Assembly: GCF_029909975.1 (NCBI RefSeq)
Contig: NZ_CP094516.1
Span: 1,488,001-1,552,000 of the forward strand
Reading direction: 5' to 3'
DNA length: 64,000 nucleotides
From: Bradyrhizobium sp. ISRA430
GTDB taxonomy: Bacteria > Pseudomonadota > Alphaproteobacteria > Rhizobiales > Xanthobacteraceae
Of the stretch, positions 1 to 64,000 are shown piece after piece. Positions within the stretch are counted from its first letter, which is position 1, and the number at the start of each line of letters is the position of its first letter. Below the pieces are notes generated by a model. It was not told the origin of the DNA and did not search any database. It saw nothing but the letters and a program-made list of their open reading frames with translations. Made by a program: the position numbers and the translations under genes.

Positions 1-43
1 AATCTCATTGAATAGCTGAAGTGTTTTCAATTCAGGCCCTGCC

Positions 44-1165
44 ATGATGGCAATTTCGCCTGCGCAAATTCTTGCTGAATTGGAAGAGGCGGTCGCGACC
101 TGCCCGCCCGAGCGATGTGCGCGTATCGTTTCCGGCATTGTTCACCTGCTCTCTGCCTCCGGCGACCGCCCGCACGAGCTGCTTGTCAACGTCGTCGATG
201 GCATTCTCCTTCGTCTGACCGAACGGGTCACTCCAAAAACGCTGCTCCAGCTCAGCATAGCTATTTCCGAGCTGACAGTGGCGCCGAAGGAGACGTTGCA
301 ACGGCTGGCACGGCATGAGGATCCCGCCATTGCGAGCCCGGTACTGCTCAGATCGCAGGCACTCGCCCCGACTGATCTTGAAATGGTCGCGACGTCCGGT
401 GGCGACCTTCACCTTCTCGCGATCTCGGCTCGAGAAAAAATCGAACCCGCCGTAACCGAGATGGTGGTGAAGCGCGGCAGCAGCACGGTCTGTCTTGCGG
501 TCATCAAGAACCCGGGAGCCAGGTTTTCCGATGCGGCCTACGCGATACTGATTGATCGGGGCGAGCAGGACGGCGAGATTACGAAGGCGCTGGCACTCAG
601 GCCGGGCACGCCCGACGTGATCGTGCGCAAGCTGCTCACTCCCTCATCGCGGCAGACACCGGCCGCGAAGCCGAATGACTCCTACGCGCCGCCGGGTACC
701 GCATCGGGTCCCAAGCCCGCTCCGATCAGCTTGAAGCGCCCCTGCGCCGCCGATTACGAACGTGCAAGGCCCGAGATCGTCGCACTGAGTCGCGTCGGCA
801 AGCTGAGCGACTCGACGGTCAACCGTTTCGCCATACGCGGCGAGATCGCCAACCTTCACATAGCGCTGTCGGTGCTCGCGGGAGTTCCGATCGAGCTCAT
901 CGAGCACGTCATGACCGCCCCCGATTGCGAAGGGCTGGTCATGGCCTGCCGAGCCTCACGACTGAACTGGCAGACGACGCTTGCCATCCTCAGCAACCGG
1001 GGCGGCATGCGGCTCTCCTTTGCAGAACGGGAGCGAGCGCAGCAGATCTTCGAAACACTTCTTTTGTCGACCAGCCAATGGACGGTTCGTTGGGGCGAAA
1101 TGACGGCAAACGCCAACATCAGCGATCCGGGTCATCGTGACGCAAAAACGGGGGTGAGCCGATGA
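44..1165 (+). CDS. DUF2336 domain-containing protein
   Basis: Protein of 373 residues that matches the alphaproteobacterial DUF2336 family: an all-helical N-terminal half rich in Leu, Ala and Arg (about residues 5-200), a proline-rich linker near 200-225, and a helical C-terminal part. There is no signal peptide or membrane segment, so it should be cytoplasmic. The family has no proven biochemical role but is often found beside cyclic-di-GMP and motility genes. The stop codon overlaps the ATG of the following PilZ gene (ATGA), which implies translational coupling. Two adjacent ATG codons (44 and 47) could start it and neither has a strong ribosome binding site. Confidence 0.8.
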   Translation: MMAISPAQILAELEEAVATCPPERCARIVSGIVHLLSASGDRPHELLVNVVDGILLRLTERVTPKTLLQLSIAISELTVAPKETLQRLARHEDPAIASPVLLRSQALAPTDLEMVATSGGDLHLLAISAREKIEPAVTEMVVKRGSSTVCLAVIKNPGARFSDAAYAILIDRGEQDGEITKALALRPGTPDVIVRKLLTPSSRQTPAAKPNDSYAPPGTASGPKPAPISLKRPCAADYERARPEIVALSRVGKLSDSTVNRFAIRGEIANLHIALSVLAGVPIELIEHVMTAPDCEGLVMACRASRLNWQTTLAILSNRGGMRLSFAERERAQQIFETLLLSTSQWTVRWGEMTANANISDPGHRDAKTGVSR

Positions 1166-1494
1166 AATTCGACAGTCGCAAGGCGCTTCGCGTGCGGATG
1201 GATCACAGGCAGTCCGTCAACCTGATGGGCTCGGACGGCACATGGCGACGAAGCTGCGTCCTGCTCGACGTGTCGCAAACGGGCGCCAAGATCGAGGTGG
1301 AGGGAACGCTCGATGTCCTGCAAGCCAAGGAATTCTTCATGCTGCTGTCGTCCACGGGACTGGCGTACCGGCGGTGCGAGTTGGTCTGGATCGACGGAAC
1401 CATGGCCGGTGTTCATTTTGTCACCGCTGAGAGCAGGAAGAAGACAACGAAGGGACAAAAGGCGGCCGCGCTGAGGCCGGGTGAAGCCAAGTAG
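1162..1494 (+). CDS. PilZ domain protein
   Basis: Small single-domain protein (110 residues) with the two PilZ signature elements: an N-terminal RxxxR (R6-KAL-R10) and DVSQTG near residue 38, which together bind cyclic di-GMP in this family. The C-terminal tail is Lys/Ala rich. It starts inside the stop codon of the DUF2336 gene and lies 47 bases upstream of an HD-GYP gene, so a second-messenger sensor, a helical partner and a probable phosphodiesterase form one unit. Its target is not evident from the sequence. Confidence 0.85.
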   Translation: MKFDSRKALRVRMDHRQSVNLMGSDGTWRRSCVLLDVSQTGAKIEVEGTLDVLQAKEFFMLLSSTGLAYRRCELVWIDGTMAGVHFVTAESRKKTTKGQKAAALRPGEAK

Positions 1495-1541
1495 GCCCTG
1501 AAGCATCGCCCAGAGCATCAAAACATAAGGGTCATTCAGCG

Positions 1542-2663
1542 GTGCAGAACGCGCGAACCATACCCAGCTCCGACGAATTCGCCGGAAGTCCCCGCGAGGC
1601 CCACGCGGCTCCCAGATTCGTGCATGTGCTGGCCGATTCCTCCGAGAAACTCGTAGGCGTTTGCTCGATCCTCGAAAAGCAATTCACCGTCGCGGGTGAA
1701 CGACTCGACGCCGAAGCCAGGCTCCCGCAAGTGCCTTTCGCCGTGGTCATCCGCGCGGACCTGCGTGCTCTCGAAAACATCGCAGCGATCAAGAAGCGGG
1801 CAGCCAAGCTGGCAAAGGCCAAGAAGCGCATCTTTTTGGTCGAGGACACGTCCCACATCTGCATCTCGCAGGCTTACGCCCTCGGGGCGACGCTCGTCCT
1901 TCCCGGAACGACCAACAAAGCAAAACTGCTGACGGTACTGGCTGATCGCGCCGAACCAGCGGCCGCGGCGTCAGGCGATGCGTCGCAACCGGACAATGCC
2001 GTCGAAAGTGCGGCGACCACCATCGCCTCGATGTTCACCGCCGTGACACTCGGCCAGCCGATCGACATGGATGGAGCGAAAGAAGCCGGCGGAAAGATCG
2101 CCAATCGCATTGCCGAACACGGGCTATCCGAATGGCTTACCACGGTGCGGCGTCATCACGAGGGCACCTACCAGCACTGTCTGCTCGTAACCGGCGTAGC
2201 AATCGACTTCGGATTGAGCCTCGGCGTCAGGCGGAGCGATCTCGAGCGGCTCTATTCGGCCGCCATGTTCCACGACATCGGCAAGGCCCGGATTCCGCTG
2301 ACGATCCTGGACAAGCCCGGGCGTCTGGATGCCGAGGAAAGGTCCCTGATCGAGACTCATCCGGCTGCGGGCTATGATTTCCTGAAGGACCACAAGGATA
2401 TTTCGCCCGAGATCCTCGATGCCGTGCGGCATCATCACGAATACCTCGACGGCAGCGGCTATCCCGATGCGCTCTGCGGCGAGAGCATCAGCGACGTCGT
2501 TCGCATCCTCACGATTTCGGACATCTTCGCAGCGCTGATCGAACATCGGCACTACAAGCCGACGATGCCGCGCGAAGAGGCTTACAACATTCTGTGCGGA
2601 ATGAGGGGAAAGCTGGAAAAGGCGCTCCTCACCTCGTTCAAGAACGTCGCGCTCACAAGGTGA
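1542..2663 (+). CDS. HD-GYP domain protein, probable cyclic-di-GMP phosphodiesterase
   Basis: Protein of 373 residues. Residues 25-135 resemble a degenerate receiver fold, ending in a VLPGTT-K segment. Residues 200-365 form an HD-GYP domain with HD at 244-245 (FHDIGKARIP), HHE at 298-300 and the diagnostic GSGYP at 304-308. Known HD-GYP proteins linearise cyclic di-GMP with a bi- or trinuclear metal centre. Translation starts at GTG, 11 bases after an AAGG. It is the third gene of the DUF2336-PilZ unit. The N-terminal domain lacks an obvious phospho-acceptor cluster, so control may not be by phosphorylation. Confidence 0.88.
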   Translation: MQNARTIPSSDEFAGSPREAHAAPRFVHVLADSSEKLVGVCSILEKQFTVAGERLDAEARLPQVPFAVVIRADLRALENIAAIKKRAAKLAKAKKRIFLVEDTSHICISQAYALGATLVLPGTTNKAKLLTVLADRAEPAAAASGDASQPDNAVESAATTIASMFTAVTLGQPIDMDGAKEAGGKIANRIAEHGLSEWLTTVRRHHEGTYQHCLLVTGVAIDFGLSLGVRRSDLERLYSAAMFHDIGKARIPLTILDKPGRLDAEERSLIETHPAAGYDFLKDHKDISPEILDAVRHHHEYLDGSGYPDALCGESISDVVRILTISDIFAALIEHRHYKPTMPREEAYNILCGMRGKLEKALLTSFKNVALTR

Positions 2664-2713
2664 GCGTGTGCACTCGATCAGCCTGCTAAGGGCACGAGCG
2701 TTGCGAGACGGGC

Positions 2714-2917
2714 CTAGTGTGTGGCCCGGTATCTGGCGCGGCGCGGAATCGACCGGCACGCCAATCCTTCCGCGAGCCGCTTCATATCCTGGCGTTTGCC
2801 GCTGCGGATCAGCCGGCCGAACTCTTCGGGTGTAAAAGGAAGACTTGGATCATCATCAACGGGGGGCCGCACTCGCGGACCAAAGAACCGTCGAACCAGG
2901 CTAGCCAGCCGCCGCAT
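2714..2917 (-). CDS. Hypothetical small basic protein
   Basis: A 67-residue reading frame with an Arg-rich start (RRLASLVRRFFGPR), an acidic-proline middle and a basic tail. A GAGGG lies 7 bases before the ATG, which supports translation. It sits between the converging HD-GYP and nitroreductase genes, 143 bases downstream of the nitroreductase on the same strand. I do not recognise the family and no signal peptide or membrane segment is visible. Confidence 0.45.
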   Translation of the reverse strand: MRRLASLVRRFFGPRVRPPVDDDPSLPFTPEEFGRLIRSGKRQDMKRLAEGLACRSIPRRARYRATH

Positions 2918-3060
2918 ATCAATTCCCTCGCGCCAGCAACAAACCTTTCACGTCCGATATTGTTCCTCCCGCGCAATCGAGATTGCAAGAGCCGACAAGT
3001 TGTCCGCATCAAAAATTTCCTGCGGAGAATAATCTCCTCCGCCGCGGGCGGCGCACTCTC

Positions 3061-3774
3061 TCAGTCGGCGAAGCCGACGAACCGCACGAACTCGCCATTG
3101 CGCTCGCGATCCGAGCGCACTGCGTTCGCAGCAAATGTGTCATCCGGATATCCCATTGCGACACAGGTCATGATGACTTCATCATGCGGAATCCTGGCGA
3201 CCTCGCGCACGATGTCGGAGCGCATGATACCCTGCCCGTTGATCACGGAGCCGATGCCGCGATCCCAGGCCGCGAGCACGATGCCGTAGCAGAGCGCGCC
3301 GAGATCGAAATGGCAGACGGCGCCGGGGTCGAGCACGCGGTCATAGGTCAGCACCAGCGAGACCGGCGCGTCGAATTGGCGAAAGCCACGTAACACCCAG
3401 TCCTGTCGCATCGGTTTGTCGTCGCGCGCGATCCCCATCGCGCCGAACAGTTTCTTTGCGATGTCGACCTGCCGCGTGCGATGAACGCCCTGATACTCGC
3501 CATGGCTGACGATGTCGCGGTTGACCTTGGCGCCGGCCATCATCTCTTCCATGTTGCGGCGGCGCACCTGTTCCAGCGGCGCGCCGGTGAGCACGTGGAT
3601 ATGCCAAGGCTGGGTGTTCATCGATGACGGCGCGCGCTTGGCCGTTTCGATGATCGCCTCGATCACGGCGCGCGGCACCGGCTCATTTTTGAAGCCACGC
3701 ACGCTGCGGCGCGACTGGACCAGCGTTTCAAATTCCACCTGACGAAACCTCCCCTGCCCGTTCTTTTGCGGCAT
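3061..3774 (-). CDS. Nitroreductase family FMN oxidoreductase
   Basis: Protein of 237 residues with the N-terminal nitroreductase signature (SRRSVRGF, then AKRAPSSMNTQPWH), which in the family contributes FMN phosphate binding. A Gly-rich C-terminal segment (AWDRGIGSVINGQGI) and YPD near the end match members such as nitrobenzoate reductases. It should reduce nitroaromatic or quinone-like substrates with NAD(P)H in the cytoplasm. The frame is open further upstream, but homology and a GGAG site favour the ATG at 3774. It is divergent from the esterase gene at 3860. Confidence 0.85.
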   Translation of the reverse strand: MPQKNGQGRFRQVEFETLVQSRRSVRGFKNEPVPRAVIEAIIETAKRAPSSMNTQPWHIHVLTGAPLEQVRRRNMEEMMAGAKVNRDIVSHGEYQGVHRTRQVDIAKKLFGAMGIARDDKPMRQDWVLRGFRQFDAPVSLVLTYDRVLDPGAVCHFDLGALCYGIVLAAWDRGIGSVINGQGIMRSDIVREVARIPHDEVIMTCVAMGYPDDTFAANAVRSDRERNGEFVRFVGFAD

Positions 3775-3859
3775 CGCAACGGAGCTCCGGTTGCCGATGC
3801 GGCGCGCAAAATCTATGCTACCCGACAAGCAAGACCAAGAACCCCTGTGAGGACCCGCC

Positions 3860-4831
3860 ATGGCAGCGCCGCTCGATCCCGTCATCGCCCAGATCATTCC
3901 GATGCTGCCGCTGCGCGATCCCGCAACGATGACGCCACAAAGCGCCCGCGATTCCTTGCGCGCATTGGCTGCTGCACGCGCCGCGGTGCCCCCGCCACCG
4001 GTCGATACCGTGCAGGATATCAAGGTTAAGGGCGGCGCCGGTCAGCTCGATGCGCGCGTTTATCGGATCGGCTCGGGCCCCACGCCGACCGTGGTCTTCT
4101 TTCACGGCGGCGGATGGGTCGCGGGCGATCTGGAAACCCACGACAGGCAGGCGCGATGGCTGGCGATCGAGACCGGCGCGGTCGTGGTGTCCGTGGACTA
4201 TCGGCGGCCGCCCGAGACGCGCTTTCCCGGCGCGTTCGAGGACGCCTTTGCCGCGGCGCGCGACGTATTCGACCGCGTCACGGAATTTGGCGGAGATCCG
4301 AAGCGGCTCGGCGTCGCCGGCGACAGCGCCGGCGGCAATCTCGCGGCGACGACTGCGATCGCCTGCCGCGATGCCGGCATCAAGCTCGCTGCACAGCTCT
4401 TGGTCTATCCCGTGACCGACGTCGTCGGTAGCTACGCCGATGCGCGGGAGAACACGCGATTTCCGTCGCGCGCAGAGAATGCGGAAGGCTATTTCCTGTC
4501 GCGCGCCGTGATGGAATGGTTTTGCGGCCACTATCTCGCCGATCCCGGCCACGCCGCGGACTGGCGGGTCTCGCCGCTGCGCGCGGCGTCTCTTGCCGGC
4601 GTCGCGCCCGCGATCGTGACGACAGCCTGGTTCGATCCGCTGCGCGACGAAGGGACGGCCTATGCACGGGCGCTGGAGGCGGCCGGCGTGCGGGTGAAGC
4701 ATCACGAAGGCGCCGGCCTGATCCACGGCTATTTCGGCCTTGGTGATGCGTCCGAGGTCGCCCGCACTGAGGCGCAGCGTGCACGCACCGACTTCAAGGC
4801 ACTGCTAGCCCGCGGCGTTCGAAGCGGCTAA
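3860..4831 (+). CDS. Alpha/beta hydrolase, hormone-sensitive-lipase (bacterial HSL) type esterase
   Basis: Protein of 323 residues. HGGGW near residue 81 forms the HSL oxyanion hole, GDSAGG near 155 carries the nucleophilic Ser, and FDPLRDEG plus HGYF near 255-295 supply the Asp and His of the triad. There is no signal peptide, so it is a cytoplasmic carboxylesterase acting on short acyl esters. GAGGA lies about 7 bases before the ATG. It is divergent from the nitroreductase and converges on the cupin gene with a 4-base overlap of the coding ends. Confidence 0.88.
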   Translation: MAAPLDPVIAQIIPMLPLRDPATMTPQSARDSLRALAAARAAVPPPPVDTVQDIKVKGGAGQLDARVYRIGSGPTPTVVFFHGGGWVAGDLETHDRQARWLAIETGAVVVSVDYRRPPETRFPGAFEDAFAAARDVFDRVTEFGGDPKRLGVAGDSAGGNLAATTAIACRDAGIKLAAQLLVYPVTDVVGSYADARENTRFPSRAENAEGYFLSRAVMEWFCGHYLADPGHAADWRVSPLRAASLAGVAPAIVTTAWFDPLRDEGTAYARALEAAGVRVKHHEGAGLIHGYFGLGDASEVARTEAQRARTDFKALLARGVRSG

Positions 4832-5286
4832 GCGCGAGGCGCCCGCTGCGGAGCCGTATGGCCCCAGGCCTCGTCCCAATCCTGGCCGGACGCATCGACC
4901 GCCCGACCATCGGCCTCGAAGAACTTGTTGGGCACCTGGAAGATCGCAAGGATCAGTGCGCCCTCCGGGCACCAGGCGGCATGACGGCTGCCCGCCTCGC
5001 GCCAGATGAATTCGCCGGCCTTGCAGGCGATGCCCTTGGCAGGTCCCTCCTTGTCGACGAGCGCGCCTTCGATCACATAGCTCTGCTCGATGCCGACATG
5101 CTCATGATCAGGCAGCACCGCCCCCGGCGCAAAGCGCATCAGGGCTGTCATCAAACCCGTGCTGCGATCGAACAGCAACGTCTTAGCCTCGCACCCCGGA
5201 AAGCGCGTTTGCTGCCAGTCCATGATTTGGGGCTGAACGAGATGGGAATGCTGGTCGGTGGTTTGCGGGCCTGTCACGGCATCCAT
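4828..5286 (-). CDS. Cupin domain protein, ChrR-like
   Basis: A 152-residue single cupin barrel. The first metal motif is visible as LPDHEHVGIEQSYVIEG and the second as AGEFIWREAGSRHAAWCPEG, giving the usual His/Glu ligand pattern. It resembles the cupin of ChrR-type anti-sigma factors but lacks their N-terminal zinc-binding domain, so it is probably a stand-alone metal-binding enzyme or sensor. An AGGGAG 8 bases before the ATG fixes the start, although the frame stays open upstream. Confidence 0.75.
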   Translation of the reverse strand: MDAVTGPQTTDQHSHLVQPQIMDWQQTRFPGCEAKTLLFDRSTGLMTALMRFAPGAVLPDHEHVGIEQSYVIEGALVDKEGPAKGIACKAGEFIWREAGSRHAAWCPEGALILAIFQVPNKFFEADGRAVDASGQDWDEAWGHTAPQRAPRA

Positions 5287-5502
5287 CGCAATGCTCCCTT
5301 CCTGCTGGAATGGGCTGAGGCTAACAGGTTTGTGGTGACCGGTCAGCGCGCAGTGCAGCACGTGCCCGGCGAGGCGATGGCAATCTCCGCACATCGGAAA
5401 AATTGAGGCGGATACCAAGAGCGAGCGCTGATCCTGCTTGATTGCGCCATGATTCCGAGTTCCAATTCGGACAGGCCATTTTGGTCTAGGGAGACACCCA
5501 TC

Positions 5503-5748
5503 ATGAAGCGGATTTTTCTGGCTGCCATCATCGCCACCTTCGCGGCCGGCTCGGCCTTCGCGGAGGACACCTGCGAGAGCAAGGCCGTGGGCAAGGACGG
5601 CAAGCCGCTCGCCGGCGCTGCCAAGACGTCGTTCCTGAAGAAGTGCAAGCAGGAGGTCTGCGCGCCCAAGGCCGTCGGCTCCGACGGCAAGCCGCTCGCC
5701 GGCGCGGCCAAGAACAGCTTCATGAAGAAGTGCGAGGTCAGCGCCTAA
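5503..5748 (+). CDS. PsiF repeat-containing exported protein
   Basis: An 81-residue secreted protein. Residues 1-20 are a signal peptide ending GSAFA, followed by two copies of the PsiF repeat (SKAVGKDGKPLAGAAKTSF and PKAVGSDGKPLAGAAKNSF), each followed by LKKC or MKKC, with four cysteines in all. E. coli PsiF is phosphate-starvation induced, but its function is unknown. GGGAG precedes the ATG. No Pho box was identified. Confidence 0.85.
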   Translation: MKRIFLAAIIATFAAGSAFAEDTCESKAVGKDGKPLAGAAKTSFLKKCKQEVCAPKAVGSDGKPLAGAAKNSFMKKCEVSA

Positions 5749-5768
5749 GGCGCGCCACGGCGACACTC

Positions 5769-5916
5769 TGCTCCCTCGCCCCGTACCTACGGGGAGAGGG
5801 TTGGGGTGAGGCGCTGCATCCACAATCACGGTGACAGTCGGACCAGCGGAAGGCCCCTCACCCGAATTCGATCTACGATCGAATTCGAGCTCTCCCCCGC
5901 AAGCGGGGCGAGGTAA
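5769..5916. repeat. Dispersed intergenic repeat, copy 1
   Basis: An intergenic element beginning CTCCCTCGCCCC and ending with CGCAAGCGGGGCGAGG. It contains a palindrome around an EcoRI-like GAATTC pair at about 5863-5889. The same block order recurs at 49009-49181 and, partly replaced, at 53747-53958. This pattern is typical of mobile non-coding palindromic repeats in Bradyrhizobium. It lies between convergent genes. Confidence 0.75.
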
Positions 5917-5951
5917 GGCGGCGGCATCGGTTCAAGCCCGTTCAACAGTCC

Positions 5952-6827
5952 CTACTCCCGCTTGAAGCGGTAGTCGAAAGCGCTCCCGAGCGGCTTGATC
6001 CACCCTGCCGTCGGCGCCGGAAAATGGATCGGCAGGATCAGCGTATCGGTATCGGCGACGGAGGCGAAGAACTTTCGCCGTGACACTGCCGACTGCCTGG
6101 GATCCCAATCCGGCTTCGCCGACCAGTCCGGCTCGCGGCACTGGATCTGGTGATGCATGAGGTCGCCGGCGACCACCGCGCGCTGCCCCTTCGAAAATAT
6201 GTTCACGCAGCAATGGCAGGGCGAATGCCCTGGCGTCGGCGTCAGTGTGACGGTGTCGTCGAGCGCGTAGTCGTCGTCGACCAGGAGCGCCTGCCCGGCC
6301 TCGACGATCGGCAGGCAGTTGTCGCGGAAGACGGTGCCGGGCGGATTGTTGCCCTTGGCGTGCTCCGCCTCCCAGGCGGCATACTCGCCTCTGTGGAAGA
6401 CATATTTCGCGTTGGGGAACGTCGGCACCCAGCGGCCGTCGCGCAGCATCGTGTTCCAGCCGGTGTGATCGATGTGGAGATGGGTACAGAAGACGTAGTC
6501 TATGTGCCCGAAGCTGATGCCGAGCGCAAACAACTCGTTGCGCCAGCGCTCCTTGCCGGGAAAGTCGAACGGCGGCGGATGACCCTTGTCCTCCCCGGTG
6601 CAGGTGTCGACCAAAATGGTGTAGCGCGGCGTGCGCACGACGAAGGTCTGGTAGGTGATGACCATCATGCCGCGCGAGGGGTCGAAGACTTCAGGCTCCA
6701 TCGTCGGCAGATGGCGCTCGAACACGCCTTCGTCATAGGCCGGGAAGAAATCCTGCGGTCGCCGCCATGGCCCTTCCCGCTCGATCACCGCATCGATGGT
6801 GATGTCGCCGATCCTGAGCTGGTTCAT
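5952..6827 (-). CDS. Metallo-beta-lactamase-fold hydrolase
   Basis: Protein of 291 residues with the zinc-binding HLHIDHTG motif near residue 116, further ligands in the PTPGHSPCH segment near 200, GDLMHH near 223, and a final His in LPIHFP. It belongs to the lactonase/AttM-like branch of the MBL superfamily, although the natural substrate cannot be read from sequence. There is no signal peptide. It is the last gene of a minus-strand run, starting 18 bases after the COG0523 GTPase stop, so it is probably co-transcribed with that gene and the amidohydrolase. Confidence 0.85.
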   Translation of the reverse strand: MNQLRIGDITIDAVIEREGPWRRPQDFFPAYDEGVFERHLPTMEPEVFDPSRGMMVITYQTFVVRTPRYTILVDTCTGEDKGHPPPFDFPGKERWRNELFALGISFGHIDYVFCTHLHIDHTGWNTMLRDGRWVPTFPNAKYVFHRGEYAAWEAEHAKGNNPPGTVFRDNCLPIVEAGQALLVDDDYALDDTVTLTPTPGHSPCHCCVNIFSKGQRAVVAGDLMHHQIQCREPDWSAKPDWDPRQSAVSRRKFFASVADTDTLILPIHFPAPTAGWIKPLGSAFDYRFKRE

Positions 6828-6845
6828 CGTCGCGTTGCTCCCGTC

Positions 6846-7781
6846 TCAAGCGGTGCCGGTCTCAATGCACCCTTCCATGATGCCGTCGATCTCATCGCGC
6901 GAGAGAACGCCGATCTCGGCAACGAAGACAATCCGCGTCCGCGGCATCCCCTCGGCCCTTGTCCCGCCCGCAGCCAGCGTCGCCCGCCCGCCGGCGAGTT
7001 GGAACACCATCAGCCGCCCGGGCTGCTCGACAGTCTCGAACAATCCCTTCGCCCGCGCGATTTTTGGCGCGAGCCGGCTGATCACGGCTTGCAACCGCCG
7101 TAGCGACACCGGCTTGTCCGACGACCAGCTCATGGACTCGAACCGCTCGGCGGCCGGCCGTCTCGGCCCCGGCTCGCGCGGCGCCGGCAGGCGATCGACG
7201 TCAGGCGGAAAGAGCAGCGCAGCGGGCACGTCGCCATTGACCGCATCGACCAGGACGGCTGCAGGGCGCATCGCACGGACGGCGTCACGAAACTGCGCAC
7301 AAGCAGTCGCATCGGCGAGGTCCACCTTGCTCAGCGCGATGATATCGGCGGCCCGTATCTGGGATCGCAGCAGCGCGTCGTCCAGCATGTCGACCGGCAT
7401 CGCCGCATCGACCACGCACAGCACGATTTCCAGCGGCGCTTCGCGAAAGATCACGGGGTCCATCAGGTTGCGCACGACGTCCGCCGGATCGGCGACGCCG
7501 CTGGTTTCGATCACGATGACGTCGGGCTTCGGATCACGCCGAAGCAGCGCGGCGAGCGTGCGCAACAAATCGCCTTCCAGCGTGCAGCAGATGCAGCCGT
7601 TGCTGAGGCTCACGACGCCATCGGCAGCGCCCGTGATCAGCTCGGCATCGATATTGATCGCGCCGAAATCGTTGACCACGGCTGCGATCCGCCGCCCTTC
7701 GGCGTGCGCCAGGAGATGGTTCACGACCGTGGTCTTGCCCGCCCCGAGGAAGCCAGCCACGAGCAGAACCGGGACGGACAC
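6846..7781 (-). CDS. CobW/COG0523 family G3E GTPase
   Basis: Protein of 311 residues. Walker A is GFLGAGKTT at 10-18, the metal-binding CxCC is in NGCICCTL near 62-68, Walker B is in VIVIETSG near 90-97, and the base-recognition motif is SKVD rather than NKxD near 150. The C-terminal CobW_C domain follows. COG0523 proteins use GTP to deliver metals to client enzymes, and CxCC binds Zn or Co. No His-rich tail is present. It starts 3 bases after the stop of the amidohydrolase and is followed by an MBL hydrolase, both metal-dependent folds. Confidence 0.87.
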   Translation of the reverse strand: MSVPVLLVAGFLGAGKTTVVNHLLAHAEGRRIAAVVNDFGAINIDAELITGAADGVVSLSNGCICCTLEGDLLRTLAALLRRDPKPDVIVIETSGVADPADVVRNLMDPVIFREAPLEIVLCVVDAAMPVDMLDDALLRSQIRAADIIALSKVDLADATACAQFRDAVRAMRPAAVLVDAVNGDVPAALLFPPDVDRLPAPREPGPRRPAAERFESMSWSSDKPVSLRRLQAVISRLAPKIARAKGLFETVEQPGRLMVFQLAGGRATLAAGGTRAEGMPRTRIVFVAEIGVLSRDEIDGIMEGCIETGTA

Positions 7782-7784
7782 ACC

Positions 7785-9275
7785 CTAGCCCTCGCCGGCG
7801 GGCCGGCGCACCGGTCGGCCCGGTCTTGCCGCCACATCCAGCACACCGTCCGCGATCAGCGGATGACCGCTGACGATGAGATGGCGCACGCCCTCCGACG
7901 GACGATTCATCGCCGAGAACTCCGCCCGGTCGGTCAGCGTGTTGTAGTCGAACACCACGATGTCGGCATCGGCGCCAGGTGAGAGCCTGCCCTTGGCACG
8001 CATCGCGGGCGTGCTGTGCTGGAGGATCTGGGCTGGGATCAGCGAGCATTTGCGGATGCCTTCCAGCAGCGACACCGTCCGCCGCTCCCGCACCCACTCT
8101 CGGATGAAGCGCGTGAAGCAGCCGGCCGAGCGCGGATGCGACGTGGCATCCTTGGGCAGCGGCCAGGCATCGCCGGTGTAGACGCTGCCATCGGAGAGCG
8201 TCCAGGGCATCGCGTCGGACGCAATCGCGCCGCCGGGATAGAGCACCGAGATGTCGAGGAGATCGCGATGATGCGCATTGTTCTCGAGATCCAGGATGTG
8301 CCAGAGCACCAGCGTGGAAGGTTCGGCAGCCTGCGCCGCAAGCAGCTCCTCGCGGTCGCGGAAGCGCCGGCCGTCGGCAACGCGCTGCACCGAGTCATAG
8401 CCGGTGCCGTTGCGCGCCTCGAATTCAGGGTCGCTGAAGAACGCCGCCGCGAGCACCGTCGAACCGGTGCCATAGGGGTAGGCCTCGACCGTGATCGGAA
8501 GTCCCTGCGCCTGCGCCTTGGCCACCAGCTTTGCACAACGCTCGATATCGGTCTTGCTGGAGGAGTTGAAATGGCAGATGTGCATGTGCGCGCCGGTGGC
8601 ACCGGCATAGCCGATGAGGCGGATGTAGGCCTCGGCGGCGCTTTCCGGATCGATGCGGGACATGAAGGCGACGTGGGTGAAGGTCGGCACGTCATGCGTG
8701 GCCGCCAATTGGCAAACCGCTGTGAGCTCCTGCACGCCGGCGCCCGGGGCATAGGCATTGAGGATGCCGATGCCGATGCCGCCCTCGTTCAGCCCTTCGG
8801 CCAGACGATCGAGGATGCCGGCGACCTCCGCATCGCTCGCCACGTTGTCGATCCAGCGGCGATCGCGCATGGCATTGCCGAACGCCTCCAGCGAGCTCTC
8901 GGAGTTGGAGCCAGTCATCGCGCCGATGCGCGCGAAAGCCCAGTTGGCGGCGGCGCCGTAGTTCAGCACGCGTCCCTTCGCCGCCTGCTTCCGGTACCAT
9001 GCCGCGACCGGCAGCACTCCGGCCTCGAGGTCGAGCGTCGTCGTCACGCCGTCGAATGCCTGCATGCGGTCGGCGGGGATCGACTGGCCATGCGCATGCA
9101 GGTCGATGAATCCGGGCGCCACGACCAGCCCGGTCGCGTCGATGGTCCGCTCGGCGCCGCCGAGGGAGGTCCCGACCGCGGCGATCCGGCCATCCATCAC
9201 CGCGACGTCGCCGACGGCGTCCATCCCGCTGGCCGGATCGACCACCCGACCGCCCGTGATCACCAAGCCGCCCAT
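7785..9275 (-). CDS. N-acyl-D-amino-acid deacylase / D-aminoacylase-like amidohydrolase
   Basis: Protein of 496 residues of the amidohydrolase superfamily. The N-terminal beta-sandwich ends in APGFIDLHAHGQ, with the HxH metal ligands near 61-63. Later motifs include FTHVAF and MHICHFNSS (His ligands near 215-260), SDAMPW near 385, and a C-terminal SPGADADIVVFD typical of D-aminoacylases and dihydroorotase-like enzymes. It probably hydrolyses an N-acyl or cyclic amide bond with one or two zinc ions. A GGGAG site supports the ATG at 9275. First gene of the operon with the GTPase and the MBL hydrolase. Confidence 0.83.
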   Translation of the reverse strand: MGGLVITGGRVVDPASGMDAVGDVAVMDGRIAAVGTSLGGAERTIDATGLVVAPGFIDLHAHGQSIPADRMQAFDGVTTTLDLEAGVLPVAAWYRKQAAKGRVLNYGAAANWAFARIGAMTGSNSESSLEAFGNAMRDRRWIDNVASDAEVAGILDRLAEGLNEGGIGIGILNAYAPGAGVQELTAVCQLAATHDVPTFTHVAFMSRIDPESAAEAYIRLIGYAGATGAHMHICHFNSSSKTDIERCAKLVAKAQAQGLPITVEAYPYGTGSTVLAAAFFSDPEFEARNGTGYDSVQRVADGRRFRDREELLAAQAAEPSTLVLWHILDLENNAHHRDLLDISVLYPGGAIASDAMPWTLSDGSVYTGDAWPLPKDATSHPRSAGCFTRFIREWVRERRTVSLLEGIRKCSLIPAQILQHSTPAMRAKGRLSPGADADIVVFDYNTLTDRAEFSAMNRPSEGVRHLIVSGHPLIADGVLDVAARPGRPVRRPAGEG

Positions 9276-9387
9276 CTCGCAACTCCCGCATCCCAAAAGC
9301 CGGCCCCTCCAAGCCCGCAATCAGCTCGGAAGGTGCGCAGAGGAGCGTAACGAGAGGTATCAACGCGTCAAGGCGCGCTCAGGAATG

Positions 9388-11010
9388 CTAGCTCCGCAAT
9401 CCCGGCGCTTCCTGGCCGGTGCGGGCGACATATTCGGTGTAGCCGCCGCCATATTGGTGGATGCCTTCGGGCGTCAGCTCCAGCACGCGGTTCGACAGAG
9501 TCGCCAAGAAATGCCGGTCGTGCGAGACGAACAGCATGGTGCCCTCGAAATCCGACAGCGCCGTGATCAGCATCTCCTTGGTCGCGAGATCGAGATGGTT
9601 GGTCGGCTCGTCCAGCACGAGAAAGTTCGGCGGGTCGAACAGCATCTTCGCCATCACGAGGCGCGCCTTCTCGCCGCCCGAGAGCACCCGGCAGCGCTTC
9701 TCGACGTCGTCGCCGGAGAAGCCGAAACAACCGGCGAGCGCGCGCAGACTTCCCTGCCCCGCGGTCGGGAACGCGTCCTCGAGCGACTGGAACACGGTGC
9801 GCTCGCCGTCGAGCAGGTCCATCGCATGCTGGGCGAAATAGCCCATCTTGACGCTGCCGCCCAATGCCACCGTGCCTTGATCCGGCTCGCTCGCGCCGGC
9901 GACGAGCTTGAGCAGCGTCGACTTGCCCGCACCGTTGACGCCCATCACGCACCAGCGCTCGCGGCGGCGGATCATGAAATCGAGGCCGTCATAGATGCGC
10001 TTGGCTCCGTAGCCCTTGTGCACGTTCTTCAAGGCGACGACGTCCTCGCCCGAGCGCGGCGCCGGCGGAAAGTCGAACGCGACGCTCTGGCGGCGGCGCG
10101 GCGGCTCGACCCGCTCGATCTTGTCGAGCTTCTTCACCCGGCTCTGCACCTGCGCGGCATGAGACGCGCGCGCCTTGAAGCGCTCGATGAACTTGATCTC
10201 CTTGGCGAGCATCGCCTGCTGGCGTTCGAACTGCGCCTGCTGCTGCTTCTCATTCAGCGCACGCTGCTGCTCGTAGAACTCGTAGTCGCCGGAGTAAGTC
10301 GTGAGCGAGCCGGAATCGATCTCGACCACCTTGGAGATCACGCGGTTGATGAACTCGCGGTCGTGCGAGGTCATCAGCAGCGTGCCTTCGTAATCGTGCA
10401 GGAACTTCTCCAGCCAGATCAGGCTTTCGAGATCGAGGTGGTTACTCGGCTCGTCGAGCAGCATGACATCGGGACGCATCAGGAGAATGCGCGCGAGCGC
10501 GACGCGCATCTTCCAGCCGCCGGAGAGCGCGCCGACGTCGCCGTCCATCATCTCCTGACTGAAGCCGAGGCCGGACAGCGCTTCGCGCGCCCGTCCGTCG
10601 AGCGCGTAGCCGTCGAGGTCCTCGAAACGGTGCTGCACCTCGCCATAGCGCGCGATGATCTCGTCCATCTCGTCGGCCTTGTCCGGATCGGCCATCGCGG
10701 CCTCGAGCTCGCGCAGCTCAGCCGCGACCTCGCTCACCGGGCCCGCGCCATCCATGACCTCCGCCACGGCGCTGCGGCCGGACATTTCGCCGACATCCTG
10801 GCTGAAATAACCAATGGTGATGCCGCGATCGATCGAGACCTGTCCTTCGTCAGGCAGCTCCTGTCCCGCGATCATGCGGAACAGCGTCGTCTTGCCGGCG
10901 CCGTTCGGGCCGACAAGGCCGATCTTCTCGCCCTTGTTGAGCGCCGCGGAGGCTTCGATGAACAGGATCTGGTGGCCGGCTTGCTTGCTGACGTTGTCGA
11001 GGCGGATCAT
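9388..11010 (-). CDS. ABC-F family ATP-binding protein
   Basis: Protein of 540 residues with two nucleotide-binding domains and no membrane segments. Domain 1 has GPNGAGKTT, LSGGWKMRVALAR and LDEPSNHLDL. A charged Gln-rich linker (about 245-300, QQRALNEKQQQAQFERQQA) follows. Domain 2 has GVNGAGKSTLL, LSGGEKARLVMAK and LDEPTNHLDL. This is the ABC-F architecture, whose members act on ribosomes as translation factors or resistance proteins. The linker and spacing resemble the housekeeping Uup/YheS/YbiT branches. The start at 11010 is chosen because the fold begins with MIRLDNVSK. Confidence 0.9.
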   Translation of the reverse strand: MIRLDNVSKQAGHQILFIEASAALNKGEKIGLVGPNGAGKTTLFRMIAGQELPDEGQVSIDRGITIGYFSQDVGEMSGRSAVAEVMDGAGPVSEVAAELRELEAAMADPDKADEMDEIIARYGEVQHRFEDLDGYALDGRAREALSGLGFSQEMMDGDVGALSGGWKMRVALARILLMRPDVMLLDEPSNHLDLESLIWLEKFLHDYEGTLLMTSHDREFINRVISKVVEIDSGSLTTYSGDYEFYEQQRALNEKQQQAQFERQQAMLAKEIKFIERFKARASHAAQVQSRVKKLDKIERVEPPRRRQSVAFDFPPAPRSGEDVVALKNVHKGYGAKRIYDGLDFMIRRRERWCVMGVNGAGKSTLLKLVAGASEPDQGTVALGGSVKMGYFAQHAMDLLDGERTVFQSLEDAFPTAGQGSLRALAGCFGFSGDDVEKRCRVLSGGEKARLVMAKMLFDPPNFLVLDEPTNHLDLATKEMLITALSDFEGTMLFVSHDRHFLATLSNRVLELTPEGIHQYGGGYTEYVARTGQEAPGLRS

Positions 11011-11129
11011 GGGGTTTTTGGGGGATTTTTGCGTTGCAGCGTAATAGGCCATGCCGGCCGCCAGGGGAAGCCCCGGCCGCACCCGGATTCCCCCGTCAAA
11101 CGCGAAATTCCCGTAATCTGCCCCGAGGC

Positions 11130-11279
11130 TTACGGCTTATAGACCTCGACCGTCTGCATCATGCCCATCTCCTCATGGTTCATCATGTGGCAGTGGAGCA
11201 TGAAGACGCCGGGGAAATCGAGGAAGCGGGAGCGGAACACGACCTGGCCGCCCTTGCGCTCCACGATCACGGAGTCCCG
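11130..11279 (-). pseudogene. Multicopper oxidase, C-terminal remnant
   Basis: About 49 codons encode the last segment of a multicopper oxidase: VVFRSRFLDFPG followed by MLHCHMMNHEEMGMM, which carries the HCH and axial Met ligands of the type 1/type 3 copper sites, and a proper stop. Upstream the frame is open for a further 180 bases, but the translation is Arg/Pro-rich and unrelated, and no other copper-binding motif is found. The rest of the gene (normally 400-500 residues) is missing, so this is a decayed copper-tolerance gene at the left edge of the accessory region. Confidence 0.75.
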
Positions 11280-11503
11280 GCAACGGCCGCTCACCGGTGC
11301 CGGGCACGCAGGCGCAGGCCGGTGCGCTCGTCGAAGCCTGGGTGAAGACCGGAGCCGCCTGCCCGGCGCCGTGACGAGGCGCTGGGGCGAGTACTCGTAG
11401 ACGTCAGCTTCCGAGAGAAAAGCGGAGGTCGCCCGCTCGTCACCGATGGCTGGGCGCATACGCGCCGTGATGATATTATTTCATTTGTGGGCAACGCCAT
11501 CCA

Positions 11504-12508
11504 ATGGGTTTCCCGATGTCGGTCCAGATCGGCAGACGGACATTCCTCGGCGCGTTATCCGGCGCGGCGGTCACGTGGCCGGTATGGGCGCAAGGCTTGG
11601 GAAAGGAGCGGCCGCGTGTCGCTTGGCTATCGGGATCAGCAAGCAGGTTGGCCAAGTTCTTTGCAGATGATCTCGTGGCCGGCATGCGGGACTTCGGTTA
11701 TATCGAGAGCCGCGACTTCGAGTTTGTACCTCGTTACGCCGAGGGATTTCAGGATCGGCTCACGGCACTCGCCCAGGAGATCGTTGCTCTCAAACCCTCT
11801 GTAATCGTAGCTGCTGCCGTTAACGCCGCAGTTCCAGCACGCGCCGCGTCACAGGTAATCCCCATTGTCTGTCCGGCGCTGGCCGATGCCGTCCACCTCG
11901 GCTTGATCGCGAGCGAAGCAAGGCCGGGCGGCAATGTCACGGGGATCGAACCCTATGTCACCGGATTGCCGGCCAAGCAGTTGGAGGTCGCCCGCGAGGT
12001 CGTGCCAGGGGCAAGACGAATCGGTCTTCTCACCAATCTCAAGGATCCGAAAGCTCCGCCGCAGCGACAGGAATTGGCAGGGGCGGCAAAGGCGATGGGA
12101 TTGGCAATCGCGGAAGCCGATATCAGCAGTCCGGTAGAAATCGAACGCGCTATGCAGGCGCTGGCAAGCCTCCAGGTCGATGCCGTCATCGTCCTGCAGA
12201 CCGGGCTCTTGTTGAGTGTGGGACCGCAAATTGCCCAACTGGCCGCGACGAAACGGCTGCCGACAATTTACGGCTATCGAGAACACGTGATGGACGGCGG
12301 GCTGATCAGCTACGGCGTGGATTTGCGCTGGTGCTATCACCGAGCCGCCTATTTCGTGGACAAGATTTTGCACGGCACTCCGCCAGGCGAACTCCCGGTG
12401 GAATTTCCAACCAAAATGACCTTGTCGATCAATCTCAAAGCGGCGAAAGCGCTCGGCTTAACATTGCCGCCAACCTTGTTGAGCTTTGCCGACGAAGTGA
12501 TCGAATAG
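11504..12508 (+). CDS. ABC transporter substrate-binding protein, PF04392 (TrpX/TrpY-like) family
   Basis: Protein of 334 residues. The N-terminus has a twin-arginine-like leader (IGRRTFLGAL, then an Ala-rich stretch ending VWAQ), so the mature protein should be periplasmic. The body matches the PF04392 family: PRVAWLSGS near 41, a GFQDRLTALAQEIVALKPSVIV segment, RPGGNVTGIE near 143, and LSFADEVIE at the C-terminus. Ligands of this family are mostly unknown, with aromatic amino acids proposed. No permease or ATPase gene is adjacent, so it is an orphan here. A second in-frame ATG at 11516 is an alternative start. Confidence 0.82.
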   Translation: MGFPMSVQIGRRTFLGALSGAAVTWPVWAQGLGKERPRVAWLSGSASRLAKFFADDLVAGMRDFGYIESRDFEFVPRYAEGFQDRLTALAQEIVALKPSVIVAAAVNAAVPARAASQVIPIVCPALADAVHLGLIASEARPGGNVTGIEPYVTGLPAKQLEVAREVVPGARRIGLLTNLKDPKAPPQRQELAGAAKAMGLAIAEADISSPVEIERAMQALASLQVDAVIVLQTGLLLSVGPQIAQLAATKRLPTIYGYREHVMDGGLISYGVDLRWCYHRAAYFVDKILHGTPPGELPVEFPTKMTLSINLKAAKALGLTLPPTLLSFADEVIE

Positions 12509-13961
<1,453 letters not shown>

Positions 13962-13998
13962 CGGCATGGACGCCGCAACCACTAAAGGAGATAGCGAC

Positions 13999-14763
13999 AT
14001 GAACATTTCATTCGAAGGTAAGGTCGCTCTGGTGACCGGCGCAGCTTCCGGTATCGGTCTCGCAACCGCAAGAGCTTTCGCAGAATCGGGGGCGTCTGTC
14101 GCGCTCGCGGACTGGAACGAGAATACGGCACGCGCTGCCGTCGACGAGCTCACTGCTCGAGGTCACAAAGCGATCAGCATCCGTTGCAATGTGGCCGATG
14201 ATGCTGAGGTCGAAGCCATGGTCTCAAAGACGGTCGAAACTTTCGGTCGGCTCGATGCCGCCTACAACAACGCCGGCGTCCAGAATGTGCTCGCAGAAAC
14301 CGCTGACACTAACCGCGAGGATTATGATCGTGTCATGGGAGTCAATCTGCGCGGCATATGGAGCTGCATGAAGTTCGAATTGCAGCAGATGCGCAAGCAG
14401 GGCAGCGGCGCCATCGTCAATTGCTCGTCTCTCGGCGGTCTCGTCGGAGGTGTAGAACGCGGGATCTATCACGCCGCCAAGCACGGTATCCATGGGTTCA
14501 CTAAAAGCGCAGCGCTCGAATATGGAACGCGGGGCATCCGCGTTAATGCCGTTTGCCCGGGATTGATATGGACACCGATGGTGGACCAGATGGTGGCCGG
14601 CGGGCAAGGCGATGCGCTCAAGGCCATGGAAAAAAGCATTCCGATGGGGCGTGTCGGACGCCCCGAGGAAATCGCGAATGCGGTTCTGTGGCTATGCAGC
14701 GAGGCCGCGAGCTATGTGACCGGCCAGTCCATCTCGGTGGACGGCGGCTTCGTCATGCGTTGA
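13999..14763 (+). CDS. Short-chain dehydrogenase/reductase (classical SDR)
   Basis: Protein of 254 residues. The cofactor motif is TGAASGIG near 13-20, the structural NNAG motif is near 89, the catalytic Ser is in NCSSLGG near 140, and Tyr and Lys are in YHAAK near 154-158. The C-terminus ends SISVDGGFVMR as in FabG-like and glucose-dehydrogenase-like SDRs. An Asp after the second beta strand (ADW) suggests NAD(H) preference. AAAGGAG 8 bases before 13999 decides the start over an in-frame ATG at 13966. Confidence 0.9.
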   Translation: MNISFEGKVALVTGAASGIGLATARAFAESGASVALADWNENTARAAVDELTARGHKAISIRCNVADDAEVEAMVSKTVETFGRLDAAYNNAGVQNVLAETADTNREDYDRVMGVNLRGIWSCMKFELQQMRKQGSGAIVNCSSLGGLVGGVERGIYHAAKHGIHGFTKSAALEYGTRGIRVNAVCPGLIWTPMVDQMVAGGQGDALKAMEKSIPMGRVGRPEEIANAVLWLCSEAASYVTGQSISVDGGFVMR

Positions 14764-14923
14764 TCGAACTGTCGAGCAGGTGAGCCCGTCAAGTGTTTCG
14801 AAAAACATAACGCAATTCGCAACCGACGTTGACACGACATTCAGCGATCGGCTTCGTCATTGTCGCTGCGCGGCCTCGGTAAGGTCTGGCGCTGAGCGTA
14901 TTGCCCTCGCGCGTCGCCTAAGT

Positions 14924-15079
14924 CCCGCTTTTTGGCCCAAGGCCGACATGCAGACGCATCGGCTTCAACGTCGCCTTGTAACAGCAAAAGCGGACGCGGC
15001 GACGACTATATGAGACGCCCTAGGCCCGCCGCATCAGCTTGAGCGAAGCGGCAAGGCGCAGGCTGCGCTTGCCTGCGAG
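14924..15079. repeat. Direct repeat copy A (matches 24954-25100)
   Basis: The segment aligns with 24954-25100 with a few substitutions and small gaps in its first 100 bases, then runs identical for 56 bases (15024-15079 against 25045-25100). Similarity stops abruptly at 15080/25101. The identical part is the 3' end of the GrlR-like gene at 25041. The diverged part is its downstream flank, which resembles insertion-sequence debris. Both copies have the same orientation about 10 kb apart. Confidence 0.85.
15021..15079 (-). pseudogene. 3' fragment of a GrlR-like gene
   Basis: The minus-strand reading of this piece gives the last residues of the GrlR-like protein encoded at 25041-25766 (LAGKRSLRLAASLKLMRRA). 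Everything upstream of that point is replaced by unrelated sequence. It cannot encode a functional product. It marks one edge of the accessory segment. Confidence 0.8.
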
Positions 15080-15157
15080 GCCGCGGATCAGGAGTAGCTG
15101 CCAGGTTCACAATATAACTTTCTTCGGACCAGATTGGCGCTGTCTCGTTAGCTGCTG

Positions 15158-17119
15158 TCATTCTTCGGGCAATCCCGCCTTCCTAAGTCCTTCGACGATC
15201 CGCTGATACTGGGCGACAAAAACCGGATTGTCCGAATAACCCTCATTGGCCCATTTCTTCACCGTGTAATTCGGCATTAGCCTGTTCAGATCGGCCATCG
15301 CGGCACGCGCGTTATCCTTTTGCCCTTTCCAGCCATAGGCAGAGATCAGGTCAATATAGGCATACCAAAGAAGCGGATTAGCGGCGATCGACTTGCTACA
15401 CCAATCGATCGCTTCGTCGTCGTGACCGAGATGCGTATGTGCGTGACAGATAAAGTATAGCCAACCGCTCAGGAGCGGGTCGCGCGGACTCAGCCGGATG
15501 GCGGTTTCGACCGGCGCGAACAACTGCTCCGCGCGCCCTGCAAATAGCTTGGTAAGGCCACCTGCCGCATAGGCGTTCGCGAGATTTCGGTCCAGATTGA
15601 TAGCTGTCTCGTATTCCGCGATCGACTGCTCAAACTGTTTCCGCACCCGCAAGATCTGGCCTTTGGTATCGTGTACCAGAGCATTGTCGGGCGCGCTCAA
15701 GAGTACCTGCCTCAGCGCTTCATCAGCGCGGGCGAGGTCAGCGGCGGGGGCATCGCTAAAACGATTTGCCACATCATTCACAAGCGTGCGCGCCAGGCCG
15801 TGCAGCGCCTCCGGAGATTGCGGATTGATGCGTAGTGCCCGCTCAAACAGCATCCGCGCTTCGGCCGACTGCTGACGAGATCGCGGTCTGTTAAAGGCGG
15901 CCCAGCCTCGCATGGCAAGTTCGGCCGCATCAGGGTTGTCCGGATGCTCACGCTCTGCACGCTGGCTTTCGGCCCTGATCAGTTCCAGGTTCAGGGTCCC
16001 GGCGATGCGAGCGGTGACCTCGTTCTGCAGTTTGAAGATGTCTGTGCGATCCTTGTCGAACCGATCAGCCCAAATGTGTGCGCCGGTTTCCGCGTTGATG
16101 AGCTGCGTATTTACTCGGACTTGGTCTCCGTCCCGCCGCACGCTGCCCTCTAGAGCGTATCGCACATTCAACTCGCGGCCGACCTGTTTGATGTCTACCG
16201 CCTTCCCCTTGAAGGTAAACGCAGTGTTGCGGGCGATCACGAAGCTACCTGAGATGCGTGACAAGTCGGTCGTCAGATCGTCGGTAATCCCGTCCGCGAA
16301 GTATTCTTGATCTGGATCGCTGCTCAAGTTCGCGAAGGGCAACACAACAATCGAGAAGCGTGGCGCGGGGCTTGCGTGAGAAATCGCGGCAACGCTCTTG
16401 GCGCTGTTCGTAGCAATAGAGGCCGATGAGGGGGTGCCAGGGTTCGATCGAAACCACCAAGCGGCTACTGTGACACCGCCGACGAGTGCCAGGACGATCG
16501 CGGCGCTAGTCCAAAGAAATCTCCGTGGCGTCGACCTTGGGGCGGCAGGCGCCTCCGGAGGAGCCGGCAGACTAGCCAGAACATCGGGCTGCAAGGCGAA
16601 GACGTGCACGGGGTGAGCGATATTTTTAAGGTTCTGCTCGCCCAGATCGGCGAACTCGACGCCCACCTTGCCCCGCACTTGATCGTAGGCAGAGGACGAG
16701 ACGCAAATGCCGCCTGGTTCTGCGATGCTCTCAAGCCGCGCCGCTATGTTGACGCCATCTCCAAATATGTCGTGCGGCTCGATGATCACGTCGCCGATAT
16801 TGACGCCGACGCGGAAAGCAATGCGTGCCCCTTCCGCCTCGCTGATCGCAAGTTCTTTTACACGGGTCTGGAATTGTATAGCAGCTCGAACAGCTTCGAC
16901 CGCGCTCGGAAATTCCGCCAAGAACCCATCGCCGGTTTTCTTCACGATCCGGCCGCCGTGTTCGGCAACCGCGGGCGTGATGCTCTCCGTGAGAAGTCCG
17001 GCCAACTTGGCGTGGGTGACCTCTTCGTTTTCGTGCATGAGTCGCGAATAGCCAGCGACGTCGGCGGCTAGGATCGCCGACAACCTGCGCTCGACCCGGC
17101 TTGGCCGCTCCTGCAACAT
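15158..17119 (-). CDS. Adenylate/guanylate cyclase with TolB-like and TPR regions
   Basis: Protein of 653 residues. Residues 10-185 are a class III nucleotidyl cyclase domain (AILAADVAGYSRLM, KKTGDGFLAEF, GVNIGDVIIEPHDIFGDGVNIAARLE), with the two metal-binding Asp residues present. A single membrane segment lies near 205-227 (TSAAIVLALVGGVTVAAWWF). Residues 260-390 match the TolB-N-like region of such cyclases (VVLPFANLSSDPDQEYFADGI). The C-terminal 250 residues are TPR-like. It should make cAMP at the inner membrane, with the TPR part probably sensing or binding a partner. Many paralogs of this architecture occur in bradyrhizobia. Confidence 0.9.
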   Translation of the reverse strand: MLQERPSRVERRLSAILAADVAGYSRLMHENEEVTHAKLAGLLTESITPAVAEHGGRIVKKTGDGFLAEFPSAVEAVRAAIQFQTRVKELAISEAEGARIAFRVGVNIGDVIIEPHDIFGDGVNIAARLESIAEPGGICVSSSAYDQVRGKVGVEFADLGEQNLKNIAHPVHVFALQPDVLASLPAPPEAPAAPRSTPRRFLWTSAAIVLALVGGVTVAAWWFRSNPGTPSSASIATNSAKSVAAISHASPAPRFSIVVLPFANLSSDPDQEYFADGITDDLTTDLSRISGSFVIARNTAFTFKGKAVDIKQVGRELNVRYALEGSVRRDGDQVRVNTQLINAETGAHIWADRFDKDRTDIFKLQNEVTARIAGTLNLELIRAESQRAEREHPDNPDAAELAMRGWAAFNRPRSRQQSAEARMLFERALRINPQSPEALHGLARTLVNDVANRFSDAPAADLARADEALRQVLLSAPDNALVHDTKGQILRVRKQFEQSIAEYETAINLDRNLANAYAAGGLTKLFAGRAEQLFAPVETAIRLSPRDPLLSGWLYFICHAHTHLGHDDEAIDWCSKSIAANPLLWYAYIDLISAYGWKGQKDNARAAMADLNRLMPNYTVKKWANEGYSDNPVFVAQYQRIVEGLRKAGLPEE

Positions 17120-17597
17120 GGCCCGCAGTCCAACTCAGTTACATTTGTACGATGGATCACGCGGCAGCGCCAACGCGCTTTGATGAGATGTCCGCCCAGG
17201 GGATCATGTCGATCGTCTGAAATGTCAGCCGCGCTGACCGACATCCGCTCCGGATGGGTGAACAGACATTTGGAAGCGGATGTCGCTTTTTTGACCTCGA
17301 AGGAGACTGTCCTGGCCGCCGTGGAAATAGTGCCAGATTAAATCGGCTTTCCACGAGGGGTCGCGGGCATGGGTGTCGGATGAGACGTTCCATGAGGAAT
17401 TCGTCTTCGCGGCGAAAGGTTAGTCCCCGCTCGATTGATGACGGTTCAGCAGCGCGGTGCCAGCGCAGCTCTCTGCGGTGCCGCAAATCCGGTTCTGGGC
17501 CCTTAGCCGAAGGTGTCACTGACCATCGGCACATCGGTTCGTTGAGGTAGACCAGACGTCGTTCAGTTCGGCCATCATTGGCAACTTTTGGCCCGGA
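17120..17597. other. Intergenic stretch, decayed sequence
   Basis: This 478-base gap between the cyclase and acetyltransferase genes has a minus-strand open frame of about 125 codons (17157-17534). Its translation is Arg/Pro/Ser rich, without a ribosome site or a family resemblance, so it is not called. An imperfect inverted repeat of CATCCGCT-type sequence lies near 17240-17290. Nothing else is supported. Confidence 0.45.
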
Positions 17598-18059
17598 CTA
17601 CCAAGGGGCATTGAGCGATCGCTCCATGACGATCGTGCGTTCGTCACCATAGTAGCTGTCGCGCACGGCCTTGAACCCAAGCCGCGCGTAAAAGGGCTCG
17701 GCGGTGACCGACGAAGGGACGGTCAACGAAGAGATGTTTCGTTCACGCGCTGTGCGCTCAATCTCAGCCATCAGGAGCCTGCCAATCCCCTGTGCGTGAA
17801 CATCGGGAGCCACGAAGACCGTACGGACTACGCTTCCGTCAAGGCTTGCTGTTCCAACGAGGCGGCTGTCAATCGTAGCAACAAAGACGGTGCGCTTGCC
17901 GATCAGTTGCAGCACGGCGCTCGGGCTGAAGCTACGCTCGACCCTTTCGATGATCTCGTCTGAATAGTCCTTCGCATTTGCTTCGCGCAGCGCGCGTAAA
18001 ATGACCGCGCTTATTTCGTCGGCGTCGTCTTCGAGGGCTGGGCGGATCGCGCATTCCAT
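17598..18059 (-). CDS. GNAT family N-acetyltransferase
   Basis: Protein of 153 residues covering one GNAT domain. Motif A, which binds acetyl-CoA pyrophosphate, is QGIGRLLM near 94-101, preceded by the RTVFVAPDVHA strand. Motif B is FYARLGFKAV near 125. The acceptor substrate is unknown. GGAGGG four bases before the first ATG (18059) supports the start. It lies in the accessory segment with no obvious operon partner. Confidence 0.85.
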   Translation of the reverse strand: MECAIRPALEDDADEISAVILRALREANAKDYSDEIIERVERSFSPSAVLQLIGKRTVFVATIDSRLVGTASLDGSVVRTVFVAPDVHAQGIGRLLMAEIERTARERNISSLTVPSSVTAEPFYARLGFKAVRDSYYGDERTIVMERSLNAPW

Positions 18060-18245
18060 TGATCCCTCCCACCGTTAACTCGAATGATGATCGATTGAAT
18101 CGAACTTGCAGTGTCGATGCAGGCGATTCATCCGGACGTCCCTTTTCCGACTTGGCGAGAGCGATGGGGCCAGAGGTTCAAAAGCGGAAGCGGCCATGAT
18201 TGGCCGCAAACCGCATTTTCCGCATATGACCATTGATCCGTTACA

Positions 18246-18536
18246 TCACACCACGGCCCCATAGATACCGCGTGCTATCTCTAAGCGTATCGATAGCTCG
18301 TTGACCTGTGTGTAATCGATCTCGGCGCGCGTCAAGCCGATGTCCATCAGCTCCCTGTCACTCAGGTCCTGCAAGCTGGCTCGCAAGCTCTGGCGTTGGC
18401 GCCGCTCCTGAAACGCACGCCAATATCGCTGGAGCAAGGCTCGGACGCTCCGCGGCGATGCGATGGATACGTCGAGACCAAGCCCTGCGGCATCGCGCTC
18501 GGTCTCGGAACTGATGTTCGTCTGTTGGGGTGGCAT
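18246..18536 (-). CDS. DUF1127 domain protein, long N-terminal form
   Basis: A 96-residue protein with a DUF1127 helical motif at about 35-75 (RYWRAFQERRQRQSL, LQDLSDRELMDIGLTRAEI). DUF1127 proteins such as RSP_6037/CcaF1 are small Arg-rich proteins, and some bind RNA and affect RNA turnover or phosphate/carbon metabolism. Here the N-terminal 30 residues are an additional polar segment. AGGAG before the ATG at 18536 fixes the start. A second DUF1127 gene is at 19538. Confidence 0.85.
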   Translation of the reverse strand: MPPQQTNISSETERDAAGLGLDVSIASPRSVRALLQRYWRAFQERRQRQSLRASLQDLSDRELMDIGLTRAEIDYTQVNELSIRLEIARGIYGAVV

Positions 18537-19075
18537 CGGATGCTCCTGCTGTTGCGCCGGCAGGGAGCGTGGCCAAACAAAAGGCCCCGTCCGATGCCGG
18601 CGGGGCCTGGTGAAAAGATGTCGTCGTCGAACTCCTAGCGCGCGACTCCTTCCACGGCCCAGCCGAAGCGGGTCATGTGAATGCTGTTGAAGTTGCGCAC
18701 TGATTTGTTCATCACGTGCTGATACCACGACGATCGTCTAAAATCAAGGGATGTGAGGAAGCCCGTTACATCCTGGAGGCGAGTCGCCTCGGCCCAGCGA
18801 AATTCTGTGCAGGGTAACCGATAGGTTGCCGCTGGCCTCAACGTCCGCCTTTGGCCCCAGCGAAGCGACGCGCATCTGATGGAGATCCGCCTAGTGGGGC
18901 ATGGCGGACTAGATTTGCTGAGCTTGAGTTCTTTGCATTTTGTCCCGATTGCAGACATCGCCTCCGCCGGGCACGTGCAAAGAATCTCGACACAATCCTA
19001 TGGTGAGCCGTTGTTGTACTACATCTACCAGTTAGGAGGTAGTTTTGGGGCTCAAAAAGATATTTTGCACACGCC
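18537..19075. other. Intergenic stretch with relic sequence
   Basis: This 539-base stretch between the DUF1127 and split hydrolase genes is AT-richer toward the right (from about 18900). On the minus strand a frame beginning MSAIGTK (18958) resembles spurious frames in common Bradyrhizobium relic repeats, and I do not call it as a gene. No RNA gene or hairpin is evident. Confidence 0.45.
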
Positions 19076-19367
19076 GTGATCCTTAATTGCCTGGCGTTTC
19101 CTGTTCGGGCGGCCGGCATCCAGTTGCTGGAATCTCCGTCGCTCGCCGGCGCTATTTGGTATCCATGCGCAGCTAAGCCGCAGGGTGTGCCACTTGGCAG
19201 CCTCGCGGTACCCTTTACGAATTCCCTTGAAGGCGCGAAGGATTGTCCGGTCACTGGCGCAAAGCTGCCTCTGGTGGTCTTCTCCCACGGTCGCGGCGGC
19301 TGGTTCGGTCTCCATCATGACACGGCAGAGGTGTTGGCTGACGCCGGCTTTGTCGTCGCAGCCATTA
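19076..19367 (+). pseudogene. Dienelactone-hydrolase-like alpha/beta hydrolase, 5' half (split gene)
   Basis: From the GTG at 19076 this frame encodes the N-terminal half of a COG4188-type predicted dienelactone hydrolase: mature start IQLLESPSLAGAIWYPC, KDCPV, then PLVVFSHGRGGWFG (the oxyanion-hole region) and HHDTAEVLADAGFVVAAI. It stops matching at 19367, directly at a TA dinucleotide, where foreign DNA begins. The matching second half starts at 24265. The signal peptide region is short and irregular, so the gene may already have been damaged at its start. Confidence 0.82.
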
Positions 19368-19467
19368 GGCTGTGTACTCATAAACCGGCGGCTAAGTCCG
19401 CTTCGCTCCGATACCAACCTCCTTTGCCAACCGCGACAAATGTCGCGATGGGCCAAAAGCAGAAGAA
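19368..19467 (-). repeat. Solo IS5-type terminal remnant
   Basis: About 100 bases that, read on the minus strand, end in TTTATGAGTACACAGCC, which resembles the transposase 3' end plus terminus of IS427-group IS5 elements (YE-[YS]-[TA] then the end). No transposase coding capacity remains. It forms the left boundary of the composite insertion. Confidence 0.5.
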
Positions 19468-19537
19468 TTTAGTCGGACAAAGGCCCGCCTTCTTTGGCCG
19501 GCCTCGTCGTGCAAGAGGCAGCCTGCTCAAGTACTAT

Positions 19538-19774
19538 TCAAGCCCGCCAGAAGGGTTTTTTGATTTCCAGAGCGATGTCGGACCAGGACAACCCGACATC
19601 ATGCAAGTCGTGGTCAGTCCATTGCGCCAATTCGCGGCGCTGCCGAACCCGCTCGCGCCAAATTTGCAGTGTGCCAAACGCGCGCTTCACTGCATAAGAA
19701 AGCTCCGAGCCGCCCGGCCCCACGGTCTTCGACATCCGGGCACCATACGAGGTCGATCCGCCCCTCCCCTTCAT
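19538..19774 (-). CDS. DUF1127 domain protein coupled to MFS gene
   Basis: A 78-residue Arg-rich protein with the DUF1127 motif in its C-terminal 45 residues (RERVRQRRELAQW, HDLHDVGLSWSDI). The ATG at 19774 lies 2 bases beyond the MFS stop codon, with AAAGGA 6 bases upstream inside the MFS gene, so the two are translationally coupled. An alternative start is the ATG at 19735. Its link to an efflux pump is unusual for a family usually found as single genes. Confidence 0.8.
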   Translation of the reverse strand: MKGRGGSTSYGARMSKTVGPGGSELSYAVKRAFGTLQIWRERVRQRRELAQWTDHDLHDVGLSWSDIALEIKKPFWRA

Positions 19775-19776
19775 CG

Positions 19777-21186
19777 TCAGTCCTTTGCTCGGCCAAGCCA
19801 GATCGCGACCGCACCGGCGAGCAACACAGCGGCCGAAATGAGCAGCGAGGCATGTGCGCCCGCAATGAACACGTTGTTGCCTCCGACCAGCGAGCCGAAT
19901 AGGGCAACGCCAAGCACGCTGCCGGTCTGCCGCGTTGCGTTCAGCACGCCCGCGGCGATGCCGGATCGCGACTTCTCGACACTGCCGAGCAGCGTCGAGG
20001 TCAAGGACGGCACGAGCAGGCCGAGCCCGCCGCCGAGGACCATAAGCTGAGTGCCGATCGCCCCGTAGCTGGTGCCTGAGGCCACAGGCAGCAGCGCAAC
20101 GCAGCCCGCGGCAGTGATCACACAAGCCAGTGCAATGGTTTGCGGCGCGCCGAGGCGCTCGCTCACCGATGCGGTGACGAGGTTGGCGGGCAGCACCATG
20201 CCCATCATGGGCACGAAGGCGAGTCCTGTTGCGAACGGCGACCAGCCGTTGACCTCCTGGAAGTAGAGACTGAGCACGAAGATCAGGCCGTAGAAGGCGA
20301 TGTTGAAGAGGAGCCCGACCAGAGCGGTCAGCGCAAACATGCGGTGGCGGAACAGCGAGAGTGGCAGCATCGGTTGTGGCGCGCGCGCCTCGCGCCATAC
20401 GAACAGGACTCCGATCACGGCCGATGCCACGAAGCCCATGATGACGCGCGGATGGCTCCAGCCGAGCACGCCGCCTTCGATCAGGGCGCCGGCCAGCGTG
20501 CCGAGGGTTGCAATCGCCGTGATCTGTCCCGGCAGATCGATCTCGCGCTGCGCGAGCCGCGGCGTCTCCTCGGCATAACGCCAGGCAAGCCAGAGGCCGG
20601 CGGCGCCAATCGGCAGGTTGACGAGAAAGATCGCGCGCCAGCCGACTAGCGCGATCAGCGCGCCGCCGACGAACGGCCCCGAAGTCAGTGCGACGCTCGC
20701 ACCTGCGGCCCAGAAGCCGACCGCGCGGCCGCGCGCCTTCGGATCGGTATAGGTATGATTGAGCAGCGTCAGCGAGTTCGGCACCAGGATCGCTGCTGCC
20801 AGGCCCTGCACGGAGCGTGCGGCGATCAGGAATATCGCCGACGGCGCCAGCGCGCAGGCGAGCGAAGCCAACGTGAAGATCGCAAAGCCCGCGATGAATA
20901 TCCGTTTGGCGCCAATGCGGTCACCGAGCGCGCCGGAGGTCAAAATGAAGGCCGCGAATGCGATGGTGTAAGCGGTCACGACCCATTGCAGCTCGGCCAC
21001 GCTACCGCCGAGCGAGGTGCCGATGCTGCTCAGCGCAGTATTGACGATGGTGATATCGAGCTGCACTACGCCAAGGCCGAGGCTCGTGGCAGCAAGTGCC
21101 AGCGCCGTCGCGAGAGGCGAACGGGATGACGTGTTGTCGGAGTGGGCTAGTTCCGGCTGCCTTGTATTGAACGAAGTTGTTTGCAT
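19777..21186 (-). CDS. MFS transporter, DHA2 (EmrB/QacA-type) drug efflux
   Basis: Protein of 469 residues with 13-14 hydrophobic segments, as in the DHA2 family. Motif C-like SGPFVGGALIALVGWRAIFLVNLP near 165-190 and the motif A-like GALGDRIGAKRIFIAG near 85-100 are present, with motif D1-like LDITIVNTAL near 44-53. It should export a hydrophobic compound using proton motive force. Length is a little short for 14-TM members, but both ends look complete. It is divergent from an ArsR-like regulator and followed by a coupled DUF1127 gene. Confidence 0.88.
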   Translation of the reverse strand: MQTTSFNTRQPELAHSDNTSSRSPLATALALAATSLGLGVVQLDITIVNTALSSIGTSLGGSVAELQWVVTAYTIAFAAFILTSGALGDRIGAKRIFIAGFAIFTLASLACALAPSAIFLIAARSVQGLAAAILVPNSLTLLNHTYTDPKARGRAVGFWAAGASVALTSGPFVGGALIALVGWRAIFLVNLPIGAAGLWLAWRYAEETPRLAQREIDLPGQITAIATLGTLAGALIEGGVLGWSHPRVIMGFVASAVIGVLFVWREARAPQPMLPLSLFRHRMFALTALVGLLFNIAFYGLIFVLSLYFQEVNGWSPFATGLAFVPMMGMVLPANLVTASVSERLGAPQTIALACVITAAGCVALLPVASGTSYGAIGTQLMVLGGGLGLLVPSLTSTLLGSVEKSRSGIAAGVLNATRQTGSVLGVALFGSLVGGNNVFIAGAHASLLISAAVLLAGAVAIWLGRAKD

Positions 21187-21247
21187 TGATCACACTCAGT
21201 TTCCTGTAAGAATTTGACGGCCCAGATCAGCCCGCTTTGCGATGGTC

Positions 21248-21265
21248 ATTCGATACCAATCGAAT
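21248..21265. promoter_or_regulatory. Candidate ArsR operator palindrome
   Basis: A perfect 7-bp inverted repeat, ATTCGAT-ACCA-ATCGAAT, lies 62 bases upstream of the MFS start and about 170 bases before the regulator start. ArsR-family dimers bind AT-rich inverted repeats of this kind. Assignment to this regulator is inferred from position only. Confidence 0.45.
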
Positions 21266-21435
21266 ATTCGGAGCCGCGGGATGATCTTTCGCCTCATCGC
21301 GGGACTTCCTTCACCGGGCCTGTTGGCGTCCAGGCAACCTATGTCTCGTGATCGAACCAGTCTCGCGGAAACACTACGGTCTTGACCGAAGTATTCGTGC
21401 TTGGCACTGCGTCCTTATCGGCGTACGAGAAGGGC

Positions 21436-22215
21436 ATGGACACGGGACCCAAAATCGCCCAAGTCGCAGCACTCATCGGCGACCCGGCGCGCGCCAACAT
21501 GCTGAGCGCGCTAATGGACGGCCAAACGTTGACCGCCTCGGAGCTCGCGTATGTGTCTGGCGTGGCGCCGCAGACAGCGAGTGGCCATCTTGCGAAACTC
21601 AGCGACGCGGGATTGCTCGCGCTCGCAAAGCGGGGCCGACGACGATATTTCCGCCTGGCCTCTCCGCACGTCGCGCGCGTGCTGGAAGGTCTCATGGTCG
21701 TGGCGCAGGACGGCCCCGCCCGGCAGCGCAATCTCTGGCGCGGTGGAGAAACGCTCCGGTACGCTCGCACGTGCTATGACCACATGGCCGGCCGCATCGC
21801 CGTCGCAATCGCCGACCGGCTGGTCCAACAGTCGTTTATTCTGCTCGACGAGGATGGCGGGCAACTCACCGATGCCGGCCGGTTATTCTTCAATGAGTTG
21901 GGCGTCGATCTTCGCCTCGCCTCCAAGCGCCGGGTGTTCTGTCGTCCCTGTCTCGACTGGAGCGAGCGCCGGCCGCATCTGGCCGGGGCGGTCGGCGCCG
22001 CCATTCTTGATCACGCTCTCCAGCACAATTGGGTCGAGCACGTCAGGGATAGCCGAGCGCTCGTCGTAACCCCAGTTGGCGTTAGAGAGCTCGCCGCAAC
22101 GTTCGGCATCGAGGGCGCACCCCCGATGGACGGTCACGATGGGCGTGTTGGATCAGTCTCCGGAGGCCGGGTATCAGCTATAGCGGTCGAATCAGCGTCC
22201 CTCGGACGGAGGTAG
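21436..22215 (+). CDS. ArsR/SmtB-like winged-helix regulator
   Basis: Protein of 259 residues from ATG 21436. Residues 1-80 are the winged helix (ALIGDPARANMLSALMDG, LTASELAYVSGVAPQTASGHLAKLSDAGLL, RRRYFRLA). The remaining 120 residues are an extended domain containing CRPCLDWSERRPHLAGAVGAAI, conserved in this long ArsR subgroup. The metal-binding ELCVCD box is missing, so it probably senses an organic ligand. The last about 30 residues after LAATFGIE look like read-through of a lost stop. A TTG at 21382 could extend the N-terminus by 18 residues. Divergent from the MFS pump it probably controls. Confidence 0.8.
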   Translation: MDTGPKIAQVAALIGDPARANMLSALMDGQTLTASELAYVSGVAPQTASGHLAKLSDAGLLALAKRGRRRYFRLASPHVARVLEGLMVVAQDGPARQRNLWRGGETLRYARTCYDHMAGRIAVAIADRLVQQSFILLDEDGGQLTDAGRLFFNELGVDLRLASKRRVFCRPCLDWSERRPHLAGAVGAAILDHALQHNWVEHVRDSRALVVTPVGVRELAATFGIEGAPPMDGHDGRVGSVSGGRVSAIAVESASLGRR

Positions 22216-22318
22216 TAGCGCGATTAGCCACTTTCGGCGGTGGGGACCGGAGCTGAGCGCGAAGTGTTGCGATTGGCCAGACCCCTGTGATTCAAGCTCC
22301 CAAACTGGGGCTCGAATC

Positions 22319-23078
22319 ATGCGCTACGAACTCGCTGATCATGAATGGGTTGCCATCAAGCCCATGCTGCCCAATAAGCCTCGTGGCGTTCCTCGGGTAA
22401 ACGGCCGACGTGTGCTCAACGGCATCTTCTGGGTCTTGCGATCCGGGGCACCTTGGCGCGATTTGCCGGATCATTTTGGCCCGTACACGACCTGCTACAA
22501 CCGTTTCGTCCGCTGGCGACGAGCTGGTGTCTGGGGCCGCATCATTGACGCACTTGCCGTAGCCCACGATGCCGCTGTCCAGATGATCGACACCTCCATT
22601 GTCCGCGTGCATCAGCATGGAGCCTGCATCACACGAAACAAGCGCCAATCGATGGGGAGGTCACGCGGCGGCTTGACGAGCAAAATTCATGCGGTGGTAG
22701 ATAGCAATGGTCTGCCGGTACGGCTGGCGTTGAGCCCCGGCGAGGCGCACGACGTTCGACTTGCGGGAAAGCTGCTGTCTCGCCTCAAATCTGGGTCAAT
22801 GCTGCTGGCCGACCGCCGCTATGACGCGGACTGGATCAGAGAGCTCGCCATGAAGAAGGGCGCGTGGGCCAACATCCCGCCGAGAAGGAATCGGAGCGAT
22901 CCGATCTGCTTCAGCCCCTATCTCTATCGCTCGCAACCAAGTCGAGCGGTTCTTCAACAGGATCAAACAATGTCGTCGGGTGGCGACGCGCTACGACAGG
23001 CTCGCTGCCAACTATCTTGCCTTCGTTCAACTCGCGTCAATCAGGCTATGGCTGCGTCTTTATGAGTCCGCGTCCTAG
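22319..23078 (+). pseudogene. IS5-family transposase, frameshifted
   Basis: The first 203 codons match the IS5 (IS427 group) DDE transposase: ELADHEWVAIKPMLP, LNGIFWVLRSGAPWRDLP, the first catalytic Asp in MIDTSIVRVHQHG and the second in LLADRRYDADW. After FSPYLYR near 22928 the frame shifts. A neighbouring frame continues with VERFFNRIKQCRRVATRYDRLAANYLAFVQL and ends WLRLYESAS at 23078, as in intact copies. A net loss of two bases explains it. The long open frame ends at 23065 with an unrelated tail. Without programmed frameshifting the enzyme is dead, since the catalytic Glu (VERFF) lies after the shift. Confidence 0.85.
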
Positions 23079-24262
23079 TCACGTGAATCTAAAGTTCACC
23101 ACATAAAGTCTGGTGGGCTTTGTGGCAGAAGCGTTTGACGGAAGCCAAGATCTGGTCAGCAGACTTGGTCCATTTGAAGGGCTTCGGATTTTTGTTGTGC
23201 AGGTCGATGAAGGTACGGATGTCGGCCTCGAGCTGCTTGACGGAGGTGTGAACACCTCGCTGGATTTGCTTTCTGGTGAGTTCAGCGAACCAGCGCTCGA
23301 CCTGATTGATCCAGGACGCAGAAGTCGGCGTGAAGTGGACATGATAGTGCGGCCGGCGAGCGAGCCACGCTTTGATCTTGGACGTCTTGTGGGTGGCGTA
23401 GTTGTCCATGACGATATGGACAGCGAGCCCCTCAGGGATTTGAGCGTCGATCTCTTTGAGGAACCTCAAGAACTCGACTGCCCGATGGCGCTTGTAGCAT
23501 TTGCCGATGACGAACCCCGAGGCGACATCGAGCGCTGCAAACAGCGTGGTCGTGCCATGCCGCACGTAGCTGTGCGTGCGACGTTCCGGCACGCCAGGCA
23601 TCATCGGCAAGACCGGCTGCTCGCGATCGAGGGCCTGAATCTGGCTTTTCTCGTCGATGCTGAGGACAAGGGCTCGGTTCGGTGGGGATAGATAAAGGCC
23701 GACGATATCGCGTACCTTGTCGACGAACAGCGGATCGCTCGACAACTTGAATGTCTGGCTACGGTGCGGCTGCAAGCCGAACGCCGACCACATTCGGCGG
23801 ATGGTGGTGTGGGAAAAGCCAGTTTCCGCCGCCATCGAGCGGATCGACCAGTGCGTCGCGTCGGTCGGCGTCGTCCGCAGCGTCCGCTCGATCACGGCGG
23901 CAACCTGATCGTCGTCGATGGTGCGAGGGCGGCCAGGGCGGGCTTCGTCAAGCAGGCCATCACAGCGATCCTTCAAGAATCGGCGGCGCCACTTGCCAAC
24001 GGTGTGTTCGTGAAGGCCGAGTTCGGCAGCTACAGACTTGCTGGGCAATCCATCCGCGCATCGCAGGATCGCGCGGCACCGCTCAGATAGCGACCGGGCA
24101 ACACGATGACGACGAACTTGCCTCTCCAAGTACGTCCGCTCCTGCGGACTAAGCACCAACGGCGCAATCGGCCGGCCTCGCACACCTGCATTCGCCACTG
24201 GCGCTCTCCTCTCTAGAGATTCGAGCAATCAACTAATGCGACGAATTTGCGTTCCAGACGAC
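23078..24262 (-). mobile_element. IS630-family insertion sequence
   Basis: A 1185-bp element flanked by TA dinucleotides at 23076-23077 and 24263-24264, the usual IS630 target duplication. Its ends, beginning GTCACGTGAATC at the left and GTCGTCTGGAAC on the minus strand at the right, agree at 13 of the first 23 positions. It contains one intact transposase gene. It lies exactly between the right end of the composite insertion and the resuming hydrolase gene. Confidence 0.7.
23089..24198 (-). CDS. IS630-family transposase
   Basis: Protein of 369 residues. The N-terminal helix-turn-helix includes SERCRAILRCADGLPSKSVAAELGLHEHTVGKWRRRF. The DDE catalytic core shows Asp in VLSIDEKSQIQ, Asp in IVMDNYATHK and Glu in WINQVERWF. 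All three residues are present and no stop interrupts the gene, so it may be active. The frame is open from a TTG at 24228, but AGGAG seven bases before a GTG at 24198, followed by MANAGVRGRP as in relatives, is the better start. Confidence 0.9.
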   Translation of the reverse strand: MANAGVRGRPIAPLVLSPQERTYLERQVRRHRVARSLSERCRAILRCADGLPSKSVAAELGLHEHTVGKWRRRFLKDRCDGLLDEARPGRPRTIDDDQVAAVIERTLRTTPTDATHWSIRSMAAETGFSHTTIRRMWSAFGLQPHRSQTFKLSSDPLFVDKVRDIVGLYLSPPNRALVLSIDEKSQIQALDREQPVLPMMPGVPERRTHSYVRHGTTTLFAALDVASGFVIGKCYKRHRAVEFLRFLKEIDAQIPEGLAVHIVMDNYATHKTSKIKAWLARRPHYHVHFTPTSASWINQVERWFAELTRKQIQRGVHTSVKQLEADIRTFIDLHNKNPKPFKWTKSADQILASVKRFCHKAHQTLCGEL

Positions 24263-24264
24263 TA

Positions 24265-24905
24265 GTCATCCGGGCGACAACGGCAACGATACCTCGCAAA
24301 GCGAAACCCTGTCAGTCTGGGCTTCACGGCCGGTCGACATGGTTCGCTTACTCGATTTCATGTTGAAGGATTGGAAGGACAGAGAGGCTATTGACCCGTC
24401 CAGGATTGGGTTCTTCGGCTTTTCGAAGGGCGGCTATACGGGGCTGGTGCTCGAAGGTGCCACTTTCGATTTCCAGCGCACTGCATCCTACTGCACCGAC
24501 AACTCTCGATTTTGCCAGCAGGTTCGGAGCGGCGACGTCCTGCAAAACCTGCCGAGCGACATTCGGATCAGAGCTGCCGTGCTGGCCGATCCTGCACCGA
24601 CCGTGGCTTTCACGAAGAATACCTTGTCACCCATCCACATCCCGTTACAGGTCTGGCGATCTGAAATAGGAGCGAAAGATCGGGGAGTTGATCCGGAAGG
24701 CGTTGCGCGTGTCCTCAATGCCTTGCCGGGCCAACCCCAGGTTCATATCGTGCCAGCCGGCCACTTCGCGTTCTTGCCGCCATGCTCACCGGAGCTTGCC
24801 GCAAACTTGCCGCGCTTCTGCACCGATCCGGCGGGCTTTGATCGGGCAGCCTTTCACCGTGATTTCAACGCAAGCGTTCTAAGATTCTTTCGAGAGCATC
24901 TCTGA
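24265..24905 (+). pseudogene. Dienelactone-hydrolase-like alpha/beta hydrolase, 3' half (split gene)
   Basis: Directly after the TA at 24263-24264 the frame reads HPGDNGNDTSQSE and continues RPVDMVRLLDFMLKDW, then the nucleophile elbow GFFGFSKGGYTGL and a C-terminal catalytic His in VPAGHFAFLPPC, ending in FREHL with a normal stop. It is the continuation of the fragment at 19076-19367. Joined through one TA the product reads VVAAI-S-HPGD. A secondary start such as the ATG at 24339 would give only the C-terminal half without the oxyanion region, so function is unlikely. Confidence 0.83.
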
Positions 24906-24953
24906 GCGATGGTGGAATCCGCTCAGGCGGTTTGGTCGGTACCCTCGAAAGGA

Positions 24954-25100
24954 CCGCTTTTGGGCCGACGGCCGACATGCAGACGTCTCGGCTTCAACGT
25001 CGCCTGCAAAGCGGACGCGACGAATTCATGAGCGCGCGCCTCAAGCCCGCCGCATCAGCTTGAGCGAAGCGGCAAGGCGCAGGCTGCGCTTGCCTGCGAG
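24954..25100. repeat. Direct repeat copy B (matches 14924-15079)
   Basis: Right-hand copy of the repeat described at 14924. It runs from the flank of the GrlR-like gene into its last 56-60 bases. Here the gene continues intact past 25101, so this copy is the original context and copy A is the derived or broken one. The flank holds IS-debris-like sequence. Confidence 0.85.
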
Positions 25101-25766
25101 CGCGATGCCTTCGAGTTCACCGCTGTCCGCCGTACAGCTTCCGGAGAAACCGATCCCGACCTCATAGCCGCCGAAGACGGGATTCTCTTCCTTCGCCGGC
25201 GTATGTTCCTGGTTGAGGATCTCACCCTTCCAGCGGCCATCCGCAGACGAATAGGAGCCGAGGTAGTAGAAGAATGCATCGCCGCCGAGGATGCGGCCGT
25301 CCATCAGCAGCATGACGCCGGAGAGCCCGGCATCGACACCGTCGAGCGCGCGGATGTGGATGGAGTACAGCCCGTTCGCAATGCCATCAGGCCCGACCGT
25401 GCCGCGCGGCGGCAGCGCCGCATCGTCGAGCGGCGCAAGGTTTGCCCAGAACACGCCGTCGGGCATCGGATCCGCCTTGCCTTCGAACAGGATTGTCGAT
25501 CCCTCCGTCCTGCCGCGCACCTTGATCGCAGCGACGTCGGCGCCCATCAGCGGCTTGAAGTCGGGATCATCATTGTGACGCTCGGTGATCACCTCGCCGA
25601 TGATCTCGCCATCGCGCTCCTGATATGTGCCGAGATGCGCGAAGGCTGAATTGCCGCCCAGCAGCTTGCCCTCGTGCATGCACATGATGCTGCGGCCGAA
25701 CGCGCCGTTGATGCCGTACTCAACCTTGTAGAGACCGTCCAGCAATGAAATGGCCCGCAAATGCAA
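25041..25766 (-). CDS. GrlR-like regulatory protein, two tandem domains
   Basis: Protein of 241 residues made of two similar halves. Each begins like E. coli GrlR, the negative regulator of the LEE type III secretion genes: LDGLYKVEYG then GKLLGGNSAFAHLGTY near 8-48, and ANGLYSIHIRALDG then GRILGGDAFFYYLGSY near 130-175. The second half has the NQEHTPA segment. No DNA-binding or membrane motif is visible; GrlR itself acts by binding the activator GrlA. No type III secretion gene lies in the window, so the role is open. A paralog is at 26949. Confidence 0.65.
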   Translation of the reverse strand: MHLRAISLLDGLYKVEYGINGAFGRSIMCMHEGKLLGGNSAFAHLGTYQERDGEIIGEVITERHNDDPDFKPLMGADVAAIKVRGRTEGSTILFEGKADPMPDGVFWANLAPLDDAALPPRGTVGPDGIANGLYSIHIRALDGVDAGLSGVMLLMDGRILGGDAFFYYLGSYSSADGRWKGEILNQEHTPAKEENPVFGGYEVGIGFSGSCTADSGELEGIALAGKRSLRLAASLKLMRRA

Positions 25767-25995
25767 TATCGAATCGCCGGCTACCTAGCATTGTCCGACG
25801 GCCGTTGCCATCGGGCTTTTCCGCGCAGGAACCGTTGGCCTTCCGCTGCGATGATGCCATCGTCCCGGTGTTTTGCCCGACGCGTCAATCGATTTCGCTA
25901 AATCCGCATACCGCCATCCCGGCCTCCCGGCTACTTTGCATGGGGTTGTTTTCGATATTTTTTGTAGGCCGGTCCGGGACGGCATTCACCACGCG

Positions 25996-26145
25996 CTAGT
26001 GCCGCTTGAAATATTGCACCTCGCGCTCGTGCTTTTCGGCCGCCGCACGGCTCTTGAAGGTGCCGAGATTGCGGCGCTTGCCGGTCTTGGGATTCACCTT
26101 GCGTGAATAGAGACGATATTCGCCGGATGCCAGTTTGCGGATCAT
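25996..26145 (-). CDS. Small conserved basic protein
   Basis: A 49-residue protein beginning MIRKLASGEYRLYSRK and containing NPKTGKRRNLGTF, then an Ala/Glu/Lys helix ending YFKRH. GGGAGG seven bases upstream supports the ATG at 26145. I recognise it as a short protein common in Bradyrhizobium, of unknown function; the Lys/Arg-rich beta-hairpin-then-helix layout would suit nucleic-acid binding, which is only a guess. Confidence 0.7.
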   Translation of the reverse strand: MIRKLASGEYRLYSRKVNPKTGKRRNLGTFKSRAAAEKHEREVQYFKRH

Positions 26146-26241
26146 GATCGCGCCTCCCGTTCGTCCAGGACTCAACGACGGGCTTGCGGGCGAGGTTCCC
26201 CAAGCAAGCCGCGGCAGAGGCATCCGCAGCAACCTCGCCCA

Positions 26242-26928
26242 TTAGGGCTCTAGCCCGGACTGCCGCAGGACGGGCACCACCTCGCGTGAAGCCAGATAGC
26301 GCAGCAGGCGGTCGGCGGCTGCGGCATGCTTCGCATCCGCCATGCGGGCGGCGGAAAACACCGCCGGCGTTTGCAAGGTGTGCGGGATCGGTCCTACCAC
26401 CTCGATGCCGTCGATCTGCTTCAACTCGCTGACCTGCTGCACGGCGAGATCGGCCTCGCCGGTCACGAGCCGCTCTGCCGTAAAACCTTGCTGCACGATG
26501 GTGGCCCCGGCATTGATCTCGGCCGCAATCCCCATCCGCTCGATCAATTCCGCGAAGTAGATTCCGCTCGCGCCGAGTCGTGAATAGGCGACGGATCGCG
26601 CGGCCAGCAGCGTCTGGCGCAGCGCACCTTCGGTGACGATATCGGGATGCGCGTGCCCTGCCCTGACGGCAATACCGACATAGGAGCGCGCCAGGTCGAC
26701 GGCGCTGTCCGCGGCCACGCGGCCTTCGCCGATGACCTCGTCGAGCCCTTCGCGCGTGAGGATCACGAGATCGGCGGCCTCGCCATCGCGCAACCGCTTG
26801 AGCAGTGCCTGGGTCGGCGCGAAGTCCGCGTCGATCCGGATACCGGTGGCCGCCTCAAAGGCCGACGAGAGCTGACGCATCGCCCCTAACAGGCCAAGCG
26901 TCGAGAGCGTGCGGACGGTATTTTCCAT
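26242..26928 (-). CDS. ModA-like substrate-binding domain protein without signal peptide
   Basis: Protein of 228 residues with the type II periplasmic-binding fold of ModA-like proteins: LSSAFEAATGIRIDADFAPTQALLKRL near 20-46, DLVILTREGLDEV near 53, and a C-terminal DRLLRYLASREVVPVLRQSGLEP. No signal peptide precedes it (it starts MENTVRTLSTLGLLGAM), so it may be cytoplasmic or depend on another export route. It begins 20 bases after a GrlR-like gene and is probably co-transcribed with it. No ModBC genes are near. Confidence 0.75.
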   Translation of the reverse strand: MENTVRTLSTLGLLGAMRQLSSAFEAATGIRIDADFAPTQALLKRLRDGEAADLVILTREGLDEVIGEGRVAADSAVDLARSYVGIAVRAGHAHPDIVTEGALRQTLLAARSVAYSRLGASGIYFAELIERMGIAAEINAGATIVQQGFTAERLVTGEADLAVQQVSELKQIDGIEVVGPIPHTLQTPAVFSAARMADAKHAAAADRLLRYLASREVVPVLRQSGLEP

Positions 26929-26948
26929 GTGTGATTCCGGGATAGTGA

Positions 26949-27677
26949 TCAGACGCGATGCATCAGCTTGAGCGCGGCGGTCAGGCGCAGGCTGCGCTTG
27001 CCGGCGAACGCGGTTGCCTCCAGCACCGCGTGCTCCCCGTCATAGGTGCCGGAGAAACCGATCCCGACCTCATGACCGCCGAAGATCGGATCGTCCTTCG
27101 CCGGCGTGTGCTCCTGGTTCAGGATCTGGCCCTTCCAGCGGCCCTTCGCCGCTGTGTAGGTGCCGAGGTAATAGAACGATGCATCGCCGCCGAGGATGCG
27201 GCCCCGGTTCAGCAGCATCACGCCGGTGAGGCCGCCATCGACGCCATCGAGCATGCGCAGGTGAACCGAGTAGAGTCCGTCGACGATGCCGCCCTCGCCG
27301 GCGCCGCCTGCGATCGGCACCTCGTCCTCCGTGATCGGCGTCATCACCGACTGGAAGGGCACGCCGGGCAACTCCTTCAGCTCCCCCCTGAAGCGATAGA
27401 GATCGCCGTCCGGCGTCCCCTTCGCAATCAAGGTCGCATCGTCAGTGCCGGCCATGGCGCGGTAATTTGGATCCGGGTTGTGGCGGACAGTCTTGATTAT
27501 GACGTCGACGCCGTCGTCCGTCTTCTCGTAGGTGCCGATGTGGGCGAAGGCCGAATTGCCGCCGAGCATCTTGCCGTTGCCGGCATGCATCACGCTCCTG
27601 CCGACCGCGTCGCCAAGCTGAAATCGCACCTTGTAAAACCCTTCGAACACCAGCCGCGTCCCCGGCCCTGCGCGCAT
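26949..27677 (-). CDS. GrlR-like regulatory protein, paralog
   Basis: Protein of 242 residues (242 from ATG 27677) with the same two-domain layout as the 25041 gene: FEGFYKVRFQLGD with GKMLGGNSAFAHIGTY in the first half, VDGLYSVHLRMLDG with GRILGGDASFYYLGTY in the second, and near-identical C-termini. A GTG at 27650 preceded by GGGGA is an alternative start that gives the usual short N-terminus. It lies downstream of the glnII terminator and upstream of the ModA-like gene. Confidence 0.65.
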   Translation of the reverse strand: MRAGPGTRLVFEGFYKVRFQLGDAVGRSVMHAGNGKMLGGNSAFAHIGTYEKTDDGVDVIIKTVRHNPDPNYRAMAGTDDATLIAKGTPDGDLYRFRGELKELPGVPFQSVMTPITEDEVPIAGGAGEGGIVDGLYSVHLRMLDGVDGGLTGVMLLNRGRILGGDASFYYLGTYTAAKGRWKGQILNQEHTPAKDDPIFGGHEVGIGFSGTYDGEHAVLEATAFAGKRSLRLTAALKLMHRV

Positions 27678-27765
27678 CCGAGCGCAGTCTATCCCGCTTT
27701 CGCCGGCGATGGACAAATTTAGGGCCCGGCATGGCCGCCAGACCGCAGCGGAGATCGTCATCAAA

Positions 27766-27803
27766 ATGCAAAAATCCGCCAGAGCCTTTCGACTCTGGCG
27801 GAT
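27766..27803 (-). terminator. Rho-independent terminator of glnII
   Basis: An 11-bp perfect stem (27774-27784 with 27793-27803) and an 8-base loop, followed on the minus strand by a T-run. It lies 47 bases after the glnII stop and separates it from the GrlR-like gene. Confidence 0.85.
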
Positions 27804-27849
27804 TGAAAGCAACCCGGACCAGCCCCCCCTGGCCCGGGCCGGGAGGATC

Positions 27850-28884
27850 TTAGGCCGCGGCCTTCTTGTCGGTCGGCACGGACGAGATCGTCTTCAGGAT
27901 CTGCGAAGCGATCTGGTATGGGTCGCCCTGCGAGTTCGGACGGCGGTCTTCCAGATAGCCCTTGTAGCCGTTGTTGACGAAGGAGTGCGGAACGCGGATC
28001 GAGGCACCGCGGTCGGCCACGCCATAGCTGAACTTGTTCCAGGGCGCGGTCTCGTGCTTGCCGGTCAGACGCTTGTCGTTGTCCGGGCCGTAGACGGCGA
28101 TATGGTCCATGAGGTTCTTCTCGAAGGCGGCCATCAGCGCCTCGAAGTACTCCTTGCCGCCGACTTCACGCATGTAGGCGGTCGAGAAGTTGGCGTGCAT
28201 GCCCGAGCCGTTCCAATCGGTGTCGCCGAGCGGCTTGCAGTGGAATTCGATGTCGATGCCGTACTTCTCGGTGAGGCGCAGCATCAGGTAGCGGGCCATC
28301 CACATCTGGTCGGCAGCGGTCTTGGAGCCCTTGCCGAAGATCTGGAATTCCCACTGGCCCTTCGCGACTTCCGCGTTGATGCCTTCATGGTTGATGCCGG
28401 CCGCGAGACAGAGGTCGAGATGCTCCTCGACGATCTTGCGGGCGACGTCGCCGACGTTCGAATAGCCGACGCCGGTGTAGTACGGACCCTGCGGGGCCGG
28501 ATAGCCGGACGACGGGAAGCCGAGCGGACGGCCGTCCTTGTAGAAGAAATATTCCTGCTCGAAGCCGAACCAGGCGCCGGCGTCGTCGAGGATGGTGGCG
28601 CGCTTGTTGGACGGATGCGGGGTCTTGCCATCGGGCATCATGACTTCGCACATCACCAGCACGCCATTGGTGCGGGCGCCGTCCGGGAAAACTGCAACCG
28701 GCTTCAGCACGCAGTCCGAGCTGTGGCCTTCGGCCTGCTGCGTGGAGGAGCCATCGAAGCCCCAGAGCGGAAGCTGCTCGAGCGTCGGGAACGACGCGAA
28801 TTCCTTGATCTGAGTCTTGCCGCGCAAATTCGGTGTCGGCGTATATCCGTCGAGCCAGATGTACTCGAGCTTGTACTTGGTCAT
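27850..28884 (-). CDS. glnII: Glutamine synthetase II (eukaryotic type)
   Basis: Protein of 344 residues, the short GSII form rather than the 470-residue GlnA. Visible motifs are FDGSSTQQAEGHSSD near 43-57, the ATP/glutamate region with FGFEQEYFFY near 107, NHEGINAEV near 165, and HETAPWNKFSYGVADRGASIRVP near 276-298. It makes glutamine from glutamate and ammonium. GSII was first described in Bradyrhizobium and is heat-labile and not adenylylated. A sigma-54 promoter lies about 85-100 bases upstream, in line with known NtrC control. DUF2735 is encoded divergently. Confidence 0.97.
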   Translation of the reverse strand: MTKYKLEYIWLDGYTPTPNLRGKTQIKEFASFPTLEQLPLWGFDGSSTQQAEGHSSDCVLKPVAVFPDGARTNGVLVMCEVMMPDGKTPHPSNKRATILDDAGAWFGFEQEYFFYKDGRPLGFPSSGYPAPQGPYYTGVGYSNVGDVARKIVEEHLDLCLAAGINHEGINAEVAKGQWEFQIFGKGSKTAADQMWMARYLMLRLTEKYGIDIEFHCKPLGDTDWNGSGMHANFSTAYMREVGGKEYFEALMAAFEKNLMDHIAVYGPDNDKRLTGKHETAPWNKFSYGVADRGASIRVPHSFVNNGYKGYLEDRRPNSQGDPYQIASQILKTISSVPTDKKAAA

Positions 28885-29420
28885 TGAGCCTCTCTGTAGA
28901 TGATGCGAAAGGTGGGAACCGAGAGTTCCCGCACATTGTACCCGGCCATCATCGGCCGCCCGGTTACAAGCATTTTACGTGCCAAAAGACCGTACTGCTG
29001 ACCTTTATCCACCGGTGCCGGTCCACGCCGGCAGGCCCGCCGGAGGTCCCCAAATCCGTGCGTCACAGCAGCGCACCTTTCCGTGAAGCTGCACTGCAAA
29101 AATCCCGCGGAAAACGCTCGATTCTAATGCAGCCTAGCGCTGCAGTGCCGCTACCGATGAAAGGCGCAGCACCGTCCCGCAATTTTCGCAAAGTCGCCGG
29201 CCCGCCTCTCGCAACCTTCGCAATGGCCCAGGCGTTTGGTCACTCGTCCGATGCCTTGGAGGAAGCAAAACATCGGCAGCCCAAGAAATAGGCAGGAAGT
29301 GATCTGCTTTTGGGCACTTTGCATTCCCGCATGCTCGGCCAATATCGAGATTCCAGTAACCACAATCGAACGAGTCAGGCGCAGCTTGGAGGCCAAGCGC
29401 TTCGACCAAGGAGATATCGA
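28885..29420. other. glnII / DUF2735 intergenic region
   Basis: A 536-base gap between divergent genes. Apart from the glnII sigma-54 promoter, I could not place a clean NtrC dyad. The open frames on either strand in 28881-29310 lack start signals and family resemblance. Confidence 0.5.
28968..28986 (-). promoter_or_regulatory. Sigma-54 (-24/-12) promoter of glnII
   Basis: On the minus strand the sequence TTGGCACG-TAAA-ATGCTT has GG and GC separated by exactly 10 bases, as required for RpoN, with 7 of 8 consensus bases in the -24 element. It sits about 85-100 bases before the glnII ATG. Known NtrC/RpoN regulation of glnII in bradyrhizobia supports the call. Confidence 0.85.
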
Positions 29421-29624
29421 ATGATCAACAATGGTCTGAGTGAGGGATCTGCAAAGATCTACCAATTCCCCGTCGGCGGCCGCGCCGCTCTCGGGGGGCG
29501 CCGCTATGGCGAGACCCGCCTTCCTGCCGATCACGTTTCGCGTCCCGTGAGCGAATCGATCTGCAGCGATAGCTGGTATCATCAGGAGGCGATCGACGAA
29601 GCCAAGCCGAAATGGGACCGATGA
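29421..29624 (+). CDS. DUF2735 small protein
   Basis: A 67-residue protein with the family signature GSAKIYQFPVGGRAALGGRR near 10-30 and SDSWYHQEAIDEAK near 50-63. DUF2735 genes lie next to glnII in many Rhizobiales, suggesting a role in nitrogen assimilation or in GSII regulation, but none is established. AAGGAG before the ATG decides the start. A strong bidirectional terminator follows. Confidence 0.85.
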   Translation: MINNGLSEGSAKIYQFPVGGRAALGGRRYGETRLPADHVSRPVSESICSDSWYHQEAIDEAKPKWDR

Positions 29625-29678
29625 TGCCCGCCTTCGGTTCGGGACTGCCGTGCTCGCTCGAATCCGGGCGGCAATTCG

Positions 29679-29714
29679 AAAAAGGGTCGAAACAACGTCG
29701 TTTCGACCCTTTTT
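29679..29714. terminator. Bidirectional rho-independent terminator
   Basis: A 15-bp perfect stem (29679-29693 with 29700-29714), loop of 6, with A-tract and T-tract flanks, located between the converging DUF2735 and MliC-like genes. It should work in both directions. Confidence 0.85.
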
Positions 29715-29747
29715 GATTCTTGGGACCTTGTTGTTGGGACCAGGTTC

Positions 29748-30059
29748 TCAGATCACCGCACAGGTGGTGACAGGCCGCTTGAGATGCTTGACCGTGGTGG
29801 TGCCTGTCTTGCCGAATTTCAGCGTGATGCCCGCCCCTGAATAGCGTGCGCCCGAGACCGTCAGCCGCTTGGCGAGAGTGATCGGCTCGCCGTCGATCTG
29901 GACGAAGGCGCGCTTGTCGTAGTCATAAAACCCAACGATGAACTGCGTACCATCGGCACAACGATAGGTCTGGAACGTCTGCGCGCTCGCCGGCCGCGCC
30001 TGGAAGGTTCCGCCTGCAAGAAGTCCGAAAGCCAAAATAATGGCCTTGTGCCGGCCCAT
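29748..30059 (-). CDS. MliC-family lysozyme inhibitor-like protein
   Basis: A 103-residue exported protein. Residues 1-26 are a signal peptide ending ARPASA-Q. The mature part has YRCADGTQFIVGFY near 32, and KRLTVSGARYSGAGITLKFGKTGTT followed by CAVI at the end, which matches the MliC/PliC fold with its two Cys. The lipobox of true MliC is missing, so it is probably periplasmic (PliC-like). It would protect against C-type lysozymes. AGGGGG precedes the ATG. Confidence 0.75.
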   Translation of the reverse strand: MGRHKAIILAFGLLAGGTFQARPASAQTFQTYRCADGTQFIVGFYDYDKRAFVQIDGEPITLAKRLTVSGARYSGAGITLKFGKTGTTTVKHLKRPVTTCAVI

Positions 30060-30145
30060 GATCGCCCCCTGTAATAGACCTCAAGAAAAAACCCGAAGGA
30101 CGCCTGCTACGCGCGCCCGCCGGTAACATAGCCCAAGCTGATCCC

Positions 30146-30889
30146 ATGTCAGACTCCCCTGCCCGCCACCTCAAGCTGCAAGGCGCCAGCAATTTTCGCG
30201 ATCTCGGCGGCTATCCGACTGCCGACGGCCGCACGACGCGTTGGCGCCACATCTTCCGCTCCAACCATCTCGGCCAGCTCACTGCGGCCGATGTCGACAT
30301 CGTCCGCGCGCTCGGCGTAAGGAGCGCGTTCGACTTTCGCGGGGTTGAGGAGCGCGCCGCCGGCGTCTGCGTGGTCAATGAGATCACTGTCCACTCGCTG
30401 CCGATCGAACCGACCGTGGTGGCTGCGCTGCGCGCCGAGCTCGCCAGGGGCACGCTGACCGCGCCGGTTGCGCTGGAGATCATGCGCGAGTCCTACCGCA
30501 ACTATGTCCGCTACAACACGCACAGCTTCCGGACGCTGTTCGGGCACTTGTTGGAGGACCGCGCGCCGCTCGTCATCCACTGCACTGCCGGCAAGGACCG
30601 CACCGGCTTTGCCAGCGCGCTGATCCTGCACGCGCTCGGCGTGGCGGACGGCATCATCGCCGAAGATTACCTGCTGACCAACCAGCTCTACCGCCGTGAC
30701 GCCACGAGCGCGGTCGATCTTCCCGCCGATGTGCTCGACGCCATCGGAAGCGTCGAGGCCTCCTATCTCGATGCCGGCTTCGAGGCCGTGCGCGCCGAAT
30801 ATGGCGATCTCGAATCCTACTTGCGCGATGGGCTCAAGCTCGGCACACCGGAGCGGACCGCGCTGAAGGCGCGCTATTTGCAATTCTAA
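30146..30889 (+). CDS. Tyrosine-protein phosphatase (Y_phosphatase3 type)
   Basis: Protein of 247 residues. The N-terminal NFRDLGGYPTADGR motif and catalytic P-loop HCTAGKDRTG near 147-156 define the bacterial tyrosine/lipid phosphatase family (MptpB-like). Asp in FDFRGVEER near 67 is also conserved. It lacks a signal peptide. Its substrate, phosphotyrosine or phosphoinositide, cannot be told. An SDR gene follows 21 bases downstream on the same strand. Confidence 0.87.
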   Translation: MSDSPARHLKLQGASNFRDLGGYPTADGRTTRWRHIFRSNHLGQLTAADVDIVRALGVRSAFDFRGVEERAAGVCVVNEITVHSLPIEPTVVAALRAELARGTLTAPVALEIMRESYRNYVRYNTHSFRTLFGHLLEDRAPLVIHCTAGKDRTGFASALILHALGVADGIIAEDYLLTNQLYRRDATSAVDLPADVLDAIGSVEASYLDAGFEAVRAEYGDLESYLRDGLKLGTPERTALKARYLQF

Positions 30890-30910
30890 GCGCCGTGTGC
30901 CCGGAGGTCG

Positions 30911-31594
30911 ATGATGCAAGGTAAGGTTCTGATCGTCACCGGCGTGCTCGGCGCGCTCGGCAAGATGGTGGCCGAGGTTGCGCGGGCGCGAGGCGCGCGC
31001 ATTGCCGGCATCGACTACGCCCCCTCGCAGATGCCGGCGACGGCCGACCGCATCGAGATCGGCGGCGTCGATCTGACCGATGCGGCACAGGCGAAGACGG
31101 CGGTCGATACGGCGGCACAGCACTTCGGCAAGCTGGACGCGCTGATCAACGTCGCTGGCGGCTTCGCCTTCGAGACGGTCGGCGACGGCGACATCAAGAC
31201 ATGGCAGCGCATGTATGCGCTCAATGTGCTGACCGCGCTCAACACCTCGCGCGCGGCGCTGCCGCATCTCGCCGCCTCCAAGGCCGGCCGCATAGTCAAC
31301 ATCGGCGCGATGGGCGCGCTACAGGCCGGGGGCGGCATGGGCCCCTACGCAGCCTCCAAGGCCGGCGTGCATCGCCTCACCGAGGCACTGGCCAACGAGT
31401 GGAAAGGCAAGGTCACCGTGAACGCGGTGCTGCCGTCGATCATCGACACCAAGGCCAACCGCGCGGACATGCCGAAAGCGGATTTCTCCAAATGGGTGAC
31501 GCCGCAGGAGCTCGCTGAGGTGATCCTGTTCCTCGCCAGCGACGCCGCGAGCGGCGTCACGGGTGCCCTGATCCCGGTGAGTGGACGCGTCTAG
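30911..31594 (+). CDS. Short-chain dehydrogenase/reductase
   Basis: Protein of 227 residues. The nucleotide motif is TGVLGALG near 10-17 (atypical TGxxxxxG with Leu), the NVAGG motif is near 77, Ser is replaced in the NIGAMGALQ strand by Gly/Ala, and YAASK near 145-149 supplies Tyr and Lys. The loss of the usual catalytic Ser may alter activity. GGAGG precedes tandem ATG codons at 30911 and 30914. It probably forms an operon with the phosphatase. Confidence 0.85.
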   Translation: MMQGKVLIVTGVLGALGKMVAEVARARGARIAGIDYAPSQMPATADRIEIGGVDLTDAAQAKTAVDTAAQHFGKLDALINVAGGFAFETVGDGDIKTWQRMYALNVLTALNTSRAALPHLAASKAGRIVNIGAMGALQAGGGMGPYAASKAGVHRLTEALANEWKGKVTVNAVLPSIIDTKANRADMPKADFSKWVTPQELAEVILFLASDAASGVTGALIPVSGRV

Positions 31595-31603
31595 TCCGGC
31601 ACC

Positions 31604-31673
31604 CCGATTTGCCGCCCTGCACGCCGTCCAGCATCTCGATCCGGATGTGGTACAGCCCATTCCCGATTGTCAT
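31604..31673 (-). pseudogene. 5' fragment of a GrlR-like gene
   Basis: Read on the minus strand from ATG 31673 the frame gives MTIGNGLYHIRIEMLDGVQGGKSG, matching the start of the second domain of the GrlR-like proteins at 25041 and 26949. The match ends at about 31604, next to the SDR stop. The rest of the gene is gone. It resembles a single-domain family member cut after about 23 codons. Confidence 0.7.
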
Positions 31674-31816
31674 CTTCGCGAACGCCCGACTGTCCCCGCG
31701 TGCAGGATAGCCGCACCATCGATTCCCGATCAAATGGCGCAGAGGCCTAGGTCCGATCCGGGCTAGACTGCCCGGAACTGATTCTCGAAACGGAACGCAA
31801 AGCCTCGGAAGCTTTC

Positions 31817-32503
31817 TTGGAAACCTCCCTTTATCTGCCCGTCAAACGCTTCCTCGAAGAGCTCGGCTTCACGGTCAAGGGCGAGATCGGCGGCTGCGAT
31901 CTCGTAGGCTTGAGCGCCGGCGATCCGCCGGTCGTGGTGATCGGCGAGCTCAAGCTCTCCTTCAATCTCGAGCTGATCCTGCAGGCCGTCGACCGCGCGC
32001 CGGCCGGCGACGAGATCTGGATCGCCGCAAAGATGTCGGCGCGCGGCAAGGGACGCGAGAGCGATGCGCGCTACCGCAACCTCTGCCGTCGGCTCGGCTT
32101 CGGCATGTTAGGGGTGACCGATCGCGGCCAAGTCGAGGTGCTGGTGAAGCCGCCGACGGCAGCCCCGCGCCGCGAGCCGAAGACACGCTCCCGCCTCGTC
32201 GCTGAGCATCAGCGCCGCCACGGCGATCCCGTGCTCGGCGGCAGCACGCGGGCGCCGATCATGACCGCCTATCGGCAGCAAGCGCTCGCCTGCGCGGCGG
32301 CGCTCGCCGACGGGCCGCGGCGCGTCCGCGAGCTGCGCGAACGTTGTCCGGACGCCGGCAAGATCCTCCTGCACAACGTCTATGGCTGGTTCAAGCGCGC
32401 CGAGCGCGGAATCTATGGCCTCACTGAGGCCGGCCAGGCGGCCCTGAAACGCTGGCCGCAGCAACGGGTTAACGTCGATGCCGGTGTCGCCTCTCCGTCC
32501 TGA
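31817..32503 (+). CDS. DUF2161 family PD-(D/E)XK-type protein
   Basis: Protein of 228 residues starting at TTG. The N-terminal half shows YLPVKRFLEELGF, the EIGGCDLVGL strand and VVVIGELKLSFN, giving D..ExK spacing of a PD-(D/E)XK nuclease-like core near 29-50. The C-terminal half is Arg-rich and ends with a winged-helix-like segment (KILLHNVYGWFKRAERGIYGLTEAG). Annotated homologues are DUF2161 phosphodiesterase-like proteins of unproven role. It stands alone between an SDR and a small gene. Confidence 0.8.
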   Translation: METSLYLPVKRFLEELGFTVKGEIGGCDLVGLSAGDPPVVVIGELKLSFNLELILQAVDRAPAGDEIWIAAKMSARGKGRESDARYRNLCRRLGFGMLGVTDRGQVEVLVKPPTAAPRREPKTRSRLVAEHQRRHGDPVLGGSTRAPIMTAYRQQALACAAALADGPRRVRELRERCPDAGKILLHNVYGWFKRAERGIYGLTEAGQAALKRWPQQRVNVDAGVASPS

Positions 32504-32607
32504 CATTGGATCGATGCAAGCCGTGAATAGCTGAGATGCCACATCAAAATCATATTGCAATGCAACATAGGCGGCACTAGGTATCCCGGGATCGAAATGA
32601 GGCCCCC

Positions 32608-32913
32608 ATGAGTGCAGACTGGAATACCAAATATGGCACGCGGCGCGTCCGCCACGATCCGCCGACCCTGGACGAGGCGATTTTCGCCGCCGTCGGCATC
32701 ACCGACGATCAGGACGCGCAGGCCGAGATCGCTGCCGCGCTGATGGGAATGCCGCTCGATGTCGTGCAGGCCGAAGTGAAGAAGCAGGCCCGTACCAACA
32801 CCCGCATTTCGGCAACCCGCGTCATCGCCGGCGAACAGGGCGCACAACGTTCGGTCGTGGTCGAACGCCGCGTCGTGCGCCGTTTCGGCAACGACAAGCG
32901 CACCGGGACCTGA
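32608..32913 (+). CDS. Conserved hypothetical protein
   Basis: A 101-residue soluble protein, acidic at the N-terminus and basic at the C-terminus (VVVERRVVRRFGNDKR). GAGG lies before the ATG and a strong terminator follows, so it is very probably expressed alone. I do not recognise a domain. Confidence 0.65.
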   Translation: MSADWNTKYGTRRVRHDPPTLDEAIFAAVGITDDQDAQAEIAAALMGMPLDVVQAEVKKQARTNTRISATRVIAGEQGAQRSVVVERRVVRRFGNDKRTGT

Positions 32914-32938
32914 GCGCTTTTTCATTCCCCCAAATACG

Positions 32939-32970
32939 AAAGCGGACCGGCCTTGCCGGTCCGCTTTTTT
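32939..32970. terminator. Rho-independent terminator
   Basis: A 12-bp perfect GC-rich stem (32939-32950 with 32956-32967), 5-base loop and T-run on the plus strand; A-tract on the other side also allows use by the converging acetyltransferase gene. Confidence 0.88.
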
Positions 32971-32987
32971 GATTCCGGGCAACGCCC

Positions 32988-33593
32988 CTAAGCGGCGCGA
33001 TTGCCGTACATGCTGGAGATGAGCTTCCAGCAGGTCGAGTTGAAGCTGAGGATCGCGCGGCCGGCCGTAAACGGCGCTGCCGCGAGATCAGCAAGCTCGG
33101 CCTCGGGCGTCTTGGCGAGATCGATCGTGCCTGTCGATTCGCCATGCCGGAATTGCAGATGCGCGCCGAACTTCTTCGCAAGTCCGCGCATAGCGTGATT
33201 CTCGGCTCCCGTCGTGATGCGCAGGCGCTTGTAGCCTTTCCAGCGCGCCTCGGCGATCAGGCGGCGGAACAGCACGGTGCCGACGCCTTGGCGGCGCGCC
33301 GAGGCTTCCACGCTGAACGCGACCTCAGGCAACGAATCGCCTTCCGGCGGATGCAACTCGGCGGCACCGCGGACCACCCCGTCGACGATATAGGCGACGA
33401 TCACTGTACCGTCCTCGGCACAGCGGGCGGCATAACGCTCGATGAAGCTGTCGTCGAGAAAACCGTTGAATCGGTCGTGCCGGCTTTCAGGATCGAGCCT
33501 CAGAAGGTGATCACGCAGAAGCGGCAGCTCTTCCTGCTGGATCAGTGTCCGCACATAGCCCTGAGCGGTACGGACGGTCTCTTCAATTGCCAC
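32988..33593 (-). CDS. GNAT family N-acetyltransferase
   Basis: Protein of 201 residues with a GNAT core: VAFSVEASARRQGVGTVLFRRLIAEAR near 90-116 (motif A RRQGVG) and RGLAKKFGA near 134. The N-terminal 60 residues (LIQQEELPLLRDHLLRLDPESRHDRF) are typical of GNATs fused to or related to the PatZ/Pat acetyltransferase C-terminal domain. Substrate not known. GTG start with GAGGAG seven bases before it. Confidence 0.85.
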   Translation of the reverse strand: MAIEETVRTAQGYVRTLIQQEELPLLRDHLLRLDPESRHDRFNGFLDDSFIERYAARCAEDGTVIVAYIVDGVVRGAAELHPPEGDSLPEVAFSVEASARRQGVGTVLFRRLIAEARWKGYKRLRITTGAENHAMRGLAKKFGAHLQFRHGESTGTIDLAKTPEAELADLAAAPFTAGRAILSFNSTCWKLISSMYGNRAA

Positions 33594-33743
33594 GTCAAAA
33601 CTCCTCTTGGTGTCCCTCGAGGAGGCGTTCGAATCCCTAGGCGCCCAATATTGTGCGTCGCAGCATATTTTTCAAGATGGGAACCTGCCCAAGTTAGAGG
33701 CATGGCAAACGACCAATTCGTTAACAGAATCAAGTCCCCATAA

Positions 33744-34145
33744 TCATCCGAGGACGAGCTGCGTCTGGGTCACCACGGCCACCAGCTTGCCGTCCTCGGT
33801 CTCCAGCCGGGTCGTCCAGACCTGGGTTCGACGGCCCCGGTGGACGGGTGTTGCCGTGGCGACCAGGGTGGTTCCTTCCTTGGCCCCACCGATGAAATTG
33901 GTCTTGCTCTCCAGCGTGGTCGTGCCCTTGGCGTCCTCAGGCAGGTTGATCACGGTCGCAGCCGCCCCGACCGAATCGGCCAGCGCCATCACGGCGCCGC
34001 CATGCGCGATGTGGCCGAGCGTGCAGAGATCGGGCCTGACCGTCATCCGTGCCACCACGCGATCCTTCTCGGCTTCGACGAATTCGACACCCTTGAGTTC
34101 GGCAAATGGCATCTTCATCGCTTTAAGTTTCTCAAGCGGCGTCAT
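33744..34145 (-). CDS. PaaI-type hotdog-fold thioesterase
   Basis: A 133-residue hotdog protein. HGGAVMALADSVGAAATV near 48-65 contains the PaaI-type catalytic Asp and the Gly-rich helix; LESKTNFIGGAKEGT forms the next strands. It should hydrolyse acyl- or aryl-CoA thioesters. GGGAGAAG before ATG 34145 sets the start. It is divergent from the binding protein at 34265. Confidence 0.87.
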   Translation of the reverse strand: MTPLEKLKAMKMPFAELKGVEFVEAEKDRVVARMTVRPDLCTLGHIAHGGAVMALADSVGAAATVINLPEDAKGTTTLESKTNFIGGAKEGTTLVATATPVHRGRRTQVWTTRLETEDGKLVAVVTQTQLVLG

Positions 34146-34264
34146 CGAGTCTTCTCCCAATTCGTTGTGTTCTCAACGTGAATGGCTTTGATCAGCAAAG
34201 CAATGACGTCCGAGGTAAGGGCCCTGCTGACATCTTTGCCGGCATTTGCGCATATGCTCCTCCC

Positions 34265-35053
34265 ATGCGCCACTTCCCGCCCCGCCGCATCGTCTGCCTG
34301 ACCGAGGAAACGGTCGAAACGCTCTATCTTCTCGGCGAGCAGGACCGCATCGTCGGCGTCTCCGGTTACGCGGTGCGCCCACCACAAGTGCGCCGCGAGA
34401 AGCCGCGGGTGTCGGCATTCGTTTCGGCGGACATTCCAAAAATCCTGGCGCTGGAGCCGGACATCGTGCTGGCCTTCTCCGACCTTCAGGCGGGCATTGT
34501 CGCCGACCTCGTGCGAGCCGGTATCGCCGTCCACGTCTTCAATCAGCGCGACGTCGCCGGCATTTTGGCAATGATCCGCACGCTAGGCTCGCTCGTGGGC
34601 GCGGCAGGACGCGCAGAGGACCTCGCGCAAGGCTTCGAATGCCGCCTCGCCACGATCGTCGCAACACCCCGCCCCTTGCCGCGGCCAAAGGTCTATTTCG
34701 AGGAGTGGGACGATCCGTTGATCTCGGGCATCGGTTGGGTCTCAGAGCTGATCGAGATCGCCGGCGGCGAGGATGTGTTTCCGGAGTTGCGGCATCGGCA
34801 CGCCGCGAAGGACCGCATCGTCACGGCGGAGGCGGTGCGCGACGCCGCGCCCGATGTCATCCTCGCCTCCTGGTGCGGCAAGAAAGTCGTGCCCGCGCGC
34901 ATCCGCCAGCGCGATAGCTGGAGCGAGATTCCGGCAGTGCGTGATGACCGCATCGTCGAGATCAAGTCGACGATCATACTGCAACCGGGGCCGGCCGCGC
35001 TGACGGATGGACTGGATGCGATCGTGAAGGCCTTGTGGGGCGAGCGCGAATAA
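34265..35053 (+). CDS. BtuF-like cobalamin/iron-siderophore binding protein without signal peptide
   Basis: Protein of 262 residues with the helical-backbone binding fold: RIVCLTEETVETLYLLGEQDRIVGVSGY near 8-35, PKILALEPDIVLAF near 57, FEEWDDPLISGIGWVSELIEIAGGEDVF near 141, and VILASWCGKK near 199. The family binds vitamin B12 or ferric chelates. No export signal is visible from either start (an upstream ATG at 34178 adds 29 polar residues), and no permease or ATPase genes flank it, so a non-transport role is possible. Confidence 0.8.
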   Translation: MRHFPPRRIVCLTEETVETLYLLGEQDRIVGVSGYAVRPPQVRREKPRVSAFVSADIPKILALEPDIVLAFSDLQAGIVADLVRAGIAVHVFNQRDVAGILAMIRTLGSLVGAAGRAEDLAQGFECRLATIVATPRPLPRPKVYFEEWDDPLISGIGWVSELIEIAGGEDVFPELRHRHAAKDRIVTAEAVRDAAPDVILASWCGKKVVPARIRQRDSWSEIPAVRDDRIVEIKSTIILQPGPAALTDGLDAIVKALWGERE

Positions 35054-35114
35054 CTTCCCCGTCGAGCATCTCGTGTGCCGGACGCGCCGCGACGCGCCAG
35101 CATTGCGGTGCTGA

Positions 35115-35217
35115 GGCGGGACCCATCTCGCAACGAATTCCCGCGTAGCATGGGCCCCGCTCTGCAGCGCACCGCTGAAGAAGCGCTGCGCTGCGTCCGG
35201 GGCACAGCAGAGCGGGC
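35115..35217. repeat. Intergenic repeat element
   Basis: Intergenic block with TGGGCCCCGCTCTGCAGCGC and an inverted GCGCTGCGCTGCGTCCGGGG about 30 bases later. It is of the palindromic type scattered in Bradyrhizobium genomes and lies between convergent genes. Confidence 0.55.
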
Positions 35218-36426
35218 TCACGTCACCGCATTTACCACCTGATACTCCGGCCGCCGCCACACCTCGTCTATGATCACCTCCTCGATGATCTCGGCCGCCT
35301 TCAGCACCTCGGCCTCGCCGACATAGAGCGGCGTGATGCCGAACCGCATGATATCCGGCGCACGAAAATCGCCGATCACGCCCCGCGCGATCAGCGCCTG
35401 CATGGCGGCGTAGCCGCCATCGAAGGCGAAGGAAACTTGCGAGCCGCGGCGTTCGTGGGCGCGCGGGGTGACGAGCTTGAGCTGCGGGCAGCGGCGCTCG
35501 ACCTCGGCGATCAGCAGATCGCCCAGCGCCAGCGAGCGTGCGCGCACTTCGCCGATGTCGACGCGGTCCCAGATGTCGAGCGAGGCCTCGAGCGCCGCCA
35601 TCGCCAGCACCGGCGGAGTGCCGACGCGCATGCGCTCGACGCCGCCGGCAGGCGCATAGCCGAGATCGAAGGCAAAGGGCTTTGCGTGTCCCATCCACCC
35701 CGACAGCGCCGCCCATGCGCGATCGGCGTGGCACGGCGCGACATAGAAGAAGGCCGGCGCGCCGGGGCCCGCGTTGAGATATTTGTAGGTGCACCCCGCA
35801 GCGAAATCGGCGCCGCATCCGGCGAGATCGACCGGCAAGGCGCCGGCCGAGTGTGCGAGATCCCAGACGGTGACGATGCCGAGCGCATGCGCTTTCGCGG
35901 TGAGCATCGACATGTCGTGGCGGCGGCCGGTACGGTAGTCGACTTCGGTGATGTAGAGGACCGCGATCTCCTCCGACAACGAGGCCTCGATCTCCTCCGG
36001 CGCCACCAGGCGCAATTGGTGCCCACGCCCGAGCGTCGCGATCAGGCCTTCGGCCATGTAGAGATCGGTTGGGAAATTGCCGGTGTCGGACAAGACGACC
36101 TTGCGTTCCCGCTTCATGTCGAGCGCGGCGGCGAGCGCCTGATAGACCTTCAGTGACAGCGTATCGCCCATCATCACGGAGCCGGCCTCCGCACCGATCA
36201 GCCGCGCAATGCGATCGCCGACGCGGCGCGGCTGCACATACCATCCGGCCGTGTTCCAAGCGCGGATCAGCTCGTTGCCCCACTCGGCCGTGATGACGCT
36301 GCCCACGCGCTCGGCCACGCCAAGCGGCAGCGCCCCCAGCGAATTGCCGTCGAGATAGATTACGCCCTCCGGCAAATGGAAGAGCGCCCTGGTGTCATCA
36401 TAGACGCGCAACTGACTGTCGGTCAT
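35218..36426 (-). CDS. kynU: Kynureninase
   Basis: Protein of 402 residues of the fold-type I PLP family. The start has IYLDGNSLGALP near 23, PLP-phosphate contacts are near GDTLSLKVYQ, DLAHSAGALPVDL carries the PLP-nitrogen Asp near 200, and TYKYLNAGPGAPAFFYV contains the Schiff-base Lys near 222. It splits kynurenine into anthranilate and alanine. The frame is open far upstream in this GC-rich region, but the family start is the ATG at 36426, eight bases after the tryptophan dioxygenase stop. Confidence 0.93.
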   Translation of the reverse strand: MTDSQLRVYDDTRALFHLPEGVIYLDGNSLGALPLGVAERVGSVITAEWGNELIRAWNTAGWYVQPRRVGDRIARLIGAEAGSVMMGDTLSLKVYQALAAALDMKRERKVVLSDTGNFPTDLYMAEGLIATLGRGHQLRLVAPEEIEASLSEEIAVLYITEVDYRTGRRHDMSMLTAKAHALGIVTVWDLAHSAGALPVDLAGCGADFAAGCTYKYLNAGPGAPAFFYVAPCHADRAWAALSGWMGHAKPFAFDLGYAPAGGVERMRVGTPPVLAMAALEASLDIWDRVDIGEVRARSLALGDLLIAEVERRCPQLKLVTPRAHERRGSQVSFAFDGGYAAMQALIARGVIGDFRAPDIMRFGITPLYVGEAEVLKAAEIIEEVIIDEVWRRPEYQVVNAVT

Positions 36427-36434
36427 GGACACCT

Positions 36435-37274
36435 CTAGAGGATGGTACGGACGCGCCAAAGTTCGGGGAACAGCTCGACCTCCAGCATGCGCTTGAGGTA
36501 GCTGACGCCGCCGGTGCCGCCGGTGCCGCGTTTGAAGCCGATGACGCGCTCGACCGTCGTCACGTGGTTGAAGCGCCAACGGCGGAAATAATCCTCGAAG
36601 TCGACCAGTTTCTCGGCGAGCTCGTAGAGCATCCAGTGCGTCTCGGGCGCCTCGTAGACCTCGCGCCAGGCCTGAAGCACCCCCTCATGGAGGCTGTGGG
36701 TCTCGCGCACGTCGCGCGACAATACCGAGGCCGGCATTTTGAGCCCGTGGCGGTCGGCGAGCCGCAACACCTCGTCATAGAGGCTCGGTGTCGCAAGCTC
36801 GGCTTCCAGGAGTTTCGTCACTTCCGCGTCATGCGCGTGCGGCTTGAGCATGGCGTGATTGCGGTTGCCGAGCAGATATTCGATCAGCCGGTACTGGCGC
36901 GACTGGAAGCCCGAGGACTGGCCGAGCTTGGAGCGGAAGCGCGTGTATTCGCTGGGCGTCATAGTCCGCAGCACGTCCCAGGCACTGTTGAGCTGCTCGA
37001 AGATGCGCGACACCCGCGCCAGCATCTTCATTGCCGGTGCCACGTCGTCCCGCGCGATCGCACGGCGTGCGGCGCTGAGCTCGTGGATGGCAAGCCGCAT
37101 CCACAATTCCGTGGTTTGATGCTGTATGATGAACAACATTTCGTCATGCGCCTCCGACAGCGGATGCTGCGCGGTGAGGATCGCGTCCAGCGCCAGATAA
37201 TCGCCATAGGACATCCGCCGGGCAAAATCGGTCTCGGCGCCTTCGTTGGTGGGATCGTAATCGCTGGACGTCAT
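36435..37274 (-). CDS. kynA: Tryptophan 2,3-dioxygenase
   Basis: Protein of 279 residues with the family hallmarks [16 protein letters not shown] near 23, [19 protein letters not shown] near 43-61, [17 protein letters not shown] near 121, and [22 protein letters not shown] near 236-257, where the heme His and Arg/Thr contacts are found. It opens the indole ring of tryptophan with O2 to give N-formylkynurenine. It lies between the formamidase-like and kynureninase genes in one operon. Confidence 0.96.
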
Positions 37275-37305
37275 GACAAGGCCCTCTCGATTATCCCCTC
37301 TTTTG

Positions 37306-38115
37306 TCAGTCGAGGCCGACGAGGCGCGCGGTGATCGGCGACGACGGATCCTTCAGCCCGTCGATCACCGTGAAGTGGTTGAGCCCCGGCTCGATGGTAA
37401 GGCGCGTCGGCACATCAAAACCGGTCCAGACATTCGCCATCAGCTCGGACTGGCGGATGAACTCGGGGCGTTCGGCGCCGCCGACCCAGGCCGTGACCGG
37501 TGCCTGTCCGCGCGGCAGATGCAGCGCAGCGCTCTCCAGCGTCGCTTCCTCCGTGGTCATGTGCAGCGTCTGGTTCATTTTCGTCTTCAAGAGCGGACGC
37601 AGATCGTGCAGACCGCTGATCGAGAGCGTCGCGGCGATGCGATCGTAGATGGCAGGCTCGAGCCGGCTGTCGTCACACAGCATCCGCGTGACGAGATGGC
37701 CGCCAGCAGAGTGGCCGGCGAGCCGGATCGGGCCCGAAACGAGCGAAGCCGCCTTGGCGATGGCGGCGGCGATCTCGACGGTGATGTCAGAAATGCGGGC
37801 GGCCGGCGCCAGCGTGTAGCTCGGCAACGCGACAGTCCAGCCGTGGTGCCGCGCGCCTTCGGCGAGATCGGTCCAATCCGACTTGGCGAAGCGCATCCAA
37901 TAGCCGCCGTGGACGAAGACGACGAGGCCTTTGCTTTCGCCGTCGGGCAGAATCAGGTCGAGCCGCTGGCGCTGGCCGGGGCCATAGGCAATGTCGGGAC
38001 GAAGACCGTTGAGCCCGGCACGATAAGCCGCCCCCCGCTCCGCCCACAGCGCGGGCAACTTGTCCGAGCCCGGCACATGGGCCGAATTGGCATAGGCATC
38101 ATCCCAGTCGCGCAT
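37306..38115 (-). CDS. Alpha/beta hydrolase, probable kynurenine formamidase
   Basis: Protein of 269 residues. HGGYW near 70-74 is the oxyanion segment, GHSAGGHL near 133 bears the Ser nucleophile, and GLNHFTVI near 245 the His. It resembles eukaryotic-type arylformamidases rather than the metal-dependent bacterial KynB. Position as first gene of an operon with tryptophan dioxygenase and kynureninase makes N-formylkynurenine hydrolysis the obvious role. GGGAG five bases before ATG 38115 fixes the start. Confidence 0.83.
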
Positions 38116-38252
38116 TGTCACTCCCTGACGGACTCGGCCTGCGATGGGGCCCAGTCTGCCACCGGCACGGCCGGCATCCTAGCCTTTATTTGAAGCTTAA
38201 AGCATTTGGCGGCGTCTGTGTTTCGGGCAGCAAGCCGTACCGGCAAGGTGTC

Positions 38253-38355
38253 TCCCCTCACCCTGAGGAGCCGCGCAGCGGCGCCGCGAAGGGCGAGGCC
38301 ACCGACCGGGCCTTCATCCTTCGAGACGCTTGTCACAAGCTCCTCAGGATGAGGG
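38253..38355. repeat. Intergenic repeat with inverted CCCTCA...GAGGAG ends
   Basis: About 103 bases starting CCCTCACCCTGAGGAG and ending in the imperfect inverse CTCCTCAGGATGAGGG. This is a well-known type of mobile repeat in bradyrhizobia. It directly abuts another palindromic element to the right. Confidence 0.75.
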
Positions 38356-38366
38356 ACCACCAATTC

Positions 38367-38487
38367 GTCATTGCGAGGAGCGTAGCGACAAAGCAATCCA
38401 GACTGCCTCCGCGGCGGGATTCTGGACTGCTTCGCGGAGCCTGTCATCGGGCCGCGCTTCGCGCGGACCCGTTGGCTCGCAATGACG
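38367..38487. repeat. Palindromic repeat, GTCATTGCGAG family (long form)
   Basis: Starts CGTCATTGCGAGGAGC and ends GGCTCGCAATGACG, with internal AAGCAATCCAGA and TCTGGACTGCTTCGCGG as inverted arms. It is related to the compact palindrome at 53836-53913, but carries an extra arm segment. Together with the preceding element it fills most of the gap between the formamidase and M20 genes. Confidence 0.75.
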
Positions 38488-38500
38488 GCGGAGAAAGAAA

Positions 38501-39778
38501 CTACGCCTTCTCCAGCCCGCACCATTCCGCGATGAACAGCGCCATGGCCTTGGTCGCTTTCTTCAGCGACTCCAGATCGACATATTCGTTGAAGCCGTGC
38601 ATCTCGCCGCCGCTCGGACCGAAGCAGAGGCTCGGGATGCCGTAGTTGAGACCGTAGAAGCGGGTGTCGGTGAGCGCGGTGAAGACGAGGTCTTCGACCG
38701 CACCGCCATAGGTCCTATCGAAGGCCTTCGCGAAGGCGGCTTCCGGCGCGGCGGCGTCGGTCAGCTCATAGCCTTCCGACAGGAAGCCCGACCATTCGAT
38801 CTGCGGCGGGTTGTTGGCGAGGAACCGATGGTTGCGCGCGGCGGCGGCGACACAGGCCACAATCTCCTTCTGGTGATCGGCGATCGACCAGCCCGGCAGC
38901 ACCGCGATACGGCAGTCGACGTCGCACCAGGCCGGCACGCTGGAAGCCCAGTCGCCGCCCTTGATGATGCCTGGATTGAAGTTGATGGGATGGTTCAGCG
39001 TCTTGAAATAACGATCGCTCTTCGCCCGCTCGTTCCACTCGATCTCGAGCTTTTGCAGCGCCTGGATCAAATGATACGCCGCCATGATCGCGTTGGCGCC
39101 TGAGCCCGCACGTGCGACGTGGACGGGATGGCCTTTCACCCGCAGACGAAACCAGATCACGCCGACCTGCGATCGCACCATCTTGCCGCCGGTCGGCTCT
39201 GGAATGAAGCAGGCATCGGCGCGATAGCCGCGCTGAAGCGTCGAGAGTGCGCCGACGCCGGTGCTCTCTTCCTCGATCACGGACTGGAAATGGATCCGCG
39301 CCGTCGGCCGAAAGCCCGCAGCCTTGATCGCGTCCAGCGCATAGAGCGCGCCGATGGTGCCGGACTTCATGTCGCAGGCGCCTCGGCCGAACATCTTGCC
39401 GTCCTTCATGACAGGCGAGAATGGCGGCGTGTCCCACAATTCCAGGGGACCGGCAGGCACGACGTCGCAGTGCCCCTGGAGGATTAGCGATTTGCCGCCG
39501 TTCGTTTGAGGGCGATAGGTGCCCACCACCGTGCGCGCCTTGGAGAAGTCATGCTCGATCGGACCGAAGCCGCGCAGGTCCTTCAAGTCGTCGACATTGA
39601 TGTGCCAGTCGTCGATCTCGTAGCCGCGTTCGCGCAGGAGGTCGCCGATCATGTCCTGACACGGCCCCTCCGCGCCGCGGGTCGAGGGGATCGCGACGAA
39701 ATCGCGGGTGGTCCCAAGCTGGGCTTCGAAACCGGCGTCGACGGCGTCAACAATCCTCTGCTGCGTATCGGCATTCAT
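38501..39778 (-). CDS. M20 family metallopeptidase / ArgE-DapE-type deacylase
   Basis: Protein of 425 residues. Zinc-site motifs are GHCDVVPAG near 101, GRGACDMKSG near 132 (bridging Asp), IEEESTG near 167 (catalytic Glu) and a late GPSGGEMHGFNEYVD near 388. The dimerisation domain lies between about 205 and 325. It should remove an acyl or peptidyl group from an amino-acid derivative, but the substrate is not clear. No signal peptide. Confidence 0.88.
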   Translation of the reverse strand: MNADTQQRIVDAVDAGFEAQLGTTRDFVAIPSTRGAEGPCQDMIGDLLRERGYEIDDWHINVDDLKDLRGFGPIEHDFSKARTVVGTYRPQTNGGKSLILQGHCDVVPAGPLELWDTPPFSPVMKDGKMFGRGACDMKSGTIGALYALDAIKAAGFRPTARIHFQSVIEEESTGVGALSTLQRGYRADACFIPEPTGGKMVRSQVGVIWFRLRVKGHPVHVARAGSGANAIMAAYHLIQALQKLEIEWNERAKSDRYFKTLNHPINFNPGIIKGGDWASSVPAWCDVDCRIAVLPGWSIADHQKEIVACVAAAARNHRFLANNPPQIEWSGFLSEGYELTDAAAPEAAFAKAFDRTYGGAVEDLVFTALTDTRFYGLNYGIPSLCFGPSGGEMHGFNEYVDLESLKKATKAMALFIAEWCGLEKA

Positions 39779-39830
39779 CAGGCAACTCCAGGCATTCCAA
39801 TCATCCAGGGAGCGCGCAAGCTAGCCGATT

Positions 39831-40571
39831 TCAGCCGTTCGGGTACTGTGCAAAATAGGCATCCCGCAATGCATCTTCGAGCAATCGGCCTTCGGAATAG
39901 CCATTCAGCTTCGCAGGGCGCGTCACGCCGTCGCGCAGACGCGGGCACGGCTCCGGCGCACCGAGCACGGTGCGCACGGGAATGCGCTCGGCATAGATCG
40001 GCAACGCGTAGTCTTCATCGTCGTCGGCTACGCCCTTGGCGCGGACTTTTGCCGACGCTTCCTCGATCTCCATCGCAATGAAGGACGTCGCCTTGATCTC
40101 CTGCGTGTTGCTCTGGCGCAGGCCCGCGGTACGGTCAGGGAAGAAGCGATCGACCATGGCAACCAGCGCGCGCTCCTTCTCCTCGGGATCGGTGACGAGA
40201 TAGGCGGTGCCGAACGCCATCACGGCGCGGTAGTCGGCGGAGTGATTGAAGCCGCAGCGCGCCAGCACCAGGCTGTCGAGATGGGCGACCGTCAGGCATA
40301 CCCGCTCGCCCTTTGACTGGTTGCGCAGCATGCGGCTCGCGCTCGAGCCGTGCCAATAGAGCTTCGTCCCCTCGCGCCAGAAGAAGGTCGGTGTGCAATA
40401 AGGCTGGCCGTCGATCACATAGGAGACGTGACAGAGCATCGAGGAGTCCAGGATGCGGTGGACGGTGGCGTGATCGTAGAAGCCGCGGTCGTGGCGGCGC
40501 TTCACCTGGCTGCGCGCCGACGTCGGATAGGAATTTGGGGTCTCGCCATTTTGGACCTGGTCCTGGTTCAC
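39831..40571 (-). CDS. Pyridoxamine 5'-phosphate oxidase family flavoprotein (NimA-like)
   Basis: Protein of 246 residues with a split-barrel FMN-binding fold: CHVSYVIDGQPYCTPTFFWREG near 47-68, LYWHGSSASRML near 71-82 and VCLTVAHLDSLVLARCGFNHSADYRAVM near 91-118. This is the pattern of PNPOx-like/NimA proteins, which often sit next to MocR regulators. It is divergent from such a regulator at 40646, so its cofactor chemistry may be linked to vitamin B6 or a flavin-dependent reduction. Confidence 0.85.
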   Translation of the reverse strand: MNQDQVQNGETPNSYPTSARSQVKRRHDRGFYDHATVHRILDSSMLCHVSYVIDGQPYCTPTFFWREGTKLYWHGSSASRMLRNQSKGERVCLTVAHLDSLVLARCGFNHSADYRAVMAFGTAYLVTDPEEKERALVAMVDRFFPDRTAGLRQSNTQEIKATSFIAMEIEEASAKVRAKGVADDDEDYALPIYAERIPVRTVLGAPEPCPRLRDGVTRPAKLNGYSEGRLLEDALRDAYFAQYPNG

Positions 40572-40645
40572 GGCCGCTCCTGTCGGAATTGGAAGAATTC
40601 CAGGGAGTTGTACCGGCGAATTTGGTCTGCGATAGTGCCAATTCC
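40572..40645. promoter_or_regulatory. MocR/PNPOx divergent control region with repeated motifs
   Basis: The 74-base gap carries GGAATTGG (40585-40592) and its exact reverse complement CCAATTCC (40638-40645), plus a related GAATTTGG near 40619. MocR-type regulators bind repeated motifs between themselves and a divergent target, so this is a good operator candidate. The regulator start codon directly abuts the last motif. Confidence 0.5.
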
Positions 40646-42115
40646 ATGCAAAAAATTCCGACCAATTTCGCCGCCTCGCCCAGGTCCGAGCTACCGCTCG
40701 ACCTCGCCGGCCCGCACGTCACGGCCGGCGCGTCCGCGGCGCACCGGCTGTACCAGGCGCTGTGTGAGATGATCGTCGCCGGGCTGGTAAAGCCGGGCGA
40801 GCCGCTGCCGCCGTCGCGGACCCTGGCAAAGCAAACGGGATTTCGGCGCAACGCCGTCGTCACCGCCTATGAGCGCCTGATCGCCGACGGCTTCGCCGAG
40901 GCGACAGTCGGCTCCGGCACCTTCGTCGCCGCTCGCATCCCGGCACACGCGGCCGAGCCGAAGAAGCCGAAAGTCGCCGTCGAGGCGCCGCGGCAAGGTG
41001 CCTTCTCACTCGGCTGCACCCATATCGACGAGCGCGCGGTGCAGCGCTTCCGCGCTTTCGTCGGCCGGCGCATGCGCGCGTTTGGCGCCGAGCATCTCCA
41101 CTATGGCGATCCGCGCGGGAGCCGCGAACTGCGCGCCGCGATCGCCGACCACCTCTTGTCGGCGCGAGGCCTGCGCTGCGATCCCGACCAGATCATGTTG
41201 ACCTCGGGTACGCTGCATGCGCTGCGGATCGTTCTCAGCGCGATTCTGAAGCCGAATGATCAGGTCTGGTGCGAGGATCCCGGCTATCCCGCCGCCCACA
41301 GGACCATTGCGCATTGTGGGTATCGCGCGGTGTCGGTTCCTGTCGACGAGCACGGCATGCGCATCGCCAAGGGCCGTGCGGCCGCACCCTCCGCGCGCGC
41401 GGCCTATGTGACGCCGTCGCATCAGTTTCCACTGGGCGTGCAGATGTCGATGTCGCGGCGACTCGAGCTGCTGGACTGGGCGAAGACGGCCGGCGCCTTC
41501 GTGTTCGAGGACGACTACGACAGCGAGTTCCGCTATGACGGCGCGCCGCTGATGTCGCTCGCCGGCATCGATCGTCTCCAGCGCGTGATCTACATGGGCA
41601 CGTTTGCCAAAACCCTGTTTCCGGGCTTGCGCATCGGCTATTGCGCTCTGCCCGAGCGCCTCATCGCCGACGTGACCGCCGCACGCGCCGCGCTCGACCG
41701 TTTTCCCGGCACGCTGATGGAGGGCGCGGTCGCCGACATGCTCAATTCGGGAGCCTTCGCCGCAAACCTGAAGCGTGTGCGAAAACTCTATCGCGAGGCG
41801 CGCGATGTACTGGCCGCGACGCTTGAAGCCGCGTCCGACGGGACACTCTCGGTGCCGGTGCCGTCACAAGGCCTGCATCTGGTCGCACGATTCGATCCGT
41901 CCATCGACCTTGCAGTCGCGGCACAGGCGAAGCAGGCGGCCGGCGCGGAAGGCTGGCTGTTGGCTGACACCTACTCACGCACGCGCCCCCTTCCCGGCTT
42001 CGTGCTGGGATTTTCGGGACACGCGGTTCCACAACTCATCGCATCCGCCGATCGGCTCGCGCGGGAATCGCTTGCCGCCTTGCGTGCGAACCACAAAGCG
42101 GCCCGCCGGACGTGA
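40646..42115 (+). CDS. MocR/PdxR-family transcriptional regulator with aminotransferase-like domain
   Basis: Protein of 489 residues. Residues 22-95 form a GntR-type winged helix (RLYQALCEMIVAGLVKPGEPLPPSRTLAKQTGFRRNAVVTAYERL). Residues 120-480 are a fold-type I aminotransferase-like domain with LHYGDPRGSRELR, FEDDYDSEFRYDG and the PLP Lys in MGTFAKTLFPGLRIGY. MocR proteins sense PLP or PLP adducts. Divergent from the PNPOx-like gene it most likely controls. The frame is open upstream, but the family start is 40646, without a clear Shine-Dalgarno sequence. Confidence 0.92.
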   Translation: MQKIPTNFAASPRSELPLDLAGPHVTAGASAAHRLYQALCEMIVAGLVKPGEPLPPSRTLAKQTGFRRNAVVTAYERLIADGFAEATVGSGTFVAARIPAHAAEPKKPKVAVEAPRQGAFSLGCTHIDERAVQRFRAFVGRRMRAFGAEHLHYGDPRGSRELRAAIADHLLSARGLRCDPDQIMLTSGTLHALRIVLSAILKPNDQVWCEDPGYPAAHRTIAHCGYRAVSVPVDEHGMRIAKGRAAAPSARAAYVTPSHQFPLGVQMSMSRRLELLDWAKTAGAFVFEDDYDSEFRYDGAPLMSLAGIDRLQRVIYMGTFAKTLFPGLRIGYCALPERLIADVTAARAALDRFPGTLMEGAVADMLNSGAFAANLKRVRKLYREARDVLAATLEAASDGTLSVPVPSQGLHLVARFDPSIDLAVAAQAKQAAGAEGWLLADTYSRTRPLPGFVLGFSGHAVPQLIASADRLARESLAALRANHKAARRT

Positions 42116-42179
42116 CGAAGGTTCACTATCAGAATCGCGCGCTGCTCCCTACATTGCGCCATCAATGCCGGGACCTCTG

Positions 42180-42428
42180 ATGATGCTGCTGCGCCGCGCG
42201 ACTTGCCTCTCGCTCCTGATCTCCACCGCGATGGCGACGGTAGCCCACGCGGCCACCGTCGGGCGCGAACAGGACATCGTCGATCTCAAGCTTGGCCAGC
42301 GCGTGCTCGTGGACGACGGAACGTGTCCAGCCGGACAGGTCAAGGAAGTGCGCGGCGCGAAGATGACCGACAAGGGGGTCTCGCGCACCAGTGCCTGCGT
42401 GCCACGGTTCGGTCCGAAATCGAAATGA
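42180..42428 (+). CDS. Small exported protein, DUF6719-like
   Basis: An 82-residue protein with a signal peptide (residues 1-23, ending VAHAA). The mature part contains LKLGQRVLVDDGTCPAGQVKEV, GAKMT and a second Cys in SACVPR, matching a small family widespread in Bradyrhizobium. The two Cys may form a disulphide. Function unknown. ATG codons at 42165, 42180 and 42183 are possible starts. Confidence 0.72.
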   Translation: MMLLRRATCLSLLISTAMATVAHAATVGREQDIVDLKLGQRVLVDDGTCPAGQVKEVRGAKMTDKGVSRTSACVPRFGPKSK

Positions 42429-42429
42429 T

Positions 42430-42505
42430 GGGCTAGAGCATCATCCGCACCCGAAGGGCCGCGTTAGCGCAAAGTGTGCGGCGGTTTTACGGAAAGAAAA
42501 ACGAG
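42430..42505. repeat. AGAGCATCATCCG-type intergenic repeat
   Basis: A 76-base element starting TAGAGCATCATCCGCACCCG, with GCGCAAAGTGTGCGGCGG and a GGTTTTACGG tail, recognisable as one of the common Bradyrhizobium intergenic repeats. It lies between converging small genes. Confidence 0.55.
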
Positions 42506-42507
42506 GC

Positions 42508-42870
42508 TTACTTCGCCGGGTCGAACATGCACTGCAAGGTCGGCTTGGCGATCTTGGTGAAGGTCGGACCGATCTCGCTCTGCTTGGATGCCGGGACCCA
42601 GTCGGTTTCGATCGTCGGCACGCCGGTCTCGCTGATGCCGCGCAGCAATGCTTCGCGCAGATCACGATCTTCGACGACGGCAGCGGCATGGTCGTGCAGG
42701 CAGCCGCAAACGTCCTCGGGATGCTCCCAGCGGCCGAGCATATGCGGCGCGCACAGCCGCACGAACTCGCTGCGTGGATCCGGCAATCTGTTGGGAGAGC
42801 GCACCTGCGCCTGGGCCGCGCTGATCGTTGCGAGAGAGATGAACGCTGCGGCGCAGAGACGAAGCATCAT
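42508..42870 (-). CDS. Hypothetical exported protein
   Basis: A 120-residue protein with a signal peptide (LCAAAFISLATISAAQA) and a mature part with four Cys: FVRLCAPHMLG, DVCGCLHDHA and LQCMFDP. The CxC and spacing suggest disulphides or a small metal site. I do not recognise the family. It follows a 53-residue secreted protein gene by 29 bases and is probably in one transcript with it. Confidence 0.65.
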   Translation of the reverse strand: MMLRLCAAAFISLATISAAQAQVRSPNRLPDPRSEFVRLCAPHMLGRWEHPEDVCGCLHDHAAAVVEDRDLREALLRGISETGVPTIETDWVPASKQSEIGPTFTKIAKPTLQCMFDPAK

Positions 42871-42899
42871 GGTGCTGCCGGCTGAGTTTCTCTTAACGA

Positions 42900-43061
42900 T
42901 CAGAAGCGCGCCGCGACCGCGATCGGCTGGGACGCCGGGGTGATCGGCGAGCCACTGTACTCGAAGGTGCCGACGCCCGGCAGATTGCCATTGGCCGAAC
43001 CTGCGACGGACGAGCCAGCGAGCACGAGGCCGAACGCGAGGATGAGGCTGAGCGCGCGCAT
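42900..43061 (-). CDS. Very small exported protein
   Basis: A 53-residue frame reading MRALSLILAFGLVLAG with a signal peptide cut near SVAGSA, then a short mature peptide with NLPGVGTFEYSGSP. GGAGA six bases before the ATG supports it. Similar tiny secreted proteins are common in Bradyrhizobium. No function known. Confidence 0.65.
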   Translation of the reverse strand: MRALSLILAFGLVLAGSSVAGSANGNLPGVGTFEYSGSPITPASQPIAVAARF

Positions 43062-43469
43062 TCACTGTCTCCAGGATCTAATCCGTCGGCCGGTGCACCG
43101 TTTCGTTGCGGACCTGATAACCATGCGTCGTTTCGTCCGTGATGCGCCAAAAGCGCAAAATGGTTTCGTGTTCGTGAGAATTGTTTCGTCGACCGCGGTG
43201 CGACGAAACAATTCTCGGAAAACATCAATCATTTCAGATGGGCGTGTGACGGCGCGGTCATCCGGCCGAGACCTGCCCTTCGCATGCGTTTTGCATTTTT
43301 CTGCTGAAGAGAAGCACAAACGAAGGTCGATCCAATCGAACCGAGGATTCTTTTGGGGCCATGGCGCTGCAGTCGAGCCTTGGCTACGAGGCCGTGCCGC
43401 AGATGTTCGTGCGGCTGACGGGCTCACACCTCATCAAGCCGCGCGCGCCGCATCAGGATTGAGGCGTCG
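43062..43469. other. Long intergenic region with TTTCGT motif array
   Basis: A 408-base region. Its left part carries repeated TTTCGT boxes and a 16-bp perfect inverted repeat (listed separately). A 33-codon plus-strand frame at 43361-43462 (MALQSSLGYEAVPQMFVRLT) could be a remnant 3' end of a gene but has no ribosome site and is not called. Nothing else recognised. Confidence 0.5.
43101..43216. promoter_or_regulatory. TTTCGT box array with 16-bp inverted repeat
   Basis: TTTCGT occurs at 43101, 43131, 43164 and 43184, and inverted at 43203. The last two belong to a perfect 16-bp inverted repeat (43176-43191 and 43201-43216) with a 9-base spacer. The array lies 40-155 bases upstream of the small exported protein gene at 43061 (minus strand), so it may be an operator region. 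The stem also could form a hairpin, but no T-run follows. Confidence 0.5.
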
Positions 43470-44018
43470 TCACTGGGTGAAGAAGTCGCCGCACTTCTCG
43501 ATATTCGTATCCGACGTCCCCCAAGGCATGATCGGCACCGTCGAGGTCGAGTTCTTCGGCGAGCCCTCGATGAGCTTGTCGGAATAAACCATGTAGACCA
43601 GCACGTTGCGCTTGGCATCACAGCCGCGCACAATCTGCATCTTCTTGAAGAACAGCGAGCGGCGCCGGCGGAACATGTCATCGCCCTGCTCGAGCTTGTT
43701 CTTGAACTTGATGGGGCCGACCTGGCGGCAGGCCAGCGAGACGTCCGAGACCTCCTCGGCCAGCCCCAGCCAGCCCTTAAATCCGCCTCTTTCCGGCACG
43801 GTAAAATGGCAGGCGATGCCCTCCACCTCGGGATCGTCGACACCGTAGGTTGCAAGCTTGTCGTTGGGGCTCACCCATTTGAACACGGTGGAGCGGCGGA
43901 AGATCAGATCCGGCTCGTCGGCAGCTAAGGCGGAGGTCGCGGACAAGATCAGCAGCAGGAGGAATAAAGCGAAGTCTTTCAAGCGGATGCCGGAAAAACC
44001 GGGGAAACGGGATGACAT
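43470..44018 (-). CDS. CreA family exported protein
   Basis: Protein of 182 residues, signal peptide ending SATSALA, and the CreA signatures IFRRSTVFKWVSPNDKL near 38, HFTVPERGGFKGWLGLAEE near 70 and MQIVRGCDAKRNVLVYMVYSDKLIEGSPKNSTS near 127-158. E. coli CreA has no known function and is linked to the CreBC locus only by position. No creB/creC genes are near. GGAGA precedes ATG 44018. Confidence 0.85.
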   Translation of the reverse strand: MSSRFPGFSGIRLKDFALFLLLLILSATSALAADEPDLIFRRSTVFKWVSPNDKLATYGVDDPEVEGIACHFTVPERGGFKGWLGLAEEVSDVSLACRQVGPIKFKNKLEQGDDMFRRRRSLFFKKMQIVRGCDAKRNVLVYMVYSDKLIEGSPKNSTSTVPIMPWGTSDTNIEKCGDFFTQ

Positions 44019-44213
44019 GAAGTTCTCCGGTAGCGAGTCCCGCAACGTAGGCATTCGGCAGCCGATCAGGAAGGCGCCCGGCGCCAGAGGTTGCCGCTGT
44101 TTACTGCTCTGTGAGGCTTTTTTGCTACGGCTCGGACAAATGTAGCGGACCGCAGAACCGCCATGCTGGTGAACGCATATACCCTCTGAGAGACTAAATA
44201 CTAACCTGGAATT

Positions 44214-45878
44214 GTGGATTCGAGGATGAACAGCGTGAAGGGGTCCAGTTCTATCGCCGCATCGGCGCGGTTCTGGCACGTCGCCGTTTTGACGGCGGCG
44301 GGTGCGATCGGCACGACAAGGCACGCGGAAGCAGCGTTTTATTATTGGACGGATTATTCCGACGGCTCCTATTTCGCCCGGCAGGAGCGCCGTCCGGAAT
44401 TGCTGCGACAGAAGCCGCAGAAGCGCAGCGCGACCGGCAAGAAGGACATCGTCGCCGAGAAGGAGGTCGGCGCCAAGCCGCAAGGACCGCTCGTCATCGT
44501 CGTCTCGATCGACCGGCAGAAAGTGACGATCTACGATTCCAATGGGGTGTTTGCGGAATCGCCGGTGTCGACCGGCATGAAAGGCCATTCCACGCCTATG
44601 GGCGTGTTCAGCGTCATCCAGAAGCACAAATTCCACCACTCCAACATCTATAGCAATGCGCCGATGCCGTACATGCAGCGGATCACTTGGTCCGGCGTCG
44701 CCATGCATGCCGGCGTGCTACCCGGCTACCCGGCCTCGCACGGCTGCATCCGCATGCCGACGCCATTTGCCGTGAAGATGTGGAACTGGACCAAGATGGG
44801 CGCGCGCGTGATCGTCACGCCGGGACAGATGACGCCGCGAAGCTTCTCGCATCCGCTGCTCGCCTCCGTGCGCGTTGCGCCGCAGCCCGCAGCCAGCCTC
44901 GAGCCACAGACCAATGCCGGCGACAAGGCGGACAGGGATGCAACCGAGACCAAGACCGCCGAAGCGACCGTCGGAGAAGCCAAGCCGGCCGAGACGAAGA
45001 CGGCCAACGCACACGCCGTGCTCGAGCTGCGCTCGACGGTCGGTCACGCCGTGATGTCGGACCTGCCGATCGGTGACGCGCCGGCCCACGACGAAGCCGT
45101 CGCATCGGCGGACAGGACCGTGGCAACCGAGACCAAGACCGCCGAAGTGTCCGAGCCGGCCGAGGTGGCGAACGCGGCGGCCAAGCCTGACCTGGTGGCA
45201 GCCGATGCTTCCAAGGATGCACCCAAGGCCACGGCAACAACCGATGCCAAGCCCGCCGAGAAGGTCGGAGCAACCAAGACCGAGACGGCCGAGTCTTCCA
45301 AGACGCCGGATGCAGCGGTGACGGCCACCGCGCCCGCGCAGTCCGGTTCACCGGATGTGAGTAAGGACCAGGGCCGCCTCGCTGATCCTGCGCCCTCAGC
45401 AAAGGTGGAAGCGCCGAAGCGCGCCGGCCAGATCGCCGTGTTCATCAGCCGCAAGGACTCCAAGCTCTATGTGCGGCAGAACTTTGCGGCGCTGTTCGAG
45501 GTACCCGTAACGATCGCGGCGAGCGACCGGCCGCTCGGCACACATGTCTTCACGGCCGAGGTCGACAAGACCGACACCAATGTGCTGCACTGGTCTGTGG
45601 TGTCGCTGCCCATCTCCATCAGGTCCGCCGAGCGCGAGGATGGCGGCCGCAAGAACCACCGCCAGCGCATGGCCGCAGCCGTGATCCCGGTTACAGCAAA
45701 GCCTGTGATCACGCCGGACGGCCCGGCCGAGGCGCTCGACCGCATCTCGATCCCCGCCGACACCATGGCGAAGATCAACGAGATGCTGACCACCGGCAGC
45801 TCGATTATCGTATCGGACCAGGGCATCAACCAGGGTGAGACCGGCGAAGGCACGGACTTCATCGTCCGCCTGCGCTGA
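44214..45878 (+). CDS. L,D-transpeptidase (YkuD) with long Ala/Thr/Lys-rich linker and second degenerate domain
   Basis: Protein of 554 residues. After a signal-like segment (20-45) a YkuD domain spans about 92-205 with the active-site HAGVLPGYPASHGCIRMP, so the Cys is present. Residues 225-395 are low-complexity with recurrent ETKTAE and KPAE units. Residues 405-480 (IAVFISRKDSKLYVRQNFAALFEVPVTIA) resemble the first half of another YkuD domain but lack the HGC motif. The enzyme should make 3-3 crosslinks in peptidoglycan or link proteins to it. GTG at 44214 or ATG at 44226 may start it. Confidence 0.87.
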   Translation: MDSRMNSVKGSSSIAASARFWHVAVLTAAGAIGTTRHAEAAFYYWTDYSDGSYFARQERRPELLRQKPQKRSATGKKDIVAEKEVGAKPQGPLVIVVSIDRQKVTIYDSNGVFAESPVSTGMKGHSTPMGVFSVIQKHKFHHSNIYSNAPMPYMQRITWSGVAMHAGVLPGYPASHGCIRMPTPFAVKMWNWTKMGARVIVTPGQMTPRSFSHPLLASVRVAPQPAASLEPQTNAGDKADRDATETKTAEATVGEAKPAETKTANAHAVLELRSTVGHAVMSDLPIGDAPAHDEAVASADRTVATETKTAEVSEPAEVANAAAKPDLVAADASKDAPKATATTDAKPAEKVGATKTETAESSKTPDAAVTATAPAQSGSPDVSKDQGRLADPAPSAKVEAPKRAGQIAVFISRKDSKLYVRQNFAALFEVPVTIAASDRPLGTHVFTAEVDKTDTNVLHWSVVSLPISIRSAEREDGGRKNHRQRMAAAVIPVTAKPVITPDGPAEALDRISIPADTMAKINEMLTTGSSIIVSDQGINQGETGEGTDFIVRLR

Positions 45879-46012
45879 GCCGCGCGCTCGGTTCACCGCT
45901 CCCGCCTGGGGAGGAGGAAGCACAGTCCAACTGCGGCGGCGTAACGCGATGGTGAGCATCGCGCGGGCCCCGGTGAATTAAGATGCGTCCGGATCACGTC
46001 GGGGACGTCGCC

Positions 46013-46582
46013 ATGCCGAACCGCAGGACCATCCTGACCGCGGCGCTTGCCGCGACCGCCGCGTCTGCAACGCGCGCGCTGGCCGACGGCGGCATGAGCG
46101 GCATCTCGGCCTACGCCTTCGCCTTCCCGGCCCTTTCGGGCGACGACATCCGACTCGCCGCCTTCACCGGCCGGCCGCTGCTGATCGTGAACACTGCCTC
46201 GCTCTGCGGCTACACTCCGCAATATGCTGGATTGCAGGAGCTCTGGAGCGAGTTTCGCGAGCGCGGGCTGACCATCATCGGCGTGCCCTCGAACGATTTC
46301 GGCGGCCAGGAGCCCGGCGGCGCGAGCGAAATCTCGGAGACCGCGCACCATCAATACGGCGTTACCTTCCCGATCGCGGCCAAGGTCGTTGTGGTCGGAG
46401 CGAAGGCGCATCCCTTCTACAAATGGGCGGCAGAGGCGCGGCCGAAGGAGGTTCCGCGCTGGAACTTCCACAAGTATCTGATCGGCCGCGACGGCTATAT
46501 CGCCGAGGTGTTCGCGTCTGCGGTCGAGCCGACCGACACGCGGGTGAAGACAGCGGTCGCGAAAGCACTGGCTGATAGCTGA
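46013..46582 (+). CDS. Glutathione peroxidase family protein, exported
   Basis: Protein of 189 residues. A twin-arginine-like leader (NRRTILTAALAATAASATRALA) precedes a thioredoxin-fold peroxidase: NTASLCGYTPQY with the peroxidatic Cys near 63, then a conserved Gln/Asn in PSNDFGGQEPG and Trp/Asn in WNFHKYLIGRDG. It should reduce hydroperoxides, probably with thioredoxin-like donors, in the periplasm. GGGGA precedes ATG 46013. Confidence 0.88.
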   Translation: MPNRRTILTAALAATAASATRALADGGMSGISAYAFAFPALSGDDIRLAAFTGRPLLIVNTASLCGYTPQYAGLQELWSEFRERGLTIIGVPSNDFGGQEPGGASEISETAHHQYGVTFPIAAKVVVVGAKAHPFYKWAAEARPKEVPRWNFHKYLIGRDGYIAEVFASAVEPTDTRVKTAVAKALADS

Positions 46583-46750
46583 CGCGCCGCACTTCAAGAC
46601 GGTTGGGCACAATTGTGGCGAAGCGTCAAAGAGCCGTTGCAATGGCGACGGCGCACCATCTAGGTTAGGATTATCTGGGGCAAGGAAAGGGTTTTGCCGG
46701 AGGCGAAAAGCCGCGGTGGAACAACGGGATCAATCTCGAGGGACAACACC

Positions 46751-47752
46751 ATGCGTGTGGCGGCAAGACTGATTTTGGCAAGCGCAATGTCTGTCGCGAT
46801 GGCAGGCGCTGCGTGGTCACAAACCCCGGCAGCGAAGCCCGCGGCCGCGACGCAAGCCGCACCGGCTGCCGCAGCGCCTGCAGCCGCACCCGCTGCGGCA
46901 GCCGCACAGCCCGCCTTCGTCAATCCGCCTGCGCCGAAACAAGCGGCGCAGCCGGCGCGGGCCGCCTGCAACAATCCAGATGCACTCGGCGTCGCCCGCA
47001 CTGTCGAAATCGACACCACCGGCGGACCCGGCTTCGGCTTCGAGCACTTCAAGGAGCTCGACTTCCTGCGCGACCACGAGGTGGTTCTCACTTTCGACGA
47101 CGGTCCCTGGCCGCACAACACGCCCGCGGTGCTGAAGGCACTCGCCGATCAGTGCACCACCGGGATCTTCTTCCCGATCGGCAAGCACGCGACCTATGAG
47201 CCGGAGCTCCTGAAGCAGGTCTACGCGGCCGGCCATACCATCGGCACGCACACCTGGTCGCATGCAAATCTCAACAACAAGAAGCTCAACGAGCAGCAGA
47301 GGAAGGATGAGATCGAGAAAGGCTTTAGCGCTGTGAAATGGGCGCTCGGAGGCATCTCGCCCTCGCCGTTCTTCCGCTTCCCGGCGCTCCAGCATCCGCC
47401 GGAGATGGTCACCTATCTCGGCAACCGCAACATCGCGATCTTCTCCTGCGATCTCGACTCCTTCGACTTCAAGGCCTCCAAGCCCGAGAAGGTGATCGAG
47501 ACCGTGATGAAGAAGCTCGACAAGCTCGGCAAGGGCATCATCCTGATGCACGACTTCCAGAAGCACACGGCGGAAGCCCTGCCCGAGCTCTTGAACCGCC
47601 TCAAGGCCGGCGGCTACAAGGTGGTGGCGATGCGCGCGAAGGCGCCGGTCTCGACGCTGCCCGAATACGACCAGGAGCTGCTCAAGGACGTCAAGCTGCC
47701 GACGGTGAGCCAGCGCCCTGTCAACAGCGTGGTGACGACCGTTTCCGAATAG
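46751..47752 (+). CDS. Polysaccharide deacetylase (NodB homology domain), exported
   Basis: Protein of 333 residues with a signal peptide, an Ala/Pro-rich stretch (about 25-75), then the carbohydrate esterase 4 domain: TFDDGPWPHNTP near 117 (catalytic Asp and metal Asp), HTWSHANL near 171 (metal His pair), RFPALQHP replacing the usual RPPYG, and LMHDFQKHTA near 281. It should deacetylate N-acetylglucosamine units in an envelope polymer. GAGGGA before ATG 46751 decides the start. A DHFR-like gene starts 9 bases after the stop. Confidence 0.88.
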   Translation: MRVAARLILASAMSVAMAGAAWSQTPAAKPAAATQAAPAAAAPAAAPAAAAAQPAFVNPPAPKQAAQPARAACNNPDALGVARTVEIDTTGGPGFGFEHFKELDFLRDHEVVLTFDDGPWPHNTPAVLKALADQCTTGIFFPIGKHATYEPELLKQVYAAGHTIGTHTWSHANLNNKKLNEQQRKDEIEKGFSAVKWALGGISPSPFFRFPALQHPPEMVTYLGNRNIAIFSCDLDSFDFKASKPEKVIETVMKKLDKLGKGIILMHDFQKHTAEALPELLNRLKAGGYKVVAMRAKAPVSTLPEYDQELLKDVKLPTVSQRPVNSVVTTVSE

Positions 47753-47761
47753 CCGCCACCA

Positions 47762-48316
47762 TTGTCTTTCCGGTTCGAAGGTTACGTCATCGTCTCCGCG
47801 GATGGCATGCTTGCCGACGCGGGCCATGTTATGCCTGACGTCTTGAAGTTCGAGGGCGACAAGCTGTTCTTCGAGCAGGCGCTCGATCGCGCCGCGCTGA
47901 TCGTGCACGGCCGGCACTCGCATGAGGGGCAGCCGAATTCGCCCAAGCGCAAGCGGCTGATCCTGACCCGCAGGATCAAGGCGCTCACCGTCGATCCGGA
48001 AATGCCGAACGCGACCCTGTGGAATCCGGCGCACGCGAGCTTCGAAGAAGCCTGCGCCTTCGCCGACGTCGTCTCCGGCACAGTCGCGATCATCGGCGGT
48101 CCCGACGTGTTCGACATGTTCATGGACCGCTATGACACGTTCTGGCTGTCGGAAGCGCCGCACGTGCGGCTGCCCGGCGGCGAAGGCTGCTTCGTGGGCG
48201 TGCCGGAACGGACACCGCACGAGTTGCTGGCCGCACACGGGATGAAGCCGGGCGCGCCGTTTACGCTCGATGCCGAGCATGAAGTCACTGTCACGCCCTG
48301 GCGCAGAACGGGCTAG
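47762..48316 (+). CDS. Dihydrofolate reductase-family protein
   Basis: Protein of 184 residues that begins FEGYVIVSADGMLAD and has the late IGGPDVFDMFMDRYDTFWLSEA motif of the DHFR/RibD-C fold. The folate-site residues of FolA are not clearly conserved, so it may act on a pteridine or flavin-pathway compound. The TTG at 47762 is the only start near the family N-terminus. Close spacing to the deacetylase gene suggests one transcript. Confidence 0.72.
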   Translation: MSFRFEGYVIVSADGMLADAGHVMPDVLKFEGDKLFFEQALDRAALIVHGRHSHEGQPNSPKRKRLILTRRIKALTVDPEMPNATLWNPAHASFEEACAFADVVSGTVAIIGGPDVFDMFMDRYDTFWLSEAPHVRLPGGEGCFVGVPERTPHELLAAHGMKPGAPFTLDAEHEVTVTPWRRTG

Positions 48317-48425
48317 CGTCAGCGTAACCCACCGCTTCTCCAACAACACGAGGGGGTTACGCCTTCCGCCTTCGCTCGTTGAGCTACGGCGGACGTGGTC
48401 GGCGAACCCACACTACGAACCGGCT

Positions 48426-48890
48426 CTACACGTCGCCGTAGGCCGCCTCGACCGGGCGCGTGGCGCGACCGTAGCCGATGATCATGAACAGCGCGCCGAT
48501 GATCGACAGGTTCTTGAGCGCGTCGACCAGCATCTTGGCGTTGTCTGGCGGCACCTGGTTCCAGAAATCGTAGAACAGCACGGTTGCGACCGCGACGTAG
48601 ATGATCAGCAGCATCGCGAAGAAGCGCGCGCCGAAGTTCAGTGCGATCATCAGTCCTGCGATGATTTCGAGCGCACCGACCGCAATCGCGAGGAGCTGCG
48701 GTGTGGTCATCGCGGTCGCCTGCTCGACCTGCTTTGCGTATGGCGCGATCGCCTCGGGCACCGCGACCTTGGTGGCGATGAAATCGGCTGTCGCCTGGAT
48801 GGCGAACAGCTTGGTCGCGCCCGTGTAGATGAACAGCACGGCGAACAGGATCCGCCCGAAAGTCACGAACGCTGGCATGGTCGGCCTCAT
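48426..48890 (-). CDS. DoxX family membrane protein
   Basis: A 154-residue protein with four hydrophobic segments (about 10-25, 65-85, 92-110, 128-145) and the DoxX start FGRILFAVLFIYTGATKLF. DoxX-like proteins sit in the inner membrane and are linked to redox or thiol homeostasis. ATG at 48890 or at 48878 (preceded by GAGG) may start it. Confidence 0.82.
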   Translation of the reverse strand: MRPTMPAFVTFGRILFAVLFIYTGATKLFAIQATADFIATKVAVPEAIAPYAKQVEQATAMTTPQLLAIAVGALEIIAGLMIALNFGARFFAMLLIIYVAVATVLFYDFWNQVPPDNAKMLVDALKNLSIIGALFMIIGYGRATRPVEAAYGDV

Positions 48891-49008
48891 GGGCAAAGCT
48901 CTAGAGCACGGGACGCAGACGGGATTATGAAGAGTCCGTGTGAGCTTTTCAAACGGGGAAATGGCGAACCGTTTTGAAAAGATTGAGCTGCCGAGGCTCC
49001 GGGCGTGT

Positions 49009-49181
49009 GCTCCCCTCTCCCAGTTCTTACGGGGCGCAACGAGCTTCGCTCGCGCTGGGAGGCTTGGGGTAACGGGCCGCCTCCGCGATTACGGTGGCAG
49101 TTGGAATCGCGGAAGCTCCCCCCTCACCCGAATTCGAGCTACGCTCGAATTCGGCCTCTCCCCGCAAGCGGGGTGAGGTGA
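49009..49181. repeat. Dispersed intergenic repeat, copy 2
   Basis: Same family as 5769-5916: starts TCCCCTCTCCCAG, passes through ATTACGGTGGCAG, an EcoRI-like palindrome (49130-49153) and ends CGCAAGCGGGGTGAGG. It has an extra 25-base hairpin CGAGCTTCGCTCG after the first block. Confidence 0.75.
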
Positions 49182-49195
49182 AGAAGCGGCGCCGC

Positions 49196-51505
49196 CTACG
49201 TGAACAAAGTCGGCTGCTGCCGCGCTGCACGCTCCTGCGCTTCAACCACGGCAACCGCGGTCATGTTGAGGATGCCGCGCGCGGTGACACCCGGCGTGAG
49301 GATGTGCGCCGGGCGCGCCGGGCCGATCAGGATCGGGCCGACGGGAAGCGCGTCGGCCAGAACCTTGATGGTCTGGTAGGCGATGTTGGCCGCGTCGAGC
49401 GTCGGCATGACCAGGACGTTGGCCTCGCCTTCCAGATTCGAGTGCGGCAGCACAAGCTTGCGTGCCGCCCCTGACAGCGCGGTGTCGGCCTGCATCTCGC
49501 CGTCGGCTTCGATCTCCGGATGCCTCTCCTTCAGGAGCTGGGTGGCGCGGCGCATCTTGCGCGAGGACTCGGTGTCGTAGCCGCCGAAATCGGAGTGCGA
49601 CACGAAGGCGATCTTGGGCTTGATGTTGAAGCGCTGGACGTGGACTGCCGCGAGCGAGGCGATCTCGGCGAGCTCTTCCGCGCCCGGATTGGGCCGCACC
49701 TGGGTATCGGCGATGAAAAAGGCGCCCTTGCTGGTGATCAGCAACGCCAGCGCGGCGTAGTCGCTGATCCCCGGCGAGAAGCCGATGATCTCGCGGACAT
49801 GGCGCAGATGGCTCATGTAGCGGCCTTCGACGCCGCAGAGCATGGCATCCGCCTCCCCACGCACCACGGCGAGCGCCGCGATCACCGTGTTGTTCGTGCG
49901 TACCACCGTGCGCGCCGCATCCGGCGTCACGCCGCGGCGACCGGCGACCTCGACATAGGACTGCACATAGGAGCGGTAGCGCGGATCGTCCTCGGGGTTG
50001 ACGAGGTCAAAATCCTTGCCCGCCCTGATCGACAGGCCAAAGCGCTTGATGCGCGCCTCGACCACCGAGGGACGGCCGACCAGGATCGGCCGCGCCAGCT
50101 TCTCCTCCAGCACGACTTGCGTTGCGCGCAGCACGCGCTCGTCCTCGCCCTCGGCATAGATCACACGGACCGGCTGGGTCTTGGCCTTCGCGAACATCGG
50201 CTTCATGACGAGGCCGGAGCGGAAGGCGAAGCGCTCGAGCAGCGCCGTGTATTCGTCGAAATTGGTAATGGGACGTGTCGCGACGCCGGATTCCATCGCC
50301 GCCTTCGCCACAGCCGGCGCGATGCGCAGGATCAGCCGCGGATCGAACGGGCTCGGGATCAGCGAGCCCGGGCCAAACCCTTGCGTCTCGCCGGTGTCAA
50401 ACCCCTGCGCCACCGCATCCGACGGCGCCTCGCGCGCAAGCTGCGCGATGGCCTCGACCGCGGCGTGCTTCATCTCCTCGTTGATCGCGGTGGCGCCGAC
50501 GTCGAGCGCGCCGCGGAAAATGAAGGGAAAGCACAGGACGTTGTTGACCTGGTTCGGATAGTCGGAGCGCCCGGTGCAGATCATGGCGTCGGGGCGCGCT
50601 TTGCGCGCCTCCTCCGGCATGATCTCCGGCACGGGATTGGCGAGCGCCATGATCAGCGGCTGCTCGGCCATCGCCTTGGCCATCTCGGGCTTGAGCACGT
50701 TCGGCGCCGACAGACCAATAAAGATGTCGGCGCCGCCGATGACATCGGCGAGCGTGCGCTTGTCGGTTTTCTGCGCATAGACCGCCTTCCAGCGGTCCAT
50801 CGAGGTGTTGCGCCCCTCGTGCACGAGACCGTCGATGTCGCAGACCCAGATGTTCTTGCGCTGCGCGCCCATCGACACCAGAAGGTTGAGCGTCGCGATT
50901 GCCGCGGCGCCCGCCCCCGATGCCACGATCTTGACGTCGGACAGCTTCTTGCCGTTCAGCCGAAGGCCATTGGTGATGGCGGCGGCGACGATGATCGCAG
51001 TGCCGTGCTGGTCGTCATGGAAGACCGGGATCTTCATGCGCTCCTTCAGGCGCGCCTCGATCTCAAAACACTCCGGCCCGCGGATGTCCTCGAGATTGAT
51101 TCCGCCGAAGGTCGGCTCCAGCGCCGCAACGGTCTCGACCACGCGTTCGATGGTCTCGGCGGCGATTTCGATGTCGAAGACGTCGATGCCGGCGAACTTC
51201 TTGAACAGGACCGCCTTGCCCTCCATGACCGGCTTCGAGGCCAGCGGACCGATATTGCCGAGGCCCAGCACCGCGGTGCCGTTCGAGACCACGGCGACCA
51301 GGTTGGCGCGGGTCGTGAGCGAGGCGGCTTCGGCCGGGCTCTTAGCGATCTCGGTGCAGGCGGCGGCAACGCCCGGAGAATAGGCAAGCGCGAGATCGCG
51401 CTGGTTGGCGAGCGGCTTGCTCGCCTGGATCTCGAGCTTTCCGGGGCGCGGCAGGCGGTGATAGGCCAGGGCCGCCGAATGGAGATCTTCAGAATGGGAC
51501 GACAT
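49196..51505 (-). CDS. maeB: NADP-dependent malic enzyme with phosphotransacetylase-like domain
   Basis: Protein of 769 residues, the long bacterial form. Residues 1-430 are the malic enzyme: [16 protein letters not shown] near 43, [31 protein letters not shown] near 158, and the [17 protein letters not shown] nucleotide motif near 200. Residues 440-769 form a phosphate acetyltransferase-like domain ([28 protein letters not shown]) that regulates the enzyme by acetyl-CoA and does not act catalytically in rhizobia. It makes pyruvate from malate, which matters in dicarboxylate-fed bacteroids. The choice of NADP over NAD form is by similarity. Confidence 0.9.
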
Positions 51506-51757
51506 ACGGTGTTTCGCCTCGCGTTATGCGGCCTCAAAAGTGCATTGTCCTGACCAGTTCACCGCGGTGCACGCGGTATTCCGGCGCATGGAAACCGGGA
51601 TGAAGCACAGCCGACGGCTCGGTGGCAACATCCGATTACAACCCCGTCAACAGGGCGCTCGGTCAAATATTTGAAAACCATAGCTTTCCCTGGACCGCCC
51701 CACGTTTCGCGAATATGGCAGGTTGTGCTGCGCACGATCGACCACTGGAGCTGACGC

Positions 51758-53728
51758 ATGAGACGAATCCTGATCGGCCTGATCGCCCTCGCCGTGCTGG
51801 CCGCAGGCGGATGGCTCGGTTTCAATCTCTACGTCCAGCACCGCGCCACGGCCGAGGTCGAGGCGATGTTTGATCAGATCCGCGCCCGCGGGGCTAAGGC
51901 GAGCCACGGCAGAATGGCGTTCGACCTCGCGACGCGGACGCTCACGATCGAGGACATCGCCATCGAGCCCGGTCAGCAGCCGCAGGCCCATGTCAGGATC
52001 GCGAGCCTCAGGGGCACCGGCGTCCGCCGGATCGACGAGACGCGCGTCTCCGCGGACAGTATCGAGATCGCCGGCCTGGACGTCGCGCTGGAGGATTTCG
52101 GCGCAGCGAAGCTGAAGGCGACCTACAAGATACCTCAAATCACGCTGCGGGATTATTCCGGCCCCGTTCGCGTCCAAGGTGCACCGGCGTCGGACTCACT
52201 CGTCGACATGTACCGGTTTGTGCTCGAGCAATATGCAGCCATTACGGCGTCCTCGGTCGTCGCCCCCACCCTCACCGTCTCTGTCGATGCCGGCAACGGC
52301 GCGGGCGGCAGCGGCGACATCGTCTATTCGGGCCTGGAAATCCAGAACCTCGGCGAGGGCAAGATCGATGCGATGAAGGCGGACCATGCGACCTTCACGT
52401 TCAACGTGCCGCAGCCGGGCAAGCAGAACAAGCTGACCGGCGAGCTCTCAACCATCCTCATCAATGATTTCGACTCGACGGCGATCGCCGCGGCACTCGA
52501 TCCGCAGAAGACAAGTGACGACAGCTATCATCGCGTCTACCGGCAAGTCTCGACCGGTCCCTATGTGGTGACGTCGACCCAGGGCGTGCGGATGCAGATC
52601 GACGGGGTCGCCGTCGACGACATCGCGGTCCAGCCGTCGAAATTCCGGCCGGCCGAGATCTTCGCTTTGGTGTCGGCCGATCGGTCGACCCCGCCCACGC
52701 CGGCGCAGTCGCGCGACATGCTGGAGAAGCTCGCTGGCTTCTATGAGGGCCTTCGGGTCGGCAAGATCGAGATCGGCAACCTGTCGATGGCGACGCCGCA
52801 GGGGACGCCGAAGATCAAGACGATCAGATACCAGCAGGGCGAGCTCGCGATCGAGGGCGTCGATACGCCGTCCCCGCAGGGGCAGTTCAAGATGGAGCGC
52901 TTCGCGCTCAAATCGTTCAGTGCGGCTAATCTGATGCGCTGGGCGGCGAACGTCGCCAATCCGGGACAAGCGCCCTCGCCGGACCAGATGCTGGCCCTGT
53001 TCTGGGTGCTCGAAGGCGCCGAGATCAAGGGCGTGGTCTCGCCCTACAAGAACGCGCGGCAGCTCGTCACCATCGATACGATCAGCCTGAACTGGGGGCA
53101 CTTGATCGGATCGATCCCGAGCAAGGCCAATCTGGTCGTGAAGATGGTCGCTCCGACCGATCCGGCCAACCCAAGGCAGATGCCGCTGACCATGGCCGGC
53201 ATCGACAAGCTCGCGATAGACCTCGATGTCGGCGCCGCCTGGACAGAAACTTCAAGCAGTTTCGCTCTCGCGCCGGCCACCATCGATCTCGGCAACCTCG
53301 CCAAGGCGCAGGCCCGCGTCGCGCTCGGCAACGTGCCACGCAGCGTGTTCACGTCCGATCTGACGCAGGCCATAGCCCAGGCGGGCGAGATCGAGGCCGG
53401 CACGGTGGAGTTCAGCTTGCACGACAATGGCATCGTCGATCTCGCGGTCGCGCAATTCGCGCGCACGCAAAATGTCGGCCGCGACGCCGCGCGGCAGGCG
53501 ATCATCGACGGTATCAAGGCGCAGCGCGGACAGGTCGCCGCCGCCAACCCCGATGCAGGCGCGGCGGTGGACGCGATCGCGAGCTTCGTCCAGACGCCCG
53601 GCCAGACGCTTGCGCTCAAGCTGACGCCGCTCGGCAAGGTGCCAGTGCTTCAGCTCATCGAGCTCCTGAAGACCGAGCCGATCGTCGCGCTGGCGCAATT
53701 CCGGATCGAGGCGTCGACGGGGATGTGA
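51758..53728 (+). CDS. AsmA-like / DUF945-like envelope protein of unknown function
   Basis: Protein of 656 residues with one N-terminal membrane anchor (ILIGLIALAVLAAGGWLGFNLYV) and a long periplasmic region made of beta-strand-rich repeats, as in AsmA or YdgA (DUF945) proteins. Recurrent features are LTIEDIAIEPG, IEIAGLDVALEDFG and VGKIEIGNLSM, alternating with short loops. No enzyme motif is seen. GGAG precedes the ATG. It is divergent from the malic enzyme gene. Confidence 0.65.
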   Translation: MRRILIGLIALAVLAAGGWLGFNLYVQHRATAEVEAMFDQIRARGAKASHGRMAFDLATRTLTIEDIAIEPGQQPQAHVRIASLRGTGVRRIDETRVSADSIEIAGLDVALEDFGAAKLKATYKIPQITLRDYSGPVRVQGAPASDSLVDMYRFVLEQYAAITASSVVAPTLTVSVDAGNGAGGSGDIVYSGLEIQNLGEGKIDAMKADHATFTFNVPQPGKQNKLTGELSTILINDFDSTAIAAALDPQKTSDDSYHRVYRQVSTGPYVVTSTQGVRMQIDGVAVDDIAVQPSKFRPAEIFALVSADRSTPPTPAQSRDMLEKLAGFYEGLRVGKIEIGNLSMATPQGTPKIKTIRYQQGELAIEGVDTPSPQGQFKMERFALKSFSAANLMRWAANVANPGQAPSPDQMLALFWVLEGAEIKGVVSPYKNARQLVTIDTISLNWGHLIGSIPSKANLVVKMVAPTDPANPRQMPLTMAGIDKLAIDLDVGAAWTETSSSFALAPATIDLGNLAKAQARVALGNVPRSVFTSDLTQAIAQAGEIEAGTVEFSLHDNGIVDLAVAQFARTQNVGRDAARQAIIDGIKAQRGQVAAANPDAGAAVDAIASFVQTPGQTLALKLTPLGKVPVLQLIELLKTEPIVALAQFRIEASTGM

Positions 53729-53746
53729 GCTACAACGGCGGTGCGC

Positions 53747-53958
53747 TTGCTCCCTCGCTCCGCTCTTACGGGCAGAGGGTTGGGCCGCCCTGCAAATTCG
53801 ATGAGAGTTGGACTCGCGAACGGTCCTCGTTCTCTGTCATTGCGAGCGCAGCGAAGCAATCCAGAATCTTTCCGCGGAGAGACTCTGGATTGCTTCGCTG
53901 CGCTCGCAATGACGATGTGGATGCGGCCTCTCCCCGCACGCGGGGAAAGGCGAAGCAA
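53747..53958. repeat. Dispersed intergenic repeat, copy 3, interrupted by a palindrome
   Basis: The outer blocks (TGCTCCCTCGCTCCGCTCTTACGGG at left split over 53749-53773 and CTCTCCCCGCACGCGGGGAAAGG at right) belong to the family at 5769 and 49009. The centre of those copies is replaced by a 78-base palindromic element. This is a nested repeat arrangement. Confidence 0.75.
53836..53913. repeat. Perfect palindromic repeat, GTCATTGCGAG family
   Basis: Two 30-base arms (53836-53865 and 53884-53913) are exact reverse complements separated by 18 bases that contain CCGCGG. The same arm sequence type occurs at 38367-38487. If transcribed it would form a long hairpin. Confidence 0.88.
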
Positions 53959-53960
53959 CG

Positions 53961-55733
53961 TCACTTCTGCGGCAGGTTGACCCGGATGTGCAGTTCGCGG
54001 AGCTGCTTGGTCGTGGCTTCCGAGGGCGCGCCCATCAGGAGGTCCATGGCCTGCTGGTTCATCGGGAACAGCGAGATCTCGCGCAGGTTCGTGGTGCCGC
54101 ACAGTAGCATGACGATGCGATCGACGCCCGCCGCCATGCCACCATGCGGCGGCGCGCCATACTGGAAGGCGCGGTACATGCCGCCGAAGCGATCGACCAC
54201 TTCCTGCTCGCCATAGCCGGCGATCTCGAACGCCTTCACCATCGCTTCCGGCACGTGGTTGCGGATACCGCCCGAGGCGATCTCGTAGCCGTTGCAGGTG
54301 ATGTCGTACTGGAACGCCTTGATGGTCAGCGGGTCCTGGCCCTTCAGCGCTTGCAGACCGCCTTGCGGCATCGAGAACGGGTTGTGGGAGAAATCGACCT
54401 TCTTATCGTCCTCGTTGTACTCGTACATCGGGAAGTCGACGATCCAGGCGAGCTCGAACCGCTCCTTGTCGGTGAGGTTCAGCTCTTCGCCGACCTTGTT
54501 GCGGGCAAGGCCTGAAAACTTCCAGAACTTGTCGGGATCGCCGGCGACGAAGAAGGCGGCATCGCCTTCCTTGACGCCGAGCTGCGCGCGAATCGCGGCC
54601 GTGCGCTCCGGCCCGATATTGTTCGCCAGGGGACCCGCACCCTCGCCGCCCTCGCGCCACATGATGTAGCCGAGGCCGGGCTGGCCCTCGCCTTGCGCCC
54701 ACGAATTCATGCGGTCACAGAACGCACGCGAGCCGCCGCCCGCGGCCGGGATCGCCCAGACCTGGTTCTTGGGGTCTTCGAGCATGCGCGCAAAGACCTT
54801 GAAGCCGGAGCCGCGGAAGTGCTCGGAGACGTCCTGCATCTCGATCGGGTTGCGCAGGTCCGGCTTGTCGCTGCCGTATTTGCGCAAGGCCTCGGCGAAC
54901 GGAATCCGCCGCCAGCCCTTGGTCACCGGCTTGCCCTTGGCGAACTCCTCGAACACGCCGGTGATCACCGGCTCCATCGCCGCGAAGACGTCGTCCTGCG
55001 TGACGAAGCTCATCTCCACGTCGAGCTGATAAAATTCGCCCGGCAGGCGGTCGGCGCGCGGGTCCTCGTCGCGGAAGCACGGCGCGATCTGGAAGTAGCG
55101 GTCGAAGCCGCTCATCATCAGGAGCTGCTTGTACTGCTGCGGCGCCTGCGGCAACGCGTAGAACTTACCGGGATGGATGCGCGAGGGCACCAGGAAGTCG
55201 CGCGCGCCTTCCGGCGAGGACGCGGTCAGGATCGGGGTGTTGAACTCGAAGAACCCCTGATCCTTCATGCGCCGGCGCATGGAATCGATGATCGCGACGC
55301 GCGTCATGATGTTCTGGTGCAGCTTCTCACGACGCAGGTCGAGGAAGCGGTATTTCAGCCTGATGTCCTCAGGATATTCCTGGTCGCCGAACACCGGCAG
55401 CGGCAGATCGCCGGCCGGGCCGAGCACCTCGATCTCGCTGACGTAAACTTCGACCTTGCCGGTCGCGAGGTCGTCATTGTCGGTGCCCTCGGGCCGGCGG
55501 CGAACCTTGCCGTCCATGCGCACCACGAATTCCGAGCGCAGCTTCTCGGCGAGCGAAAACGCCGGCGAGTCCGGGTCGACCACGCACTGGGTCAGGCCGT
55601 AATGGTCGCGCAGGTCGATGAACAGCACGCCGCCATGGTCGCGAACGCGATGGACCCAGCCTGAGAGGCGGATCGTCTCGCCGATGTGGCTCTCGCGGAG
55701 CGCGCCGCATGTATGTGACCGGTAGCGATGCAT
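53961..55733 (-). CDS. aspS: Aspartyl-tRNA synthetase, probably non-discriminating
   Basis: Protein of 590 residues. The N-terminal OB-fold anticodon domain has [26 protein letters not shown] near 24-49. The class II catalytic core shows motif 2 [24 protein letters not shown] near 220 and motif 3 [11 protein letters not shown] near 535, with the bacterial insertion domain between. A His rather than Leu in RDHGG is the signature of AspRS that also charges tRNA-Asn. Start ATG 55733. Divergent from selO. Confidence 0.96.
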
Positions 55734-55927
55734 GGTCGTCCCAAAATCAATGTCGGAGGATCGAATCGGACGGCCAAAAGGCCGGTCCGAAGTTGCGGCA
55801 GGGTTTACCCGACGAGGCCGGGGGCGGCAACCAAGGGAACGGCCTGTTTTGGGCCCGGAACGTCCATTTTTGGCCCATCAGGGCACAAGCCTTTGCCGAT
55901 CGGCGTTCCGAGCCTATCTTTAAGGCC

Positions 55928-57406
55928 ATGACGGTGCATTTCCCCTTCCAGAATTCCTATTCGGCGCTGCCGGACACGTTCTTTGCCCGCGTCGCGCCGA
56001 CGCCCGTCGCCGCGCCCCGGCTGATCAAGCTGAACCGGCCGCTGGCGGTCCAGCTCGGGCTCGATCCCGATATCCTGGAGACCCCCGAAGGCGCCGAAAT
56101 CCTGGCCGGCAAGACGGTTCCACCGGGCGCCGACCCCATCGCCATGGCGTATGCCGGCCACCAGTTCGGGCAGTTCGTGCCCCAGCTCGGCGACGGAAGG
56201 GCAATCCTGCTCGGCGAGGTCATCGACAAGGACGGCGTCCGCCGCGACATCCAGCTCAAGGGGTCAGGTCCCACTCCGTTCTCCCGCCGCGGCGACGGCC
56301 GCGCCGCGCTCGGTCCGGTGCTGCGCGAGTACATCGTGAGCGAAGCCATGTTCGCGCTGGGCATTCCGACCACGCGCTCGCTTGCTGCTGTTGTCACCGG
56401 CGAGCACGTGCTGCGCGAAACCGCGCTCCCGGGCGCAGTGCTGACGCGCATTGCAGCGAGCCACATCCGCGTCGGCACCTTCCAGTTTTTTGCCGTCCGC
56501 CGCGACACCGACGCGGTCCGCAAGCTCGCCGATCACGTCATCGCCCGCCACTATCCGGAGCTGCTCGGTGCCGAGCGGCCCTATCATGCGCTGCTCGCCG
56601 GCGTCGTGGCGCGCCAGGCCGATCTCGTCGCGCGCTGGCTGCTGGTCGGCTTCATCCACGGCGTCATGAACACCGACAACACCTCGATCTCCGGCGAGAC
56701 CATCGACTACGGCCCCTGCGCCTTCATGGATGCCTACGATCCCGCACAGGTGTTTTCCTCGATCGACGAGATGGGCCGCTACGCCTATGCCAACCAGCCG
56801 CGCATCGCACTGTGGAATCTGACTCGCCTGGCCGAATGCCTGCTGCCGCTGTTCTCCGACGACCAGGAGAAGGCGATCGAACAAGCGCAGGACATTCTCG
56901 GCGCGTTCCCCGACATCTTCAGCAAGGCCTATCAGGCGGGCCTGCGCAGAAAGGTCGGCCTGTTCACTGAGGGCGACGGCGACGACGCGCTCATCCAGGA
57001 CCTGCTCGACGCCATGGCGAAGAACCAGGCCGACTTCACCCTCACCTTCCGCCGGCTCGGCGATGCCGCAGGTGACGAAGCCGGCCTTGCCGACGTCCGC
57101 GCGCAATTCATGGACCCGTCGGCTTTCGACGACTGGGCCAAGCGCTGGCGCGAGCGCATCGCCTTGGAGCCGCAGACACCGGCCGAGCGACAAGCCGCCA
57201 TGCATGCGGTCAACCCCGCCTTTATCCCGCGCAACCACCGCGTCGAGGCCGTGATTCAGGCGGCGATGAACAACGACGATTACGCGCCGTTCGAGGAATT
57301 GGTGAAGGTGCTGGCGAAGCCGTACGGCGATCAGCCGGAGTACGCTGCCTATCAAGATCCTCCGCTGCCGGATCAGCGAGTGCTGCGGACGTTCTGCGGG
57401 ACGTGA
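55928..57406 (+). CDS. selO: Protein adenylyltransferase SelO
   Basis: Protein of 492 residues of the YdiU/SelO pseudokinase family: [23 protein letters not shown] near 75-97, [33 protein letters not shown] near 108-140, [24 protein letters not shown] near 240-263. It transfers AMP from ATP to Ser/Thr/Tyr of target proteins, with roles in redox response. The C-terminus ends TFCGT, with the Cys near the end as in other alphaproteobacterial forms. The frame is open upstream, but similarity starts at ATG 55928. Confidence 0.93.
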
Positions 57407-57633
57407 GGTTGGTTCGGCTTCGTGCGCTGCTTGAGGCTGGCGTTCGTCGCGTGCTCGCGCGATCGGCTCGATGCCGCAGCGCGAGACGACCCGGTTGACC
57501 GCATCTGCCGTTCTGCCCAACAATTTGCGGCGTCGGCAACCACTGTCATCAAACTGAAACACTCTCACTCTAACCGGCTGGCGGGCCGTCTTGCCGGAGG
57601 CGACCGTCCTCCCAGAGACCTGACACGCGCGCC

Positions 57634-58482
57634 ATGCCCTTCAAATTCATCCACCTCACCGACACGCATCTCGCGGGCCCGGGACTGAAGCTCTATGGGC
57701 TCGACCCGCGCGCCCGGCTGGATGCCGCCATCGCCGACATCAACCAGCACCAGTCCGACGCCGCGTTTGCGGTCGTGACCGGCGACCTCACCCATTGGGG
57801 TGAGCCTGCGTCCTACGCCAATTTTGCCGAGGCGATGGCCGCGCTCAAAATTCCCTACATCGCCATGGTCGGCAATCACGACCGCCGCGTCGCCTGCCTC
57901 GACGGCCTGAAGGCGGCGCCGCGCGATCCCAACGGCTTCGTGCAGGGGACGCGGACCACCGAGCACGGCCTGTTCGTCTTCCTCGATACGCTGGACGAGA
58001 CCAGCCATGCGGGCGAGATGTGCGCAAAGCGCCTGGGCTGGCTCGCGAACACGCTTGCCGCCGCGCCCGCCGACATGCCGTTCGTCGTGTTCATGCATCA
58101 CCCGCCCTTCCCGGTCGGCGTGCACGCAATGGACGAGATCGCACTGGCGCAGAGCGCGGAGTTTGCCGAGGTGATCGCGCCTTATCGCGCGCGCATTCGC
58201 CACCTCTTCTTCGGCCATGTTCACCGGCCGATTTTCGGCAGCTATGGCAAGATCCCATTTTCGACGCTGCGTGGCACCAACCACCAGGTCTGGTTCGAAC
58301 TCAATCCGAACGCTCCGCATCTGGCGAGCCACGAACCGCCGGCCTATGGCGTGGTGCTGATCGACCAGGAGAACGTGGTCGTGCACAGCCACGACTTCCT
58401 CGATACCAGTCTGCGCTTCCCCTTCGCCGCCCCGGCGGGAATGGAGGACCGCGACTATGCGCTCAACTTCGTGGCGCGGTGA
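57634..58482 (+). CDS. Metallophosphoesterase (GpdQ/CpdA-like phosphodiesterase)
   Basis: Protein of 282 residues with all calcineurin-like metal motifs: LTDTHL near 8, GDLTHWG near 50, GNHDRR near 81, HHPPF near 150 and GHVHRP near 190. GpdQ-type enzymes hydrolyse glycerophosphodiesters, CpdA cyclic AMP. Because the next genes encode a Ugp-like importer, glycerophosphodiester cleavage is the better guess. Stop at 58482 and next start at 58484 are nearly overlapping. Confidence 0.87.
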   Translation: MPFKFIHLTDTHLAGPGLKLYGLDPRARLDAAIADINQHQSDAAFAVVTGDLTHWGEPASYANFAEAMAALKIPYIAMVGNHDRRVACLDGLKAAPRDPNGFVQGTRTTEHGLFVFLDTLDETSHAGEMCAKRLGWLANTLAAAPADMPFVVFMHHPPFPVGVHAMDEIALAQSAEFAEVIAPYRARIRHLFFGHVHRPIFGSYGKIPFSTLRGTNHQVWFELNPNAPHLASHEPPAYGVVLIDQENVVVHSHDFLDTSLRFPFAAPAGMEDRDYALNFVAR

Positions 58483-58483
58483 G

Positions 58484-59434
58484 ATGAGCCTCGCTGAACC
58501 CGCGGCTCTCCCGGTCGCGACCTCGGCGCCGCCGCGACGACATGCTCTCGGGAGACTTGCCGCCAGTCTCAAGGCCTCGCTGCCGGCGTATCTCCTGCTA
58601 CTGCCGTCACTGGTCTTTCTCGCGCTGTTCACCTATGGCGCGATGGGACGCGTATTCGTCGATGCACTCTACCAGCGCACCACGCCGAAAGCGCCGGTTC
58701 GCTTCGTCGGCCTCGACAACATCAGCGCGGTGCTCGCTGATCCCTCCTTCACCGGTGCGGTCGTCAACAACCTTGTCTACGCCGTCGGCACCGCGATCCC
58801 CAGCATCGGGCTCGCATTGCTGTTCGCGCTGGCGCTCTCGCGCACCAACGCGGTGACCAGCGCACTGCGCGTCGCGCTGTTCCTGCCGGTGCTGATCCCG
58901 ATGGTTGCGGCGTCGGCGCTGTTCCTGTTCATCTTCCTGCCCAATGTCGGGCTGCTCGACTACTACATCGGCCGCCTGCTTCCGGTGCTGCCGAACTGGC
59001 TCGGCGATCCCGACATCGCGCTCTACGCGATCATGATCATCACCATCTGGAAGAACGCCGGCTACTACATGCTGTTCTTCCTCGCCGGCCTGCAGGCGGT
59101 GCCCGAGGACGTCATGGAGGCGGCGCATCTCGACGGCGCCGGTCCGTTCATGCGCCTGCGCTACATCATCCTGCCGGAGCTGCGCCCGACCTTCCTGTTC
59201 GTCACGGTGATCGCCACGCTCAATGCGGTGACACAGGTCGACCACGTCTTCGTCATGACCAAGGGCGGCCCATCGAACGCGACCAATCTCGTGCTGTTCT
59301 ACATCTACCAGCAGGCGGTGGAGCATTACGACATCGGCAAGGCTTCCGCGGCGACGCTGCTGACGCTCGCCGCGCTGATGGCGCTGACCGCGCTGTCCTT
59401 CCGGACGCTTGCGAACCGGGAGGGCGGGCCATGA
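58484..59434 (+). CDS. ABC transporter permease, UgpA/MalF-type
   Basis: Protein of 316 residues with six membrane segments after a polar N-terminus, and the cytoplasmic EAA loop EAAHLDGAGPFMRLRYIILPELRPT near 223-246, which docks the ATPase. It forms the importer with the second permease, whose ATG overlaps its stop (ATGA at 59431). ABC family CUT1. Confidence 0.92.
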   Translation: MSLAEPAALPVATSAPPRRHALGRLAASLKASLPAYLLLLPSLVFLALFTYGAMGRVFVDALYQRTTPKAPVRFVGLDNISAVLADPSFTGAVVNNLVYAVGTAIPSIGLALLFALALSRTNAVTSALRVALFLPVLIPMVAASALFLFIFLPNVGLLDYYIGRLLPVLPNWLGDPDIALYAIMIITIWKNAGYYMLFFLAGLQAVPEDVMEAAHLDGAGPFMRLRYIILPELRPTFLFVTVIATLNAVTQVDHVFVMTKGGPSNATNLVLFYIYQQAVEHYDIGKASAATLLTLAALMALTALSFRTLANREGGP

Positions 59435-60300
59435 AGCTGTTCAAGGGTTTGTTCGAGGACGCCCCGCTCGCCACCCGCCGGGAGATCACGCCGAAGCTCG
59501 GCTTCGCACTGACGGTGCTGTTCGCGATCGTCTGGCTGATCCCGTTCCTGTGGATGGTCGTGGCGACGCTGCGCCCCGCTTCCGAGGGCATCAACGCGAT
59601 GGCCGAGCTGATGCCGAGCGTGAAGCCGACGCTGGACAACATCGGGGATGCCTGGGAGATCGGCGATTTCCCGCGCTACTTCCTCAACACCACCTTCATC
59701 TGCACCGGCATCCTCTTGGTGCAGTTCGTCACGATCACGCTGGCAGGCTTCGCGTTTGCGCGCCTCGCCTTCGCCGGCAAGACGCTGATCTTCTATCTGT
59801 TCCTGATGCAGCTCATGCTCGTGCCGGTGCTGCTGATCGTGCCGAACTTGAGGCTCGTGGCGCAGCTCGGCCTCTACGACACGCTCACCGGCGTGATGAT
59901 GCCGTTCTTCGCCTCGGCCTTCGGCACCTTCCTGATGCGACAGGCCTTTGAAGCGATCCCGACCGAGCTCGAGGACGCCGCGCTGATCGACGGCGCCGGT
60001 CTGCTCCAGCGCATCCGCCACATCTACGTGCCGCTGTCGCTGCCGAGCTTCTCCGCCTTCGCCATCATCTCCGTGACCAGCCACTGGAACGACTTCCTGT
60101 GGCCGCTGATGGTGATCAATTCGCCGGACAAGCGGCCGCTCACGGTCGGACTGTCCGTCTTCACCGCCACGGCCGAAGGCACCCAGGCCTGGGGCACGAT
60201 CGCCGCGGGCACGCTGATGGTGATCGCGCCGCTGCTCATCACCTTCCTGATCTTTCAGAAGCGTTTCATCAGCTCTTTCGTCACCTCAGGCATCAAATAG
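59431..60300 (+). CDS. ABC transporter permease, UgpE/MalG-type
   Basis: Protein of 289 residues with six membrane segments and the EAA motif EDAALIDGAGLLQRIRHIYVPLSLP near 184-208. It has the family C-terminus LITFLIFQKRFISSFVTSGIK. Start overlaps the previous stop. The binding-protein gene begins 11 bases later. Confidence 0.93.
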   Translation: MKLFKGLFEDAPLATRREITPKLGFALTVLFAIVWLIPFLWMVVATLRPASEGINAMAELMPSVKPTLDNIGDAWEIGDFPRYFLNTTFICTGILLVQFVTITLAGFAFARLAFAGKTLIFYLFLMQLMLVPVLLIVPNLRLVAQLGLYDTLTGVMMPFFASAFGTFLMRQAFEAIPTELEDAALIDGAGLLQRIRHIYVPLSLPSFSAFAIISVTSHWNDFLWPLMVINSPDKRPLTVGLSVFTATAEGTQAWGTIAAGTLMVIAPLLITFLIFQKRFISSFVTSGIK

Positions 60301-60311
60301 GAGATTTTTCG

Positions 60312-61631
60312 ATGCTGTTCTCCCGCAGGCTCATGCTCGGCCTCGCCATGGCAGGCGCCCTCGCCTTCCCGGCGCTGGCCGAAGGTCCGACCGAGATCGA
60401 CCTGTTCTTCCCGGTCCCCGTCGACGGCAAGCTCGCCCGCGACATGGGCACGCTGATCAAGGAGTTCAACGAGACCCATCCGGACATCAAGGCGACCGCC
60501 GTCTACACCGGCTCCTATGACGACACGCTGATCAAGACCCGCGCCGCGATCAAGGCCGGCAAGCCGCCGGCTGCCGTGATCATGTCGGCCAATTTCCTGC
60601 TCGACATGCAGATCGAGAACGAGCTCACCAATCTCGATTCCCTGATTGCTGCCGACGGCACCACCAAGGAGCAGTTCCTGGGCCAGTTCTTCCCGGCGCT
60701 GCAGGGCAACGCAGTGATCAATCGCTCGGTCTACGGCGTGCCATTCCACAACTCGACGCCGCTGCTCTACATCAACGCCGAGCAGGCCAAGGAAGCCGGG
60801 CTCGACCCGAACAAGCCGCCGCAGACCTGGGCGGAGCTGACCGACTGGGCCAAGAAGCTCACCAGGCGCGAAGGCGACAAGGTCACGCGCTGGGGCATCG
60901 CCATCCCTTGCGCCTATGATTATTGCGGCTGGATGATGGAAACGCTCACCATGTCCAATGGCGGGCGCTACTACAACGAGGAGTTCGGCGGCGAAGTCTA
61001 TTACGATACGCCCTCGATGCTCGGCGCGCTCACCTGGTGGAACGACCTCGTCACCAAGCACAAGGTGCATGCGCCGGGTGCCACGCCCGGTCCGGCCGTA
61101 AGCACCTCCTTCATCTCCGGCAATGCCGCGATGATGATGCTGTCGACGGGCTCGCTGACCTACGTGCGCGACAACGCCAAGTTCGCCTACAAGGTTGCCT
61201 TCATCCCGCGCAACGTCCGCAACGCGGTGCCGATCGGCGGCGCCTCGCTGATCATTCCGGCGGGCCTCGAGGCCGACAAGCAGAAGGCTGCCTGGACGCT
61301 GATCAAGTGGATGACCTCGCCCGAAAAGAGCGCCTGGTGGAGCCGCGCCACCGGCTATTTCGCGCCCAACATGGCCGCCTACAAGACGCCCGATATGATC
61401 GACTTCCTCAGCAAGAACCCGGACGCCAAGACCGCCGTCGAGCAGCTCGATGTCGCAAAGCCCTGGTTCGCGACCTACAAGACGGTGCCGGTGCGCAAGA
61501 CGCTGGAGGATGAGGTGATGCTCGTTCTGAACGGCAAGAAGCAGCCGAAGGAGGCCCTCGCCGCCGCCCAGAAGGCCGCCGACGAGCTGCTCAAGCCGTA
61601 CAACGCCGAGACCTCGCTGAAGCTTCCCTGA
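60312..61631 (+). CDS. ABC transporter extracellular substrate-binding protein, UgpB-like
   Basis: Protein of 439 residues. Signal peptide (RRLMLGLAMAGALAFPALA) and a family 1 binding fold with VPVDGKLARDMGTLIKEFNETHPDI near 31, GVPFHNSTPLLYINAEQAKEAGLDP near 142, and FISGNAAMMMLSTGSLTYV near 271. The closest functional group by motif is UgpB (sn-glycerol-3-phosphate and its diesters). AGGAGA before ATG 60312. The operon ends here with a terminator; no ATPase gene is included. Confidence 0.9.
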   Translation: MLFSRRLMLGLAMAGALAFPALAEGPTEIDLFFPVPVDGKLARDMGTLIKEFNETHPDIKATAVYTGSYDDTLIKTRAAIKAGKPPAAVIMSANFLLDMQIENELTNLDSLIAADGTTKEQFLGQFFPALQGNAVINRSVYGVPFHNSTPLLYINAEQAKEAGLDPNKPPQTWAELTDWAKKLTRREGDKVTRWGIAIPCAYDYCGWMMETLTMSNGGRYYNEEFGGEVYYDTPSMLGALTWWNDLVTKHKVHAPGATPGPAVSTSFISGNAAMMMLSTGSLTYVRDNAKFAYKVAFIPRNVRNAVPIGGASLIIPAGLEADKQKAAWTLIKWMTSPEKSAWWSRATGYFAPNMAAYKTPDMIDFLSKNPDAKTAVEQLDVAKPWFATYKTVPVRKTLEDEVMLVLNGKKQPKEALAAAQKAADELLKPYNAETSLKLP

Positions 61632-61656
61632 GGCCGGTCACATCGCGCAAGCAAGC

Positions 61657-61694
61657 TTCGGCGCCCCGTCATGCGGGGCGCCGAATGCGTTTTC
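61657..61694 (+). terminator. Rho-independent terminator of the importer operon
   Basis: A 12-bp perfect GC-rich stem (61657-61668 with 61674-61685) with a 5-base loop, followed by TGCGTTTT. It lies 26 bases after the binding-protein stop. Confidence 0.82.
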
Positions 61695-61708
61695 GGGAAC
61701 GCGCCCGC

Positions 61709-62698
61709 TCAGATCGTCACAACGATCTTGCCGAACTGCGTGTTCGACTCCAGGAAACGGTGCGCCTCGACGATTTCCTCGAATGGAAACGTCCTTGCGA
61801 TGATCGGCTTCAATGAGCCGTCCGATAGTCCTTCGAGGATGAACGCCTTTGCCCGCGCGAGCCGCGCGGGATCGCGGATAATCTCGTGCACCAGGTAGCC
61901 GCGCAGTGTCAGGCTCTTGCTGAGAACGTTGAAGAGCGGAAACGGCGTCGGCTCGGGGCTCAGCCCGCCGTACTCGATCAGGATCCCGCCCGGCGCCATG
62001 GCCGCGGTCAGCGGCTCGAACGTTGGGCCGCCGACCGCGTCGAACACCACCCGGACGCCCTTTGAACCGGCGATGTCTGCGAGCCGCGATCGAATGTCCT
62101 CTTCGGTCGACGCGATCACGTCGGCGGCTCCCGCATCAAGCAAGGCCTGTCGCTTGTTCGAGCTTCGCGTCAGGGCGACCGGAACTGCGCCGATGCGGTT
62201 CGCGATCTGAATTGCAGCAAGCCCGACACTGCTCGATGCGGCCGTAATGGCGACGACCTCGCCGCGATCGAGCCCGGCGATGTCGATGATCGCGCCAAAC
62301 GCCGTGAGATACTGCATCCACACAGCAGCCGCCGCCTCGAAGGCAAGCACGGGCGGATGCTTCACGACGAGCTCTGCAGGGAACGTCACGAGCTCGCCAT
62401 AAGCCGGCCACCGCACCATCGACACGGGCGGCACGATGCTGACGGCATCGCCGTGGGCAAAGCCGCTCACGTCTTCACCGATGGCTTCGACGGTGCCTGC
62501 GGCCTCGAGACCAAGGCCCGAGGGAAACGTCGCCGGCTCGATATAGGTCCCGGATCGCAGCAGCGCTTCGGCACGGTTCAACCCCAGTGCCCTGACCCGG
62601 ATCTGAACCTCGCCGCGTGCCGGCGGCGGGATATCGACGGTCTCGATACGCAACACTTCGGGGCCGCCATGCCGGTGAAAACGAACGACTCGCGCCAT
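61709..62698 (-). CDS. Zinc-type alcohol dehydrogenase-like quinone oxidoreductase
   Basis: Protein of 329 residues of the MDR superfamily, quinone oxidoreductase branch: FHRHGGPEVLRIE near 7, GLNRAEALLRSG near 43, GLGLEAAGTVEAIGEDV near 60, and the NAD(P)H motif ITAASSSVGLAAIQIA near 150. Structural zinc Cys residues are absent, as usual in this branch. Substrate unknown. Divergent from a LysR regulator at 62803, with a 104-base intergenic region that probably holds its operator. Confidence 0.88.
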   Translation of the reverse strand: MARVVRFHRHGGPEVLRIETVDIPPPARGEVQIRVRALGLNRAEALLRSGTYIEPATFPSGLGLEAAGTVEAIGEDVSGFAHGDAVSIVPPVSMVRWPAYGELVTFPAELVVKHPPVLAFEAAAAVWMQYLTAFGAIIDIAGLDRGEVVAITAASSSVGLAAIQIANRIGAVPVALTRSSNKRQALLDAGAADVIASTEEDIRSRLADIAGSKGVRVVFDAVGGPTFEPLTAAMAPGGILIEYGGLSPEPTPFPLFNVLSKSLTLRGYLVHEIIRDPARLARAKAFILEGLSDGSLKPIIARTFPFEEIVEAHRFLESNTQFGKIVVTI

Positions 62699-62802
62699 GG
62701 GCACAACTCCAAAACAATTGAATCGAATGGAGCTATGGCAACCGCGTCGGAGCGGATAAATCGTCTTGAACGCCAAACAGTCGAAATCAAGAGTTTGCAA
62801 TC

Positions 62803-63702
62803 ATGGACCGCCTGACCAGCATGGCCGCGTTCGTCAAGGCCGTCGACCTCGGCTCGTTCGCGGCCGCGGCCGATGCTTTGGAGATGTCCGGCCCCATGGT
62901 CGGCAAGCATGTCCGCTTCCTTGAAGAGCGGCTCGGCATTCGTCTCCTGAACCGGACCACGCGACGCCAGAGCCTGACCGATGCCGGCCAGGCCTATTAT
63001 GAGCGTTGCCGCGCCGTGCTCACGGAAGCAGAGGCCGCCGACGCCGTCGCTTCTGGCCAGCAGAGCGAACCGCGCGGCAGACTGCGCGTGACCATGCCGG
63101 CCCTGCTGGGGCGGCATTGCATCGCCCCCTTGCTGCTCAAGCTCGCGCGGAAATACCCGGCGCTGGAGCTCGATCTCTCATTTGGAGATCCGATCGCGAA
63201 CCTCATCGAGGCCGGTTACGATCTCGCGATCCGGACCGGCGATCTCGACGACCAGTCCGGCCTGATCGCGCGGCGTATCGCCCGCCAGCGCATGGTGGTT
63301 TGCGGTGCGCGGTCCTACCTCCGCGCCCACGGCAGGCCGAAATCGATCGACGATCTGGCGCGGCATCAGGCGATCATCTATCGCCGCTCCGGGCGCGTCC
63401 GCCCGTGGCTGTTTCCGTGCGAGGGCCAGCCCCCGCGCGAGGTCGTACCGACCGGCAGGCTGAGGCTCGACGATCTCGAAGCCATCGCCGATGCCGCGAC
63501 ACGCGGAATGGGGCTCGTCTGGCTGCCCTACTGGCTCGTCCGCGAACGCCTCCAAGCCGGCGCCCTCGTCCGACTCTTCGAAGGCCGGGCGGAATTCCTC
63601 TACGATTGCCACGCGCTGTGGCCGCGCTCGCCTCAGATGCCGCCGAAGGTCCGCGCTGCCGTGGATACGTTGGCTGCCGCCCTGCCGAAGCTCACGACGT
63701 GA
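62803..63702 (+). CDS. LysR-family transcriptional regulator
   Basis: Protein of 299 residues. The N-terminal helix-turn-helix is FVKAVDLGSFAAAADALEMSGPMVGKHVRFLEERLGIRLLNRTTRRQ near 10-56; the effector-binding domain covers 90-295, including GDPIANLIEAGYDLAIRTG. It belongs to the CrgA/DmlR-like subgroup. Divergent from the quinone oxidoreductase, its likely target. Confidence 0.92.
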   Translation: MDRLTSMAAFVKAVDLGSFAAAADALEMSGPMVGKHVRFLEERLGIRLLNRTTRRQSLTDAGQAYYERCRAVLTEAEAADAVASGQQSEPRGRLRVTMPALLGRHCIAPLLLKLARKYPALELDLSFGDPIANLIEAGYDLAIRTGDLDDQSGLIARRIARQRMVVCGARSYLRAHGRPKSIDDLARHQAIIYRRSGRVRPWLFPCEGQPPREVVPTGRLRLDDLEAIADAATRGMGLVWLPYWLVRERLQAGALVRLFEGRAEFLYDCHALWPRSPQMPPKVRAAVDTLAAALPKLTT

Positions 63703-63831
63703 CGGTGGGGCTCTCGCCCCAGTTAACCTCTCGTCCACCATTCGACCCGTCCAGCCGCCGGTAACCACGAGAATTAACAGACCCTCAACACCGCCCCGAC
63801 AAGTCTAACGGTTCCTTCGGGGGATTTTGCC

Positions 63832-63942
63832 GTGGATCTGTTGGTTTTCGAGTTCCTGGGACTGGCGCTGGTCGCAATGTGCGTGGTCGTGGTGGCGCTG
63901 CCGTGTGCCCGCAAACCCTCGCAGCGGATCCGCTACGAGTAG
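63832..63942 (+). CDS. Very small membrane protein
   Basis: A 36-residue frame from GTG 63832: a single hydrophobic segment (FEFLGLALVAMCVVVVALP) followed by a basic tail (ARKPSQRIRYE). GGGGGA lies about 8 bases before the GTG. It would be an inner-membrane peptide of unknown role. Short length keeps confidence moderate. Confidence 0.5.
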   Translation: MDLLVFEFLGLALVAMCVVVVALPCARKPSQRIRYE

Positions 63943-64000
63943 GATTTTCGGCCGGCTCGAGCGATTCCGGTCCAATGCAAGGCTCGAATTCGCTACGAGC

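Follow-up and report, generated by a model that had tools for sequence, protein, structure and literature searches.

In Bradyrhizobium sp. ISRA430, a single hydrolase gene is cut at one TA dinucleotide by two adjacent elements that duplicate TA. Sequence comparisons make it very probable that an IS5-family unit carrying cargo genes entered the hydrolase TA and that the unit belongs to a modular group found in Alphaproteobacteria; an IS630-family element probably followed. Coordinates are positions in the window, the whole 64,000-nt stretch of DNA analysed.

The interrupted hydrolase gene

The 5' part of the gene (19076-19367, plus strand; start codon uncertain) was placed by its reading frame and, once joined to the 3' part (24265-24905, plus strand), is collinear with intact homologues. 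The 3' part shares 82-88% amino acid identity with intact genes in G172, G121, G122, G176 and G214. These five other Bradyrhizobium genomes bear out the view of the first-pass annotation that the halves are one interrupted gene, and its claim of TA at all three insert boundaries is confirmed by the sequence at 19366-19367 (left target copy), 23076-23077 (between the elements) and 24263-24264 (right target copy). When the joined flanks are aligned with seven intact homologues, each of the seven runs across the junction columns uninterrupted. Two of them (L160 and L161) are empty sites with a single TA exactly at the join; the remaining five have CA at this position. The former label of dienelactone-hydrolase-like is loose, as the 5' half has a weak Pfam match to PAF-AH_p_II (E 1.3e-5) and the 3' half matched no Pfam family.

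The right insert is an IS630-family insertion sequence (23078-24262, minus strand; NF033545, 270.4 bits) with a 379-aa transposase gene at 23089-24228 on the minus strand, recognised as an open reading frame with profile matches. Its previously proposed limits are confirmed by another ISRA430 copy, which is 100% identical across 1185 bp and has TA on either side. The insert has both the transposase and the TA duplication of the IS630 family; its profile, TA flanks and second copy are all ordinary for the family, with no unusual feature.

A cargo-carrying IS5-family unit

The left segment (19368-23075, 3708 bp) is a cargo-carrying unit transposon and one of a large group, an identity absent from the earlier interpretation. 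It opens with a 17-bp left terminal repeat (19368-19384, plus strand), found as the same TA-preceded end in G009, within a left end module (19368-19455, plus strand) common to units with unrelated genes. A motif at the inner edge of this module (19442-19466, plus strand) matches at 21 of 25 positions. The cargo comprises a DUF1127 gene (19538-19732, minus strand; PF06568, E 8e-13), a 469-aa MFS exporter of the DHA2/EmrB type (19777-21186, minus strand; PF07690, E 8e-53; TIGR00711 at 227.9 bits, slightly below the cut-off of 230.2) and an ArsR-type regulator (21382-22215, plus strand; PF01022, with NF033788 above cut-off). The right end module (22241-23075, plus strand) combines the transposase gene, the DNA upstream of it and the right end in 835 bp, 91% identical to a Bradyrhizobium barranii unit. 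The transposase gene itself (22319-23065, plus strand) scores 218.7 bits against NF033580, for which the cut-off is 110, and matches DUF4096 and DDE_Tnp_1 in Pfam; its best NCBIfam model is IS5_3, and the IS4_1 model reaches 26.9 against a cut-off of 115. A 2-bp deletion, absent from the copies in G009 and G010, breaks its reading frame late in the gene. The left end lies 2.9 kb from the transposase gene, which rules out a simple insertion sequence.

The right terminal repeat (23059-23075, minus strand) was located by comparison of inverted arms. Across 19 nt, the arms at 19366-19384 and 23059-23077 show 79% complementarity. Inverted ends had been claimed for this segment: the limits hold by comparison with other copies, but the arms by themselves are not distinctive, and the unit's ends are therefore set by those copies because several other inverted pairs match equally well.

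The same unit is present in two other genomes, giving three sites in three genomes, and the copy in G009 has TA at both ends. Its nearest relatives are 3-5% different. Among 10 related loci tried for the G009 insertion, which contains the unit alone, two span the junction: one, in G080 (L287), is an empty site with a single TA, and the other, in G162 (L288), has CA. The site is variable; the other 8 of the 10 loci do not span the junction, several of them ending there. Searches for empty sites of a 4871-bp unit in the ISRA430 genome and of the L098 unit returned only short or diverged flank matches. The additional sites and the empty site for the unit alone indicate that ends, transposase and passenger genes move together as one unit. 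End structure and empty sites are observed, and we infer the enzymatic step: the transposase would have cut both unit ends and inserted the whole unit into the hydrolase TA, doubling the TA.

Order of insertion

The larger unit probably inserted first and the IS630 element second, into the TA that borders the unit on the right. The first-pass annotation proposed this order; evidence of age favours it, but the TA boundaries fit either order. The three TAs are equally compatible with an IS630 element that arrived first and a cargo unit that then entered the TA at its left edge. This reverse order is unlikely, since the IS630 element is identical to its other genomic copy, whereas the unit has diverged from its relatives and its transposase gene is damaged. 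The two other full copies of the unit transposase in the ISRA430 genome are 86-88% alike.

A modular group in Alphaproteobacteria

Paired ends recur well beyond the window. In 40 regions that contain a complete transposase copy, the right end abuts TA (RE|TA) in 39, and a left end preceded by TA occurs within 11 kb in 25, whereas the reversed control gives 1 in 40; in a set of 79 loci from Bradyrhizobium and other Alphaproteobacteria, 67 end at RE|TA and 40 have a TA-preceded left end, against 0 of 79 in the reversed control, although these counts are not independent, as the end profile derives partly from members of the 40-region set and the 79-locus set overlaps the genus set. No recognisable left end lies within 11 kb of the transposase in 15 of the 40 regions, and none was found in 39 of the 79 loci, some of which have little upstream sequence. 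The left end stands 786-7745 bp upstream of the transposase gene among the 40 loci of the larger set that have one. Seven plasmid records include a B. barranii unit that lacks the left TA and one of Bradyrhizobium sp. 4 that lacks the left end.

Several loci depart from this spacing. Left-end pairings at 8-10 kb (L126, L133 and L145) are doubtful. A 1188-bp element on the Mesorhizobium plasmid pMLa has about 450 bp between the left end and the gene match, and an Ancylobacter element (L235) has 769 bp, the latter excluded from the 40-of-79 count because of a weak right-end score. L099 and L104 are short elements with a transposase fragment only.

The appearance of a unit could also arise by chance from an isolated left end, captured genes and an IS5 element of separate origin at the right, and left-end sites without the group transposase in the fetched stretch are indeed common. 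Such a coincidence is highly implausible in view of the difference between these layout counts and their controls and of the recurrence of the same TA-flanked unit at distinct locations; the unit-alone empty site found in the G009 comparison already contradicts it.

Across the group, near-identical modules of about 100 bp at the left and about 905 bp at the right enclose unrelated genes. When 34 units are compared, 80 pairs have both ends in common; the 60 of these pairs that are listed include 56 between different units, of which 54 have no more than 85-124 bp in common at the left. When the 34 units were searched with BLAST for long inverted repeats shared by the two modules, the one match obtained looked like chance.

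The left module and the right transposase module resemble pieces of one element of about 1 kb, which would be compatible with a composite transposon in which two complete IS5 copies once surrounded the genes and only the end of the left one has survived decay. A reversed transposase-end fragment lies downstream of the left end in L102 and L088, an indication that end pieces get captured. Against such decay stands the near-constant point at which the left module stops, beside a shared motif, because random decay would stop anywhere. BLAST at E 1e-20 also finds only one copy of the insertion sequence in each of the 40 regions, and the window unit has a left end module only at its left, not two complete copies around cargo. 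A composite origin is unlikely, and a unit built from end modules is preferred.

Within such units, the left and right modules stay constant as the genes between them change. The end points of similarity suggest that cargo is swapped at the short inverted motif on the inner edges of the modules. This motif was detected only through alignments and a motif scan. Outside units, its 25-base form has 28 matches in 508 kb of fetched regions, compared with 3 in 611 kb of reversed control. The ISRA430 genome as a whole is not rich in the motif: with up to 2 mismatches allowed, an 18-base version matches there only twice.

Units without the transposase

Eleven units with TA on both sides (L095, L101, L105, L106, L107, L111 and L114 in a first set of seven; L310-L313 in a second set of four) lack a match to the group's IS5-type transposase, the only transposase against which they were compared (best match 27%, E 0.29, in L312). 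All eleven have the features of a mobile insertion cassette, namely matching ends, target duplication and cargo with no such transposase. L310 carries an open reading frame that is possibly a transposase of another family. Units with ends and cargo that lack a transposase would need the enzyme in trans. A tentative and rather doubtful reading is a cassette system in Alphaproteobacteria, in which genes or small operons would be swapped at the inner motif between IS5-type end modules and transposase-free cassettes would be moved in trans; the outer half of the motif would then be fixed in the module and the inner half would sit at the cargo edge.

Comparison with known systems

The cargo-carrying IS5-type group is apparently widespread and undescribed. 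Among the matches listed in searches of open-access literature, none describes such a modular layout in the IS5 family. Units between constant ends may be a common route for moving single genes in these bacteria. If so, in Bradyrhizobium and related bacteria many genes annotated simply as "IS5 family transposase" would lie at the right-hand edge of a transposon that carries other genes and has its matching left end kilobases off, where it goes unnoticed. This would help to explain why individual regulators, exporters and small operons for catabolism are scattered in these genomes.

By its ends and target, the unit is a putative member of the IS427 group. It resembles that group in its short terminal repeats and in a 2-bp target duplication, evident from TA flanks and empty sites. 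IS427-group elements (IS5 family) of Paracoccus, as tabulated, are 832-865 bp long, have short terminal repeats and in most cases duplicate 2 bp of the target (PMC3281130, Table 2). Unlike these compact elements of about 0.85 kb (PMC3281130), the window unit has 3708 bp and three other genes; the 1188-bp element of pMLa is nearest to the compact form.

Transporter insertion sequences (tIS) are, like the window unit, IS-like elements with genes unneeded for transposition, but the examples named in the source passages belong to IS6, IS1595, IS1380 and IS481, and none to IS5. The proposed cassette system would be like integron cassettes in role, but would depend on transposition into TA.

The closest layout in the sources is that of IS231/MIC231 in the Bacillus cereus group (IS4 family), where the passages at hand describe passenger genes between the left terminal repeat and the transposase, as well as activation in trans of a related cassette (PMC2266710; PMC1196294). 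One of these papers, from 2008, states that the layout was then unseen in other IS families, a statement that would become testable in a second family if the present reading is true. As in IS231/MIC231 so described, the extra DNA of the window unit, with its genes, runs from the left terminal repeat to the transposase; unlike in that system, the transposase is of the IS5 rather than the IS4 family, the target is TA and the hosts are alphaproteobacterial.

Interruption of the hydrolase gene

The window is part of a single 8.56 Mb contig, and in it one reading frame is split by a stretch bounded by the outer two of three TA dinucleotides (19366-19367, 23076-23077 and 24263-24264). Homologues of the 3' half are whole genes in five other genomes of the genus, G172, G121, G122, G176 and G214 (82-88% amino acid identity, open frames of 323-341 aa). 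When the flanks are joined by script with a single TA and aligned to seven intact loci, these five plus two at 66-67% identity, the columns around the join are gap-free; the join reads as a single TA in two loci (L160 and L161) and as CA in the other five. The first-pass annotation, which had a hydrolase gene split at a TA, is thereby supported. Just upstream of the split gene lies what we take to be a second DUF1127-like frame (18246-18728), besides the DUF1127 gene within the left insert.

The right insert (23078-24262) is an IS630 by its family profile, and an identical 1185-bp copy with TA on both sides sits at 7142052-7143236 of the same genome; it is a recent and ordinary insertion. A two-step history had also been proposed, with IS630 arriving second. 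The adjacent TA-flanked inserts bear out the two steps, and the three TAs themselves are compatible with either order. The proposed order is more likely, in our judgement distinctly so, because IS630 has an identical second copy and the left unit is damaged and diverged.

Structure and relatives of the left insert

The left unit (19368-23075) is IS5-family in its transposase and right end, and its left end lies 2.9 kb from the transposase gene. Between them are a DUF1127 gene, a DHA2-type MFS exporter, and an ArsR-type regulator. In a search of 265 genus genomes, with two candidates scored per genome, the best matches listed include the unit with its transposase part in G009 and G010, and the cargo with end repeats absent in G017. 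In G009 both ends of the unit are present and flanked by TA, at a different site from the window unit; part of its interior is deleted. In G010 (L017) a TA follows the right end and other DNA stands in place of the left end; we take this DNA to resemble the end of another mobile element. The next 16 loci among the matches listed (L020-L035) match the cargo genes but not the joined ends, so the cargo was apparently acquired from DNA of the genus. Two of these loci, L026 and L028, carry a short fragment of the transposase gene (82-85%) to the left of the chromosomal cargo genes. The window copy of the transposase gene has lost 2 bp that are retained in G009 and G010, and is therefore probably dead.

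The G009 insertion has an empty counterpart in G080 (L287), where the flanks join across a single TA (2471 bp, 92.8% alike); this is the cleanest evidence that the whole segment, cargo included, moved as one piece. G162 (L288) has CA at the insertion point (91.8% over 2628 bp). The spot is variable, because eight of the ten loci tried fail to span the junction and several end there. The left flank in L287-L293 matches itself at several offsets, in blocks of about 0.2-0.7 kb and in many genomes, and therefore contains internal repeats.

Distribution of paired ends

A scan of 265 genomes finds the GGCNGTGTACTCATAAA pattern at 44 sites in 38 of them (0 for the reversed pattern). The 42 regions fetched cover 43 of these sites, the remaining one being the window, and by our own count TA precedes the site in 28 of 43. 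A broader TA-led pattern is found in 142 of 265 genomes (reversed control, 1). Forty regions were taken from listed full-length transposase matches, with about 12 kb upstream in 39 and about 6 kb in one (L131). TA follows the right end in 39 of the 40, and in 25 a weight matrix, trained partly on ends from the same loci, locates a left end preceded by TA no more than 11 kb away (1/40 in reversed sequence); the matrix also found a GTACCC variant outside its training set. Pairings at 8-10 kb (L126, L133, L145) are doubtful.

With the matrix enlarged by this variant, 79 loci of named genomes were scanned (from the best 80 of more, overlapping the genus set and some with little upstream sequence). 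A right end with TA is present in 67, and a TA-preceded left end in 40, at distances from the gene of 786 to 7745 bp (0/79 in reversed sequence). Beyond Bradyrhizobium, these 40 include Mesorhizobium, Microvirga, Reyranella, Limibaculum, Oricola, and several metagenome genomes. TA flanks the unit on either side in five of seven plasmid records: B. japonicum, Bosea vestrisii, Ensifer adhaerens, Mesorhizobium japonicum (a short member, 1188 bp), and Bradyrhizobium sp. 195, whose unit holds an IS66. Among the same seven, no left end was found in the Bradyrhizobium sp. 4 record, and the B. barranii unit (NZ_CP088281.1; L046, 5980-8884), which shares its left-end type with the window unit and carries a GH17 gene, is without a left TA and may therefore be a two-insertion hybrid, or have mutated.

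The window's own genome has two further units (derived positions 1158911-1163781 and 1916201-1922914). A 4690-bp unit in two species (L195, L196) has the same right flank in both, and left flanks that differ in the short stretch compared, possibly through another insertion at its left TA.

Constant modules and changing cargo

Among 34 transposase-bearing units, 80 pairs have both ends in common. Sixty are listed, four of them copies of one unit; in 54 of the 56 pairs of different units, by our count, the left shared part is 85-124 bp. For BJAP and L135, for example, the common sequence is 106 bp long at the left (95%) and 903 bp long at the right (98%), and nothing matches in between; L123 and L124 have 92 bp and 909 bp in common. 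The inner limit of the left module falls near GTCGCGATGGGCCA in the larger groups, and that of the right module near GGGTCATTTTCGAC; the two sequences are roughly inverted copies of each other. A 25-bp edge motif, derived from the same units in which it was counted, matches 32 times in 103 kb inside units, 28 times in 508 kb outside, and three times in 611 kb reversed. The window unit keeps the motif at the left; its right module is shorter. Far from the unit, 55860-55878 matches the inner edge motif with three mismatches (chance expectation in the window, 0.03).

Pfam scans covered 50 proteins: 49 from units (chosen among 103 listed frames) plus one encoded by the unit on the B. barranii plasmid. 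Apart from some small regulator-plus-enzyme or TctC-receptor sets, these 50 show no common theme. Cargo includes SDR and TetR proteins, TctC receptors with O-methyltransferases or a metallo-beta-lactamase-fold enzyme, adenylate cyclases, shikimate dehydrogenase, TspO, GH17, and others; five of the 50 lack a Pfam match and may be wrong frames. In eleven loci the ends match and are TA-flanked on either side, and nothing resembles this transposase (L095, L101, L105, L106, L107, L111, L114, and L310-L313), and six have TA on one side only (L085, L087, L090, L092, L110, L117). The transposase-free L087, L105, L106, and L107 resemble one another in their ends, and their cargo comprises a beta-lactamase-fold gene, an amidohydrolase, a caspase-fold gene, and an unknown gene.

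Proposed mechanism and comparison with known systems

Across the group, ends occur in pairs, TA is duplicated, empty sites exist, one and the same unit is found at more than one place, and the ends stay constant while the cargo changes. The IS5-type transposase would move such units by cut-and-paste, and cargo may be exchanged at the inner motif. Among the papers shown by the literature searches, none was recognised as describing cargo-bearing IS5 elements; the excerpts of PMC7371123 and PMC11092175 had no bearing on the question. IS427-group elements are listed at 832-865 bp in an excerpt of PMC3281130. Transporter IS and mobile insertion cassettes are defined in excerpts of PMC7986276, PMC11891212, and PMC3129680. 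Transposase-free cassettes of the present group would be mobilised in trans; MIC231 is activated in trans by the IS231 transposase (PMC1196294, in excerpt).
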